A stretch of DNA of 39,974 nucleotides, from the IMG/VR virus record IMGVR_UViG_3300042868_005188, positions 1 to 39,974 of that record, one strand, 5' to 3'. Below are positions 1-39,974 of the stretch, piece by piece. The stretch comes from a virus. The notes beneath the pieces were generated by a model that saw only the letters and a program-made list of their open reading frames with translations, did not search any database and was not told the origin of the DNA. Position 1 is the stretch's first letter, and every line of letters begins with the position of its first letter. The translations under genes were made by a program, and so were the position numbers.

Positions 1-137
1 GGGTCTTGTGCCACTTGTAATCGGCTAAACACAGCCCCGCACCACTCACAGGTTGGGTTGCTCATCTTCTACCACTTCCCACCATTCATCTGCGGCTTCT
101 TCCAATTTGCGTCTTTCTTCGGAAACGACATACTCGA
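1..137. repeat. Direct terminal repeat, left copy (circle overlap)
   Basis: These 137 bases recur at 39838-39974 with a single difference, C at position 11 versus T at 39848. A repeat exactly at both ends of a contig is what an assembler gives for a circular or circularly permuted molecule, so the true unit would be 39,837 bp. A genuine short direct terminal repeat of a linear virion genome is the alternative. The mismatch suggests strain variation or a read error at the join. Confidence 0.93.
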
Positions 138-282
138 TTGCGCACAACGCATTTCGGTGGTTATATATTTGGTAACGCAACTTTGCAATTTCATCGGCTG
201 CTTCAAGTGCGAAAGCATCTAGCAACGTCTTGTGAGGGTCTGTTGCCTGTTCCCGTAGTCGGGTCACAATGTCATCAGTCAT
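46..282 (-). CDS. Small acidic helical protein of unknown function
   Basis: A 78-residue, highly charged protein with a predicted helical core (motifs ALEAADEIAKLR and EERRKLEEAADEWWEVVEDE). Short phage proteins with an 'AADEI.KLR' core are common in actinophage early regions, but I know no function for them. The start overlaps the end of the upstream gene by 8 bp, so it is translated within the same leftward operon. Its 3' part lies in the terminal repeat, and a second copy lacking its start sits at the right end of the window. A 25-codon ORF overlaps its 3' end in another frame. Coding confidence comes from operon packing and composition. Confidence 0.75.
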   Translation of the reverse strand: MTDDIVTRLREQATDPHKTLLDAFALEAADEIAKLRYQIYNHRNALCAIEYVVSEERRKLEEAADEWWEVVEDEQPNL

Positions 283-550
283 TGCCCACCGCCCTCATGT
301 ATGCGTCATGCCCACAATCACATTCTTCGGAACGTGGTTCAACTAACTGCTTGTTCAATTTTATTTGGCGTGGGTGAGCAGGACAACCACCATCGTGAAA
401 TGGGCAAAACAAAAGTTCCGCAACTGACCGCCACTTCGCAATCTCACCCTCAAGGTGTTTGATGTACTGCTGCGTGACATAGTTTGGTGCATCCTGTGGT
501 TGGAACACGCCACCGTCACGGGCGTAAAACTCCCAAATGTCATCAGCCAT
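275..550 (-). CDS. Cys/His-rich small protein, unknown function
   Basis: I chose the ATG at 548-550, giving 91 residues that begin MADDIWEFYARDGG, because it overlaps the stop of the upstream gene by 8 bp. The longer reading starting at 586 would overlap by 44 bp. The protein has a helical middle (YIKHLEGEIAKWRSVAELL) followed by a cluster of metal-ligand residues: CPFHDGGC, then ECDCGHD near the C-terminus. The spacing looks like a degenerate zinc-binding fold, but I recognise no family. It is co-transcribed with the recombination genes upstream. Confidence 0.75.
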   Translation of the reverse strand: MADDIWEFYARDGGVFQPQDAPNYVTQQYIKHLEGEIAKWRSVAELLFCPFHDGGCPAHPRQIKLNKQLVEPRSEECDCGHDAYMRAVGND

Positions 551-791
551 AACCACCCCCATACTGTGCTTCGGTGAACGCATCAACCAAAGATGACCCG
601 GCAGCGTCGTAACGCCGTGTCACATAGTCATTACGTTCCGCATCAACAAACTCTCCGCACCACCAACTATTTTCCACAGGAACAAACCTGCCCCTGTTGT
701 TAATCGGATCGATGACCACTGGTGGATAACGGTTACACACACCGGTGTCACCACCACCAGTAAAAAACTTGCAAAGCCCACATGCTTTCAT
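543..791 (-). CDS. Small Cys-rich (CxxC...WCGEF) phage protein
   Basis: An 82-residue protein with an ordered cysteine pattern: CGLC at residues 4-7, VCNRYPP around 18-24 and SWWCGEF around 42-48. Small phage proteins with C-x2-C, C-RYPP and WCGEF blocks recur in diverse phages and are presumed to bind a metal. The C-terminal half is Gly/Tyr-rich and probably disordered. A good Shine-Dalgarno (GGAAGGG) precedes the ATG. It lies 11 bp downstream of the resolvase-like gene in the recombination operon. A role as a nucleic-acid-binding accessory would be a guess. Confidence 0.8.
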   Translation of the reverse strand: MKACGLCKFFTGGGDTGVCNRYPPVVIDPINNRGRFVPVENSWWCGEFVDAERNDYVTRRYDAAGSSLVDAFTEAQYGGGYG

Positions 792-802
792 AACAACCCT
801 TC

Positions 803-1156
803 CTAAAATGATTCGTCAGCTGAATAGCCAGCTTCTTGTAACAAAAATACCAACGTGTCCAATGTGACCACAACGTACTGTTGTTCCGGTTTCCCGTACC
901 CTCGACGTTTCGCAACCACAAACCCGTACTTGGCGTTAGCGTTGATCCGTTCAATCTCCGCTTCTTCCAACCACTCCGACATGGCAAGGGTCTTGTGGTT
1001 TTTACATTCCCACACCAACCCTGGGGTGCCTGTTATGTCACCCATGTCGTTGACCCCAGCAAGAGCGCGACGTTCAGCGTGTGGAAACCCGTTCTGTTTC
1101 AGATAGTTAACAATCAGGGTTTCGAACGCTGTGCCTTTGCTTTTGTTGCGGCTCAT
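803..1156 (-). CDS. PD-(D/E)XK nuclease, Holliday-junction-resolvase-like
   Basis: A 117-residue protein with the layout of archaeal Hjc-type or VRR-NUC-like endonucleases. Helix 1 carries a glutamate (KGTAFETLIVNYL, E12). An acidic patch follows (NDMGDI, D37/D40), then a strand with the ExK signature (VWECK, E50 and K52), then a helical region and a closing strand. Such enzymes cut branched DNA during recombination or before packaging. It shares an operon with an exonuclease and an annealing protein, which fits processing of recombination intermediates. The start overlaps the stop of the downstream-lying 79-aa gene's ORF as ATGA. Resolvase rather than restriction-type function is inferred from context. 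Confidence 0.78.
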   Translation of the reverse strand: MSRNKSKGTAFETLIVNYLKQNGFPHAERRALAGVNDMGDITGTPGLVWECKNHKTLAMSEWLEEAEIERINANAKYGFVVAKRRGYGKPEQQYVVVTLDTLVFLLQEAGYSADESF

Positions 1157-1392
1157 GCCATACCTTCGTTTGCGAGCCGTTCAATGTTCAGCTTGTTGTC
1201 CTTGTACCACTCGTCAAGATCTTGTTCTGGTTTAGAGAACAGCACTTCACGAAGGTTTGGTTGCAAATTGTGCACGTACCACTCGATGCGGTCAGTGCGT
1301 CGAACAATGTTGTCAATCTGATTGTTTGTGTACCTGGTACGCATGATCAAATCTTCGACCAGTTCGCGGGTCTTTTTCTTTCTTCTTCTCAT
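1153..1392 (-). CDS. Basic small protein, unknown function
   Basis: 79 residues with a very basic N-terminus (MRRRKKKTRELVED) followed by charged helical sequence (NNQIDNIVRRTDRIEWYV) and an acidic C-terminal part. I recognise no domain. Four-base ATGA overlaps with both neighbours tie it to the recombination operon. The basic N-terminus would suit nucleic-acid contact, but this is inference only. Confidence 0.72.
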   Translation of the reverse strand: MRRRKKKTRELVEDLIMRTRYTNNQIDNIVRRTDRIEWYVHNLQPNLREVLFSKPEQDLDEWYKDNKLNIERLANEGMA

Positions 1393-1586
1393 TGTTTTGT
1401 GGTTTTGCGTCGTGCTTTAACCAGTCGGCTGCGGATCTCTTCCAGATCATCATTCAGCCGCTTATTTTTTAACGACAGTGACACAATCACTTCGCTTTGT
1501 TCCTGCAAACGGTCAAACAAAACCCTGATCCAAATGCCAGTACCGGCCATGTACGCGAACAGGACTACAAAAATCCAGATTTCCAT
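1389..1586 (-). CDS. Single-pass membrane protein with coiled coil
   Basis: 65 residues: an N-terminal hydrophobic segment at about 2-20 (IWIFVVLFAYMAGTGIW) followed by a charged heptad-like helix (LSLKNKRLNDDLEEIRSRLVKARRK). This is a one-TM, coiled-coil-tail architecture with the tail probably cytoplasmic because it is strongly basic. Its place between the annealing protein and a resolvase-like gene is odd for a membrane protein. It could anchor a recombination or replication complex, or be a spanin- or holin-type accessory. Start and stop overlap the neighbours by 1-4 bp. Confidence 0.75.
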   Translation of the reverse strand: MEIWIFVVLFAYMAGTGIWIRVLFDRLQEQSEVIVSLSLKNKRLNDDLEEIRSRLVKARRKTTKQ

Positions 1587-2251
1587 TACTCATCTCCTTG
1601 TGGTTGTTCTTTTTCTTTGAGTTCTTGAACCATGATTTTGAACATGGCAAGCAACGTGTCACGGTCAGCAACCGTTGCTTTACCCAGGTTCACTTTCGCT
1701 CGTTTCGCCACCGTCATCGGGTTCAACCCGGCTTTAGTGCAAGCTTTCGCAAACTCGTCTTTGCGTTCATCGGACAACGGCACCACAGTGGGGTCATCCA
1801 TCACTGGTGCTGACACACCTTTGCTTGGGTTACCAGGTTGGTGTTGGGCCGCTGCATTGTTTTCGTCCCATTCCTGTTTCGACCACAACTTCAACGCAAT
1901 TCCGAATCTCATCGCAGCGTTCCTCAACAGGTCGCCCACCAGTTCCTTGTCCAATTCTTGCTTGTCAGCTCGAACCGATCCGACACCTAAACGTGACTGA
2001 CCCAACAATGTGAGTTCACCCCACATGGTTGCGATACCGTTCTCAACGTGGATTGCGGGCCGCCCGTTATTCCATTCGATAGGAACCCAACGCCAATGAG
2101 GATCAATCTCAATCAGGATTTTGGTGATCTCAGCATGAGATACATAGTCAAGTTGGGCACCACCTTTAGGTAGTTTGCCAACAATACTTGGGTCTGGGAC
2201 CCCGTACTTTTCCAGAACCAGTTTCAGTTTCTCAGTGTTTGCATTATCCAT
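1586..2251 (-). CDS. Rad52/ERF-like single-strand annealing protein
   Basis: A 221-residue protein that I read as a phage single-strand annealing protein of the Rad52/ERF type. Family-like blocks in order are KLPKGGAQLDYVSHAEITKIL (split here as KLPKGG and YVSHAEITKIL, about residues 25-46), a DPHWRW strand, GELTLLGQSRLGVGS (about 78-92), and ELVGDLLRNAAMRFGIALKLW (LLRNAAMRFGIAL, about 108-120), which matches the conserved 'LRNAAMRFG' helix. The C-terminal third is a linker and a helical tail. It would anneal complementary ssDNA exposed by the exonuclease encoded immediately upstream (1-bp TAATG overlap). The family is confident; the exact subfamily is not. Confidence 0.85.
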   Translation of the reverse strand: MDNANTEKLKLVLEKYGVPDPSIVGKLPKGGAQLDYVSHAEITKILIEIDPHWRWVPIEWNNGRPAIHVENGIATMWGELTLLGQSRLGVGSVRADKQELDKELVGDLLRNAAMRFGIALKLWSKQEWDENNAAAQHQPGNPSKGVSAPVMDDPTVVPLSDERKDEFAKACTKAGLNPMTVAKRAKVNLGKATVADRDTLLAMFKIMVQELKEKEQPQGDE

Positions 2252-3192
2252 TAGTCGTTTCCTTTCAAACGCAAGGTGCGGATAGTTACTTCTTTGGTGT
2301 ATTGATCCACCAAATCAGGGTGTGCTTCACGCAACGCTTTCTGATCCAACGATTTGCGGGTGCTGGTTTTCCATGTGGCAACCACTTCGCCACCAACCAA
2401 CGCTGTTGCCGCTTCACCAATCATTTCGCACAACTCCGCTTTCAAACGGTCATCAATGTCCTCATACGATTTGCGTTCAGTACGAACATGTTTCAGTTGG
2501 CTAACCAGTTCAGCTGCACGTACCCCAAGTTCCACAAACTGTTGGGTGTCATGCGGGTAACGGTCAGTGATTGTTTCGTAGGTCCACGCAACCCCATCGG
2601 GGGTCATGCCCATGTCAATGTAAGACAACCAGCGGGCCACCGCACGGATGTGGGTTTCTTTCTCGTCAGATGACACGATTTGTTCATGGATGTGCAGTGA
2701 TTGGCTGCGATCAAAAACCGCCCAAAACACCCGGTCTGAGTTGGCGCACACCGCCTGGTGGACACCTTGTAGCAACCAGTAGTCCGGTAACACTCCGGTC
2801 CAGTCACGTGTGGATGTTTTGATTTCCAGAATGTCACCGTTTTCGTACCCGTCCAGGGTGGCAATCATTCGAGCGTCACCATCGGTGAACATGTGCAGCA
2901 CGTCTGGGGTGACAAAGTTGCGACCCAACTTGTCGTTAGCCCACTCAATCAGCACTGGTTCGAGGCGGTTTCCTCGTTCCATCGCTTCGGTTTGTTCTGT
3001 TGGTTCAGGTGGTGTGTCGCGCAACAATTCAGCTGCAAACTGTGCCGCTGATTTGAACGGGTGCTTGTCATAAATGCAAGCTGCCACTGATGCTGACACC
3101 AGTTTTTCGCCTCGGTTGTTAGCCCATCTTTGAGCTAACCATGCCTGTGAACCATGTGGTTCTTTGGCGAGTTGTGACCATTCCCTAGTCAT
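2251..3192 (-). CDS. YqaJ/lambda-exonuclease-like viral recombinase
   Basis: A 313-residue nuclease of the YqaJ/lambda Exo branch of the PD-(D/E)XK superfamily. Visible motifs are: an N-terminal GSQAWLAQRW block (typical 'G...W...R' start), RGNRLEPV with E78, ATLDGY with D114, and LEIKTS with E123 and K125; the last two are the metal-binding core. It would resect one strand of a DNA end for the annealing protein encoded next. The C-terminal 120 residues are helical, with a beta-rich end (VVATWKTSTRKSLDQKALR). The strong SD (AAAGGAAGGG) and the promoter just upstream make this the first gene of the recombination operon. Confidence 0.9.
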   Translation of the reverse strand: MTREWSQLAKEPHGSQAWLAQRWANNRGEKLVSASVAACIYDKHPFKSAAQFAAELLRDTPPEPTEQTEAMERGNRLEPVLIEWANDKLGRNFVTPDVLHMFTDGDARMIATLDGYENGDILEIKTSTRDWTGVLPDYWLLQGVHQAVCANSDRVFWAVFDRSQSLHIHEQIVSSDEKETHIRAVARWLSYIDMGMTPDGVAWTYETITDRYPHDTQQFVELGVRAAELVSQLKHVRTERKSYEDIDDRLKAELCEMIGEAATALVGGEVVATWKTSTRKSLDQKALREAHPDLVDQYTKEVTIRTLRLKGND

Positions 3193-3220
3193 GGGTCCCT
3201 TCCTTTCGTTGTGTTAGGAC

Positions 3221-3249
3221 AACTTAATCATCTTGCACGGGTGTGTCAA
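3221..3249 (-). promoter_or_regulatory. Sigma70-type promoter of the recombination operon
   Basis: On the minus strand a perfect -35 TTGACA (plus-strand 3244-3249) is separated by exactly 17 bp from TAAGTT (plus-strand 3221-3226), a TANNNT -10. Transcription would begin about 25 bp before the exonuclease ATG and include its SD. The -35 lies inside the end of the preceding gene. Confidence 0.75.
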
Positions 3250-3502
3250 GGTTTAGAAGCTTGATTTCTCGAACCATCCCCACCGGGATGTGAAACGGGT
3301 GGATACCTTCACCGTCTGTGATTGTTTGCCACAAAGTCAAATGATCTTTTTTGCCACCGGGGGCATCAGCCGGGACTAACAAACCGACAGTGGTGATGAT
3401 GTACTCACCGTCATCCTCATAGTCCTCAATGGTTTGCCAACCACCGTCACCGCAATGTGCATCGGCCCACTCAACAACGACAATCGGGTATTCAGTTTCC
3501 AT
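3224..3502 (-). CDS. Acidic small phage protein, unknown function
   Basis: I prefer the ATG at 3500-3502 (METEYPIVVVEWADAH, 92 residues), which overlaps the upstream zinc-ribbon gene by 11 bp. A GTG start at 3541 is also open. The sequence has alternating beta-like blocks (PIVVVEWADAH, GEYIITTVGLLV, LTLWQTI, HIPVGMVREIKLL). Short phage proteins with 'VVEWxDAH...TVGLLV...IP.GMV..I' are widespread and uncharacterised. Its 3' end contains the -35 box of the recombination promoter. Confidence 0.75.
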   Translation of the reverse strand: METEYPIVVVEWADAHCGDGGWQTIEDYEDDGEYIITTVGLLVPADAPGGKKDHLTLWQTITDGEGIHPFHIPVGMVREIKLLNLDTPVQDD

Positions 3503-3608
3503 CTGGGTCGCTGTTTCGTCTTGGGGGGTGGCAGAACTCACAGTATTTACCTTCTTCTACCGGCCATCCGTGTCCACATTCGGGGCAAAACAACCAATCG
3601 TTTGGCAT
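3492..3608 (-). CDS. Zinc-ribbon micro-protein (38 aa)
   Basis: A 38-codon ORF in the gap between the metallophosphoesterase gene and the 92-aa gene. It has two C-x2-C knuckles: CPEC at residues 8-11 and CEFC at 23-26, separated by 11 residues (GHGWPVEEGKY), the spacing of a zinc ribbon. The C-terminus is polar. It begins 12 bp after the metallophosphoesterase stop and overlaps the next gene. Micro-proteins of this kind may bind RNA polymerase, DNA or host proteins. The metal-binding fold is well supported; the role is unknown. Confidence 0.75.
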   Translation of the reverse strand: MPNDWLFCPECGHGWPVEEGKYCEFCHPPRRNSDPDGN

Positions 3609-3620
3609 GAACCCACGGTA

Positions 3621-4691
3621 TCACCACTTTTCACGTTTGCGATCCGTGAAAAAAACGGGGCATTGCCATGTGATGTTGTGCTGTGGGGTGACCACCGCCA
3701 ACGCCTGCTGTGGGGCCTCAAACTGGAAGTTGTTGATGGCTGCGTACTCGTCGTAGCCTTTCATGGACCCGTTAACCACAAGGTTCGGTGTTGAAATGTA
3801 CTGGTGCCAGTGGCCCATCCACAGGGTGTGGAAAGGCTGTGAGATTGCCATGTGCCGTTGTGTTTTCCGTGCTCGAAGTCTCATCACCGCAGGCCAGATC
3901 CCACCGATGCCGCCACCCCCAGACACCTGATCGCCGTGGGTGAGCAGATGACCGTAGCCGTACACGGTGAACAGTGCGTCAGCTGAGTCTGGGATTTGGA
4001 ACGTGATGTTTTTGGTGCGGTTGAAATGGCGTTCAACCATTTTTGCCAGCAACCAATCAAAGTTTGTTTTCGCCCGTAGTTTCATTCGCGGTTTGCGGGT
4101 CATTCGTCCGTGATTACCAGGCACCGCAACCACATGAACTTTTTTGAACTCTTGATGAAACAGGTTGATCGCAGCGGAAATCTGTTCAGACCAATACAGC
4201 AGCGATCCGAGCATGGTGTCCTCGTTTGTTTCAGCAAGTTCCTCATGAATGTCACCAGAGAAAATGTCGCCACCCAACAACACCACAATCCCGTCATAGG
4301 TGACCCCGGACAGGTAGTGGCGTGTTAGATGGATTACGTTTTGTGCCCACAGTTCAAGTCGCATTGTTGCGATTTTGCGGTTGTAAGCGTTCAACCCATC
4401 CATTTCCAACGGGTCAACAACCTCATCGAAATGGGTGTCGGACAACATGACCACAACAGTGGCAACGTTTTTGCTGGTGCTGGTTTTGGTCATCCACACC
4501 GGTGGGTCAACCACCAGTTTGTCCACTGATTCCACAACATCCAATGATCGGCGTAGTTTCTCAACTTCTGTTTCAAGCTGGATTGCATTATGTGAAACTG
4601 CGTCACGTTGCTTGCGGGTCTTGTTCAGTTCAACTGTGAGGCGCGTGTTTTCTTTACGCAACCGGATTTCTTCAGGTGTTTCATCCAGCAC
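3621..4691 (-). CDS. Metallophosphoesterase with N-terminal coiled coil
   Basis: 356 residues. Residues 1-55 are a charged heptad-rich coiled coil (RLRKENTRLTVELNKTRKQ), and the rest is a calcineurin-like metallophosphoesterase. Motifs appear in the canonical order: SDTHFDE (D85, H87), GGDIFSGD (D142), PGNHGR (N193, H194), THGDQ (H252) and GHWHQ (H294, H296). All metal ligands are present, so it should be active as a phosphodiesterase or nuclease (Mre11/SbcD superfamily fold). The substrate is unknown. It overlaps the HTH gene upstream by 11 bp; the pairing suggests that the HTH protein and this enzyme act together, perhaps on DNA. Confidence 0.88.
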   Translation of the reverse strand: MLDETPEEIRLRKENTRLTVELNKTRKQRDAVSHNAIQLETEVEKLRRSLDVVESVDKLVVDPPVWMTKTSTSKNVATVVVMLSDTHFDEVVDPLEMDGLNAYNRKIATMRLELWAQNVIHLTRHYLSGVTYDGIVVLLGGDIFSGDIHEELAETNEDTMLGSLLYWSEQISAAINLFHQEFKKVHVVAVPGNHGRMTRKPRMKLRAKTNFDWLLAKMVERHFNRTKNITFQIPDSADALFTVYGYGHLLTHGDQVSGGGGIGGIWPAVMRLRARKTQRHMAISQPFHTLWMGHWHQYISTPNLVVNGSMKGYDEYAAINNFQFEAPQQALAVVTPQHNITWQCPVFFTDRKREKW

Positions 4692-4923
4692 AACAGCACT
4701 CGTTCCTGATGTGGCGCATGACCGCCTGATGGTTCGCAGGGTGACCGTTAGCGGTGAGTTGTTTCGCTAACCACGATGCGCTGTACTCGCCTTCATCGGC
4801 AACGATTGATGCACCGATCTCAGCTATACGTGCCTGTTCTTTGTCGGTTAGTTTCGCTAACGTTTTAGCGAACGTGCACGTTTTGTTACGCCGCTTGTGT
4901 TCCAGATCGTCCAGTAGTGGCAT
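4681..4923 (-). CDS. Small helix-turn-helix protein
   Basis: 80 residues. The N-terminal half is basic and helical (MPLLDDLEHKRRNKTCTF). The C-terminal half reads ASWLAKQLTANGHPANHQAVMRHI, which fits a compact HTH with the recognition helix at about residues 62-74, and ends in CCCAG. Actinophages commonly carry short proteins with an 'MPLLDDL..KRR..C' start and a C-terminal HTH; these are presumed DNA-binding. SD GAAGGGAAAACC precedes the ATG. It overlaps the upstream gene by 38 bp and the metallophosphoesterase gene by 11 bp. Confidence 0.75.
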   Translation of the reverse strand: MPLLDDLEHKRRNKTCTFAKTLAKLTDKEQARIAEIGASIVADEGEYSASWLAKQLTANGHPANHQAVMRHIRNECCCAG

Positions 4924-5068
4924 TGGTTTTCCCTTCGATCAAATGATCAACTTTGCTGACAATGTTGATCAGCATTTCTTCTTCGTCGTGGCCGCGAGCA
5001 ATCACCCGTGAAAGGAAACTTCTCATGTACGACAGCTCTAGTTTGCCAAACTTATCCACAACTATCAA
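4886..5068 (-). CDS. Small acidic helical protein, unknown function
   Basis: Up to 60 residues; the start is ambiguous. TTG at 5066-5068 sits very close to GGAGG, GTG at 5057-5059 is 12 nt from the same GGAGG, and ATG (MRSFLSRVIARGHDEEEML) has no SD. The core (GHDEEEMLINIVSKVDHLIE) is amphipathic. It resembles short interaction helices, but I recognise no family. A 14-codon ORF (MSGTPPAEVLDSCG) overlaps its 5' end in another frame. Confidence 0.6.
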   Translation of the reverse strand: MIVVDKFGKLELSYMRSFLSRVIARGHDEEEMLINIVSKVDHLIEGKTNATTGRSGTQAA

Positions 5069-5100
5069 GAACCTCCGCTGGTGGGGTCCCTGACATTACC

Positions 5101-5274
5101 TCAGACTTGCCCCTTCAGGTGGTCGTCAATGTGGTTATCAAGTTTTGTTTCAATACGGTTCAAAGAGTCGGACACAATGGCGTGATCGTCACGGTTTTCT
5201 TTGCGCATGGATTGAACCATTGCAGCCAAAATGCCACCAACTGCTGCGATAACAGCAACAATCACCGCTTCCAT
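5101..5274 (-). CDS. TM plus coiled-coil peptide, holin-like accessory
   Basis: A 57-residue ORF in the gap after the endolysin gene. Residues 1-21 form a hydrophobic segment (AVIVAVIAAVGGILAAMV), then a charged helix (KENRDDHAIVSDSLNRIETK), then NHIDDHLKG. This N-in TM with a cytoplasmic coiled coil ending in H-x-x-x-H resembles small membrane proteins next to actinophage endolysins, where they are proposed to be holins or holin regulators. It begins 14 bp after the endolysin stop with a weak SD. The position strongly supports a lysis role. Confidence 0.78.
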   Translation of the reverse strand: MEAVIVAVIAAVGGILAAMVQSMRKENRDDHAIVSDSLNRIETKLDNHIDDHLKGQV

Positions 5275-5288
5275 TACCGGTCAGTAAC

Positions 5289-5795
5289 TTACTCGCCGGT
5301 AACTTGGCCAGCGTGGATTTCTTTCCACAACGCAGTCACAGCCTGTGCATTGTCTGCAAGCTTCGGAGAAATCTCCCAATGGCACCAGGCCGCACCCGGT
5401 GAACCACCGTTATCTTCGGCATCCCAAATCTTCCAACCGGCCTTGCCGCCCAATTCTTTGCGGCTGCAACGCCAACCGCGACCCCACGCCTTGCCTGGAC
5501 CCTTACCGTCTGGGTCGTGGGCGTAGTCGTGGATTTCTTCGATCATCAGCTTCTGAGCGTTTGCTTCAAGGAACTCAATAATGTCCAGGGTGGCGCGACG
5601 GTTCGGCCCCTGAATGTCAGCTGCTCGACCTGTGGCGTGGACACTGAGATTGTTGGACCCACGCATGTTGCGCACCACGTAAGTGCCGAGAGACTTGGCC
5701 CCGTACTTCTTGCACAAAAGCTGCTGCAACTTCTCGGTCCCAGCCCGCTTCGCTTTTGCCGGTCCGTCTGATGTGCCTGTGTACTTTCTAGCCAT
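5289..5795 (-). CDS. Endolysin, peptidase M15-like
   Basis: 168 residues resembling the M15 D-Ala-D-Ala metallopeptidase domain found in phage endolysins. SVHATGRAADI provides the H-x6-D pair (H53, D60) and WCHWEI supplies the third zinc ligand (H139). E91-H-D-like acidic residues lie between (IEEIHDYAHD). No signal peptide or separate wall-binding domain is visible, so a holin should release it. There is no SD before the ATG; a TACAGT box lies 8 nt upstream, which would make the transcript leaderless. It is flanked by small membrane proteins and follows the tail-fibre genes, a standard lysis-cassette position. Confidence 0.85.
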   Translation of the reverse strand: MARKYTGTSDGPAKAKRAGTEKLQQLLCKKYGAKSLGTYVVRNMRGSNNLSVHATGRAADIQGPNRRATLDIIEFLEANAQKLMIEEIHDYAHDPDGKGPGKAWGRGWRCSRKELGGKAGWKIWDAEDNGGSPGAAWCHWEISPKLADNAQAVTALWKEIHAGQVTGE

Positions 5796-5830
5796 AGTTG
5801 CAAACTGTACACAATGCTTGCAAAACAGTT
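5796..5830 (-). promoter_or_regulatory. Possible leaderless promoter / inverted repeat upstream of endolysin
   Basis: On the minus strand the bases before the endolysin ATG hold AAACTGT and ACAGTTT, a perfect 7-bp inverted repeat 16 bp apart. TACAGT (a TANNNT -10) ends 8 nt before the ATG and there is no SD. This could be a leaderless promoter with an overlapping operator. No good -35 is visible, so the call is tentative. Confidence 0.35.
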
Positions 5831-5851
5831 TTGTCGGTGTATGATTCGTGC

Positions 5852-5887
5852 GCCACAGCGGGTCTAATCCCTTCTTCCCGCTGTGGC
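5852..5887. terminator. Strong GC hairpin between TM peptide and endolysin
   Basis: GCCACAGCGGG (5852-5862) pairs perfectly with CCCGCTGTGGC (5877-5887) around a 14-nt loop. The T-rich tail (ATTTATCTTTTCT) is on the plus-strand side, so it looks like an intrinsic terminator for rightward (antisense) transcription. It could also act without a U-tract at the end of the leftward transcript. Confidence 0.6.
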
Positions 5888-5937
5888 ATTTATCTTTTCT
5901 GGATTAAATGGCGGGGTTTGGCGCACCAATGGCGGGG

Positions 5938-6099
5938 CTAGTCGTCCTCTGCCCACAGCATCACAACAGTGGCCGCAATCAGCAAGCCGGTGATCCACAT
6001 TGCCTGGGTCCGCAAAGTACCAGTCAACGTAATCACGATGTACGCACTTGAACACAATGCAGCCACAACAGCTGCCGCAAAACCAAGTGTTTGTTTCAT
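5938..6099 (-). CDS. Two-TM micro-protein, holin candidate
   Basis: A 53-codon ORF. It has two hydrophobic helices at about residues 6-27 (FAAAVVAALCSSAYIVITLT) and 33-50 (AMWITGLLIAATVVMLWA), joined by a short GTLRTQ turn, with a cytoplasmic EDD tail. GTGAGG lies 2 nt before the ATG, an unusually short spacing. It begins 11 bp after the Thr-rich protein gene and lies two positions from the endolysin. A two-TM hairpin this size suits a class II holin or antiholin, and with the 107-aa holin-like protein the phage may encode a pair. Confidence 0.72.
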   Translation of the reverse strand: MKQTLGFAAAVVAALCSSAYIVITLTGTLRTQAMWITGLLIAATVVMLWAEDD

Positions 6100-6110
6100 A
6101 ACCTCACATC

Positions 6111-7175
6111 CTACTTTCTACGAATTGACAGCCCTGCCGACGCAATAGAAGCCGCAGCAACCGCCACCAAAGCCCTCCGCTGACCCACCGGCACCTTCGA
6201 CCCGGTGGGGACATAGTTATCAAACTTGCCTGAAAACACATTCACCTCAGACTCAAACTGCTTTTTGATTTCTGTTGGCGCATCCGACAAAGCCTCAGCC
6301 AACTGTGTCAACTCGGTGTCTGATAGTTCTTCCAGTTGCCCAACGATCTGTTCCAACTGCTCAACTGTTGCCGGTGCCTCGATCACTGTGGTGGTGGTCA
6401 CCGGGACCGTGGTGGTAGTCGTGGTCGTGGTAGTCGTGGTCGTGGTAGTCGTGGTAGTGCTGGTACTTGTGGTGGTTGTTCTTGGCACAGTTGTCGTAGT
6501 CTGAACCAATGGCTCAGTGGTTGTGGTCAATACCGGCATTTCTGTTGTGGTTGTGGGCAGCTCGACAGTTGTTGAAGTAGATGTTGTTGATGGCTGAACT
6601 GTGGTGGAAGGTACGGCAACGGTTGTCGTTGTTGTATCTGGAACACTGGTGGAAACTTGAACGGCTGTGGTGGTCGTCAACAACACGGGTTCCGTGGTTG
6701 TCGTCACGTCAACAAAAGTTGTTGAAGGCTCAACTGTCGTGGTGGTGGTTTCGGGTGTGGTCGTGGTGGGTTGTTCAACTGTTGTCGTTGTCGTTGTGGT
6801 GGGAACAACTGCCACACCGGTGGTTGACACATCGTATTGAACGCCGTTATACCAACGATTTGGGTCGCCGCAACAAACACCTGCCCTAAGACGAAACCAG
6901 CCTGCTGGTACTTGAATCTCGAGTTGCGATTGCAAACCGAACCAGTCGTCGTTTGCTGCAAGCAAAACACCTTCCTGGTTGTACAGCCACAGCATCGGAT
7001 CCGAAAATGATCCTTGCACGTCAAACGTGCGGGCGTAAAAAACGGTTGGTTCCGAATAGTAAAACCACAGATCCGTGGGTTCTGTTATCCGAAGATTGTC
7101 AGCTTTTGCTGTACTTGGTATCAGTAAAGCAAACGGTAAAAGAAGAAGTAGGCGACTAAGCTTCCGGGGTGTCAA
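6111..7175 (-). CDS. Secreted Thr-rich mucin-like protein with C-terminal TM
   Basis: I place the start at TTG 7173-7175. This gives a textbook signal peptide (MTPRKLSRLLLLLPFALLIP, cleavage near AKA-DN), preceded by GAGG. The longer ATG reading from 7259 overlaps the holin-like gene by 104 bp. After the signal comes a ~95-residue beta-type domain (LRITEPTDLWFYYSEPTVF, ANDDWFGLQSQLEI, AGVCCGDPNRW). About 140 residues dominated by Thr with V/P/E follow, then a helical segment (VEQLEQIVGQLEELSDTELT), and finally a hydrophobic stretch and RRK (ALVAVAAASIASAGLSIRRK). The design is an exported domain on a stalk, anchored in the membrane. It may alter the infected cell surface (superinfection exclusion) or be virion-associated. 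Thr stretches of this type are frequent in Acidimicrobiia surface proteins. Confidence 0.78.
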   Translation of the reverse strand: MTPRKLSRLLLLLPFALLIPSTAKADNLRITEPTDLWFYYSEPTVFYARTFDVQGSFSDPMLWLYNQEGVLLAANDDWFGLQSQLEIQVPAGWFRLRAGVCCGDPNRWYNGVQYDVSTTGVAVVPTTTTTTTVEQPTTTTPETTTTTVEPSTTFVDVTTTTEPVLLTTTTAVQVSTSVPDTTTTTVAVPSTTVQPSTTSTSTTVELPTTTTEMPVLTTTTEPLVQTTTTVPRTTTTSTSTTTTTTTTTTTTTTTTTVPVTTTTVIEAPATVEQLEQIVGQLEELSDTELTQLAEALSDAPTEIKKQFESEVNVFSGKFDNYVPTGSKVPVGQRRALVAVAAASIASAGLSIRRK

Positions 7176-7479
7176 CTGGCGCAGCCTCAACTGTGCCCTT
7201 CGACTCGTTGTATGCGGCTCGGGTTTCTGACTTGACCCCAAACGCTTCGTCCACCTCATCAGCGGTCAACTTGCCATCAAGCGATGCCTGCGCCAACTTG
7301 GTAAGAACGTTCGCTACAGCGGTGAAACCGGCTAGTGCTGCTGCGTACCACAACGGCATCTGCTGCTCAGGGTTGATGGCGTTGATAACCGAGGAACCAG
7401 TGATGATGCCGAGCGATGACACCAGGAACAGGGCGATCATGCGGCCCATAATGTCTTTGGCAACTTTAATACTCATCAT
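7156..7479 (-). CDS. Holin-like membrane protein
   Basis: 107 residues with two hydrophobic helices, about 11-33 (GRMIALFLVSSLGIITGSSV) and 43-60 (PLWYAAALAGFTAVANVL), followed by LTKLAQASLDGKLTADEVDEAF and an acidic tail (about 60-107). The layout 'two TM then K-L..DGKLTADE.D.AFG' is common in actinophage proteins annotated as holins. It sits just after the tail-fibre genes at the head of the lysis block. Its 3' end overlaps the Thr-rich gene start by 20 bp. The start could be at either of two adjacent ATGs. Confidence 0.78.
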   Translation of the reverse strand: MMSIKVAKDIMGRMIALFLVSSLGIITGSSVINAINPEQQMPLWYAAALAGFTAVANVLTKLAQASLDGKLTADEVDEAFGVKSETRAAYNESKGTVEAAPVDTPEA

Positions 7480-7491
7480 GGCTGGTTCCTA

Positions 7492-8721
7492 TCAGTAGTC
7501 GTGTTTGATAATAAAGTTCACAACGAGGTACGGCTGGTAGTAAGCGGTGCCTGAACCAGTCGTGGCAGTGCTTCCAGACAGACTGTGCGTGTGAGCAAGG
7601 TCGGCACTTGCGGTACTTCCACTGATTGAGTGGTCATGGTCAGATGCAGTTGATGTTGTGCCCGAAAACGAGTGCGAGTGGGCAGAAAGGTTAGCCGTGC
7701 TACTAACAGCATCAACATTGGTGTTGGTCAAAAAGGCGGCAGCAGCACCGGTACCCTCAAACCCTTGCGTTGCAGCCTGAGTTGTGTCACCAGTGGTGCC
7801 ACTGAAGGTGTGGCTGTGCGAACCACCAACAGCAATATCAAGGGTGCCGACACCGTGAGTGTGTGTGGTCAATGCCGATGCGGTAGCAAGCGTTCCAACG
7901 GCGTGACTGTGCGCAGGAAGGTTCCCCTCCGCAATCGTCGTTGAACCACCAGTAGCAAGCAAGGTCAGGCTGGCGTTGTCGCCAAGCGGGAAACGACCCT
8001 TCATGTCTGGGGTGCTTGCACCAACCAACGCAATCAGTTCAGTGTGTTCCGCAGGGATCGCATCACCGTTGCACAGCAACCAGCCAGTTGGGGCCGTTGC
8101 ACCGCCGTAAGAAGAAATAGTCCCAACAGGACACATCAATTTTTTGGTTGCCGTAGCAAGATCGCCAGCGGCAATCGTGCCGTCCAGAATCTTTGCTGAT
8201 GTGACCGCGCCAGTAGCAATCGTGTCAGCAACAATCTGACCCCACTTCACACCGCCATCGGTTACCGATGAATCAGCAAGCAACGTGTAGTTGTTGGTCC
8301 CAACAGCAATCTTCTTGAACGATGTTGAACCGTGAACAACCAGATCACCGTTGGCGGTGTACGCCGAAGTCAACTCATTAGCGTCGTTCATTTCACGGGC
8401 TGTGAGCACCGGGTAAATCACCGAGTTCACAGCATGTTCGTAATTCGTGGTGTCGTCCACACCGCGACCATTCACCGAAGCAGGCCATGAAGATGTAACA
8501 GCAGGATCAACAACTGTGAGGCTGTTTGATGTTGCGTACTTGACGCACACCTTTTCTTCACGGGCAGTGCCCGGTTCAATCACACAGAAAAACGGTTCCG
8601 ACCCGGTAGGCCACCCAGACATGGTTGAACCCAACGTGATCGTTGTGCCAGTCGAGGTCAGCAACGTGCCAATGGTGTTAGAAACAGCCGCACCCTTATA
8701 ACTGCGCCTTGATTTCGCCAC
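7492..8721 (-). CDS. Tail fibre with phage tail-collar domain and HxH repeats
   Basis: I use GTG at 8719-8721 (VAKSRRSYKGAAVSNTIG), 8 bp after the preceding stop with TAGGAG as SD; a longer frame overlaps that gene by 82 bp. The 409-residue protein has an N-terminal attachment region and a trimerisation-like repeat zone (TIATGAVTSAKILDGTIAAG). The tail-collar domain follows (PVGTISSYGGATAPTGWLLC, then PDMKGRFPLGDN). After it come repeated H-x-H motifs in Gly/Ser/Thr-rich sequence (AHSHAVG, THTHGVG, SHSHTFSG, DHDHSISG, AHTHSLSG). Such His pairs coordinate metal along the axis of T4 gp12/gp37-type fibres. It probably forms the receptor-binding tip. It is the last structural gene before lysis. 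Confidence 0.9.
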   Translation of the reverse strand: MAKSRRSYKGAAVSNTIGTLLTSTGTTITLGSTMSGWPTGSEPFFCVIEPGTAREEKVCVKYATSNSLTVVDPAVTSSWPASVNGRGVDDTTNYEHAVNSVIYPVLTAREMNDANELTSAYTANGDLVVHGSTSFKKIAVGTNNYTLLADSSVTDGGVKWGQIVADTIATGAVTSAKILDGTIAAGDLATATKKLMCPVGTISSYGGATAPTGWLLCNGDAIPAEHTELIALVGASTPDMKGRFPLGDNASLTLLATGGSTTIAEGNLPAHSHAVGTLATASALTTHTHGVGTLDIAVGGSHSHTFSGTTGDTTQAATQGFEGTGAAAAFLTNTNVDAVSSTANLSAHSHSFSGTTSTASDHDHSISGSTASADLAHTHSLSGSTATTGSGTAYYQPYLVVNFIIKHDY

Positions 8722-8729
8722 CTTGACTC

Positions 8730-10823
8730 CTAGTTTTCCACGCTTCGGAGAGTCATAGTAGCAGTACCCTCCCAATCCCAGATTTGGCTCATGGCATCCT
8801 GCGGTTGCCAAACCAAATCCTCGGCAATAGCGGCATACGATCTTTGCCCAATTTGCAAGGTCACAATCCTCGGGTTTTGGATCAGTTCAGCTAACGCTTC
8901 CCGTTCACTGTTCACATCCAGGTACACATCGCGGTCTTTCAACTTGACCACCTTGTGCAACAGAACAGGGATACGGAACACTTCTGATCGGAACGGCGCA
9001 GCGTAAGCGCGGGCCATCCACCTGGTAACAATCGGACCCAAAGTGACCGTCGAATCCCGGTCCAGAACCAGTTTGAAATCCACCTCGATTGATTTATCGT
9101 CGGTTCCTGGCAATGTCACTTCGGTTGCTTCCTCAATGGACCAGGCACCCATGTTGGTGTAGTCGCCACCATCAGCAGAAATGTACGAGGTTACGGTTCC
9201 GTCCAGAGGCAATGATCGAACATCGAAACGGGCTACGAACTTGCGGTCCGGGATACCCCACCTGAATGTTCCGGTTTCAATGTTTCCTTGCGAAACCAGT
9301 TGTGACGTGTTTTCGCCCACAACCCCAACCCCTGAAACACTGAACAGCAACTTGGTACCGAACACAGCTGACCCCAACACACTGTTGGTTGATGTGTACA
9401 TGAGATCTGTTGCGTATGCGGGGGTATTCACACTGGTGAACGTGGTCAAATCCATGCGTCCGAAACCTGTTGATGTTCCATCGTAGTTTGACCAACCAAA
9501 CCAAACAAAACGATCTGATGCAACAAACGTTTTCACATCACTTGTCGTTGCGATCAACGCACCCGAGATCAAATTGCCATCAGAATCCGTGCTCGCAAAC
9601 CTTGCACCCTTGTTGGTGCCAACAAGAACAAACCCAAGATAACTGTTTAACGCTGTGACATATTCGCCACGTGGCAACTCGAGAGCCACAACAGCAACAT
9701 CAACTGTTCCGTCGCTTTTAATCCCAAGTTTGTACACATATCCAACATCGTTTGAGTTCACCCCAACATAGATGTGGTTTTGGCCACCAGCAATACCAAC
9801 AACAGTGCTGTTCGGATCCCGGAATGTGGCTACTGCGCTGCCGTGACTGGTGCTTGCCATGTAAGTAACAACATGAACATGGATGTTGTCATCACCTGAA
9901 TCGCTGTGGGTCCCCAAAACAAACCCTTTAGCAAAACCCAATGTTGCATAGTTGTAGGTGCCACCAGATGTTGCGTAATGATCAGTCAATGTGGTGGACC
10001 CTGGTGTGGTCATCAAAATACCTTCGTCAACATACGAAACATAAATCTGTGAACCGTCAGTGGTGATCGAATTGATTGCGGCGTTTGGTTCCCCGGTGCC
10101 AATGTTGGTCCACGGGTATTCGGTTGCTGACCCACCAGAAACATAAGCCCCGGATTCGGTGCCGGCAACCGTGAACGATGTTCCTGATGCTGTAGCAATC
10201 GTTGCTTTGGTCACGTTGTAACCGGCAGGGCTAACACCGGTCACGGTCACGATGTGCCCCGCTGTGAAACCATGATTAGCGGTGGTGGTATAGGTCATCG
10301 TGGACCCGTTACCGGACACTGTGGAAATTGTTGCTGTTTTAGCTGCTGTGAATGGGGTGTCAGAGAAACGCAGATCGTTCCCATCAGCAACATACAGGTA
10401 ACCGTCAACTTCAAGAAGTTGCAGATTGGTCGCGGTTGAAGGGAACAACAACTGTGTGTCGTTCAGTAGCGACACCTGGCCTTTTACCCAACAGTTAATG
10501 CCTTTAGATTTGTAGAAACGGTACGGTGCCGAATCTTCAAGATCGGCATGTGGTTGACCGGCACCGAAATGCCAGCTGTCTTGCCCACGTCGCCACAACC
10601 CACCAGGGTTGATTGCTGCTTCGCTCGGTGCAGTGGACTGGTCAACAGAATCACGGACACGTGGTTCAAACGCTTGCTCAAACGCACCTGATTCCATGTC
10701 CAACATGTACGGTCTGCCGTTGATAGCAACCGGCCATACGCTCGGAATCAGGTCGCTTGAAACAGACGTACCAGAAAAATAACCTGGGGTGTTGACGTAA
10801 GGGATGGTGAATGGCGTTGCCAT
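8730..10823 (-). CDS. Large tail protein, tubular-B/nozzle-like
   Basis: A 697-residue beta-rich protein opening with TPFTIPYVNTPGYFSGTSV. Near residues 160-235 there is an Ig-like insert (TISTVSGNGSTMTYTTTANH, VTVTGVSPAGYN, SYVSGGSATEYPW-type ending). The remainder has repeated YVG/YVS and VGTNKGARF blocks, suggesting a propeller-like body. It closes with a strand-rich C-terminus (LVWQPQDAMSQIWDWEG). Size, order after a smaller adaptor-like protein, and the lack of a tape measure fit a podovirus tail-nozzle protein (T7 gp12 position). This is a positional assignment; I cannot confirm homology. It starts 3 bp after the upstream stop. Confidence 0.68.
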   Translation of the reverse strand: MATPFTIPYVNTPGYFSGTSVSSDLIPSVWPVAINGRPYMLDMESGAFEQAFEPRVRDSVDQSTAPSEAAINPGGLWRRGQDSWHFGAGQPHADLEDSAPYRFYKSKGINCWVKGQVSLLNDTQLLFPSTATNLQLLEVDGYLYVADGNDLRFSDTPFTAAKTATISTVSGNGSTMTYTTTANHGFTAGHIVTVTGVSPAGYNVTKATIATASGTSFTVAGTESGAYVSGGSATEYPWTNIGTGEPNAAINSITTDGSQIYVSYVDEGILMTTPGSTTLTDHYATSGGTYNYATLGFAKGFVLGTHSDSGDDNIHVHVVTYMASTSHGSAVATFRDPNSTVVGIAGGQNHIYVGVNSNDVGYVYKLGIKSDGTVDVAVVALELPRGEYVTALNSYLGFVLVGTNKGARFASTDSDGNLISGALIATTSDVKTFVASDRFVWFGWSNYDGTSTGFGRMDLTTFTSVNTPAYATDLMYTSTNSVLGSAVFGTKLLFSVSGVGVVGENTSQLVSQGNIETGTFRWGIPDRKFVARFDVRSLPLDGTVTSYISADGGDYTNMGAWSIEEATEVTLPGTDDKSIEVDFKLVLDRDSTVTLGPIVTRWMARAYAAPFRSEVFRIPVLLHKVVKLKDRDVYLDVNSEREALAELIQNPRIVTLQIGQRSYAAIAEDLVWQPQDAMSQIWDWEGTATMTLRSVEN

Positions 10824-10826
10824 CTA

Positions 10827-11714
10827 CTAATCCCTGTTCAAATACACGGGGTATTGGCTGTCCAGTTTGGTTGCTTCTGCTGTGATCCGGTCACGTCGCA
10901 AACGAATCATGTTGTTGATGCTGTTAGCAACAGCCCCGGCTGGAACTTCGTTGGCGCGGCGGGTGTCACCTTGTGATTCGACAAAGTTTCGTTTCATTTC
11001 ACGGGGGGCCATCAACCTGATTTCGGCACCCATCACCAAAATGTCCTCAGCTGACAATGGGAACCCGGCCACTGTTTGCAGGTTGTCTGTTTCCTGGGTC
11101 ACCTTATTGAAAGGTGCTTTGTAGGTGACACGCAGATTCCCTGACCGGGTTGCTTCGTTGAACTTGAGTGCTATCCCGGACCCAAAATCTGTTGTTGGAA
11201 GATTACGGATAATGCTGGTGCGGCGAATCATCGGGTAATCGTCTGATTTGTACCGCAACCGAACCTCGATCAGCTCGATTACATCGTTCACCGATGGCAA
11301 GTTGATCATCGTGTCAGACCCGTTGTACGAAATGTCCAACGATTTCACCCGGTACAACCCGTTCATTGGGCTTGACAAATCCGCAAGATCGTCGTTGAAC
11401 GCTTCCATGATTTGATTGCGGGGGAACCGTGGGTTGATTGTGCAAATGGTGCCACTGGTATGGGCAGCTGCGGTGGTGCCGTTGAAACCACGTTCCACTG
11501 TGGCTGTTTTATTCGCCACATTTACATCCCACACGTACAACAGTTCGCTATCAACTTCAACTATTGCGCCTTCACGGATCGCTTTCAACTCGTAGGTGAA
11601 CGTGGCTGTTGTGCCGGTGGCATTGAGGGCAACAGCAAGTTTGTTGCGTTCCTCAACAAGACCGGACAACAGTTGACGTTGTGTTCTGTTGATCAGTGCG
11701 GCGACTGTGGACAT
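10827..11714 (-). CDS. Head-to-tail adaptor / tubular-A-like protein
   Basis: 295 residues. The N-terminal helix (VAALINRTQRQLLSGLVEER) is followed by a small barrel-like insert (IREGAIVEVDSELLYVWDVN, ATVERGFNGTTAAAHTSG) of a type seen in tail and connector proteins. A helical region comes next (FPRNQIMEAFNDDLADLSS), then beta segments and a helical C-terminus (RLRRDRITAEATKLDSQYPV). The position directly before the 697-aa tail protein resembles T7 gp11/gp12 order. I infer an adaptor ring between portal and nozzle. The start is ATG 11712-11714, directly abutting the preceding TAA. Confidence 0.68.
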   Translation of the reverse strand: MSTVAALINRTQRQLLSGLVEERNKLAVALNATGTTATFTYELKAIREGAIVEVDSELLYVWDVNVANKTATVERGFNGTTAAAHTSGTICTINPRFPRNQIMEAFNDDLADLSSPMNGLYRVKSLDISYNGSDTMINLPSVNDVIELIEVRLRYKSDDYPMIRRTSIIRNLPTTDFGSGIALKFNEATRSGNLRVTYKAPFNKVTQETDNLQTVAGFPLSAEDILVMGAEIRLMAPREMKRNFVESQGDTRRANEVPAGAVANSINNMIRLRRDRITAEATKLDSQYPVYLNRD

Positions 11715-11828
11715 TTACTTCTTCTTCTTAGCCTTCTTCATCGGCTTGCCGCTTTTCTTCGCTTCGGCTTTCGCAGCCTTCATACCGGCTTTGGTGTACG
11801 GGTATTCTTTCTTGCCAACCATCGGCAT
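11715..11828 (-). CDS. Lys-rich basic micro-protein
   Basis: A 37-codon ORF starting at ATG 11826-11828, preceded by a perfect AGGAGG at good spacing. The protein is extremely basic (KAGMKAAKAEAKKSGKPMKK, ending KKKK) after a short MVGKKEYPYT segment. Tiny proteins with 'YPYTKAGM.AAK' occur in phage structural regions. A DNA-neutralising or capsid-interior role is possible but unproven. It abuts the adaptor gene and follows a glycosyltransferase gene. Confidence 0.75.
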   Translation of the reverse strand: MPMVGKKEYPYTKAGMKAAKAEAKKSGKPMKKAKKKK

Positions 11829-11850
11829 ATCAGACCTCCTAAGTCGAGGG

Positions 11851-12618
11851 TCATTCTAGCCCAAAGATCATTTCCGGATGTTTAGCCCTGATTTCAGCAA
11901 CAAGCTGCTGGATCAACCCGTTCCGTTGACGTTGTGCGGTGTGCCCACCAATGTGCTGTTTGTAAATCATCTTCGGGATATGCACCCAACCTGTCACTGC
12001 CAGTGTGCGCACCACAAGGTCGTAGTCGTCAGCAACAGGGAGGGTGGTGTCGTGCCCGCCGATGTGGTGGTACACGGAGGTGCGCCATGCCCGCACATGG
12101 TTTGGTGCGGACACAATGTGGGACAGGGTGACATGGTTGATGGGTGGGGCTTTCATTGCCCACACGTTGTGCTCGGTGTCCCAGTAGTGGTCGCCGTATC
12201 CGAACGCCCACCCGTCAGGGTATTTGCCTGAGGTTCCGTCTGGGAGGATTTCGCACCAGTCGGAGTACACGAACCCAACAGTGGGGTTGGTGAACGCTTC
12301 TGCGATGAGGGTGAGTGCGTCGGGGGTTAGTTCGTCGTCGTGGTCAAGTTCGACCAGCGCATCTCCTAGTGCCAGTCCGAACCCCATGCGTTTCGCATAG
12401 CCGATGTTGCCGCCTGATGGGGTGTGTGGTCGGAAGTAACGGATGGTGAAGCGTTCATCTGAGCAGAACCCGTACACCTGGTGTTGCACTGTGTCGGTGG
12501 TGGAGTCGTCGTAGATGACCCATTCCCAATCTTGGTGGGTTTGGTGTTTTAGTGAGGCCCAGGTGCGGGCAAGGATGTGGGGTGGGGTGTTGTAGGTGGT
12601 GGTGATGACACTCAGCAT
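11851..12618 (-). CDS. GT2-family glycosyltransferase
   Basis: 255 residues with a GT-A fold. SVITTTYNTPPHILARTWAS at residues 3-22 is the nucleotide-sugar binding start. WVIYDDSTTD carries the Asp pair near 34-40, and LVELDHDDELTPDAL supplies the metal-binding DxD-type motif near 88-100. VADDYDLVVRTLA and IYKQHIGGHT mark the acceptor end and C-terminus. All catalytic elements are visible, so it is probably active. It lies inside the tail gene cluster between a fibre gene and a micro-protein, which suggests modification of virion proteins (fibres or decoration) rather than host envelope. The G/T-rich plus strand here differs from its neighbours, consistent with recent acquisition. Confidence 0.85.
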   Translation of the reverse strand: MLSVITTTYNTPPHILARTWASLKHQTHQDWEWVIYDDSTTDTVQHQVYGFCSDERFTIRYFRPHTPSGGNIGYAKRMGFGLALGDALVELDHDDELTPDALTLIAEAFTNPTVGFVYSDWCEILPDGTSGKYPDGWAFGYGDHYWDTEHNVWAMKAPPINHVTLSHIVSAPNHVRAWRTSVYHHIGGHDTTLPVADDYDLVVRTLAVTGWVHIPKMIYKQHIGGHTAQRQRNGLIQQLVAEIRAKHPEMIFGLE

Positions 12619-12637
12619 GAGACCCCTTCAATTTGGG

Positions 12638-13201
12638 TCAAGACGGTCCTATGTCGTCAACAATAATTGTTGTTGGTTGCGTTGATGAACTGGTAAAACT
12701 TGCACCATTGTTGCTTACCCCAACACGCAGGTAAATATCATGCGAACCAGCAGATAGTGTTCCCGTCCACAGCAAATGCATTGTTAGACCGTATCCGCCG
12801 TCCATGCTTGTGAGATTTGTTTGGATTGCGTTTGCTGAAGTGCCTGCACCATCAAGCAACCATGCGTACAGGTTTCCAGCATTGGTTGTTTTAGCCGTAT
12901 AACACTGTGCCTGTATGCGGTATCTGCGTCCAGTTACGGCGGTAAATGAACCCGTGGTCGCAAGGTCATCTTCACCACTAGCCGTGAATGTGTAGGTAGC
13001 GGATGTGGATGACACGAACTTGACCATTCCCCACGGAAGATTCCAGTTTGCGTACCACGCTGTCCCGTTCCATACCAGCACTTTGTCGGTGTCGGTTTCG
13101 TAGATGGCTTGACCCTCATACGGTGACGCAGGACGAGTAGTTGACGTGCAAACCCCAGGCTGAATGAGGCGACTAGACGGAAGATAGTTTGATAGGGGCA
13201 T
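12638..13201 (-). CDS. Tail-fibre protein with repeated attachment module (copy 3)
   Basis: 187 residues. Residues 14-55 contain a module shared with the two upstream fibre genes: QPGVCTSTTRPASPYEGQAI, then YETDTDKVLVWNGTAWY. After the module a unique beta-rich C-terminal domain begins (SATYTFTASGEDDLATTGSF; TLSAGSHDIYLRVGVSNN). This domain looks like a lectin- or jelly-roll-type receptor-binding fold. A common N-terminal module with divergent C-termini implies that these proteins dock to the same site and vary in receptor contact. Start overlaps the 54-aa gene stop (TAATG). Confidence 0.8.
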   Translation of the reverse strand: MPLSNYLPSSRLIQPGVCTSTTRPASPYEGQAIYETDTDKVLVWNGTAWYANWNLPWGMVKFVSSTSATYTFTASGEDDLATTGSFTAVTGRRYRIQAQCYTAKTTNAGNLYAWLLDGAGTSANAIQTNLTSMDGGYGLTMHLLWTGTLSAGSHDIYLRVGVSNNGASFTSSSTQPTTIIVDDIGPS

Positions 13202-13365
13202 TATTCACCGGTCCATTCCTCGGCGGTGTTGCCCTCAGCAACCCACCCCAAATACTCCTGATAATCACGATTACCCTCAACACAAGGGATGCTCGCATTA
13301 TCAGACAAACGAACAACAATCTCTTTATTCAAAGAACCATCAAGACCTTTAATGAATCTGTACAT
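13201..13365 (-). CDS. 54-aa tail-fibre-associated small protein
   Basis: A 54-codon ORF between two fibre genes, with 1-bp overlaps on both sides (TGATG and TAATG). The sequence includes YRFIKGLDGSLNKEIVVRL and then DNASIPCVEGNRDYQEYLGW followed by VAEGNT. The 'D.ASIP....NRDYQEYL.WVAEGN' block is a widespread short phage motif seen at the ends of, or next to, tail-fibre proteins (fibre assembly or attachment). This makes the gene real despite its size. Function: probable fibre accessory or chaperone. Confidence 0.82.
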   Translation of the reverse strand: MYRFIKGLDGSLNKEIVVRLSDNASIPCVEGNRDYQEYLGWVAEGNTAEEWTGE

Positions 13366-14519
13366 CACAACTCCGCATCTGCGGTCACTTGGAAAAACTC
13401 AGCAACTAACGTGCCCAATGTTTTGAACATTGTCCCACCCGTTTCACCCATGTTGTCAATCGAAGCGGCACCAGAAGCACCAGACGACCAATCATAAACA
13501 GTTGTTGTAGGGGCGGCACGTTTGCGCACCTTCCAATACAAGGCCGTGCTTGCATCTTGGGTTGATGCCGCATAGTTGAAGAGTCGGATACGTCCTGCGG
13601 CTGTTGCCGCACCAGCAAAACTGGCGGTGTTGTATGACTTTTCGTAATACCGTTGGCACTCTGCTAGTTCTCGTCCGTAGTCTTTGAACTCAAACGGTGA
13701 AGCGTTCGCACCAACATCCATCTGAACACCGGTTATCTGCCAGTAGTTGTTCGTAGCAGAGGCAAGGTTGGTTTGACCCACGGCACGATTAGCACTTGTG
13801 GCAGATGCCCACGACGAACCCAACGAACCAGAGGTGAAGTTTGTGCCTGCTGCAAGCCACCAAAGAACATAAAGCGATAAGCCGTTGTCGTTATCGAACG
13901 CACCAGTTGTATCAGCAGGGAATGTCAACGACTTAAACTCCCACGTGTCAGATGCGCTTACGCTATACGATTTGCTTATTTGCCTTGTGTTGTCGTTGTC
14001 GTATAACTCCAGTGTGTAGGTTCCGGTTCTATTTGATTTCACCCAAAAAGAAATTGTTATCTGTTCCGCTGACGATGTTCCTTTTTTGATTGACTGAAGA
14101 TTCTGTCCCTCAATCATTTGCCGAATGTGGCCTTCCGACCCTGCGCTCAAACTGGCGTTTGCTGTCGTGCAAAGCATTTTCAATGACTTACGAAAACCTG
14201 ACCCCGTGGGGGCATCGTTTTCAACTGATTGGGTCCACGTCCCCATCGTTGTCATGTTCGTTTGCCATCTGTCTGCCGTGTAATACGCCGTGACTGTTCC
14301 TAATCCACTGGCTGATGTGGCTCGTTGTGCGACCTGCATTGCACCGTTAAACAACAAGTTGCGTTGCGGCATCACCGAAATCCAGTACGACCCGTCGTAC
14401 ACCAACACCTGATTCGTGTCGGTTTCGTAAATCATTTGGCCTTCGTAGGGTGCGGTTGGGCGTGTGGCGCTGGTGCAGATTCCTGGCCGCCAACCGTTAG
14501 AGATATTGCTGATACCCAC
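13365..14519 (-). CDS. Tail-fibre protein with repeated attachment module (copy 2)
   Basis: I choose GTG 14517-14519 (VGISNISNGW; 384 residues) because AGGGG precedes it and the next gene's stop lies 2 bp away; the open frame to 14633 overlaps that gene. The shared module spans about residues 10-45 (PGICTSATRPTAPYEGQMIY, ETDTNQVLVYDGSYW). The remaining 330 residues form a long beta-structured carbohydrate-binding-like body (RNLLFNGAMQVAQRAT, ITISFWVKSNRTGTYTLELY, WQITGVQMDVG, FEFKDYGRELAECQRYYEKS). The 'N.LFNGAMQ.AQR' and 'ELAECQRYYE' blocks are typical of phage tail-spike or fibre C-terminal regions. Likely a receptor-binding fibre. Confidence 0.85.
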   Translation of the reverse strand: MGISNISNGWRPGICTSATRPTAPYEGQMIYETDTNQVLVYDGSYWISVMPQRNLLFNGAMQVAQRATSASGLGTVTAYYTADRWQTNMTTMGTWTQSVENDAPTGSGFRKSLKMLCTTANASLSAGSEGHIRQMIEGQNLQSIKKGTSSAEQITISFWVKSNRTGTYTLELYDNDNTRQISKSYSVSASDTWEFKSLTFPADTTGAFDNDNGLSLYVLWWLAAGTNFTSGSLGSSWASATSANRAVGQTNLASATNNYWQITGVQMDVGANASPFEFKDYGRELAECQRYYEKSYNTASFAGAATAAGRIRLFNYAASTQDASTALYWKVRKRAAPTTTVYDWSSGASGAASIDNMGETGGTMFKTLGTLVAEFFQVTADAEL

Positions 14520-14521
14520 TG

Positions 14522-15169
14522 CTAACCCCTGTACCCGTACACAAAAACATTCCCCGCAGAAAATGTGCCCGATGCGGTTCCAATCGTGAACGATGTGAAC
14601 TGTGTGGAACTTACTACCGCACCACCAAACCAACCCGTCCAGCCGGAACCGTATGATGTGCCAGTAATATTTTTGCGTGATGCTGTAGTGTTTGGTCCAC
14701 CCACATCAAAAGAAACTACTGCATCACCTGAAAAATTAGCAGCAATGGATATCTGTAGTTCTCCCCCATTGTTTTTGCGCACTGTTCCAGTGCTATTGGC
14801 ATCAAACTTGTCGTAATAGTAAGTTCCGTAATACGCAGAAGTTGTTGTACCAAACCTAAAATAGATGTTCGCTTCGGTTGATGTTTGCAGTTCCGAAATT
14901 AAAACCCTGTAATTGGTGAACGTCGAAGAAAATACACCGGTGACTTCTTTTGTTGAACCACTGGTAAGTGTTTCTTTTTTGATGAACTCTAAACCTGGCG
15001 GGGTATCGGTGTCGGCAATGTAAACCCATGCTGAGCCGTCATAAATGACAAGACGGTTTGTATCCGTCTCATAAATCATCTGCCCCTCATAAGGGGCGGC
15101 AGGACGAGTCGTTGAAGTACAAACAGCCGGTTGCAAACCAGCCGTACCCAAACCAGCAGAAATACCCAT
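14522..15169 (-). CDS. Tail-fibre protein with repeated attachment module (copy 1)
   Basis: 215 residues from ATG 15167-15169, which overlaps the upstream stop by one base; a longer frame to 15202 is less likely. The N-terminal MGISAGLGTAGLQPAVC is followed by TSTTRPAAPYEGQMIYETDT and NRLVIYDGSAWVYIAD, the module shared with the next two fibre genes. The C-terminal 150 residues are a separate beta-sandwich-like domain (FIKKETLTSGSTKEVTGVFS, NYRVLISELQTSTEANIYFR, SYGSGWTGWFGGAVVSS). This resembles small phage receptor-binding domains. Part of a tandem, modular fibre cassette. Confidence 0.83.
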   Translation of the reverse strand: MGISAGLGTAGLQPAVCTSTTRPAAPYEGQMIYETDTNRLVIYDGSAWVYIADTDTPPGLEFIKKETLTSGSTKEVTGVFSSTFTNYRVLISELQTSTEANIYFRFGTTTSAYYGTYYYDKFDANSTGTVRKNNGGELQISIAANFSGDAVVSFDVGGPNTTASRKNITGTSYGSGWTGWFGGAVVSSTQFTSFTIGTASGTFSAGNVFVYGYRG

Positions 15170-15510
15170 CAGGCGGTCTGCCTCTCCCAACCAGTCGCAC
15201 AAACCGTCACCTTGTCAGCCGTATCCGACGCACCACGCAACGTGTCACCAGACTCAAACACCAACGCCGTATCCAACACAACCGTGTCATTCGCCGCAAT
15301 CGGCAAACGGTACACAAAACAATTCACCGCAGAAGCCGTAGTACCGTCATACGCCAACGTCACCCAACGCTCAGTTGAATCGGTGTTGCACACAATGATT
15401 TGCTTGATCGCCCACTGATAGTTCGTTGTCACCGTGAAAACAGTGGTGTCAGAAGTGCCGAGAAACGTGGGTGCTTTCAGCATCTTCGGGAAAACGTCAT
15501 TAACAGCCAT
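15169..15510 (-). CDS. Small beta-rich tail accessory protein
   Basis: 113 residues, mostly predicted beta strands (TTVFTVTTNYQWAIKQIIVC, RWVTLAYDGTTASAVNCFVY, DTVVLDTALVFESGDTLRG). The fold resembles a small jelly-roll or Ig-like module. Very short overlaps join it to the collagen-like fibre gene and to fibre copy 1. It could cap or anchor the fibre. I recognise no named family. Confidence 0.75.
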   Translation of the reverse strand: MAVNDVFPKMLKAPTFLGTSDTTVFTVTTNYQWAIKQIIVCNTDSTERWVTLAYDGTTASAVNCFVYRLPIAANDTVVLDTALVFESGDTLRGASDTADKVTVCATGWERQTA

Positions 15511-16598
15511 TACGGGTTCACTTCCATTATTAATATCATCTTGATATTACGACCTTCTTGAACGGATGTGCCTGCTTCCGCAGTTGGTTTCCACGCCAAA
15601 CCAGTCGGTTCGTTGGAATCAGCGGTCAACACATAGTCATCTGTGCCAACTTCAAGACGAGCCAAATCGTTGTTGACGTTGCGGGTCAACAAGTCGCCTG
15701 TGGCTGTCAAAACAGATGAGCCACCCTCAGCACCTTGTGGTCCTTGCGCACCCTGCGCACCCTGAGGTCCTGTTGCGCCTTGCGGTCCTGTCGCACCTTG
15801 TGGTCCTTGCGCACCCTGAGCACCAGTCGCACCTTGTGGTCCTTGCGGGCCGATGTCGCCCTGCGGTCCTTGCGGACCTGTGGCACCTTGTGCGCCTTGT
15901 GGACCGGTAGCACCCTGAGGACCAACATCACCCTGGGGACCCTGAGGACCCTGGGCACCGGTAGCACCCTGTGCGCCTTGTGGTCCCTGAGGTCCAATAT
16001 CACCTTGCGGTCCCTGCGCCCCCTGTGTACCCTGTGGTCCCTGTGAACCCTGAGCACCAGTTGCCCCCTGTGGGCCTACATCACCTTGTGGTCCCTGTGC
16101 GCCAGTCGCACCCTGAGCACCTTGAGGCCCGACAGAACCTTGCGAACCTTGTGGCCCAATGTTCCCCTGAGGACCCTGTGAACCTTGAACACCCTGCGGT
16201 CCCTGCGCACCAGTTGCGCCTTGCGCACCGGTTGCACCCTGCGCACCGGTTGCCCCCTGCGGGCCTTGACTTCCTTGAACGCCTTGCGGACCTTGTGACC
16301 CCTGCGCACCTTGTGCGCCGGTGGCCCCCTGAGCACCCGTTGCACCTTGCACCCCTTGCGGTCCTTGTGATCCTTGCGGGCCTTGTGAGCCTTGCGACCC
16401 TGTAGCACCTTGTGCGCCTTGCGCACCAACAGGACCAGCTGACGACGATCCAATCAAAACAATTTCAGAACCAACAATTTGCGATGACACCACAGCTGTG
16501 GTCAACGCACCAACTGTTTGATCTGCACGTGTAACCGTAATCAGGTACGCAACAAGATCATTCGTCCCACGGTTGATCGTTACGTTTAAGGTAGCCAC
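15510..16598 (-). CDS. Collagen-like Gly-X-Y tail fibre
   Basis: 362 residues: an N-terminal attachment domain (about 1-55; [20 protein letters not shown]), a long uninterrupted collagen-like stretch of about 230 residues ([19 protein letters not shown] style triplets rich in Q, A, P, T, S), and a C-terminal domain ([40 protein letters not shown]). The triplets should form a triple-helical stalk, giving a trimeric fibre. The DNA between about 15.72 and 16.43 kb is itself repetitive and prone to length change by recombination. The opposite strand is also open there because of the repeat; those readings are shadows. Confidence 0.9.
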
Positions 16599-16600
16599 AG

Positions 16601-16939
16601 CTACCTCGTCACATCAGCAAGAACAGTAACCTCGCCTTTGAGCACCGTAGTGATTGTTCCCGATGCGTTTTCTTGCAGATCCCAATAAAAAAACCCTGGT
16701 GACAGTGAAGCGGTTTGTGTCGCAGGGAACACCACAGTTACCTTGCCATCGGTGCCGGTGGGTACGGTGCAGGTGGCGGTAGCAGAAACAACTGTTGCGT
16801 CTGGGGCTGTACGCAGCTGGCTCGAGTAGGTGCGACCAGTAATATCAATCGCGGTTGTTCCGTCAGTTGTCATTGTTACAGACAACGTTTCGGTGTCACC
16901 ACGAACAAAAACTAAATCTTGTGTTGACGGTTCAGCCAT
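16601..16939 (-). CDS. Baseplate/fibre-adaptor-like beta protein
   Basis: 112 residues: [20 protein letters not shown], then [20 protein letters not shown], then [20 protein letters not shown] and [10 protein letters not shown] with a final [14 protein letters not shown]. The 'RGDT..L.V......DITG.T..S.LR' pattern and Ig-like strand order recall the N-terminal domain of phage baseplate upper proteins, which hold fibres. It directly precedes the collagen-like fibre gene (2-bp gap), consistent with anchoring that fibre. Family assignment is inferential. Confidence 0.75.
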
Positions 16940-16951
16940 AACGACCCGAGC

Positions 16952-17203
16952 CTACCATTTGACCTTATTTGCCCAATATGCCGCGCTCATCTTGCCTTTC
17001 TTGATGTTCGCTGCGTGACGGGCTTTGAACGCACGGTTCCGTGCTGTTCCCTCTGGTGATCCTTGCACCCCTTGCTGCCCGAACCTGATCAGTTTCACTT
17101 TGTCGCCTTCTTTGGCGAGAACGGCGTGGGACTTTTTGGCGTTGGGGGTGCGTTTCGGTTTGTTGTAACCGGCGAACTTTTCGCCTCTGTATTCGATGGT
17201 CAT
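16952..17203 (-). CDS. Conserved basic phage protein, unknown function
   Basis: ATG 17201-17203 overlaps the upstream 50-aa gene as ATGA, so I use it (83 residues). The sequence includes YRGEKFAGYNKPKRTPNAKK, then SHAVLAKEGDKVKLIRFGQQ and GVQGSP, and it ends RHAANIKKGKMSAAYWANKV-KW. This 'KSHAVLAKEGDKVKLIRFGQQGV' to 'KGKMSAAYWA' pattern is a widespread conserved phage protein found near head and tail genes. I know no established function. Strongly basic; probably a minor virion or DNA-contacting component. Confidence 0.8.
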   Translation of the reverse strand: MTIEYRGEKFAGYNKPKRTPNAKKSHAVLAKEGDKVKLIRFGQQGVQGSPEGTARNRAFKARHAANIKKGKMSAAYWANKVKW

Positions 17204-17352
17204 TGTTTCGCTGCCCACGCATTGTCAACAAGGTTCGGGTACGGGCGACCCGCCTTCTTTGCACGTGCCTGAGCCGCCTTCTTCTGGGCGGGGGTCAACG
17301 GTGTTGATTTCTTGTTTGGGTTTTTTGTGTCCCAGAACGCTTTTTTCTTCAT
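17200..17352 (-). CDS. Lys-rich 50-aa phage protein
   Basis: A 50-codon ORF. ATG 17350-17352 overlaps the glycosyltransferase stop as ATGA, and its own TGA overlaps the next ATG the same way. The sequence reads KKKAFWDTKNPNKKSTPLTP, AQKKAAQARAKKAGRPYPN, then LVDNAWAAKQ. Short proteins with 'FWDTKNP', 'LTPAQK..A.ARAK.AGRPYPN..DN' occur in actinophage structural clusters without known function. Overlap structure and conservation of the pattern argue that it is real. Confidence 0.82.
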   Translation of the reverse strand: MKKKAFWDTKNPNKKSTPLTPAQKKAAQARAKKAGRPYPNLVDNAWAAKQ

Positions 17353-18440
17353 GCCAGCTCTATCACTCCTGCATCGAATAGTACCTGATACTCCCCATCG
17401 GTTACCTGAAAAATGTCCCCGGCTTTTTGGCGTATCCGGTTTTTGCCAATGTCAGCCTGAACCCCCCTGATGGCTCGGACCTTTTGGATGACGGTCAGTT
17501 CGTCAAAGTCGGTGGTGGTAAGCAATAACCCTTTGGGTAGTGCTGCGACCAGTTTGGTTGCGGCTTTGCCCCATGAGAAATCTTGGGCTTCAACACTGTT
17601 GATCACAGCCTGCGTGCGGACCTGTTGACGGTTCTCGTAGTGGTGCATCATTTGTTCGCACAGTTGGTTCAGGTCTGGTTCGTCCCACATCCCAACAGAG
17701 TTGGATTGACGTTTTGTGCAGGGCACCGTACCGGTGGCAAGGTGGCTGAACTGGACTTGTCCGGTGGTGAGGCTAATGATGGTGGGGACTGCCATTGCAA
17801 TTGTTTGCAACGGCATCAACCCGAACCCTTCACCACGGCTTGCAGCAATGAAACAATCTGATTGGGCGAACCATTCCCGTTTTTCTTCCTCGCTCATCCA
17901 CTGCCGGTCCAGGTAGATGTTGTCCCCGAACGGGCCGTCTGGTACGTCTCTGGCGTGTGGTGCTGCTTTGATGCGCAGGTCGGCATCGGGCAGGTTTAGT
18001 TTGTTGAACGCTTTAACAACAACGTCCAGTCCTTTGCGACCCCACAATGAGCCACCTGCACGGAACTGGAACCGGTCAAGGCGTGGCACCTCGATTGTTT
18101 TGTACCACTCCGTGTCCACTCCCAATGGGACAACGCCCACGTTCTTGTGGTGCTTACTGAACAACTCGGCATCAAACTCGTTTGGGACAAGCACCTGGTC
18201 GTACATGGGGATGTAGCGACGAAAGTTGGACGGCAGTTCGTTTGTTTCCCACATCGTGAACAGGACACGGTGGGTTCCTTTCAGCCAACCTCTGCAAGAG
18301 AACGGCACACCCATGTGCACATCAACAGATGCTTTCTCATTGAGTTTCACCCCTTTGGGTACTGATGATAGAAACCCGTCAAGCATTGACCCGTAACCAA
18401 AACGGGTATCACTGAACCCATGCCAATGCTGATAATTCAT
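17349..18440 (-). CDS. GT4-family glycosyltransferase with C-terminal extension
   Basis: 363 residues with a GT-B fold of the GT4 type. The opening is NYQHWHGFSDTRFGYGSMLD; VLVPNEFDAELFSKHHKNVG and VVPLGVDTEWYK form the first Rossmann core; FQFRAGGSLWGRKGLDVVVK starts the second. SDCFIAASRGEGFGLMPLQT carries the E-x7-type nucleotide-sugar motif (EGFGLMPLQTIA). After about residue 290 there is a ~70-residue extension unrelated to the catalytic core (ending QVLFDAGVIELA), probably for targeting to a virion protein. It is divergently arranged with the plus-strand GT2 gene, with only 16 bp between start codons. Confidence 0.85.
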   Translation of the reverse strand: MNYQHWHGFSDTRFGYGSMLDGFLSSVPKGVKLNEKASVDVHMGVPFSCRGWLKGTHRVLFTMWETNELPSNFRRYIPMYDQVLVPNEFDAELFSKHHKNVGVVPLGVDTEWYKTIEVPRLDRFQFRAGGSLWGRKGLDVVVKAFNKLNLPDADLRIKAAPHARDVPDGPFGDNIYLDRQWMSEEEKREWFAQSDCFIAASRGEGFGLMPLQTIAMAVPTIISLTTGQVQFSHLATGTVPCTKRQSNSVGMWDEPDLNQLCEQMMHHYENRQQVRTQAVINSVEAQDFSWGKAATKLVAALPKGLLLTTTDFDELTVIQKVRAIRGVQADIGKNRIRQKAGDIFQVTDGEYQVLFDAGVIELA

Positions 18441-18456
18441 GGTTAAAGTGTAGGTG

Positions 18457-19200
18457 ATGGGGTTGCTCAGTATCTACATCCCAACATGGAACCGCCCCCA
18501 TTTGCTTGACCGCCTGTTCGCCAGCATTGAACCCCAAATGTGCGACGAAGTGGACGTGTTCGTATCCGTGAACAAAAGCGACAAACCGTACAACATCCCA
18601 TCTTGGGTGAAACATCGTGAACTTCGACGCAACATTGGAGGCGACCCAAACATCTGTGTCGGACCAACCCTTGTCAACGGCACCTACTGTTGGGTTATTG
18701 GCGACGACGAGCAGATGTTGCCAGGTGCCATTGAAAGCACATTGCAGGCGTGCCGTGACGGGGCTGGTCTAATTCTGCAACCTTCAGCGAAACACAACAT
18801 TGGGGTGCCGTTAGGTTCAACATACCCAACATACGCAGCGTTTTGCGATGCACTGATCGGGGCAAACGCCGGTTGGGTTATAGCTGCCCACACCTTGATT
18901 TCAGCGACCACGTTCCAGCGTGACGCATACGATGTTGCTTTAGCGTTACAGAAAATGGACACTATGTACGGGTTTCATTACGGGATGCTTGCAAACCTGA
19001 TGTTCAAACCGATTCATGTTTTGCCACAACCAACAATGCTGTACGGGCGTGAAGCCTCAGTGTTCCTGCACTCCAAAGAAATTGTGGACGAACATATGTC
19101 CGCATACCCGAAAGTGATCCATGACATTTTTGATTGGGTCGGCGCAGTTACCGGCTACCTCATCCCCCATGATGAGTTCAAACGAGGGTTTGATACCTAA
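18457..19200 (+). CDS. GT2-like glycosyltransferase, lone plus-strand gene
   Basis: 247 residues (ATG 18457; a GTG one codon earlier is possible). LLSIYIPTWNRPHLLDRLFA is the GT-A start; VFVSVNKSDKPYNIPSW and RNIGGDPNICVGPTLVNG follow; CWVIGDDEQMLPGAIESTL gives the DDE metal-binding motif near residue 85. NAGWVIAAHTLISATTFQRD and MYGFHYGMLANLMF form the C-terminal part. The catalytic elements seem present. It is the only gene I am confident lies on the plus strand. Its 5' end is 16 bp from a divergent gene and its stop shares four bases with a convergent gene, so there is no room for its own promoter or terminator outside coding sequence. It looks like an insertion (moron). Confidence 0.82.
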   Translation: MGLLSIYIPTWNRPHLLDRLFASIEPQMCDEVDVFVSVNKSDKPYNIPSWVKHRELRRNIGGDPNICVGPTLVNGTYCWVIGDDEQMLPGAIESTLQACRDGAGLILQPSAKHNIGVPLGSTYPTYAAFCDALIGANAGWVIAAHTLISATTFQRDAYDVALALQKMDTMYGFHYGMLANLMFKPIHVLPQPTMLYGREASVFLHSKEIVDEHMSAYPKVIHDIFDWVGAVTGYLIPHDEFKRGFDT

Positions 19201-19463
19201 ACAATCCCGGTTTCAACTTGCCACGCTTCTTTTGCTTTGCGTTCCACTTCGGCGGCCCCATCGATCCGACTTGGTTGCAAACCCTCAGCTCGAAGCCGTT
19301 TGTAAGCAGGCATGTCTCGGTTCCAGTTACGTTCCGTTTGGTTCACTTCCGCAACCTTCGCACCACGGGTCGTTGTGGAATTAGACCCCACTCGGACCTG
19401 CGCAACACGGCAACCAAAACAACCATCCACATCAAGATTCGGGTGAGTTTCCCTGTGCTTCAC
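19197..19463 (-). CDS. Conserved 88-aa structural-region protein (CFGC motif)
   Basis: 88 residues from GTG 19461-19463, which overlaps the preceding stop as GTGA. The sequence reads HPNLDVDGCFGCRVAQVRVG, TTRGAKVAEVNQTERNWNRD, MPAYKRLRAEGLQPSRIDGA and AEVERKAKE. Proteins with 'CFGCR...NQTERNW.RDMPAYKRLR..GLQP..IDGA' recur in actinophage head regions; the CxxC suggests a small metal site. Possibly a minor capsid or decoration protein. Its stop overlaps the plus-strand glycosyltransferase stop. Confidence 0.78.
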   Translation of the reverse strand: MKHRETHPNLDVDGCFGCRVAQVRVGSNSTTTRGAKVAEVNQTERNWNRDMPAYKRLRAEGLQPSRIDGAAEVERKAKEAWQVETGIV

Positions 19464-19717
19464 GATATAAACGCCCCATAGCCCGCAGCTGTCAGATCGG
19501 TTACTTCTTGTGCGGTGAGTTCAATCACATGACCGCCGTAATACACAATCGCAATGTCCTCACTGTCCGGTGGCTGGTTCTCAGTGTACGTGCCATCAAC
19601 AAGTTTGTACACGTTACGGCCTTCCGGTCCTGCGACAATGCGGCTAAAAATGCGTGTTCCTGGCGCATCCTCGTACACATGGTACGGGTCAGTTGGTGGA
19701 CGAAAAAACGAAGGCAT
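19460..19717 (-). CDS. Small structural-region protein, unknown function
   Basis: 85 residues: MPSFFRPPTDPYHVYEDAPG, TRIFSRIVAGPEGRNVYKLV, then DIAIVYYGGHVIELTAQEVT and DLTAAGYGAF. The last block resembles short phage proteins that end '..YYGGH...LT..E...L..AGYG'. Position right after the major capsid protein suggests a head-decoration or neck component. It has no clear SD, and its ATG lies about 15 nt after the hairpin of the capsid-gene terminator, so it depends on read-through. Confidence 0.75.
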   Translation of the reverse strand: MPSFFRPPTDPYHVYEDAPGTRIFSRIVAGPEGRNVYKLVDGTYTENQPPDSEDIAIVYYGGHVIELTAQEVTDLTAAGYGAFIS

Positions 19718-19732
19718 TAACCCAAAATAGCA

Positions 19733-19760
19733 AAAGCCCCCCGCCGAAGCGAGGGGCTTT
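19733..19760 (-). terminator. Intrinsic terminator after the major capsid gene
   Basis: AAAGCCCC (19733-19740) pairs with GGGGCTTT (19753-19760). On the minus strand the hairpin is followed by TTTTGCTATTTT, a good U-tract for leftward transcription. It lies 22 bp beyond the capsid stop and would limit downstream expression relative to the capsid protein. Confidence 0.85.
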
Positions 19761-19781
19761 CACTTACCTGTGCGTCAGGAA

Positions 19782-20759
19782 TCAGTTAGCACCAATGCTT
19801 GATGCCGACTCGATGCGACGGAGGCTTGCCTCACGGAAGCGTCCGTAACCGCCGAGCCAGTACCAGCCGATTGGCTGCAAACGCATGAGCTTGTCCGTGA
19901 CCGGGCCACGAACAATCTTCGGAACCGCACCGTTGCCATCAGACGTGCTGAACGCCTTTGCAAGAGCCTGACGACCCATGACATGAGTGCAGTACACGTC
20001 AACTGTTGCCGACGAACCGGTTGAAGAACCGGAACCGTCCGACGAGTTGCTGAACACTTTGGCGCGGGGTGTCTCAATGAAACGCACCGATTCAAACTGT
20101 CCGATCTCGGCGTTGTAGATACCGGCAGGGTTCACGTAGTTGGCGGGGGTACGCCACGCTGCTGCGTCGGTTGCTGAACGGAAGTCGTAGGACACATCCG
20201 GGTGGATGTAACCCATGTACGCACCGTTGAACGTTGCAACGTTGGCGGCACGAAGCTGTGCCACAACCTTGCGAACATCATCAGCTGCGAGCACGTCCTC
20301 TGGCTGAACCGTTGCGCGGCTCGACGGGGTTGTTGCCCCACCGGATGCGTACACAACGTTGGTTCCACCGGCGAGCACTTCGCGGACAACCTGATCAATC
20401 GAGTCACCGGCGTTGTAACCGATGATGTTGGCCGCTGCCACGTCCACGTCGAGGAACGAAGTTCCGCGAAGCTTGGCGGTGGTGACCACGGCGTTGCCGT
20501 ACTCGTTGAGGGTGACCGTGACTTGCGAATCGCTGAGGGCGGTGAGGGTCACATCGGTGACTTCATCCAGCGTCGAAGTTGCGGCTGCAATGTCGTTGAA
20601 AATGGTGAATGTGACACCAGTTCCGGGCATTGCCTGACGGGTTGGCTGCACATCGGCAGCCTGGTCGAACAGGAGTTCTGAACGCAGTGCGAAATAGGCA
20701 AGGCGGTCAAAAGCAACCTGGTCAACCGAAAGGGACGAGGTGGTTGTCTCGTTTGCCAT
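19782..20759 (-). CDS. Major capsid protein (HK97 fold, N4 gp56-like)
   Basis: 325 residues. SVDQVAFDRLAYFALRSELL and FDQAADVQPTRQAMPGTGVT form the N-terminal region, with TFTIFNDIAAATSTLDEVTD next. Then come TLNEYGNAVVTTAKLRGTSF, DSIDQVVREVLAGGTNVVYA, the Ala-rich AYMGYIHPDVSYDFRSATDA (spine and A-domain), IETPRAKVFSNSSDG, CTHVMGRQALAKAF and MRLQPIGWYWLGGYGRFRE. The 'Q....MP...G....F......... T..L.E.......L' opening and the 'G.Y....HP....' block match the N4-gp56-type major capsid family. Order scaffold-capsid-terminator supports it. An SD-like AAAGGAAAAACC precedes the ATG. Confidence 0.9.
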   Translation of the reverse strand: MANETTTSSLSVDQVAFDRLAYFALRSELLFDQAADVQPTRQAMPGTGVTFTIFNDIAAATSTLDEVTDVTLTALSDSQVTVTLNEYGNAVVTTAKLRGTSFLDVDVAAANIIGYNAGDSIDQVVREVLAGGTNVVYASGGATTPSSRATVQPEDVLAADDVRKVVAQLRAANVATFNGAYMGYIHPDVSYDFRSATDAAAWRTPANYVNPAGIYNAEIGQFESVRFIETPRAKVFSNSSDGSGSSTGSSATVDVYCTHVMGRQALAKAFSTSDGNGAVPKIVRGPVTDKLMRLQPIGWYWLGGYGRFREASLRRIESASSIGAN

Positions 20760-20785
20760 TTTGGTTTTTCCTTTGAGGTTGAGGG

Positions 20786-21232
20786 TTAGTTATTGCCTTG
20801 TGCCTCAGCCAAAATTGCCATGATTTCTGCCTCAGAACTTGCGTTCTTGATACGGGCCTCTAAATCAATGGTTTGAAGAACGTCTTGTGCGCCAGCCGCC
20901 GCTTTGTTCAGTCGGTTCCAAGCGTTTTGCTCGGTAACAACTTCTGGGTCTGGGGTGGGTGGTGACAACAACCGGGCTTCAACGGCGGCTTGTTTGATCG
21001 CGTCAACAGACAGTTCGCCATCGTAAGCTTTCACAAAGTAACGTGACGCTGGATCGTCAGGGTTAACCCCTGCTTTCAGCATTACTGCTTCACGTTTGGT
21101 TTGTTCAGCTTCCGCTGCTACCTGTCTCAAAGACTTGATCTCGGATTCCAAATCTTTGATTCTGGCCCGAAGGGGATTACGGGTTTCCTGAATCTCTGAT
21201 CCTTCATCCATGAAGTCGTCGTTTTCTGACAT
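20786..21232 (-). CDS. Capsid scaffolding protein
   Basis: 148 residues, acidic and almost entirely helical. RIKDLESEIKSLRQVAAEAE is a coiled coil at about 24-45. DPASRYFVKAYDGELSVDAI is a 'short helix before acidic loop' block typical of phage scaffolds. The C-terminal helix is IDLEARIKNASSEAEIMAIL. Its location immediately before the major capsid gene is diagnostic. AAGGAG lies 8 nt before the ATG. The protein should drive procapsid assembly and be lost from the mature head. Confidence 0.85.
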   Translation of the reverse strand: MSENDDFMDEGSEIQETRNPLRARIKDLESEIKSLRQVAAEAEQTKREAVMLKAGVNPDDPASRYFVKAYDGELSVDAIKQAAVEARLLSPPTPDPEVVTEQNAWNRLNKAAAGAQDVLQTIDLEARIKNASSEAEIMAILAEAQGNN

Positions 21233-21253
21233 ATGGCACTCTCCTTAGGCCCA

Positions 21254-21276
21254 CATCACACCGGAGGTGTGTGATG
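21254..21276 (-). promoter_or_regulatory. Leader hairpin before scaffold gene
   Basis: CATCACAC (21254-21261) and GTGTGATG (21269-21276) form an 8-bp perfect stem 20 bp upstream of the scaffold ATG. On its upstream side lies an SD-like AAGGAGAGGTG followed by only two sense codons and TAA. Together they look like a translational or processing control element for the scaffold/capsid mRNA. Confidence 0.4.
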
Positions 21277-21375
21277 GCTGCTTGGTTATGTTGTCACCTC
21301 TCCTTACGCCAACAGTGCGAGGGCTTCCTGTTGGGTCCTCCCATCGGGATCACTGCTAACAGTAGCACACAGGTG

Positions 21376-21486
21376 CTAACTTCCGCAAGCACCCTCGCAA
21401 CAGTGAGCTTTGAAACCGCAGTGAGGGCACCGCCAACGGTGCGCTACCGGATCAAACTCTTGTTCGCAATGATTGCAAACAATCAT
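21376..21486 (-). CDS. Zinc-ribbon micro-protein (36 aa)
   Basis: A 36-codon ORF whose ATG (21484-21486) overlaps the upstream stop as ATGA. It carries CNHC at residues 4-7 and CPHC at 20-23, a classic zinc-ribbon spacing (12 residues between), then HCCEGACGS with three further cysteines. It sits between helical virion-type proteins and the scaffold gene, an unusual place for a zinc ribbon. About 140 bp of non-coding leader separates it from the scaffold gene. Function unknown. Confidence 0.78.
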   Translation of the reverse strand: MIVCNHCEQEFDPVAHRWRCPHCGFKAHCCEGACGS

Positions 21487-22322
21487 GCCGTGCGCAGACC
21501 AGCGACCCCTTGCGTGGTTGCAGCCAACGAACCACCAGCTTCGAACTCGGCGCGGCGTTGACGGGCACGTGAAGCAATCCGGGCACGGGCTGCTTCACTG
21601 GTGCCGAACGTGCCAGCAATCTGTTCCTCGCGGGTGATCTCGCCTCGTTCCCCTGCGATTGGGGTGAACAACTGTTGCTGTTCAGCGATCTGGGCAAACC
21701 CGGCCTGGGCTTGTTGCTGTGTGACGTTCTCACGGGCCAAAGCTTCCGCTTCAGACACACCCAACTGGATCGAGGCTTGCCTGCGGGACTCGGCAGCTAT
21801 CTGGGCTGCACGTGCCTGCCGGGTCAAAACAGGGGTGGCTTTTGCGGGGTCCAAAAAGTATGCGGCTAAACCAGCCTCATCAACCCCATACAGCTCTTTC
21901 ATCTGGGCCACCACCTGCGGGTTGGCATCAGCAACAGCCCTAAAACCCTGGTTCACACGATCCTGGATTTCTGCCACCGAAACATCTTGACCAATAAACG
22001 AAGCAAAATCCTCGGGGCTGTCATAAAACCCTTCCGGGATACCAGACCCCTGGATTGCTGCTTTGTACGCTTCTTCCAATCGCAGGTATTCGCTGATTAA
22101 CCGTTCCGGTTTCCCTGCTTTGGCGAGAGCAACATTCCCGGCAAACCGTTGCTTATACGCCTCAGTGTCTTTAATCATGAAACCAATTTCGTCAATAGGG
22201 GTTTCACGGGTTATTTCCTCGTTAGACACCTTTGACCAGATCACATCGGTCAACGACCCAAGTTTGTAAGACTCTAAAAGGTCAGACAAGATTTTTCGTG
22301 CGTCCTGCTGCTCAGCCATCAT
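21483..22322 (-). CDS. Helical internal virion-type protein (279 aa)
   Basis: Mostly alpha-helical, Ala/Gln-rich. Blocks include YKQRFAGNVALAKAGKPERL, ISEYLRLEEAYKAAIQGSGI, PEGFYDSPEDFASFIGQDVS, IQDRVNQGFRAV, LKELYGVDEAGLAAYF-type (observed MKELYGVDEAGLAAYFLDPA), and ARASRARQRRAEF-like basic end (ARIASRARQRRAEFEAGG). The 'IP.GFYDSP.DFA..IG.DVS..EIQ.RV' to 'YGV.E..L.AYFLDP' pattern occurs in actinophage proteins between portal and capsid. These are probably ejected or internal proteins. Two ATGs are possible; SD spacing favours the second (22319). Confidence 0.75.
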   Translation of the reverse strand: MMAEQQDARKILSDLLESYKLGSLTDVIWSKVSNEEITRETPIDEIGFMIKDTEAYKQRFAGNVALAKAGKPERLISEYLRLEEAYKAAIQGSGIPEGFYDSPEDFASFIGQDVSVAEIQDRVNQGFRAVADANPQVVAQMKELYGVDEAGLAAYFLDPAKATPVLTRQARAAQIAAESRRQASIQLGVSEAEALARENVTQQQAQAGFAQIAEQQQLFTPIAGERGEITREEQIAGTFGTSEAARARIASRARQRRAEFEAGGSLAATTQGVAGLRTA

Positions 22323-23302
22323 ACCTTCCCAAATGTGCGAACCAAATTGTATGCAACTGCTTTAGCCTCATCATTGGCTGTTTTCGTGTACTGCCAACCA
22401 TACTTGGCATCGGTACGAAGTTTGTTGATCCACTCAGACAAAGACAACTGACGTGGACCTTTCTCTGTTGATGTAGCAAACGATGCCAGAAACTCTGGTT
22501 TGGTCATGTCAATGTCACTCTCCGGTTTCTCAAGAACACGGGCAGCCCACACCTTGTAATCCGACGCAATATCTTCAACTGTCAAACCGGCATCAATTTG
22601 ACCAGCCAAATGCGGGTGGGCACCTTTTGCTTTCTCTTTGAACAAAGCGTTGAAATCATCTTTCGTTTTGCGACCCACCAACAAATCTTCAATATCTTTG
22701 TCGCTGACAGTTGTGAAGTATTTGCGGGCGGTGTCTTTCAGTTTTTCCGCATCGCCTGAATTGAGTGCCGTTTCAACCGCTGGCAGAAACTCGTACCCAC
22801 CTTGACGGGTGTTTTGGAAAACTGTTGAAAACGACAACGTTTCAAGTTGTTTGCCGGTGATGTTTCTGCGGGCAGCGTCCCTCGCTAAACCGTTTAACGC
22901 GATTTCTGGAACCGGTGCAGACCCGATGATGTCACGGATCTCCTGCAACTTTTTCGCTGTTTGAGCGTTCTTGTCAGCATCACCCAATGAGTCAAAAGTG
23001 CGGGCATCAGCGGTGTTTTGCTGGTAGTACGGGGTTGCTTTGTACGCACCAGTCAGGTTTGATAGGCCACCATCGTCGTTTTCGTACCAACGATCCTCCA
23101 CAGCACGGCGCAACAATGCGGTGATTTCTGGGCCGTACAATTCCGGGTTGTCCAACAAGTACGCAAATGCAGGGTATTTAGCTCGAACCACATCGTCGTA
23201 ATCGTTGGCTGCGTCAGCTGCGGGAACATTGGTGCTTTGTGCAGGGGTCTGCTTCGGTTTGGCTGGTTTGCGCGGTGTTGTTTTCTTCTTGGCCGCCATC
23301 AT
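22319..23302 (-). CDS. Internal virion-type protein (327 aa)
   Basis: The N-terminus is very basic and Ala/Pro-rich (KKKTTPRKPAKPKQTPAQ), then a helical body: VRAKYPAFAYLLDNPELYGP, EITALLRRAVEDRWYE, TPYYQQNTADARTFDSLGDA, QLETLSFSTVFQNTRQGGYE and LSEWINKLRTDAKYGWQYTK. The 'YPAFAYLLDNPE....LL..A......' motif and 'LSEWI..LRTDAKYGW..T..A...A' tail resemble minor structural proteins in related phages. One of four consecutive large helical genes, it is likely part of an ejection complex. AAGGAG sits 3 nt from the first and 6 nt from the second ATG, favouring 23299. Confidence 0.75.
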   Translation of the reverse strand: MMAAKKKTTPRKPAKPKQTPAQSTNVPAADAANDYDDVVRAKYPAFAYLLDNPELYGPEITALLRRAVEDRWYENDDGGLSNLTGAYKATPYYQQNTADARTFDSLGDADKNAQTAKKLQEIRDIIGSAPVPEIALNGLARDAARRNITGKQLETLSFSTVFQNTRQGGYEFLPAVETALNSGDAEKLKDTARKYFTTVSDKDIEDLLVGRKTKDDFNALFKEKAKGAHPHLAGQIDAGLTVEDIASDYKVWAARVLEKPESDIDMTKPEFLASFATSTEKGPRQLSLSEWINKLRTDAKYGWQYTKTANDEAKAVAYNLVRTFGKV

Positions 23303-24123
23303 GCACTCCTTAGCAAACGCTCAAACATCATGGCCATTTTTGCAAACCCGTAAGCCTTTTCGTCAGCACCGGCGTTAGCTGACACACTACGTTCAGCAAC
23401 AGTCTGCACCGTTGGGGCAGCCTCACCACCTGCTGCTTCTTGTTTTTCCAATGCTCGGTAACGATCAACAAACTGGTCAACAAGTTCTTTGGGTGCGGTG
23501 GTACCGGTCTGTTGACGGTACACCTCACGGAACGATGCTCGAAGATCAGATTTGGCTGTGTACCGGAAACGTTGTGCGCCACCAGCACCAGTGATACTCG
23601 GCACATCTGAAGCCAACTGGATCAAAGCTGCGTCTGCTGTGCGACCAATACTGTTCGCATACAACTGGAATGTGCCCATTGCTGAAATATCTTTTTTATC
23701 CAACCCGGTTGATGACGGTTTTGAGTTGCCGTACAACCCACGTTGGCGCAACATTTCCAGAAAATCTTGACGATCTTTGAACGGCATCTTGACCAGTTCC
23801 GGGTACGCCTCAGTGTTAGGGTCGTAAGGTTTGCGTTCAATAGCACCGCGACCATTCACCAACGCTTGACCGCTGTACATGTACCGGTCAAACACTTGGC
23901 CACCCGCAAAGTACGGGGTTGTGGCTACCGTTTTGCCTTCACCAACAGGGGTGAACTGTGATTTGAACGCTTCACTTCCCCGCTGTTGTGGGGTGAAAGG
24001 AATGTTGCTGACCTCACGGGCTGGAATGTCTGTTGATGCTGGAAGCGCATACCTGCTTGCCTGCGCAGGTGCGTCAGGTTCCGGTGGGTTTGGTTCGTTT
24101 ACTGCTATTCGACTTGATGCCAT
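23299..24123 (-). CDS. Internal virion-type protein (274 aa)
   Basis: A Pro-rich N-terminus (NEPNPPEPDAPAQASRYALP) is followed by a region with GQVFDRYMYSGQALVNGRGA. A helical domain comes next: FKDRQDFLEMLRQRGLYGNS, KKDISAMGTFQLYANSIGRT and DLRASFREVYRQQTGTTAPK, then ELVDQFVDRYRALEKQEAA. The helical domain resembles a repeated 'LRA..VG..DAAL..Q......' internal-protein module. The start overlaps the stop of the 1581-aa gene (TGATG). Role: probable head-internal or ejection component; no enzymatic motif is seen. Confidence 0.72.
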   Translation of the reverse strand: MASSRIAVNEPNPPEPDAPAQASRYALPASTDIPAREVSNIPFTPQQRGSEAFKSQFTPVGEGKTVATTPYFAGGQVFDRYMYSGQALVNGRGAIERKPYDPNTEAYPELVKMPFKDRQDFLEMLRQRGLYGNSKPSSTGLDKKDISAMGTFQLYANSIGRTADAALIQLASDVPSITGAGGAQRFRYTAKSDLRASFREVYRQQTGTTAPKELVDQFVDRYRALEKQEAAGGEAAPTVQTVAERSVSANAGADEKAYGFAKMAMMFERLLRSA

Positions 24124-27100
24124 CAGTCCTCAACCTCTTGTGCCAATTCCCTATCGTACACACGGGAAAACTCTGGGTTTTGAGCAATCAACGATTGGGC
24201 CATACCAGCCAGCCAGTTCCGCAACGGTGTCGCGGCTTTTGATTGTAAAGACACATAGCCTGCGGCCTGCATCTTTGCCAATGCTGAGTCGCGGTAACGC
24301 AAGTATTGGGCGATGCTTTCAGCGGTTTTGTTACCGGCAGTGTCCGGGTCGTCAACCAGTTCCCTCAACTCCTGAATCGTGTTATCAAACTCGCCAGGGT
24401 TGAACTCTGCTTTCAACGGGAAACCGGGGTACTCCGCATGGAGGGCAGCCCGGTACTGACGCAACCACTCCCTTTGGTTTTCTGTCGGGTACGGCCCAAC
24501 TTTCAACCTGGCCGCCCGGTACTTCGCTGATCCAGCTTTCCTTTCAGCGTCAGCCAAGATTTCTCGGCCACCCAACCGTTCACGTTTTCCGGTTTGCAAC
24601 TGGCGGTTCAACGCTTGGAAATCGAACTGTGGGTCGGACGGTCCAAGATAGCCAGCGGTTTTCTGGTATTTGCTGAACAGGTTTTCGTTTTCACGTTCCC
24701 AATCTGAGAACTCGGCTGATGCTTCCAAACCACCAAACACAGCCCTCGTTTTGGACGACACATACGCTACAGCGTCCTCACCGTAGATTTTGAGGAACTC
24801 GGATACTGCGGTGTCGTAGTTGCTGTCTCGAAGTTTCTGGAACTCTTTGATCAGGAACGATGCGTATTGGTCACCTTCATTGGTGGGTATAATGAACTCT
24901 GGTTGGCCTGCGGTTGGGCCAACAAACTGGCTGACACCGCGCATAATGGTGATCCAACGGGCAGCTGATTTGGCATCCTCAAACAGTTGGTCGCGGGAAG
25001 CAGGATCCGATGGGTCGTATTTCCCAGACGCAGCCAAAGCTCGAACAGTGTCACCAAAAGTTTGACCATAAACGCTGGCCATTTGACCGGTGTTGCTGTT
25101 CCAACCGGACGCTATTTTGCGCATCCAACCGGGGAACGCCACAGTGCTGATTTGTTGATCACCGTAAGGCAACAACAGTTTTTTTACATCATCGAAAGTT
25201 GGGGTGTCAGGAATGATGCTTGATGCCGCCACTTGGACTGCTGGCCCGAACGCTGGCAGTGGGCTTAAACCGATTGACAGGTTTTTGATTGGTGCTGTCA
25301 ACGGGGCGTTCACCCCTGTTAGGAATTGGATAAGTGGCCCAGATCCGGGGAATGTGAAGCTGTATTGTCCGGTTTGTGGGTCGCGGTAAAAGAAACCATC
25401 CCCATCTTGGTCTGGATCGAACTTGGTTAGACCGGTGAACGCTTTTTGTGCCCGGTGGATTCTGGTTGGGTCCTCGATCAACAGTTTGCCGTAGGTCCCC
25501 AACACTTCTTGCCATGCCGAGGCAAACGGCGCGGCGATACGCAAACCGTCTTGCAGATTGTTTCGGCGTGATGCATCAAACAACAAATCTTTTGTGCGGC
25601 GCATCGCAATACCGGAAGCGTATTCTTGCAACTGGTCAACTGTGCCGACCCCGTTGGCGCGTTCAGCTGCGGTTTGAATCCTGTTCAAGATTTCTTTCGA
25701 GCCAACATAGCGGGCCATACGGTCTTGTTCGTTGCGGATACCGAACCGTTTGGTGTCCTTAAACGCTTCGTTTGCGTATTCCCGAATGTTGTTGAGCAGG
25801 GCTTGTGCTTCATCGCGGGACAACAATTCCACGTTGTCGGCGGCTGTTTGGTAGTAGAACTGTCTAAAAACTGGTGAGCGTTCAAACTTGAGCAGCACTT
25901 TTTTGCCGTAAAAGTTTGTGAAAAACTTGTCAACGGCGTTATCCCACCGTTCCATTGTGCGGGCCAGTGGGGTGTTTGCTGCGTTTGCCACATTGGTGCG
26001 GTCAGCGACCTTAACGATTGTTGGTGTGCGCAACGCTGTTGCTTCCTCGTCGATCAGTGACCGAACAGCGTTGTCACCAAGATCAGAGTCAAGGACCCCT
26101 GCTTTGCTGATTTCTTGCAACGTGTATCGAGGTTGGGTCACCGTTTCGCCAGTGAACGCATCATAAACGTCATCTTTTGTGCGTTCCAAAATAACAAAGA
26201 AACGTTCCGATTCGCCTTCACCAAACTTGATTGGTTTCATGAAATCCAAACCGCTGCCAACAACACGGCCAGGGCCGGTCAAAGCGTTATCAGTTTCTTC
26301 CCACCTTTGAATAACATCAAACAGTTTGTCGCCGCTGGTGACAGCAAACTGGTCACCCACCGGTACTGCGTTGTAGGCCGCTACAAATCGAAGTTTGTCT
26401 GATTTGCCGATCACCGCTTCGGCTTTGGCTCGAGTTAAACGCCACCACAAATCTGCTAAATCTTCAATAGGCAGATCGTCAATGTTGCCGCCAACATCAA
26501 CGTATTCGGTGCTGCCATCGTTGCGCACCGCCCGGATACCACGACGAAGGTAATCCCTGATTGACTTTTCGTACTTCGGTCCCTTGTCGGATTCTTTCAA
26601 GTATTTGACAAGAACTTCAACCTGCTTGCCTTCCTCAACACTGTTACGGATTTTGGCGTACAAGTTAAGGATCGGGTCTTTAAGGATTTGGCGCATGCTG
26701 TCCACCATGCCGGTGGTGTGCAACGCTGCATCCTGGGTTCTGGACACAATGCTGAAGTTGCCGTTTCGAACCAGTCGCCTCATTGTTTGAGTGTTGCTTC
26801 GCACCATTGTGTGAGCACCAGTGCCCAACACCTGCTGGAAGTCCTCAACATCGTTAAGGAACACTGGCAACATTTCGTCAACTTGTTCAACGTCTGCGAA
26901 CTTGACACCTTTGTTGAAAGTGCCCACCGCACGTGACCCCATCACAAGTTGCAAATACTGGATCGGGTGGTTGCCAATGCCTGCCAAACCAGAAGCAGCG
27001 ATACGCAGCTGCGAATCAGCCATGTTACGCATCACATACCCGAAGGTCATCAACGTCAACGGTTTCCAGATGGCGTTCTGCAACGCTTCCACCCCGTCAA

Positions 27101-28868
27101 CCATTGCGTCTGTTGCGACACGGGTTTTACGGGTCCCGAACTTGTAGAACGGGTTGTTCACAATGCGGGCCACTTCCCTAGCGTCAGGCAAGATTTGGAC
27201 CCTGTTCAACATTTCGATCAGTGCACCAGGTCCATGTAACCTTAATTGGTCAATGTCCAACACCCCTCGTTGCACAAAATCGTTCAACACTTCTTCTGAC
27301 ACAACACCAGAGTTGATGAGTTGTTCAACGAAACCACCATCGTCCACGTCACCGAACTCGTCAACAGTGTAGGTGCCAGCCTTTTTCAACTTGGTGACCA
27401 AACCGGTGACAATCGCTTTTGTTTCCTCGTCAGTCAACCCTGCTTGCTTCAACACCAGCGGAACAACACCATTTTTGCCAGTGAACAGGTCACGAACCTC
27501 ATCAAAATTGGGTCGCGTTCCATCACCTGAATACGCCTCAAACGCTTTGTCCATGATTTTGCGGGCGGTTTCATCGCCACCCTTGTAAGGGTTCAGACCC
27601 AACTTTTTCAGATAGTTCCCAACGTTTCGGACCGCTTTCACGTTGTCCTCTTGGGTGCCGTTCACAATCAGATAATTGTCTGGTGCGTCAGCAAACAAAC
27701 CTTGTTTGCGCCAAGACCGCAACGGCAAACGGGACGACACCAAACCAGTTCCGCGAACCTGTCGAATGTCCTCAACAAATGGGATGCGGCCATCAACAGA
27801 ATCCTGCAACCGGACCGCTGCTTCACCAATAATCCCTCGAACCTCATCTTCTGTACCGGCGCGAGCAAGACGACGAGCATCATCAATCGTAATCCGTCCA
27901 TCAAACCGTTCAATGATTGACAGCTCATCAACATCGTCGGTGAGTTGGCGAACCATCTCTTTGGCCCGCCAGTTGTTTTGGATCCAGTTACCAAACTTGC
28001 TGTTGTTGAACGCCAACGATTCCGCTTCAGTTAGCCCTGCTTCTGCGCGGGCCAGTTTGCTGACAATCCCCGCCACATCGTCTGCTGCCGGGACCAAGTT
28101 TCTAACCTGACGCACACCAGCGACACCTTTGCCGATAACACTGGTTGGGTCACCCGCAATGTTGGTTGCTGCGTCAATAAACCCTGACAGGTAGTTGTAC
28201 TCTTTTGATCCTGGTGCAAACAACAAACTGGCTGCACCGCGACCATTGGTGAACGCATGACCGTTGATTGTGCCCCGATACTCGCGGGCTTTACGTGCCT
28301 GGGTTTCCTGTGCTTTTTCACCAATGAAAAACCCTGATCCGGTGTCGCGCCAGTTATCAAACATTTGGCCAAGTGACGTGGACGCAAACCAACCAGCTCG
28401 ACCACGTTGATCACCCATCTCGTTGCCGACTTGCTGACCAGTCAAGATTCGTGGCGACGACTGGATAAGTTCAACAGCTGTCATTGGTACGGCTGAAACC
28501 CACCGTGACGCACCTTTCACAGTGTCGTACCACGGCATCATTTCCAAACCTTTACCCAAGTATTCGAACGCTGTACCGGCTTTTCTTAAAACGTTGCGTT
28601 GAAACCAGTTACCTTTATCGTTTGACGGGTCTTTTTCGTATTCACGAACAGCTGCCGTGCGGCTCATTGCATCAACTGCCTGCGGTGATGCGTCACCTTT
28701 CGCTAACGAAAGAATGGACGATGCGCTCATCCACGGTGCCTGCTTGTAAATTGAGCCGACCCGGTTCGCTAAATCTTGTGTTGCGTCAACTTTTGCTTCG
28801 CCCATGCGCAAAACATCGTTCAGCACATTTTCTTCATCGAGTGGGTCAAGCCAGGAAAACGATGACAT
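24123..28868 (-). CDS. Giant internal virion / polyvalent-type protein (1581 aa)
   Basis: The largest gene, 12% of the genome. It is predominantly helical, with amphipathic or hydrophobic patches (VSAVPMTAVELIQSSPRIL; LTLMTFGYVMRNMADSQLRI, then AASGLAGIGNHPIQYLQLVM, near residues 605-645). Near 1120-1250, FDASRRNNLQDGLRIAAPFA and SAWQEVLGTYGKLLIEDP are followed by FTFPGSGPLIQFLTGVNAPL. That block resembles the LPD38-type region found in large podophage internal proteins. The C-terminal 350 residues are charged helices (WERENENLFSKYQKTAGYLG). I see no protease, ART or lysozyme signature. Its place between portal and capsid, with no conventional tape measure in the genome, suggests an ejected DNA-translocation protein. 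A tape-measure role is the main alternative. Confidence 0.75.
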   Translation of the reverse strand: MSSFSWLDPLDEENVLNDVLRMGEAKVDATQDLANRVGSIYKQAPWMSASSILSLAKGDASPQAVDAMSRTAAVREYEKDPSNDKGNWFQRNVLRKAGTAFEYLGKGLEMMPWYDTVKGASRWVSAVPMTAVELIQSSPRILTGQQVGNEMGDQRGRAGWFASTSLGQMFDNWRDTGSGFFIGEKAQETQARKAREYRGTINGHAFTNGRGAASLLFAPGSKEYNYLSGFIDAATNIAGDPTSVIGKGVAGVRQVRNLVPAADDVAGIVSKLARAEAGLTEAESLAFNNSKFGNWIQNNWRAKEMVRQLTDDVDELSIIERFDGRITIDDARRLARAGTEDEVRGIIGEAAVRLQDSVDGRIPFVEDIRQVRGTGLVSSRLPLRSWRKQGLFADAPDNYLIVNGTQEDNVKAVRNVGNYLKKLGLNPYKGGDETARKIMDKAFEAYSGDGTRPNFDEVRDLFTGKNGVVPLVLKQAGLTDEETKAIVTGLVTKLKKAGTYTVDEFGDVDDGGFVEQLINSGVVSEEVLNDFVQRGVLDIDQLRLHGPGALIEMLNRVQILPDAREVARIVNNPFYKFGTRKTRVATDAMVDGVEALQNAIWKPLTLMTFGYVMRNMADSQLRIAASGLAGIGNHPIQYLQLVMGSRAVGTFNKGVKFADVEQVDEMLPVFLNDVEDFQQVLGTGAHTMVRSNTQTMRRLVRNGNFSIVSRTQDAALHTTGMVDSMRQILKDPILNLYAKIRNSVEEGKQVEVLVKYLKESDKGPKYEKSIRDYLRRGIRAVRNDGSTEYVDVGGNIDDLPIEDLADLWWRLTRAKAEAVIGKSDKLRFVAAYNAVPVGDQFAVTSGDKLFDVIQRWEETDNALTGPGRVVGSGLDFMKPIKFGEGESERFFVILERTKDDVYDAFTGETVTQPRYTLQEISKAGVLDSDLGDNAVRSLIDEEATALRTPTIVKVADRTNVANAANTPLARTMERWDNAVDKFFTNFYGKKVLLKFERSPVFRQFYYQTAADNVELLSRDEAQALLNNIREYANEAFKDTKRFGIRNEQDRMARYVGSKEILNRIQTAAERANGVGTVDQLQEYASGIAMRRTKDLLFDASRRNNLQDGLRIAAPFASAWQEVLGTYGKLLIEDPTRIHRAQKAFTGLTKFDPDQDGDGFFYRDPQTGQYSFTFPGSGPLIQFLTGVNAPLTAPIKNLSIGLSPLPAFGPAVQVAASSIIPDTPTFDDVKKLLLPYGDQQISTVAFPGWMRKIASGWNSNTGQMASVYGQTFGDTVRALAASGKYDPSDPASRDQLFEDAKSAARWITIMRGVSQFVGPTAGQPEFIIPTNEGDQYASFLIKEFQKLRDSNYDTAVSEFLKIYGEDAVAYVSSKTRAVFGGLEASAEFSDWERENENLFSKYQKTAGYLGPSDPQFDFQALNRQLQTGKRERLGGREILADAERKAGSAKYRAARLKVGPYPTENQREWLRQYRAALHAEYPGFPLKAEFNPGEFDNTIQELRELVDDPDTAGNKTAESIAQYLRYRDSALAKMQAAGYVSLQSKAATPLRNWLAGMAQSLIAQNPEFSRVYDRELAQEVED

Positions 28869-29266
28869 TAGAACCCTTCACGAACATACGAGTCAATAAG
28901 ATCAGTCAAATCTTCATTGGGGAACATGCGGTTCAACTCTTGCAATTCGAGCAGAACATTGTCAACATTTGCTCGCATTGGTTGGTTAACACCGGCTTGC
29001 AACATGTTTGGGCCAGGACCAAAGTTCGCACCAGCTGTTAACGGTTCCTCGGGTCGTTCGGTGGGACGATTAAAAGAACCCAAACCACCGGGTGCGGTTC
29101 TGGCCGTCTGTGCTGCCTGCACATCCGAGGGTGCCTGTCCCATTGGAACGGCACGTTGGGACTCCATTTGTGCGGCGGCTGCCCCATAGGTTTGTCCTTT
29201 CGCTGCGGCCATAGCGACCTTACGTGCAGGGTTATTCAAATCGGTGCGGTTGGCCTCAGCCATCAT
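28868..29266 (-). CDS. Portal-adjacent small structural protein (132 aa)
   Basis: ATG 29264-29266 overlaps the portal stop by one base (TGATG). The first two thirds are low-complexity Ala/Gln/Pro/Gly (AKGQTYGAAAAQMESQRAVP, GQAPSDVQAAQTARTAPGGL). The C-terminal part is an ordered helix pair (NVDNVLLELQELNRMFPNED, LTDLIDSYVREGF). A disordered head with a short helical C-terminus directly after the portal fits a portal-binding linker or minor head component. No family is recognised. Confidence 0.7.
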   Translation of the reverse strand: MMAEANRTDLNNPARKVAMAAAKGQTYGAAAAQMESQRAVPMGQAPSDVQAAQTARTAPGGLGSFNRPTERPEEPLTAGANFGPGPNMLQAGVNQPMRANVDNVLLELQELNRMFPNEDLTDLIDSYVREGF

Positions 29267-31002
29267 CAACCCCCAAGTTGTGCAAGTAAGCCTTCAATGC
29301 CACCAGGACCCATTGGGCCTTGTGCGGGTTGTTCGGCACCAACACCAGGTGCAGCTAAACCGGGCATTGTTTCTGGTGCACCGACAGGTGCCGGTGTTGC
29401 TTGTCGTTCCTGTGCGCGGCGTTGGGTGCGGCTCACAGCCTCGTACAACGGAACATCATCAACCAAAACCAGTTTGGTGAGATACGCCAAATCTTCTGGT
29501 TGGTACGGCCCGGAAGGATCAGCTGCTTGTTGCTGGATTGATGCAAGCAAAGCGGCTTCCATTGATTCGGCCACAATCCGGTCATGTTCCAAATCCGGGT
29601 CCGAAATCAACGGGTCTGCTTCACGGGCTGATTCTTTTGACATGGTACCAATACCTAAACGTTGACCAATACCGATAATCAGGTTGTTCACATCTGAACC
29701 AGATGCGGAGTACGCAACATTGTGGTAGTCGGATTCCCACAGTTTGTTTGGCACATAGTCGGATCGGCCACCGGTGCGACCAGGCATAAAAAACGATTTT
29801 GGTGCTGAACCCCAATACGCTTTTTCAATACCGATAGCAATTTTATCTTCCTCAAGAAGTGACGCAGCGAACAACTCTTGTGCTTCTTGGACACGGAAAT
29901 CAACGGTGGCTGACAACACGTTTTCACCCCGGCGACCTGTGCGAATGTTGGTTGCTGATTCGCCACCGAACTCGGCAGGGATTGCACCTTCGAGGCGTTC
30001 CTGGCGTTCCAAACGGTCCAACGCCACATCGGTTTTGTAACCAGGTTGGGCGTTCAACTGTTGAATGTCGCCACCTTTCACCACACCGAGGATGCCAAGT
30101 TTTCCGTCAGCAACCTGAATCACTTGCGGGTTTTCGCCAGGTCGCGCAACCAGGTACTCGTCAGGGAAAATGCCGCGCTCAATAGCAATCTCGGTGAGTG
30201 CTTGCAACCGTGCACGTGTGTAATACATTCCCAACACACCATCAAACTGGCCACGTGGCTGATCCAGTGTGATTCGTTGCGGGATTACAGCCAACGGCAT
30301 GTCGGTGCGGTTAGGTATCCGATCCAACTCGATTGCTGGCATTGTGAAACGGGTTTCGTTGTCCTCAGATGGGGTGGCAACAACAACGATTTCGTTAGCG
30401 CACACGTACTCAAGAACAATGAACTTTTCGTCACGCATTGTGTTTGAATACATGACCCCTGGCAGTGCGTACCCGTAGGTGTCCATCAACCATTTGAAGG
30501 TTCGACCATACGCAAAAATCACGTTGTCCGGTACAGGGTTGTCAATATCTTCCATTGGGGAAGCAAACGTTTGCAACGGGTTGCGAATATGCCATTTGGG
30601 GGTCAACGTTTTGAAATCTGGTTTGATCACCACAGGTGACGACGAGTACGCCAACAGGTGACGGGCACGACGACGCAACTTGCCCTGCATTTTGTTCGAA
30701 TCCCAAATAGACAACATTGCTTTCTTACGGGTTTTAGCAAGTTGTTTTGCGCGTTCCTGACCTTCACGCAGCGGTGGGAAATACGGCACCGGCATTGTGG
30801 ACGACACACGCATGGACATTTGATCCAAACCTTGAACCAGGAGGTTCGCCACAGACGATTTTGCTTGCTTGTCCAGTTCGTTCAACGGAACAATCACGTC
30901 ACCGTTCGCTAACGCTTGAACGTCACGCATCTGTTTAAACAGGGGTCCCTGGTTTTCACGGCGTGACTTGTATAAGGCCACAATTTCTTCGGCTGAAATC
31001 AC
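29266..31002 (-). CDS. Portal protein
   Basis: I place the start at GTG 31000-31002 (578 residues, ISAEEIVALYKSRRENQG), which has GAGG at 8 nt; a GTG three codons earlier lacks spacing. Features of a podovirus-type portal are: N-terminal helix, ANGDVIVPLNELDKQAKSSV, NLLVQGLDQMSMRVSSTMPV, RHLLAYSSSPVVIKPDF in the wing, then IPAEFGGESATNIRTGRRGE and VLSATVDFRVQEAQELFAAS in the crown/clip helix region. The C-terminal 100 residues are Pro/Ala/Gly-rich (GAPETMPGLAAPGVGAEQPA). Neighbouring terminase and downstream scaffold and capsid genes support the call. Confidence 0.85.
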   Translation of the reverse strand: MISAEEIVALYKSRRENQGPLFKQMRDVQALANGDVIVPLNELDKQAKSSVANLLVQGLDQMSMRVSSTMPVPYFPPLREGQERAKQLAKTRKKAMLSIWDSNKMQGKLRRRARHLLAYSSSPVVIKPDFKTLTPKWHIRNPLQTFASPMEDIDNPVPDNVIFAYGRTFKWLMDTYGYALPGVMYSNTMRDEKFIVLEYVCANEIVVVATPSEDNETRFTMPAIELDRIPNRTDMPLAVIPQRITLDQPRGQFDGVLGMYYTRARLQALTEIAIERGIFPDEYLVARPGENPQVIQVADGKLGILGVVKGGDIQQLNAQPGYKTDVALDRLERQERLEGAIPAEFGGESATNIRTGRRGENVLSATVDFRVQEAQELFAASLLEEDKIAIGIEKAYWGSAPKSFFMPGRTGGRSDYVPNKLWESDYHNVAYSASGSDVNNLIIGIGQRLGIGTMSKESAREADPLISDPDLEHDRIVAESMEAALLASIQQQAADPSGPYQPEDLAYLTKLVLVDDVPLYEAVSRTQRRAQERQATPAPVGAPETMPGLAAPGVGAEQPAQGPMGPGGIEGLLAQLGG

Positions 31003-31038
31003 CTTACACACCTCGCGTTTGACATAGTTGAAACGATA

Positions 31039-33036
31039 TTACACACCAGCCCCAACATACTTGGAGACAAGCCATGATGGGCGGTGAAGAACAGGTGGCA
31101 ACTCGGGTGCAAGAAGGTTCGGAATGTTCAAAACACCCATCCACAACGCCATCACCAGGTCTGTTCCCTGTTTCTTGTCGTAGGTCCATGAGGTCAACTC
31201 GTCCACCAACGCCATTGTTTTCCAGTTGCCACGCATCGAAGGCAACCGCAACGACCCTGACCGAACCAAAGGTGGGATCAACGCCTCAACACCCAAACTG
31301 GTGTCAAGTTTGTTAGCTGCGGTGGTGTGCCCAAGCACATTCACCCGGTGCAACGCCTGCCATTTACGCACATAATCATGCGCCAAAAGGAACCTTTGAG
31401 CTGCGTTCACTTCAATCACCCAATGGGTGATCGGCAACCCCATGCTCACAGACCGGTTCTGCCAATCTTCCATCAACCCGGAAAACTCGCGGCTGGTGAT
31501 GTTGTACCCGATTAGTTCCTCAGCTGACAGTTTGGTTCTGGCCACATCCACTACATAGGTCAGTTTGGTTTCCGGTTGGTACAGCAACCACAACACACCC
31601 CAAAACTTTGTTGGGGACGGATCCACCACTCCGATGGACAACAACGGTTGCTCTAAATGCGGGTCCACAAACCCTGGTTGCCGGTCCACATCAATGCACC
31701 CTGGGTAGTACACCCCATCTTGACCCATGCCACCAACCAGCCACACCCTGTCACACAACGTGGCTTCAGCTTCAACATCTTCCTGCTGGTACACCACCCG
31801 AAACTTGTTCGGATTGTTGTTTTTGATGTACGACAAATCTTTCCACGACAACCGGTACGGGTCCAACAGGGGGCCGTTAGGCCACGGTTTTGATGTGACA
31901 CGTTTCGATTCTTTACCGGTGTCCAAATCAGGGAAATACGCCGGGTACACCAAATGGTGATACTTCGCCTGTTTGATTGGTTCCACCCTGTCCGGGTCCA
32001 ACTCGGTCACATCAGACCCGTCATAGTCATCAATGTCGTCGTCGTACACCACTTTTGACAAACAATGAGCGTACAAATCTTGCGGCCCAAGTCTTTGCCC
32101 GATAACAGCCAGCAAACCACCCGGATCCACACGGGCTTCAGCCATCGAATCCCACCGTTCCAACAGTTTGTCACGAGAAGCTGAATCTTTAGCGTTCTCA
32201 GGGGAAGCAACGTCATCAAATAGCACTAAATCTGCGCGGTGACCAATGAACTCCGAATCAAAACCGTAAGCACGAACCGTAGGTTCCTTGTTATCCAACC
32301 CAGACAACGACTCCTGCTCAACAACAAACTCTTCAGCCCGCCAAATAGCACCCTTAGAAGCTGGTTTGAACCTGCCGTAATCAATCTGCAAACACCCCTC
32401 AGCGTTCAACGCCAACCCGCGCCGCACCAACTCCGGGTCCGGTTCAATAGGAACAGGTCGTTCCAATGTTTGACGGATACGTTGCGAATACTGCTTAGCC
32501 ATCGCCTGCGAAACAGACCCGATCAGCACACGAACAGCCCTGTTCCGTACAATCGCCCACACCGCCACATCATGAAACAACGTGGATTTACCCGCACCAG
32601 GGGCAACATTCACCACACAAAACTGTTTCTCATCTGATTCCAACAACTGAACCAGTTTGTACGCCGCATCCACCTGCCACGGGCTAGGAACACGCCCCAA
32701 ATAATGCCGTCTGAAAAAATCAAAATCAGTTAAACCCTTTTTTGCCTCAGGGCACAACCGGTCAGCGGGGATCACCGGAGGCAAATCTTGCGCCTCCAAC
32801 AAATCCTGAGTTAAACGCTCACGTTTCGACTGTGACGTGCGACCCTCCAACACCCGCCCCTGCAACAACTCCAACTCATTCTTCGCAACAGCCTGCTTCC
32901 GTTTCGCCTCCCACTTCGAAGCAGTGTTCACATGAATACCCGCAACACGGGCAGCATCCACCAAACTCAACCCAGAGTTACGAGACTGCCAAAACAAAGC
33001 CCTGTCACGCTCAGAAACAACCCGACGAGTACCCAT
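31039..33036 (-). CDS. terL: Large terminase with N-terminal HTH
   Basis: 665 residues. Residues 20-46 form an HTH (SGLSLVDAARVAGIHVNTAS-KWEAKR) normally found in small terminases. The ATPase follows: Walker A NVAPGAGKST (about 143-152), LIGSVSQAMAKQYSQRI, and Walker B ADLVLFDDVASPE (D274, D275). The RNase H-like nuclease begins SIGVVDPSPTKFWGVLWLLY with its first Asp, and continues ITHWVIEVNAAQRFLLAHDY; a late acidic residue lies in MALVDELTSWTYDKKQGTDL. It would pump and cut DNA at the portal. No separate small terminase is visible, so the fused HTH may provide DNA recognition. The SD is distant (AAGGGG, 15 nt). Confidence 0.92.
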   Translation of the reverse strand: MGTRRVVSERDRALFWQSRNSGLSLVDAARVAGIHVNTASKWEAKRKQAVAKNELELLQGRVLEGRTSQSKRERLTQDLLEAQDLPPVIPADRLCPEAKKGLTDFDFFRRHYLGRVPSPWQVDAAYKLVQLLESDEKQFCVVNVAPGAGKSTLFHDVAVWAIVRNRAVRVLIGSVSQAMAKQYSQRIRQTLERPVPIEPDPELVRRGLALNAEGCLQIDYGRFKPASKGAIWRAEEFVVEQESLSGLDNKEPTVRAYGFDSEFIGHRADLVLFDDVASPENAKDSASRDKLLERWDSMAEARVDPGGLLAVIGQRLGPQDLYAHCLSKVVYDDDIDDYDGSDVTELDPDRVEPIKQAKYHHLVYPAYFPDLDTGKESKRVTSKPWPNGPLLDPYRLSWKDLSYIKNNNPNKFRVVYQQEDVEAEATLCDRVWLVGGMGQDGVYYPGCIDVDRQPGFVDPHLEQPLLSIGVVDPSPTKFWGVLWLLYQPETKLTYVVDVARTKLSAEELIGYNITSREFSGLMEDWQNRSVSMGLPITHWVIEVNAAQRFLLAHDYVRKWQALHRVNVLGHTTAANKLDTSLGVEALIPPLVRSGSLRLPSMRGNWKTMALVDELTSWTYDKKQGTDLVMALWMGVLNIPNLLAPELPPVLHRPSWLVSKYVGAGV

Positions 33037-33150
33037 CAGTCACACCAACCCCTTCTCAACCATCATCCTCATCATCACCGCACCACACCACGTGACCCGG
33101 CACAGGGACAATACACGGACAAACAACACGAACAACACCAGCCACCAACA

Positions 33151-33181
33151 TTGACAACACCGTACAACACTGTGCTACATT
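33151..33181 (+). promoter_or_regulatory. Candidate plus-strand promoter
   Basis: TTGACA at 33151-33156 is followed 19 bp later by TACATT (33176-33181), preceded by TGC to make an extended -10 (TG-N-TANNNT). It would transcribe rightward into the gene-poor region, opposite to nearly all genes. The 19-bp spacer is long, so this is tentative. A product might be a short RNA, or a 53-codon ORF from ATG 33207. Confidence 0.35.
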
Positions 33182-33497
33182 CACACCACAACAAACCAAG
33201 CCCCTCATGTTGGGAAACACAGGGCAAGCAAGGGCGTACACCATTTGCACGGTGCGGGCGAAAACACACGGAAACGTGGGTAGATGTTCCCTGCAACCAA
33301 GAAGTACCCAAGACCGAACCTTCCCCTGTTGCGTAAGAGAAACAAGCAGCGTGATCAACGACAAATGATCAAAGAGAACACAAACTCGAAACGGTGTCGG
33401 CTAAAACAAACTGGCTACGGCCACCAAGCTCAAAAGAGCTGAAACGTGGGGGGAAGCCAAACCCCAAACCACCAAAACCACCACCCCCACTACCGCA

Positions 33498-33513
33498 CCC
33501 CCCTCAAGGGGGG
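33498..33513. terminator. CCCCCC-TCAA-GGGGGG hairpin
   Basis: A perfect six-base G/C stem with a tetraloop inside the gene-poor region. There is no U-tract on either side, so a structural or packaging role is as likely as termination. Confidence 0.35.
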
Positions 33514-33833
33514 CTTGCTACCAACCCACCACCCACAGTCACCACACAACCACCCACCGCCACCACCACAAACAAGCGCACCCAAAAGAGTGAAAACATA
33601 CAAAACAGGTAATGAATCTCTTATAGCCGGGGTGTGCCGGCAGACTACGGGTTCGCGTTTGGGGTTGTGCCGGGTGCCGGGTTGTTGGTTGTGCAGGGTT
33701 GTGGTTCGGGTTGGCCATGCTGCTGGCCATGTTTGCAGCTGCCTGGTTTGTGGGCAGGGTTTCGTTGTTCTGGTCCTGCCTATGTTGCGGGTTTGTGGGT
33801 TCCGGGTCCGTGTGGGTTTCGGCTGGTACGTGA

Positions 33834-33861
33834 ACGGACCCGGCGCGGTGGCCGGGTCCGT
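33834..33861 (-). terminator. GC hairpin at end of the 35.8-33.9 kb operon
   Basis: ACGGACCCGG (33834-33843) pairs perfectly with CCGGGTCCGT (33852-33861) around an 8-nt loop, about 25 bp beyond the last stop of the leftward operon. The right arm and flank (CCGGGTCCGTGTGGGT, 33852-33867) are repeated at 33802-33817. No clear U-tract follows, but high-GC hairpins of this kind often end actinobacterial transcripts. Confidence 0.55.
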
Positions 33862-33884
33862 GTGGGTGGTTGGTTTGGTGGTGG

Positions 33885-33965
33885 TTAGTGGTAGCGGGCT
33901 ATTAGTACTGCTATTAGTCCGATCACTGCGGCTAGTGCTGGTAGTTGGTTTATGGTTTCGGGCAT
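33885..33965 (-). CDS. 26-aa single-TM micro-protein
   Basis: ATG 33963-33965 lies 2 bp after the clamp gene stop. The peptide is MPETINQLPALAAVIGLIAV followed by LIARYH: a short polar N-terminus and one hydrophobic helix of about 15 residues. Its 'LAAVIG' core resembles 'LAAIIG' in the 64-aa TM protein two genes upstream, so the pair may be related. Position at the operon end and the hydrophobic profile are the only support. It could be a toxin-like or inhibitory membrane peptide. Confidence 0.5.
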   Translation of the reverse strand: MPETINQLPALAAVIGLIAVLIARYH

Positions 33966-33967
33966 TG

Positions 33968-34702
33968 TCACTGTCTCACTGGCATGAGTAGAACGGTTAG
34001 CTTGTGTTCGGTGCCGGTGATGCTCATGATTGCGGGTTTGTTGGGTTGTAGGTGCTCGATGAGTAGCGGTAGCTCGGTTTTGGTGCCGAATAGGTGCCGG
34101 GCTGCTTTGTGCGGGTTGGTGAGTTTTTCGGAGTTGAGTGCTACCGGTCCGGCGTGTTCGCGGGTTGTGGGGAATAGTGGTTTCCATTGTGGGAACTCGG
34201 CCCGGATTAGTGCCTCGTTTCCGGTGGTGGTGGTGCCGTTCATGTGAGTGAGTGCCCATTTTCCGGACTCGGTGTTTATGGTCAGTGTGCTGCTGGCTTG
34301 GTTTTGTTTGGGGTCTTGTTTGGCTGCTGCGGTGAGTGCGGGCAGGATCTCGGCGAGGTTCAGTGTTACCGGTTCGGTGACGTTGTGCTCGACTGCGGTG
34401 GTGGTGATTTGGGCTAGCTGGTATGCGTCAGTGGCCACAATGTCGAGGGTGCCGGGTTCTGTTCCTGGTTGGATTTGTGCGCCGGTTAGGTGGTATTTAG
34501 TTTTCTCAGTGGTTGCGTACACTTTGGCGGCGTTTAGGATTGCGGCCAGGGTGCCGGCTGTGGCTGTCAGTGTGATTTGTGCCGGGTTGGTTGGTGCCGG
34601 TTGTGGTTCGCAATCGTGGCCGTAGTGCCATTCTTCGGCCTGGGTTTCGTCGAGTAGGTCGAAGATCCGGTTGCACTCCGGGCATTTTGTGGTGGTGTTC
34701 AT
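33968..34702 (-). CDS. DnaN-like sliding clamp with N-terminal zinc ribbon
   Basis: 244 residues. Residues 7-31 hold CPEC...HDC (CPECNRIFDLL, YGHDCEPQ), a zinc-ribbon-like addition. The rest resembles a bacterial beta clamp: AGTLAAILNAAKVYATTEKT, PGTLDIVATDAYQLAQITTT (the conserved 'ATDxxxLA' strand), VTLNLAEILPALTAAAKQDP, ALIRAEFPQWKPLFPTTREH (clamp-like 'FP.......P' turn), and a C-terminus TVLLMPVRQ matching the clamp 'xMPxRL' end. At about 200 clamp residues it is shorter than bacterial DnaN (about 370), so one of three domains is probably missing. No phage polymerase is present; it may recruit or divert host DNA polymerase or other clamp clients. Upstream ATGA overlap. Confidence 0.78.
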   Translation of the reverse strand: MNTTTKCPECNRIFDLLDETQAEEWHYGHDCEPQPAPTNPAQITLTATAGTLAAILNAAKVYATTEKTKYHLTGAQIQPGTEPGTLDIVATDAYQLAQITTTAVEHNVTEPVTLNLAEILPALTAAAKQDPKQNQASSTLTINTESGKWALTHMNGTTTTGNEALIRAEFPQWKPLFPTTREHAGPVALNSEKLTNPHKAARHLFGTKTELPLLIEHLQPNKPAIMSITGTEHKLTVLLMPVRQ

Positions 34703-34893
34703 TGGTTGGGTCCCTTCTGGTGGTTGGTTGGTTTCGTGCCGGTGTTGGCTCGATCTGTGTGGTGTCGCCGGGTGTGGCGGTTGGGTGTGCGTGGGTGGGC
34801 GGCCAGGATCGCGGTGAGTATCCCGGCAGCTAGTAGTGATCCGATTATGGCCGCGAGTTGGGTTAGGTGTTCGGTGTGGGTGTAGGTGTTCAT
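34699..34893 (-). CDS. 64-aa single-TM protein
   Basis: ATG 34891-34893 overlaps the previous stop (ATGA) and its stop overlaps the clamp ATG the same way. MNTYTHTEHLTQLAAIIGSL continues LAAGILTAILAAH, one TM helix of about 20 residues. A basic, His/Arg/Thr-rich cytoplasmic tail follows (PRTPNRHTRRHHTDRANTG). The longer frame to 35082 is a shadow. Function unknown; a membrane anchor for the replication-type genes around it is possible. Confidence 0.65.
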   Translation of the reverse strand: MNTYTHTEHLTQLAAIIGSLLAAGILTAILAAHPRTPNRHTRRHHTDRANTGTKPTNHQKGPNQ

Positions 34894-35069
34894 GGTTGTG
34901 GCCTGTCTAGTTTTTGTGCGCACACTGTCGAGCAAGCTGTCCATGTTTCGGCGGGTCCGTCGGTGTGGATTATGTCGCCAATAGTTAGCGGTTGGCCGCA
35001 TTGTTGGCAGCTGGTTTCTTCTGTCATGTGGGTGACAAGGTAGCGGGGGTATTTGGTGCGGGTGTTCAT
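34890..35069 (-). CDS. Zinc-finger small protein (59 aa)
   Basis: ATG 35067-35069 follows the previous stop by 2 bp. The sequence has CQQC at residues 21-24 and C...C further on (ETWTACSTVCAQKL), a four-Cys site with GQPLTIGDIIHTDGP between. The pattern is that of a small treble-clef or FCS-type zinc finger ('H.DGP..TW..C'). It starts MNT like two neighbouring proteins of the same operon. Probably binds metal; the role is unknown. Confidence 0.7.
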   Translation of the reverse strand: MNTRTKYPRYLVTHMTEETSCQQCGQPLTIGDIIHTDGPAETWTACSTVCAQKLDRPQP

Positions 35070-35071
35070 GG

Positions 35072-35194
35072 TTATCGGCCACACTTTGCGCATGGGATCC
35101 TATGGGCGGGGTCGAGTTCGTGCCAGTCGGCGTTGTCGGCCCATGTGGTGAGATCGTCGGCGCAATCGGGGCACGTGAAATGGTCCGGGTTCAT
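35072..35194 (-). CDS. Zinc-ribbon micro-protein (40 aa)
   Basis: 40 residues from ATG 35192-35194, whose first bases overlap the previous stop (ATGA). CPDC (8-11) and CAKC (36-39) are separated by DDLTTWADNADWHELDPAHR, giving a two-knuckle zinc ribbon with the second knuckle at the very C-terminus (CGR-type end). Other frames across this stretch are Arg-rich shadows. One of a series of tiny metal-binding proteins in this phage. Confidence 0.7.
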   Translation of the reverse strand: MNPDHFTCPDCADDLTTWADNADWHELDPAHRIPCAKCGR

Positions 35195-35808
35195 TGTGCG
35201 GCCACTTTGTTGAGTAGTGCGAGCGCGGCGGCTGCCTGGGGTTGCCAGTAGATTTGTGAGATCTTGTGATCTTCGAGAGTGGCGGTCCAGGCCTGGGTTG
35301 CTGTGGTTATGTCGTCGTAGGCTTCGGCGTTGTCTCCGTAGAAATTGTGCACCCAATGCATGAGATCGGCGGCCACGTCTCGCGGCACGTGTAAGTGTCG
35401 GGTGAGTTTGTCGAGATCGGCGGCCACGTATTTGGTGAGTCCGGACCAGTAGGCCGCATTTGCGGCGGCGTGCATGGGTTCGCCGGTGTCATCAGATAGG
35501 TGGATTTCGACCAGGGGCGCGAGCTGTGGCCAGTAGTGCAGGATTGTTTCGTGGATCGCGCCGCCGGTAATGGTGCCATCTCTACCGGCGCGGCGGCTGC
35601 GTGGGTTGAACACTTCGCCAGTGATCGAGAAATAAGGCCGGGGATTGGCGTGTCGGTGTATGAGTTGGGCGCGAGCTTGCACCCGGACGGGTAGCACGTT
35701 ACCGGATCGGGATACGTGCCAGGGTTGGCCGTTGGGGTCGAGTGTGCTGGATTTAGTCCATTGGTTAGCGGCCAGTAGGGTTTCGGTGTGGGTAGCTGTG
35801 TAATGCAT
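35191..35808 (-). CDS. 205-aa protein of unknown function, first gene of GC-rich operon
   Basis: MHYTATHTETLLAANQWTKS opens the protein; PVRVQARAQLIHRHANPRPY and FSITGEVFNPRSRRAGRDGT give a basic middle; HETILHYWPQLAPLVEIHLS, LTKYVAADLDKLTRHLHVPR and DLMHWVHNFYGDNAEAYDDI form a helical C-terminal half. I recognise no family. The ATG lies 6 nt from a -10 box with no SD, so translation is likely leaderless. Codons are GC-richer than in the structural genes. Being first in an operon with a sliding clamp suggests a DNA-related role, but no motif supports it. Confidence 0.75.
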   Translation of the reverse strand: MHYTATHTETLLAANQWTKSSTLDPNGQPWHVSRSGNVLPVRVQARAQLIHRHANPRPYFSITGEVFNPRSRRAGRDGTITGGAIHETILHYWPQLAPLVEIHLSDDTGEPMHAAANAAYWSGLTKYVAADLDKLTRHLHVPRDVAADLMHWVHNFYGDNAEAYDDITTATQAWTATLEDHKISQIYWQPQAAAALALLNKVAAQ

Positions 35809-35814
35809 GGCGTT

Positions 35815-35843
35815 ATTGTGGCGGATTTGTGGCGGGTTGTCAA
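35815..35843 (-). promoter_or_regulatory. Leaderless sigma70-type promoter
   Basis: On the minus strand TTGACA (plus-strand 35838-35843) is separated by 17 bp from CACAAT (plus-strand 35815-35820). The 205-aa gene's ATG follows after only 6 nt, so transcription would begin at or next to the A of ATG and the mRNA would have no leader. The -35 is perfect; the -10 matches TATAAT at 4 of 6. Confidence 0.65.
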
Positions 35844-35877
35844 GTATTTAGGGCCGGGTGTTTTGTTGAGGATCCTG

Positions 35878-35945
35878 GGCCGGGGATCGTGGGCCGGTTG
35901 TCGAGGATCCTGACAACTAGATCGGGGCCGGGGATCGTGGGCCGG
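35878..35945. repeat. GC-rich direct repeats
   Basis: GGCCGGGGATCGTGGGCCGG occurs twice, at 35878-35897 and 35926-35945, exactly conserved. Between and around them are GAGGATCCTG copies (35869-35878 and 35903-35912) and a related GGGGATCCTG (35952-35961). The 48-bp offset of the long repeat and the repeated BamHI-like core suggest duplication of a short unit. Confidence 0.8.
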
Positions 35946-36053
35946 GGTTGTGGGGATCCTGGCAAGCTGCCGGCAATGATTGGCGGGGCGGGTGATCCGG
36001 GCAGCAGGGCCGGGGCCAGGGGTCTGACAAGTTTGGGGCCGGGGAACCTACCT

Positions 36054-36135
36054 TCGGTAGCAAACAACCCGCCCACTACTTTCGGTAGCAAGCGGGTTGT
36101 TCACGGGGACCGGGCAGATCAGTTACTTTCGGTAG
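36054..36135. repeat. TCGGTAG cluster, left (3 copies)
   Basis: TCGGTAG occurs at 36054-36060, 36082-36088 and 36129-36135, always in the same orientation (CTACCGA on the transcribed minus strand). One copy is in the loop of the terminator hairpin, one just beyond it and one in the last codons of the 76-aa gene. Confidence 0.85.
36063..36101 (-). terminator. Hairpin terminator after the 76-aa gene
   Basis: AACAACCCGC (36063-36072) pairs perfectly with GCGGGTTGTT (36092-36101) around a 19-nt loop, 17 bp beyond the stop of the 76-aa gene. On the minus strand the second arm ends in GTT and runs into TTGC, a weak U-tract. It probably ends the transcript started at 37.35 kb. Its loop holds one CTACCGA repeat. 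Confidence 0.6.
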
Positions 36136-36349
36136 TGGAACCCAACCTCGGACAGTCTGCGTATGGGAACTGTTCTTGTTCTTCACAAAAACAAAAGTTG
36201 AAAATCCCTACTTGTGTTTCGTGGGTCAAGTCAGCCAGATCACTGTACGACATTTCATCAGTGCCATGTTCAATAGCGTCACGCCAGTACGCAATGAACC
36301 GTTCACTTGAAATGACAACGGTGCCAGCAGGGTGGTGAACAATCTTCAC
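36119..36349 (-). CDS. Unknown protein (76 aa)
   Basis: 76 residues: MKIVHHPAGTVVISSERFIA, YWRDAIEHGTDEMSYSDLAD, then NFCFCEEQEQFPYADCPRL. The C-terminal half has three cysteines (CFC and DC), possibly metal-binding. It abuts the upstream gene with a 1-bp overlap and is the last gene before a hairpin terminator. One CTACCGA repeat lies in its last codons. No family recognised. Confidence 0.7.
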   Translation of the reverse strand: MKIVHHPAGTVVISSERFIAYWRDAIEHGTDEMSYSDLADLTHETQVGIFNFCFCEEQEQFPYADCPRLGSTTESN

Positions 36350-36780
36350 TACGACACCCTCACAACCATGTCCACTGCGCGGGTGCTGTGATCGTGGCGT
36401 TGCAAATGTTCACACCATGCTTCGTGATCCTCGCCAAGCATGATCCAGAACGCTTCGGTGTCTTTAGCGACCCCAAGTGTGAACGCTTCCCACACGGTGT
36501 CCCAGCTGCCACCAAGCTTGTCGCCACGCCAACCGTTCACAAGCACGTAGTCGTCGGATCCGTCCCCTGGTTGTTCGTGGAACACGTCAAAACCGTAGTC
36601 GTTCAGAAGATCAGTGAGCGCGGCACACTCACTGGTGAGCGTCCTGCCTTGTTCTGACGCACGGTACTCAAATGTTTCCCGGCACCATGACACACGTTCA
36701 GTGGTTAGATAGTCAAGTACCGGTGTGGGGTCCGTCACGTAGAACGAATCACCCTTTACTAATGAGGCGTAGTAACCCAT
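36349..36780 (-). CDS. Unknown acidic protein (143 aa)
   Basis: 143 residues beginning MGYYASLVKGDSFYVTDPTP. Aromatic, acidic blocks follow: DLLNDYGFDVFHEQPGDGSD, DYVLVNGWRGDKLGGSWDTV and AFWIMLGEDHEAWCEHLQRH. Phage and actinobacterial proteins starting 'MGYY' or 'MGW' with a similar alternation of W/Y and acidic residues exist as uncharacterised families, which I cannot name with certainty. SD AAGGGAAAC lies upstream. It belongs to the three-gene unit from the 37.35 kb promoter. Confidence 0.7.
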   Translation of the reverse strand: MGYYASLVKGDSFYVTDPTPVLDYLTTERVSWCRETFEYRASEQGRTLTSECAALTDLLNDYGFDVFHEQPGDGSDDYVLVNGWRGDKLGGSWDTVWEAFTLGVAKDTEAFWIMLGEDHEAWCEHLQRHDHSTRAVDMVVRVS

Positions 36781-36795
36781 GATTATTGTTTCCCT

Positions 36796-37302
36796 TCAGT
36801 TTGTTGTTTCTTCGAGCTGTAAATCAGCTGCGAGATCGTGAACGTACACTGACATTTCGTTGCTGTCAAGTAATGGTTCAATGCCACCCAACACGGCGGT
36901 GTCAATGGTGCGGCGGGTTCCACAATGATCGCATGTTTCAATCAAGTTCAGGAACACTGTTTGGAACCCATAGTCAAGTATGTCTCTCACTTGTTGGCGT
37001 AGTGAACTACGGAACTGTGGATTGCTGTACCACTGGTCCCGGCAATCTGTTGGTGGTTGCCACCACACCCGGCTGTCGCGGGTGTCAATGATCTCGGCCA
37101 TACCGTCGAAATCTTCGGGTCTGCTGCCGGTGTTGCTGTACCAGTTTTTTCGAGTGTTGAACGAGACACGCCCGTAACAATCGAAATCGTTGATCGTGGC
37201 GAGATCGTCGTACTCAAACTTCAGTTCAAGCGCGAACCTCTCACCAATGTTCACTGTTTCGTGGTCAAGTAGCGCGGCCACTTGTTCGTCTGTCAGTTTC
37301 AT
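36796..37302 (-). CDS. Unknown protein with CxxC (168 aa)
   Basis: 168 residues: MKLTDEQVAALLDHETVNIG, ELKFEYDDLATINDFDCYGR, VWWQPPTDCRDQWYSNPQFR, DILDYGFQTVFLNLIETCDH-CGTRR, then LLDSNEMSVYVHDLAADLQL. It has one CDHC knuckle near residue 118 and many acidic and aromatic residues. It is the first gene behind a consensus promoter and has a strong SD (AGAAGGGAAAC), so it should be well expressed. An anti-host or regulatory role would fit such placement, but nothing in the sequence defines it. Confidence 0.72.
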   Translation of the reverse strand: MKLTDEQVAALLDHETVNIGERFALELKFEYDDLATINDFDCYGRVSFNTRKNWYSNTGSRPEDFDGMAEIIDTRDSRVWWQPPTDCRDQWYSNPQFRSSLRQQVRDILDYGFQTVFLNLIETCDHCGTRRTIDTAVLGGIEPLLDSNEMSVYVHDLAADLQLEETTN

Positions 37303-37313
37303 GTTTCCCTTCT

Positions 37314-37337
37314 GTGCAACCGGTGGATCCGGTGCAC
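37314..37337 (-). promoter_or_regulatory. Bulged hairpin/operator in 5' leader
   Basis: GTGCAACCGG (37314-37323) and CCGGTGCAC (37329-37337) pair with a single bulged A and a 5-nt loop. The element lies between the promoter at 37344-37372 and the SD of the 168-aa gene, suited to an operator or an mRNA structure that controls translation. Confidence 0.45.
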
Positions 37338-37343
37338 AACGGG

Positions 37344-37372
37344 ATTATGACAACAACCAGTTAGCTTGTCAA
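37344..37372 (-). promoter_or_regulatory. Consensus sigma70-type promoter
   Basis: On the minus strand TTGACA (plus-strand 37367-37372), a 17-bp spacer and CATAAT (plus-strand 37344-37349) form the best promoter in the window. Transcription would begin about 35 bp upstream of the 168-aa gene ATG. The -35 lies in the last codons of a 32-codon ORF. Confidence 0.8.
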
Positions 37373-37459
37373 GTCATTACACCACCACAACAGAACAAAC
37401 GTGATCTCCCAATCTTCGATCACCCACTCCACACTGTCCCACAATGTTGGTTCAGACAC
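37361..37459 (-). CDS. Trp-rich hydrophobic micro-protein (32 aa)
   Basis: GTG 37457-37459 overlaps the stop of the upstream ORF by 8 bp and is preceded by AGGGG at 6 nt. The peptide MSEPTLWDSVEWVIEDWEIT continues FVLLWWCNDLTS: an acidic, Trp-rich N-terminus followed by a short hydrophobic stretch. Size and composition would suit a membrane-active or regulatory peptide. Support is the SD and tight operon fit; no homology is claimed. Confidence 0.45.
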   Translation of the reverse strand: MSEPTLWDSVEWVIEDWEITFVLLWWCNDLTS

Positions 37460-37832
37460 GTTTCACCCCTATCAGTGGAAGATACAAACCGGGTCGCACT
37501 GTTGGCCGACACCACTTCAACCGGGTCGCTTCACTCAACGCCCACTGGATAGTGGTGGCAAAAATCGGTAGTTCACGATCCTTCAGTTCGGTAGCAACAT
37601 CTTCGGTAGTGAAAGTGGCACGTATCGGTAGCCTCCGCAGGGCCACAAACCGTACTGTTTGCAGCACATCAAATCGGTAGCGAACCTCGGTAGCCCAGGG
37701 TGCTAGTTTCGGTAGTGGACCCGCTGCACCGTCACCCTTCCGGTGCGGCGGGTCTTTTATCTGCGATCCGTTCCCGTTCACGTGGGGTTTTCCCACCGAA
37801 CATGCCGAACCGGTACGGTTGGTTGTGTTCAT
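37452..37832 (-). CDS. Winged-helix-like protein overlapping CTACCGA repeats
   Basis: Open frame of 126 codons; the start is uncertain. ATG 37830-37832 overlaps the WhiB gene by 101 bp, GTG 37779-37781 by 50 bp, and an internal GTG would give a 73-aa form. The first ~45 residues are atypical (GSACSVGKPHVNGNGSQIKD). The rest looks like a winged helix: RYRFDVLQTVRFVALRRLPI, TFTTEDVATELKDRELPIFA, TTIQWALSEATRLKWCRPTV, RPGLYLPLIGV. It may be a DNA-binding regulator. Seven CTACCGA copies lie within 37565-37715 of this ORF, in all three frames, so the gene and the repeat may be functionally linked. A GC hairpin lies at its 5' end. Confidence 0.6.
   Translation of the reverse strand: MNTTNRTGSACSVGKPHVNGNGSQIKDPPHRKGDGAAGPLPKLAPWATEVRYRFDVLQTVRFVALRRLPIRATFTTEDVATELKDRELPIFATTIQWALSEATRLKWCRPTVRPGLYLPLIGVKRV
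37718..37754 (+). terminator. Hairpin with plus-strand U-tract at whiB 3' end
   Basis: GACCCGCTGCACCG (37718-37731) pairs with CGGTGCGGCGGGTC (37741-37754) with one mismatch and a 9-nt loop. TTTTAT follows on the plus strand, so it reads as an intrinsic terminator for rightward transcription. The loop contains the stop of the first WhiB gene and a GGAAGGG SD-like run on the minus strand, so it could instead sequester a ribosome-binding site. Confidence 0.55.
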
Positions 37833-38007
37833 GGTGTAACGCGAACTCTAAACATGTGTTTCGTACTGTGCATTGCAAACATAGGAGTCGAGCCTGGTTG
37901 TAGGGGCCGGTGTTGTTGTCAGGGAAGAAAACTTCGGTAGCTGCGCCGACACATGCGGCGTGTTCCTGCCACGCTTGGTCAATAAAAATCGGTAGCGGGC
38001 TGTTCAC
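37732..38007 (-). CDS. WhiB-family iron-sulfur regulator (distal copy)
   Basis: 91 residues with all WhiB hallmarks: C19 (EHAACVG), then LLCLQCTVRNTC with C43, C46 and C52 (C-x2-C-x5-C) for a 4Fe-4S cluster, the Gly-rich turn GMFGGKTPRERERI, and a short basic tail. WhiB-like proteins are restricted to actinobacteria and their phages. They bind sigma factor region 4 and alter promoter choice. It lies 5 bp downstream of a second whiB-like gene. Two CTACCGA repeats occur within it (37934, 37989). Confidence 0.92.
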   Translation of the reverse strand: MNSPLPIFIDQAWQEHAACVGAATEVFFPDNNTGPYNQARLLCLQCTVRNTCLEFALHHEHNQPYRFGMFGGKTPRERERIADKRPAAPEG

Positions 38008-38012
38008 CAGTG

Positions 38013-38270
38013 TCAGGCTACTTGTTGTTGGCGTTTCCTGTGGAGAGTGGCACGTTCATCTGGGCTGAGGCCGCCGTACACACCGTGTCTGCCGTAGGTT
38101 GGGTCTGTTTCGATCAGCATGGCGTACTCTAAACAGTCGGTTTGGACAGGGCATTGTTGGCATAGGTTTTTGGCCCGCTGGTATGGGTAGCGTTCGGTAG
38201 CTTTCCCTTTTTCGAGAAAAAAGGTGCCGAGGGACACACCGCGACAGGCAGCGTCATTGATCCAGTTCAT
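38013..38270 (-). CDS. WhiB-family iron-sulfur regulator (proximal copy)
   Basis: 85 residues from ATG 38268-38270, which overlaps the upstream zinc-finger gene's stop (ATGA) and has GAAGGGAAG as SD; the longer frame to 38324 is not needed. C9 (NDAACRG), then NLCQQCPVQTDC with C37, C40 and C46, then GVYGGLSPDERATL and a basic tail. It differs clearly from the next WhiB copy, so it is not a recent duplicate. Probably redirects host or phage transcription via the sigma factor. One CTACCGA copy lies inside (38194). Confidence 0.92.
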   Translation of the reverse strand: MNWINDAACRGVSLGTFFLEKGKATERYPYQRAKNLCQQCPVQTDCLEYAMLIETDPTYGRHGVYGGLSPDERATLHRKRQQQVA

Positions 38271-38431
38271 TTCTTTTTTCTTCCCTTCTTTGGTTCTGGT
38301 TCTTGTTTCCGGTGGCACCAGCATTGGCAGTGGGCCACATCTTCTTTGGTTCTTTTCTGCAACAGATCTGAAACTGTCCAGCAGTGGTCGCAGAACCCTG
38401 GCGACCCATCGTATGTGTCAGGACGAGACAT
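38267..38431 (-). CDS. Cys/His-rich zinc-finger micro-protein (54 aa)
   Basis: A 54-codon ORF filling the gap between the MazG-like and whiB genes. ATG 38429-38431 overlaps the upstream stop by 14 bp and its TGA overlaps the WhiB ATG as ATGA. CDHC at residues 14-17 and HCQCWCH at 34-40 give an unusually dense set of metal ligands. A Lys-rich tail follows (RKQEPEPKKGRKKK). The tight packing strongly supports coding. It may bind nucleic acid through the basic tail. Its link to the WhiB genes is noteworthy. Confidence 0.75.
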   Translation of the reverse strand: MSRPDTYDGSPGFCDHCWTVSDLLQKRTKEDVAHCQCWCHRKQEPEPKKGRKKK

Positions 38432-38705
38432 GTGCCATGTTCATGCAACCGAGATACCCGATTGCGTCCACCAACGAGTCGTGGTGCCATGTTCCACGTT
38501 CACGTGCTGTGCGTAACCGTGCCATCTTGACAGCCACCATGAAACACAACGCTTCCTGCACGGTCAACTCAACACCGGTCAACCCGTAGAAAATGTCAAC
38601 TACTTTGCTGTAATCCTCAACAGGGTGAGCGTATTGGTTTTGTCGCGGCCCTGTGATCAGCTCATGTGCTTCATGCAGGATCTCCGCACCCTTCGAAACA
38701 CTCAT
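38418..38705 (-). CDS. DUF6378 / MazG-like protein
   Basis: 95 residues. EILHEAHELITGPRQNQYAH and DYSKVVDIFYGLTGVELTVQ are followed by EALCFMVAVKMARLR and HDSLVDAIGYLGCM. The 'R...Y..P..D......F....G..L...D.......K.AR......DSLVD..GY' pattern matches DUF6378, a phage family with the all-alpha NTP-pyrophosphatase (MazG-like) layout. If active it would hydrolyse nucleotides or clean the pool; E/D ligands are partly present (E51, D76 area). It sits between SSB and a zinc-finger gene. Activity is uncertain. Confidence 0.78.
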   Translation of the reverse strand: MSVSKGAEILHEAHELITGPRQNQYAHPVEDYSKVVDIFYGLTGVELTVQEALCFMVAVKMARLRTARERGTWHHDSLVDAIGYLGCMNMAHVSS

Positions 38706-38706
38706 G

Positions 38707-39108
38707 TCAGAACGGTTCTTCGTCTGTCAGTTTTGCTTGCGGGAACGCTTTACCGATTTGGGCTACCACTTGTTCGCTGCGATCCAAGAGGGCAACATCC
38801 CAACGAACAGACAGGCCACCGTCATCAGCGATCAACTGAAACTTGGAACCTTTCTTACCGTCTTTGGTTTCCCATTCCTTCTTTTCCATGCGACCCACAA
38901 TGATCACACGGTTACCTTTTTGGAATGAGGCCGCAAAGTTTTCGGCCAGTTTGTCAAACGCGACAACATCAAACCATGTGGTTTTCTTATCGTTTTGGGT
39001 TTTGCGGGTCACCCCAACAGACACCTCGATGGTGGCAAGGCCGTTGTTGGTGTAACGCAACTCTGGTTGTTGACCCACGTTGCCTGTGATTGTGATTTGG
39101 TTACTCAT
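38707..39108 (-). CDS. ssb: Single-stranded DNA-binding protein
   Basis: 133 residues from ATG 39106-39108, which overlaps the upstream micro-protein stop (ATGA) and has AGAAGGGAAC as SD. The OB fold reads ITITGNVGQQPELRYTNNGL, ATIEVSVGVTRKTQN, TTWFDVVAFDKLAENFAASF, QKGNRVIIVGRMEKKEW and FQLIADDGGLSVRWDVAL. The C-terminus LTDEEPF matches the acidic SSB tip (D-D-x-P-F type) that recruits partner proteins. It protects ssDNA from the phage exonuclease and supports replication and annealing. Confidence 0.93.
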   Translation of the reverse strand: MSNQITITGNVGQQPELRYTNNGLATIEVSVGVTRKTQNDKKTTWFDVVAFDKLAENFAASFQKGNRVIIVGRMEKKEWETKDGKKGSKFQLIADDGGLSVRWDVALLDRSEQVVAQIGKAFPQAKLTDEEPF

Positions 39109-39239
39109 TTTGTTCCCTTCTGGGTTAGTGGTGTTGTTCGCTGCCCTTGTTTCGGGCAGCTGTGTGTTGGTGGATAGGTCAATGTGATCAGTGTTTCGAT
39201 TTTTGCGCCGCAGTAACGGCACTCCCACTTCTGTTTCAC
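39105..39239 (-). CDS. Zinc-binding micro-protein (44 aa)
   Basis: A 44-codon ORF with GTG start 39237-39239 overlapping the upstream stop (GTGA) and a TGA overlapping the ssb ATG (ATGA). Residues 5-10 are WECRYC, then GAKIETLITLTYPPTHSCPK with a third cysteine. This 'W.C..CG......V...PP...C' layout resembles small Cys-rich proteins found in many mycobacteriophage-type genomes. Double 4-bp overlaps make coding very likely. Role unknown. Confidence 0.78.
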   Translation of the reverse strand: MKQKWECRYCGAKIETLITLTYPPTHSCPKQGQRTTPLTQKGTK

Positions 39240-39757
39240 GGTTTCTTATTCTTACCTATCCAACGGTCAGGGTCAAGGCTCTTTCTTTTAGCTATGCAAC
39301 CCCAACCGTTGAAACCTACCGGTTGTTTTGAGTAGGTGAAAAAATGGAATCCGAGCACCGCGATGCGGTTGGCGACCACCATTTGTTCTGCTTTGGTTGC
39401 TTGCCAGGGGGTTGGGGCGAAATGTCTGCCACCCCACCTAACCCATGTGCCGATGTAGATACCAAGACCACCGGACCAGCGGCCTTTGTCTCGCCAGTCG
39501 GCGGTGTACCCATCTTTTGATGATTCGCAGATGGCAACCTGTTCCCAATACTCAATTGGTGGCACACCTGGTTGTTTCATTTGTTCCCTCAGCTCAATCA
39601 CCCCTTTAGGGTCGGCTGGTTTTGACGGGATTTGACCGCGATATGGCGGGCGGTGAACGCTCATTTCCCTTTCTTGGTTCCCTTCTGGTGCTAGGGCCTG
39701 TGCTGATGCACCGGCGATGACGGATAAAGACAGGATTAGTGCAGCGACGATCCGCAT
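39236..39757 (-). CDS. Secreted Rpf/transglycosylase-like protein
   Basis: 173 residues with a clear signal peptide (MRIVAALILSLSVIAGASAQ, cut near residue 20). A linker follows, then a lysozyme-like resuscitation-promoting-factor domain: IEYWEQVAICESSKDG with the catalytic Glu at 78, WSGGLGIYIGTWVRWGGRHF, and TKAEQMVVANRIAVLG. It ends in a basic tail. Rpf-like domains cleave peptidoglycan glycan strands and are characteristic of actinobacteria. Made in the early-type operon with SSB, it would be exported through the host Sec route. It may help lysis or remodel the wall of dormant hosts. SD AAAAGGAGAAC is near-perfect. Confidence 0.88.
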   Translation of the reverse strand: MRIVAALILSLSVIAGASAQALAPEGNQEREMSVHRPPYRGQIPSKPADPKGVIELREQMKQPGVPPIEYWEQVAICESSKDGYTADWRDKGRWSGGLGIYIGTWVRWGGRHFAPTPWQATKAEQMVVANRIAVLGFHFFTYSKQPVGFNGWGCIAKRKSLDPDRWIGKNKKP

Positions 39758-39784
39758 GAGTTCTCCTTTTGACGGGGGACAGGA

Positions 39785-39799
39785 CTACGTAGGGGCCAT
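39785..39799 (-). other. SD-preceded minigene (M-A-P-T-stop)
   Basis: On the minus strand AAAGGAGAACG is followed by ATG GCC CCT ACG TAG. A nearly identical SD (AAAGGAGAAC) precedes the Rpf-like gene ATG 28 bp further on. This may be a translation-regulating minigene or a duplicated SD remnant. An 11-codon frame from ATG 39818-39820 covers the same bases. Confidence 0.4.
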
Positions 39800-39824
39800 C
39801 GTTCTCCTTTCAGCAAACATCAGA

Positions 39825-39902
39825 TCACCCTATCAAGGGGTCTTGTGTCACTTGTAATCGGCTAAACACAGCCCCGCACCACTCACAGGTTGGGTTGCTC
39901 AT
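39825..39902 (-). CDS. Possible 25-aa CxxC peptide
   Basis: A 25-codon ORF (MSNPTCEWCGAVFSRLQVTQ, then DPLIG), overlapping the 3' end of the 78-aa gene in another frame and spanning the circle junction. It has one CEWC knuckle, like the first half of a zinc ribbon. With one knuckle only, it would need to dimerise to hold a metal. Low support beyond the knuckle and its place in the operon. Confidence 0.35.
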   Translation of the reverse strand: MSNPTCEWCGAVFSRLQVTQDPLIG

Positions 39903-39974
39903 CTTCTACCACTTCCCACCATTCATCTGCGGCTTCTTCCAATTTGCGTCTTTCTTCGGAAACGACATACTCGA
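39838..39974. repeat. Direct terminal repeat, right copy (circle overlap)
   Basis: Identical to positions 1-137 apart from T at 39848 (C at position 11). See the left copy for interpretation. Confidence 0.93.
39883..39974 (-). CDS. Small acidic helical protein, copy without its start (window end)
   Basis: The 3' 92 bases of the 78-aa gene found complete at 46-282, repeated because of the terminal redundancy. The N-terminal coding part is cut off by the window end. This is one gene on the circular map, not a duplication. Confidence 0.85.
   Translation of the reverse strand, partial: EYVVSEERRKLEEAADEWWEVVEDEQPNL

Follow-up and report, generated by a model that had tools for sequence, protein, structure and literature searches.

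A phage-encoded relative of the bacterial sliding clamp that keeps the client-binding groove and lacks the canonical ring interface

We analysed a stretch of viral DNA of 39,974 nucleotides (IMG/VR record IMGVR_UViG_3300042868_005188), referred to here as the window, and in particular the gene for a protein that begins with ATG and that we call the half-clamp for reasons given below. The ends of the record carry a 137-bp direct repeat of 99% identity, so that it represents an essentially complete genome of about 39.84 kb closing on itself. Besides the single-stranded DNA-binding protein (SSB) and the recombination genes of Table 1, Pfam and PHROGs searches identify a terminase, a portal, a capsid protein and a second exonuclease/phosphoesterase, and the presence of a WhiB gene suggests an actinobacterial host.

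Table 1. Features of the half-clamp gene and its genomic context, in window positions
Feature	Position	Strand	Basis
Half-clamp gene including N-terminal CxxC/HxC motif, 244 aa	33968-34702	-	ORF; DnaN and PHROG profiles; structure model and fold match; relatives
Shine-Dalgarno-like AGAAGGG, 9 nt upstream of the half-clamp ATG	34712-34718	-	Sequence
First 35 aa, containing C7-x2-C10...H29-x-C31, which may form a zinc-binding mini-domain	34598-34702	-	Likeness to a 31-aa protein of ct2KA10; low pLDDT
Complete DnaN domain II (aa 40-165), made of two beta-alpha-beta3 modules and contributing ATDAYQL to the cleft	34208-34585	-	Model, fold match, alignment
Linker (aa 166-185) containing EFPQWKPLFP; P171 lies in the cleft and corresponds to E. 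coli P242	34148-34207	-	Alignment
Second of the two DnaN domain III modules (aa 186-244), with LMPVRQ at its end; cleft residues M240, P241, R243	33971-34147	-	Model, alignment
SSB (context)	38707-39228	-	PF00436, 2.7e-26; PHROG 44
Single-strand annealing protein (context)	1586-2251	-	PHROG profiles (PHROG 3290 and 434 for the pair with the exonuclease)
RecE-like exonuclease (context)	2251-3192	-	PHROG profiles (PHROG 3290 and 434 for the pair with the annealing protein)

Several other parts of the genome deserve mention in their own right. Two small minus-strand ORFs adjoining the half-clamp gene (34890-35356) have paired CxxC motifs, in a stretch rich in small proteins with cysteine pairs, and a 95-residue ORF (38418-38705, minus) matches PHROGs named phosphofructokinase, a doubtful label for so short a protein. 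Among the tail genes lies a protein of 362 residues with long collagen-like GPQGxQG repeats (15510-16598, minus). Two ORFs have no PHROGs match: one of 382 residues whose N-terminus resembles a signal sequence and which contains a long stretch rich in threonine, with TTTTTT runs (6111-7259, minus), and one resembling a glycosyltransferase, with a STIYIPTWNRP-type start, on the opposite strand within the late genes (18454-19200, plus).

The half-clamp is recognisable as a relative of DnaN. Single-sequence profile matches are weak but mutually consistent: TIGR00663 (DnaN) matches residues 37-195 with an E-value of 6.1e-9 and PF02767 matches at 1.9e-4, both below the curated cut-offs, and PHROG 3007 and PHROG 947 (processivity factor) match at 1.1e-10 and 1.1e-6. 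Scanning viral contigs for close relatives with the window protein alone returned none, and no relative was confirmed when genome contigs were scanned with the family alignment; homologues of about 200 residues were collected via terminase relatives in viral contigs. When the family profile was compared to the PDB, all 47 of the 47 sequences found at E-values up to 1 were DnaN, at scores below curated cut-offs. An AlphaFold2 model built from 17 sequences (pLDDT 81, pTM 0.77) confidently predicts residues 40-244 as a clamp fold, which aligns with DnaN from about position 123-135 to the C-terminus (about 366) with a best Z-score of 16.6. The model of a distant relative (22% identity with the window protein) is better still (pLDDT 87, pTM 0.85, Z up to 19.2 to DnaN), with 181 residues aligning inside positions 126-366 of E. 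coli DnaN and about 60 DnaN residues, the size of one module, left unpartnered. The similarity to DnaN is far beyond chance and a homologous clamp domain II is present. A beta-clamp fold had been proposed in a preliminary description of the sequence, which suggested comparing a predicted structure with DnaN; the profiles, the PDB matches and the model all bear it out.

Each domain of DnaN consists of two beta-alpha-beta3 modules, and the whole protein of six, whereas both of our models contain three. Aligned to the E. coli sequence, which was checked against 1MMI, the half-clamp has two gaps: the whole of domain I (1-125) and approximately 252-312, corresponding to the first of the two domain III modules, which would be expected directly after the linker. 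By alignment and model, the protein is thus predicted to be domain II followed immediately by the latter half of domain III with its cleft residues. The preliminary description had one domain missing; it was right as to the truncation and fell short in the count, as one and a half domains are gone. The same architecture is found in 13 non-redundant short phage clamps comprising actinophage relatives and proteins from Escherichia phage TheodorHerzl (172 aa), Erwinia phage Gungnir39, Vibrio phage R20L, Pseudomonas phages zjk6 and USP_25, and Caulobacter phage RW, all six of which share the gap. Across the 13, E. coli positions 1-125 have an occupancy of 0.09, positions 126-251 of 0.90, positions 252-312 of 0.09 and positions 313-366 of 0.94. 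The dimer-interface positions I78, R103, F106, I272, L273, E298 and E304, taken together with the cleft residues from a review of the E. coli clamp (PMC11139829), are all missing in 13/13. The full-length phage clamps JaNo and Mae-JY04 have no such gap and keep the interface positions. Since the dimer interface is built from domain I together with the initial half of domain III, the canonical ring would be lost with them.

Two other accounts of the truncation were considered and rejected. A split clamp, with a second gene supplying the missing parts, is contradicted by the Pfam profiles for domains I and III, which find nothing in the five records of actinophages and the six phages with a half-clamp that were scanned and are positive in two full-length controls. 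A pseudogene remnant is contradicted by the recurrence of one architecture in 13 divergent proteins, and by codon changes suggesting purifying selection, with 33 synonymous versus 28 non-synonymous changes in one pair and 47 versus 29 in another.

With DnaN of E. coli (1MMI) and M. tuberculosis (6FVN) the half-clamp thus has in common domain II, the client cleft and the second of the two domain III modules (Z about 16). It differs in lacking domain I, the interface residues and the other domain III module, and in having an additional CxxC/HxC motif. The two-domain trimeric clamps PCNA and T4 gp45 are related in fold, with Z up to 14.7 for PCNA. However, a PCNA subunit has four modules and forms a trimer, while the half-clamp has three in both models, short of the two complete domains per subunit of a PCNA/gp45-type clamp, and no sequence tie to PCNA.

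What remains of the clamp is conserved selectively. Over the 13 short clamps the invariant residues are L155, T172, P242, M362, P363 and R365 (E. coli numbering), all of them in the cleft; outside it, only the start methionine is invariant. In this alignment identity to E. coli amounts to 64% within the cleft and 15% elsewhere, and conservation to 0.59 versus 0.26 (permutation p of about 1e-5, the floor of the permutation). The window protein, in which ATDAYQLA corresponds to residues 90-97, EFPQWKPLFP to 169-178 and LLMPVRQ to the C-terminus, keeps the cleft residues L72, T91, P171, N190, M240, P241 and R243, and differs from E. coli at Y94, Q95, K193 and others. Conservation of the cleft by itself is expected of ordinary clamps too; it is the combination with loss of the interface that is unusual. 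The groove that in DnaN receives the clamp-binding motifs (QLxLF-like peptides) of polymerases, the clamp loader and repair proteins therefore appears to be kept, and would probably still bind such peptides. One further cleft residue, R152, is also seen contacting DNA in E. coli. Its equivalent is arginine or lysine in 12 of the 13 short clamps and may have a role on DNA.

The N-terminal segment is a separate matter. C7, C10, H29 and C31 lie in a region of pLDDT about 46-57 for which AlphaFold2 gives no confident fold. The preliminary description had seen a fused zinc ribbon here; the CPEC...HDC motif is indeed present, but with these scores we speak of a CxxC/HxC motif and not of a proven ribbon. 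A stand-alone protein of 31 residues from Caudovirales sp. ct2KA10 (OX376640.1, L061:2989-3084), MSKVCRECARSFNLDDSRDAAEWYYGHDCEV, resembles the segment over its full length and has the same four residues, and gene fusion would be the simplest reading. The segment was not found in any other short clamp examined; the preliminary description had called the addition unusual.

Half-clamps are widespread in phages. A single half-clamp query retrieved 79 phage records, 63 of them with a match covering at least 80% of the query, of which we read six in detail, and a library of viral structures holds many relatives of 195-215 residues. Among the terminase relatives the occurrence is patchy, with the gene in 11 of 17 records, several of which are fragments. 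The actinophage relatives have it upstream of the terminase gene, in either orientation and among small genes; these small genes differ between terminase relatives (L013, L014, L015, L017, L018, L019, L027 and others), as if a cassette inverts or is exchanged. In TheodorHerzl it resembles an accessory gene: it is found among the late genes in opposite orientation, with spanin genes on one side and capsid genes on the other. As this phage has a family A polymerase and none was found in the window phage, the half-clamp gene would not seem to be tied to a phage replisome.

The window phage itself appears, from its gene content, to depend on the polymerase of its host. Profile searches of the record found no DNA polymerase of families A, B or C and no DnaB-type helicase domain, and the same searches were positive in control genomes. 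PHROGs scans of 30 ORFs likewise gave no polymerase and no primase, the latter being covered by these scans only. The absence of all three from the phage had been claimed beforehand and agrees with these results. The preliminary description had also proposed looking for clamp-binding motifs in the phage's proteins: three patterns found none in the minus-strand ORFs, a weak negative given that about 0.6-1.9 chance matches are expected for the loose patterns. Taken at face value, it would mean that the clients of the half-clamp are host proteins.

The reading we prefer, with a probability of roughly one half, is that the half-clamp is a soluble stand-in for the host clamp which forms no ring and which, in the infected cell, competes for some of the proteins that bind the host clamp or diverts them. 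It draws on the fold, the truncation, the selective conservation of the cleft, the wide occurrence in phages and the finding of no polymerase in the window phage. The groove would bind clamp-binding motifs of host proteins, the protein would be unable to close a canonical ring and presumably would form no ring of any kind, and, made during infection, it would tie up the clamp-loader subunit delta or other clients, with competition as the outcome. Delta is a candidate since the monomeric E. coli beta mutant I272A/L273A is reported to bind it about 50-fold more tightly than the dimer does (PMC11139829). A blanket block of clamp clients would probably hurt a phage that seemingly needs the host polymerase; any interference would need to be restricted to some clients, limited in time or productive for the phage. 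The retained R152 equivalent, with its possible role on DNA, also counts against this reading. The preliminary description had offered capture of the host replisome and a decoy for DnaN clients; both would be compatible with the half-clamp's predicted anatomy. To our knowledge, the phage proteins N4 gp8 and Gp168, which act at the host clamp or clamp loader, are not truncated clamps. If competition is the mechanism, they would share with the half-clamp the host machinery acted upon (N4 gp8 as cited in PMC12817073; the Gp168-clamp complex as in PDB 7EVP). More speculatively, RecBCD and the mismatch nuclease NucS, reported as clamp partners in E. coli (PMC13254535) and in Actinobacteria (PMC8228993), respectively, might be attractive targets for a phage using annealing recombination.

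For a phage that seems to depend on the host polymerase, a general block is less to be expected than such a selective effect or a role as adaptor. The adaptor is the strongest competing explanation, though we consider it unlikely. The half-clamp would here be no inhibitor: it would hold a host polymerase, ligase or other client and bring it, via its inner face or the zinc-type motif, to the recombination intermediates generated by the annealing protein, exonuclease and SSB of the phage. The window phage does have such a recombination set and an SSB with no polymerase found, the R152 equivalent is kept as arginine or lysine, and in Vibrio phage R20L the half-clamp gene is near an SSB gene. However, the gene does not adjoin recombination genes in the window, in Dhillonvirus or in relatives from actinophages, and tethering without a ring failed in the E. 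coli monomer, which retains DNA binding but does not make Pol III processive (PMC11139829).

A true clamp closing by a new ring seems less probable again. Four three-module subunits could supply the usual twelve modules, and the family shows conservation and signs of purifying selection, but every canonical interface position is missing and, judging from the topology, closure would have to bring two second modules together, a pairing absent from known clamps. Some other, non-canonical oligomer of the half-clamp is possible.

Database names for these proteins are in conflict. Short phage proteins of PHROG 3007 called 'DNA polymerase III beta subunit' share the truncated architecture and invariant cleft of the window half-clamp; those examined lack its N-terminal CxxC/HxC motif, and some, as TheodorHerzl, come from phages with their own polymerase. 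Short clamps match PHROG 3007 across most of its 190 positions and full-length clamps match PHROG 947 end to end. Yet PHROG 3007 and 12598 carry the label 'RusA-like Holliday junction resolvase', which is also found on phage records (e.g. NC_013600.1, NC_016566.1 and NC_054649.1). That the proteins are such resolvases is so improbable that we rejected it: the fold and all PDB profile matches are DnaN, PHROG 3007 picks up a full-length DnaN of a phage too and is positive in 9 of 14 control bacterial genomes, and Pfam finds no RusA family match at E-values up to 0.1 in 17 members. The label thus looks wrong, and appears to be a misannotation of DnaN-like half-clamps that has spread through phage annotation, RefSeq records included. 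In the open-access literature surveyed, phages are annotated with short or full-length beta subunits, such as the 209-residue gp20 of AH2 (PMC3483164), but the missing ring interface is not discussed. We provisionally regard as new the description of a phage family with the docking groove intact and no ring interface, present in databases under conflicting names.

Extended beyond the window, the mimicry reading would be that many unrelated phages carry a dedicated non-ring clamp mimic, hidden under a wrong database name, that steals or re-routes host proteins recruited by the clamp; we hold this wider proposal tentatively, at somewhat less than even odds, and with it the candidate clients clamp-loader delta, repair polymerases and mismatch or recombination nucleases. 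Bacterial sliding clamps are understood as rings, and a phage family with the groove retained and the ring-closing parts discarded suggests that the groove alone is of use to viruses. The family has a member in a laboratory phage of E. coli (TheodorHerzl, Bas14). The half-clamp may be a natural probe for host processes that rely on docking to the clamp, and a lead for inhibitors that target it.

Follow-up and report, generated by a model that had tools for sequence, protein, structure and literature searches.

Thirteen copies of the heptamer CTACCGA, all in one orientation, are confined to positions 36054–38200 of the window (the whole stretch of viral DNA that was analysed, 39,974 nt), and comparison of related sequences indicates that the word, its orientation and a two-cluster layout are maintained in many relatives. 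The explanation that we tentatively prefer, at a probability of about 0.35, is an oriented cis-acting array of candidate sites for a sequence-specific DNA-binding protein that would act on transcription of the locus. Support for control sites of this kind comes from the excess of the word over codon, Markov and permuted-word nulls, and from the recurrence of sites at one place of the locus within different genes.

An oriented heptamer array within coding DNA

The plus strand of the window has 13 copies of TCGGTAG, which reads CTACCGA on the coding strand, and the minus strand has none. All 13 start positions listed in the initial annotation proved exact, as did its observation of a single orientation with no copy elsewhere. 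Its chance expectation of about five copies over both strands is arithmetically correct (2 × 39974/16384); for the plus strand, Markov models of the window predict 1.0–3.5 copies at orders 1–4 and 6.9 at order 5, where the model already contains part of the motif. Across 60 simulations of the window by an order-2 Markov model, CTACCGA reached at most 3 copies per 2150 bp and the best heptamer of any kind at most 9. Counting on both strands against Markov and codon-preserving nulls, the check that had been proposed, thus confirmed the excess. Four heptamers of the window have at least eight copies that all lie within 2.2 kb; TCGGTAG leads with 13, and another of the four, TTCGGTA (8 copies), represents the same motif. 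Because one-mismatch variants of CTACCGA are not enriched in the array region, the word is sharply defined. A purine precedes it in 13 of 13 copies and A or T comes after it in 12, while the spacing of the window sites is irregular, with no helical phasing found. The sites and surrounding features are as follows.

38194–38200, minus: CTACCGA site, upstream WhiB gene (exact match)
37989–37995, minus: CTACCGA site in WhiB gene 37732–38007 (exact match)
37934–37940, minus: CTACCGA site in WhiB gene 37732–38007 (exact match)
37709–37715, minus: CTACCGA site, cluster A, 126-aa ORF, frame 0 (exact match)
37687–37693, minus: CTACCGA site, cluster A, 126-aa ORF, frame 1 (exact match)
37674–37680, minus: CTACCGA site, cluster A, 126-aa ORF, frame 2 (exact match)
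37625–37631, minus: CTACCGA site, cluster A, 126-aa ORF, frame 0 (exact match)
37603–37609, minus: CTACCGA site, cluster A, 126-aa ORF, frame 1 (exact match)
37588–37594, minus: CTACCGA site, cluster A, 126-aa ORF, frame 1 (exact match)
37565–37571, minus: CTACCGA site, cluster A, 126-aa ORF, frame 0 (exact match)
36129–36135, minus: CTACCGA site, cluster B, 3' end of ORF 36119–36349 (exact match)
36082–36088, minus: CTACCGA site, cluster B, in hairpin 36063–36101; non-coding or in the doubtful 83-aa ORF 35840–36091
36054–36060, minus: CTACCGA site, cluster B, directly past the hairpin; non-coding or in the doubtful 83-aa ORF 35840–36091
38013–38324, minus: WhiB-family gene (PF02467, E 4e-16)
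37732–38007, minus: WhiB-family gene (PF02467, E 2.5e-17)
37452–37832, minus: 126-aa ORF with seven sites, winged-helix-like by eye
37344–37372, minus: sigma-70-like promoter TTGACA-17-CATAAT (11/12) between clusters A and B (promoter scan; two promoter-like sites in the scanned stretch, 1.3 expected by chance)
36796–37302, minus: 168-aa ORF, no family, between the clusters
36349–36780, minus: 143-aa ORF, no family, between the clusters
36119–36349, minus: 76-aa ORF with the first cluster B site at its end
36063–36101, minus: hairpin with 17-nt arms, 82% complementary, containing site 36082

All 13 sites point in the direction of transcription, as inferred from the genes. Eleven fall within listed gene ORFs, three of them in WhiB genes, and two lie outside convincing ORFs. 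What had been called a terminator loop is a hairpin with one site inside; it is missing from the list of the terminator scan.

The seven copies in ORF 37452–37832 occupy frames 0, 1, 2, 0, 1, 1 and 0, and sites in three frames were also found in group 3 relatives. Codon shuffling of this ORF yielded a mean of 0.8 copies and never reached seven in 5000 trials; codon-preserving shuffles of the window and of the related contigs G002 and G004 likewise failed to reproduce the array (0/5000 each). When ORFs of 80 aa to 1500 nt were ranked by codon-corrected heptamer repetition (n = 44, 39 and 38 for the window, G004 and G002), the winged-helix gene came first in all three (z 16.2, 4.5 and 3.6), with the ORF caller having chosen for G002 an overlapping frame that holds 4 of the 5 sites. 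A mere side effect of repeated peptides and codon choice (Thr-Asp/Glu, Leu-Pro and Tyr-Arg stretches) would fit groups 1 and 2, which keep most copies in one frame encoding TE/TD, and the ATATD-like repeats that form the ORF tails of contigs G003 and G005. However, the failed shuffles, the three frames in the window and group 3 and the two window copies outside convincing ORFs make this explanation very improbable, and ordinary protein repeats were rejected as the cause on the codon nulls. The earlier argument that protein repeats are insufficient and that the signal is kept as nucleic acid is thereby upheld. Conservation at synonymous positions of the sites, another check suggested at the outset, is only suggestive: site codons in group 1 tend to be invariant (8/10 vs 43/74 elsewhere), without reaching significance (p 0.06–0.31 over two groupings and two tests).

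Conservation of the layout in relatives

In relatives, a small gene for a winged-helix protein, located between WhiB and terminase, holds 3–6 copies of CTACC[GA]A in 29 of 41 homologues, which were selected by protein scan, not by motif, and include many near-identical ones. These 41 come from 43 loci, L209 and L222 having been left out as partial genes; the scan re-found two contigs from our motif scan (L180 is G004, L189 is G002). Each of the 29 genes with at least three copies exceeds its own codon shuffles (p < 0.04, 400 shuffles), and CTACCGA alone does so at p ≤ 0.05 in 17 of the 41. The relatives' protein is modelled as a small DNA-binding fold with a single winged helix (pLDDT 86.4); its nearest PDB folds are of PadR/LmrR/MarR type together with ORC chains, none below E 0.001. 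These proteins are about 23% identical across relatives, and CTACCGA is unchanged. The 126-aa ORF of the window occupies the place of this gene; homology of the two proteins was not demonstrable (hhalign 8.8%), and the model of the window protein has a pLDDT of 43. Neither the 126-aa protein nor the WhiB protein of 38013 found a relative when viral_contigs was scanned at the protein level, and the winged-helix alignment had no match in genome_contigs. The winged-helix homologues of Streptomyces phages phiScoe10 and Sentinel contain no such repeats.

Position along the locus was profiled in 15 relatives chosen by hand to thin near-identical loci. Within the winged-helix gene they contain 44 CTACCGA, where 419 permuted words average 0.7 and reach at most 25. 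A further 21 copies, spread over 11 of the 15 loci, lie at +600 to +2400; there the permuted words average 2.2 with a maximum of 20, none of the 419 reaching 21 copies and three reaching 11 loci. Related loci are not independent, and certain permuted words also score high. Six lineage representatives, also hand-chosen, gave 17 copies in the gene and 10 at +600 to +2400, and no permuted word of the 419 reached either. Between +1 and +600 the thinned loci have no copy; between +2400 and +5000 they have one, and upstream five. The relatives' copies are clustered, with a few scattered ones. Over 16 loci (the 15 relatives and the window), 84 copies are forward and 3 reversed, which, with the 29 homologues above, bears out the earlier description of an oriented signal and adds its conservation. 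In record OX376640 the copies are merely scattered (4 forward, 1 reverse).

Eleven of the 41 homologous winged-helix genes are without the array, so loss of the heptamers from a retained gene, named initially as a result that would count against the signal, was confined to one subgroup. The eight loci of array-less group 4 have 6 CTACCGA in the gene and 5 at +600 to +2400, counts matched by 4 and 9 of 419 permuted words, respectively, and 2 reversed copies at +600 to +2400. GCCGTAA was considered as a different motif in the array-less subgroup and rejected, being non-significant in 5 of 6 genes; of 8 loci, one reached P 0.03 when the whole locus was scored.

The initial annotation had placed the array around the whiB genes. 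Its centring on a small winged-helix gene stands; the tie to whiB does not, because L161, the nearest relative in gene content, carries both tandem WhiBs with one CTACCGA, one reversed copy and no cluster. WhiB was accordingly rejected as the link to the array, only 3 of the 13 window copies lying in WhiB genes.

Contigs G001–G005 were found by a scan for triple TCGGTAG, which returned at least 118 stretches, and because the motif served to select them, their copies do not count as independent evidence for an excess. G003 and G005, which are incomplete and closely related (91–97% alike over most aligned parts), have sites at both cluster places in the same orientation and none reversed in that stretch. 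The sites lie in other genes, and no winged-helix homologue was detected in either contig. Because both places carry sites in other genes, the array seems, on this comparison, to belong to the locus. Across the 13 records compared (two plainly partial; queries from three genomes), no gene followed the presence of the array cleanly.

Candidate readers and alternative explanations

In the preferred explanation, the sites form two clusters in one locus: cluster A inside the gene preceding an internal promoter, in most array-bearing relatives the small winged-helix gene, and the looser cluster B about 0.6–2.4 kb downstream. The most likely target is RNA polymerase passing through or starting in the locus, with sites serving as directional roadblocks or operators like asymmetric stoperators; control of transcription through asymmetric sites whose effect depends on their orientation has been documented (PMC9283540, excerpt). 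We infer that the reader binds double-stranded DNA, is phage-encoded and targets transcription. The foremost candidate is the small winged-helix protein that the phage itself encodes; such a reader would make the system an autogenous circuit. Array-less homologues and the sites of G003 and G005 speak against this protein, and recognition of the same CTACCGA by proteins about 23% identical would be surprising for a single-family reader. It is also possible, if doubtful, that a locus-bound directional array persists as DNA whichever genes happen to lie there (winged-helix gene, WhiB, methyltransferase tail or another ORF), as a two-cluster cis module in a family of actinobacterial-type phages; this would be a class of phage control element placed within coding sequence, not between genes.

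A replication origin, with the heptamers as iterons for a phage initiator and cluster A within the initiator gene, as in the lambdoid ori inside O, is rather doubtful. No polymerase, helicase, primase or known initiator was found among the window ORFs scanned (a subset), which include SSAP, exonuclease, YqaJ recombinase, RusA and SSB; an unidentified gene may therefore recruit the host replisome. Oriented repeats in a small winged-helix gene resemble the lambda O layout (PMC7466680, excerpt), one of the contig's eight AT-richest 30-bp windows, 36176–36205 (77% AT), is separated by 41 bp from a site of cluster B, and G002 has an AT-rich window about 80 bp before its first site. Unrelated elements also place TCGGTAG arrays beside a Rep_3 initiator (L034) or after a Prim-Pol/VapE pair (L010). 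However, none of the AT-rich windows listed for the window is at cluster A, no DnaA box was found in 34973–39974 even when one mismatch was allowed (in G002 and G003, single boxes with one mismatch occur within about 0.3 kb of sites), and cumulative skew extremes are located elsewhere. The irregular, unphased sites span 2 kb and several genes, unlike the 4–6 iterons of lambdoid origins, and 11 of 41 homologues are without them.

An RNA signal, in which CUACCGA is bound by a protein or small RNA to control translation, stability or antitermination, would suit the strict orientation along the sense strand, the occurrence of sites both within coding sequence and in stretches that look untranslated, and the one site within the transcript hairpin. 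Pooled sites of the relatives (n = 62, related sequences) ranked slightly above 746 composition-matched words in accessibility (means 0.205 vs 0.192, p 0.027). In the window, however, mean accessibility of the 13 sites (0.070) matched background (0.071), fell below that of composition-matched words (0.128) and was reached by 17 of 30 local shuffles, and the hairpin site is partly paired; we consider an RNA signal unlikely. Display of the sites in RNA loops found little support, with accessibility at background in the window and one nominal p value in relatives. Directional sites that recur at one place within different genes, with no phage gene sorting with the array in the records compared, could also point to a host factor, the phage having accumulated Chi-like, DNA-translocase-orienting or packaging signals at the locus; G002 and G004 begin at different points of a shared order, compatible with headful packaging. 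This too is improbable, given that the sites are confined to one locus rather than genome-wide, that several relatives have no array, and that roughly 3 kb, holding other genes, separate the array from terminase.

Relation to known systems

Among 50,697 phage records, no near isolate of this phage family and no DNA match for the locus were found; the 581-aa protein next to terminase had no match, and all terminase matches were below 60% identity. If true, our reading would describe a directional control signal inside protein-coding DNA, in three frames and different genes. It would suggest that phage regulatory sites are missed when scans cover intergenic DNA only. The system is small, with a single heptamer and a handful of candidate proteins of about 100 aa.

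Stoperators of cluster A mycobacteriophages are likewise short, asymmetric, many-copy sites oriented with transcription (PMC9283540, excerpt), but they are genome-wide in promoters and short intergenic spaces, whereas the window sites lie within about 2 kb of mostly coding DNA. A stoperator is bound by the immunity repressor as a monomer, through two domains in the solved case, and the repressor of L5 is 183 residues long; the candidate here, at about 102–126 aa, is predicted to have a single winged helix. Start-associated sequences of cluster K mycobacteriophages share a non-palindromic form and mostly one orientation (PMC3203893, excerpt), yet typically lie 3–7 bp before start codons, not inside ORFs or at gene ends as in the window. 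The O iterons of the lambdoid ori provide a precedent for repeated oriented sites within the gene of a small DNA-binding protein (PMC7466680, excerpt). Our array differs in its irregular spacing, 7-bp core, second cluster 1–2 kb off, lack of a clear AT-rich tract at cluster A and presence where the winged-helix gene was not found. The same heptamer, TCGGTAG, is directly repeated in Rep_3 plasmid/prophage iterons (L034) and integrase-side repeats (L057), but these are unrelated elements in which more regularly spaced copies (11/22/31 bp) adjoin an initiator or integrase, and their use of the word is apparently convergent.

The heptamer array in the window

An exact count over the 39,974-base window located 13 copies of TCGGTAG (CTACCGA on the coding strand) on the plus strand and none on the minus strand, matching every position in the initial annotation. 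In 60 order-2 Markov copies of the window, TCGGTAG occurred no more than three times within 2150 bp; the maximum for any heptamer was nine. Codon-preserving shuffles (5000 trials each) of the window gene and its positional counterparts in G004 and G002, two motif-scan contigs, gave means of 0.3–0.8 copies and never reached the observed 7, 5 and 5. Words that differ from TCGGTAG by one mismatch show no enrichment in the array region, so the word is exact. The base before CTACCGA is a purine in 13/13 copies, and the base after it is A or T in 12/13. Eleven of the 13 copies fall inside listed gene ORFs:

37452-37832, minus strand: 126-aa ORF, seven copies (the in-gene cluster)
WhiB genes: three copies
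end of a 76-aa ORF: one copy

Just beyond the downstream cluster (three sites, 36054-36135) lie GC-rich direct repeats (35837-36045), with GGGCCGGGGATCGTGGGCCGG twice and a GAGGATCCTGG-like 12-mer three times; once codon usage is corrected for, CCGGCCC from this stretch ranks second among words for repetition.

The window, an IMG/VR virus record, comes from a phage family that encodes a large terminase (phrog_38), two WhiB proteins, SSB, a YqaJ-type recombinase, an annealing protein, an exonuclease and RusA. A 244-aa protein (33968-34702), with similar proteins in several relatives, matches a PHROG for DNA polymerase processivity factor (E 1e-6) and, better, one named RusA-like (E 1e-10). A 382-aa protein (6111-7259) begins with a hydrophobic segment near its N terminus and contains a lengthy low-complexity tract rich in threonine. 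The array region had no DNA match among the phage records searched, and the terminase is only 26.7% identical to that of OX376640, which we take to be one of the cultured Ca. Planktophila phages. The WhiB genes suggest actinobacterial hosts. Cultured phages of Ca. Planktophila that are comparable in size also carry whiB (PMC10202952).

Recurrence in related phages

Viral contigs were scanned for three close heptamers. The matches listed included many tandem repeats and unrelated elements, and five contigs with several proteins common to the window phage. In those of the five that hold both WhiB and terminase genes, the heptamer cluster falls in the interval separating the two and reads CTACCGA on the coding strand; G004 and G002 each carry five clustered copies inside one ~120-aa gene at the position of the 126-aa ORF. 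TCGGTAG arrays also occur in unrelated elements:

L034 6096-6360: beside a Rep_3 initiator
L010 2414-2681: after a Prim-Pol/VapE pair
L057 2137-2399: beside a tyrosine integrase, with close pairs resembling arm-type sites

Relatives were also sought by protein, which takes away selection on the motif. A terminase scan returned 42, many of them short pieces, each with 0-3 copies of CTACCGA in either orientation; 12/42 have the winged-helix gene, a small gene between WhiB and terminase. An alignment scan for this gene yielded 43 loci, and in 41 of them the gene could be used. Of these 41 genes, 29 contain three or more copies of CTACC[GA]A, one contains two, and a subgroup of 11 contains none or one. 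Much of this set of 29 is closely related, so we count it as a handful of lineages. In one lineage (L164, L148, L152) the gene holds four copies of CGCTACC, which between them use all three frames.

CTACCGA across 15 thinned relatives, with 419 permuted words (same letters reordered)
In gene: 44 copies; permuted mean 0.7, maximum 25
Next 600 bp: 0
+600 to +2400: 21; permuted mean 2.2, maximum 20
+2400 to +5000: 1
Upstream: five
Reversed, over everything: three

No permuted word reaches 44 or 21, and three of the 419 span as many downstream loci as CTACCGA. Six lineage representatives hold 17 copies in the gene and 10 downstream, neither reached by any permuted word. The window has the same layout as the relatives, with seven sites inside the gene, another three at +1.3 to +1.4 kb and the remaining three upstream of it. 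Word, orientation and two-cluster layout recur in many relatives. The feature is real, conserved and unusual.

In L145 (70-1594), CTCCTGTC occurs seven times in one orientation, five copies being CTCCTGTCTTA. Read on the opposite strand, the majority resemble, by eye, a recurring ribosome-binding sequence TAAGACAGGAGG placed a short distance ahead of a start codon, and the repeats recall start-associated sequences.

Array and gene content

The winged-helix gene was not found in G003 and G005, close relatives of each other, which carry sites at both places of the locus in the same orientation:

G003: in a C5 methyltransferase gene (PF00145)
G005: in a different 112-aa ORF
both, following stretch: outside ORFs of at least 55 aa, perhaps within a short zinc-ribbon-like ORF
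both, 1.4-1.7 kb downstream: two in G003, one in G005

Conversely, the array is missing from one subgroup, 11 of the 41 winged-helix genes, though not from the other subgroups, and it is also missing from L161; L161 carries both WhiBs, and the proposed WhiB link is unsupported. Gene content fails to explain the array. Sites occur where no winged-helix gene was found, and that gene and the WhiBs occur without the array, so the array seems to belong to the locus itself, either maintained as nucleic acid or transferred when the locus recombines. In the 13 records compared, two of them plainly partial, no gene tracks the presence of the array cleanly, and co-occurrence points to no one reader.

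At this locus some relatives have a C5 cytosine methyltransferase gene and others do not (L132 7741-8805; L161 2467-2967; also ahead of several winged-helix genes). In G003 the last codons of this gene carry heptamers.

The winged-helix family gave a confident model (pLDDT 86) with weak likeness to PadR/LmrR/MarR regulators and ORC chains (no E below 0.001); its PHROGs have no known function. Folded alone, the 126-aa protein gave a poor model (pLDDT 43). With hhalign at 8.8%, its homology to the family is unsupported; what they share is their place in the locus, a roughly similar length and a brief FTTEDV-type stretch.

Possible modes of action

Sites that face one way with respect to the genes, inside coding sequence as well as in apparently non-coding stretches, point to a directional process. 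A replication origin at the array would explain how replication starts in a phage whose replication genes were not recognised. AT-rich segments of 30 bp occur close to the window's downstream cluster and ahead of the in-gene cluster of G002. However, the window's in-gene cluster has none, the spacing of the window sites shows no phasing, and neither a DnaA box nor a skew extreme occurs near the array in the window. Display of the heptamer in the transcript as an RNA signal finds little support: sites pooled from relatives rank slightly higher in RNA accessibility, at nominal significance, but the window sites show no excess.

Action on transcription appears to need the fewest extra assumptions. 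We tentatively favour it: a promoter-like site (11 of 12) lies between the two window clusters, one of two promoter-like matches against 1.3 expected, and in several relatives a TTGACA-type promoter can be made out by eye after the winged-helix gene. Conservation of synonymous positions within the sites is no more than suggestive. The regulatory interpretation in the initial annotation is reasonable but unproven; its WhiB component is unsupported, given L161. The sites would act on transcription in an orientation-dependent, stoperator-like manner. Stoperators of cluster A mycobacteriophages are described as orientation-dependent sites (PMC9283540), a property paralleled by the single orientation of the array.
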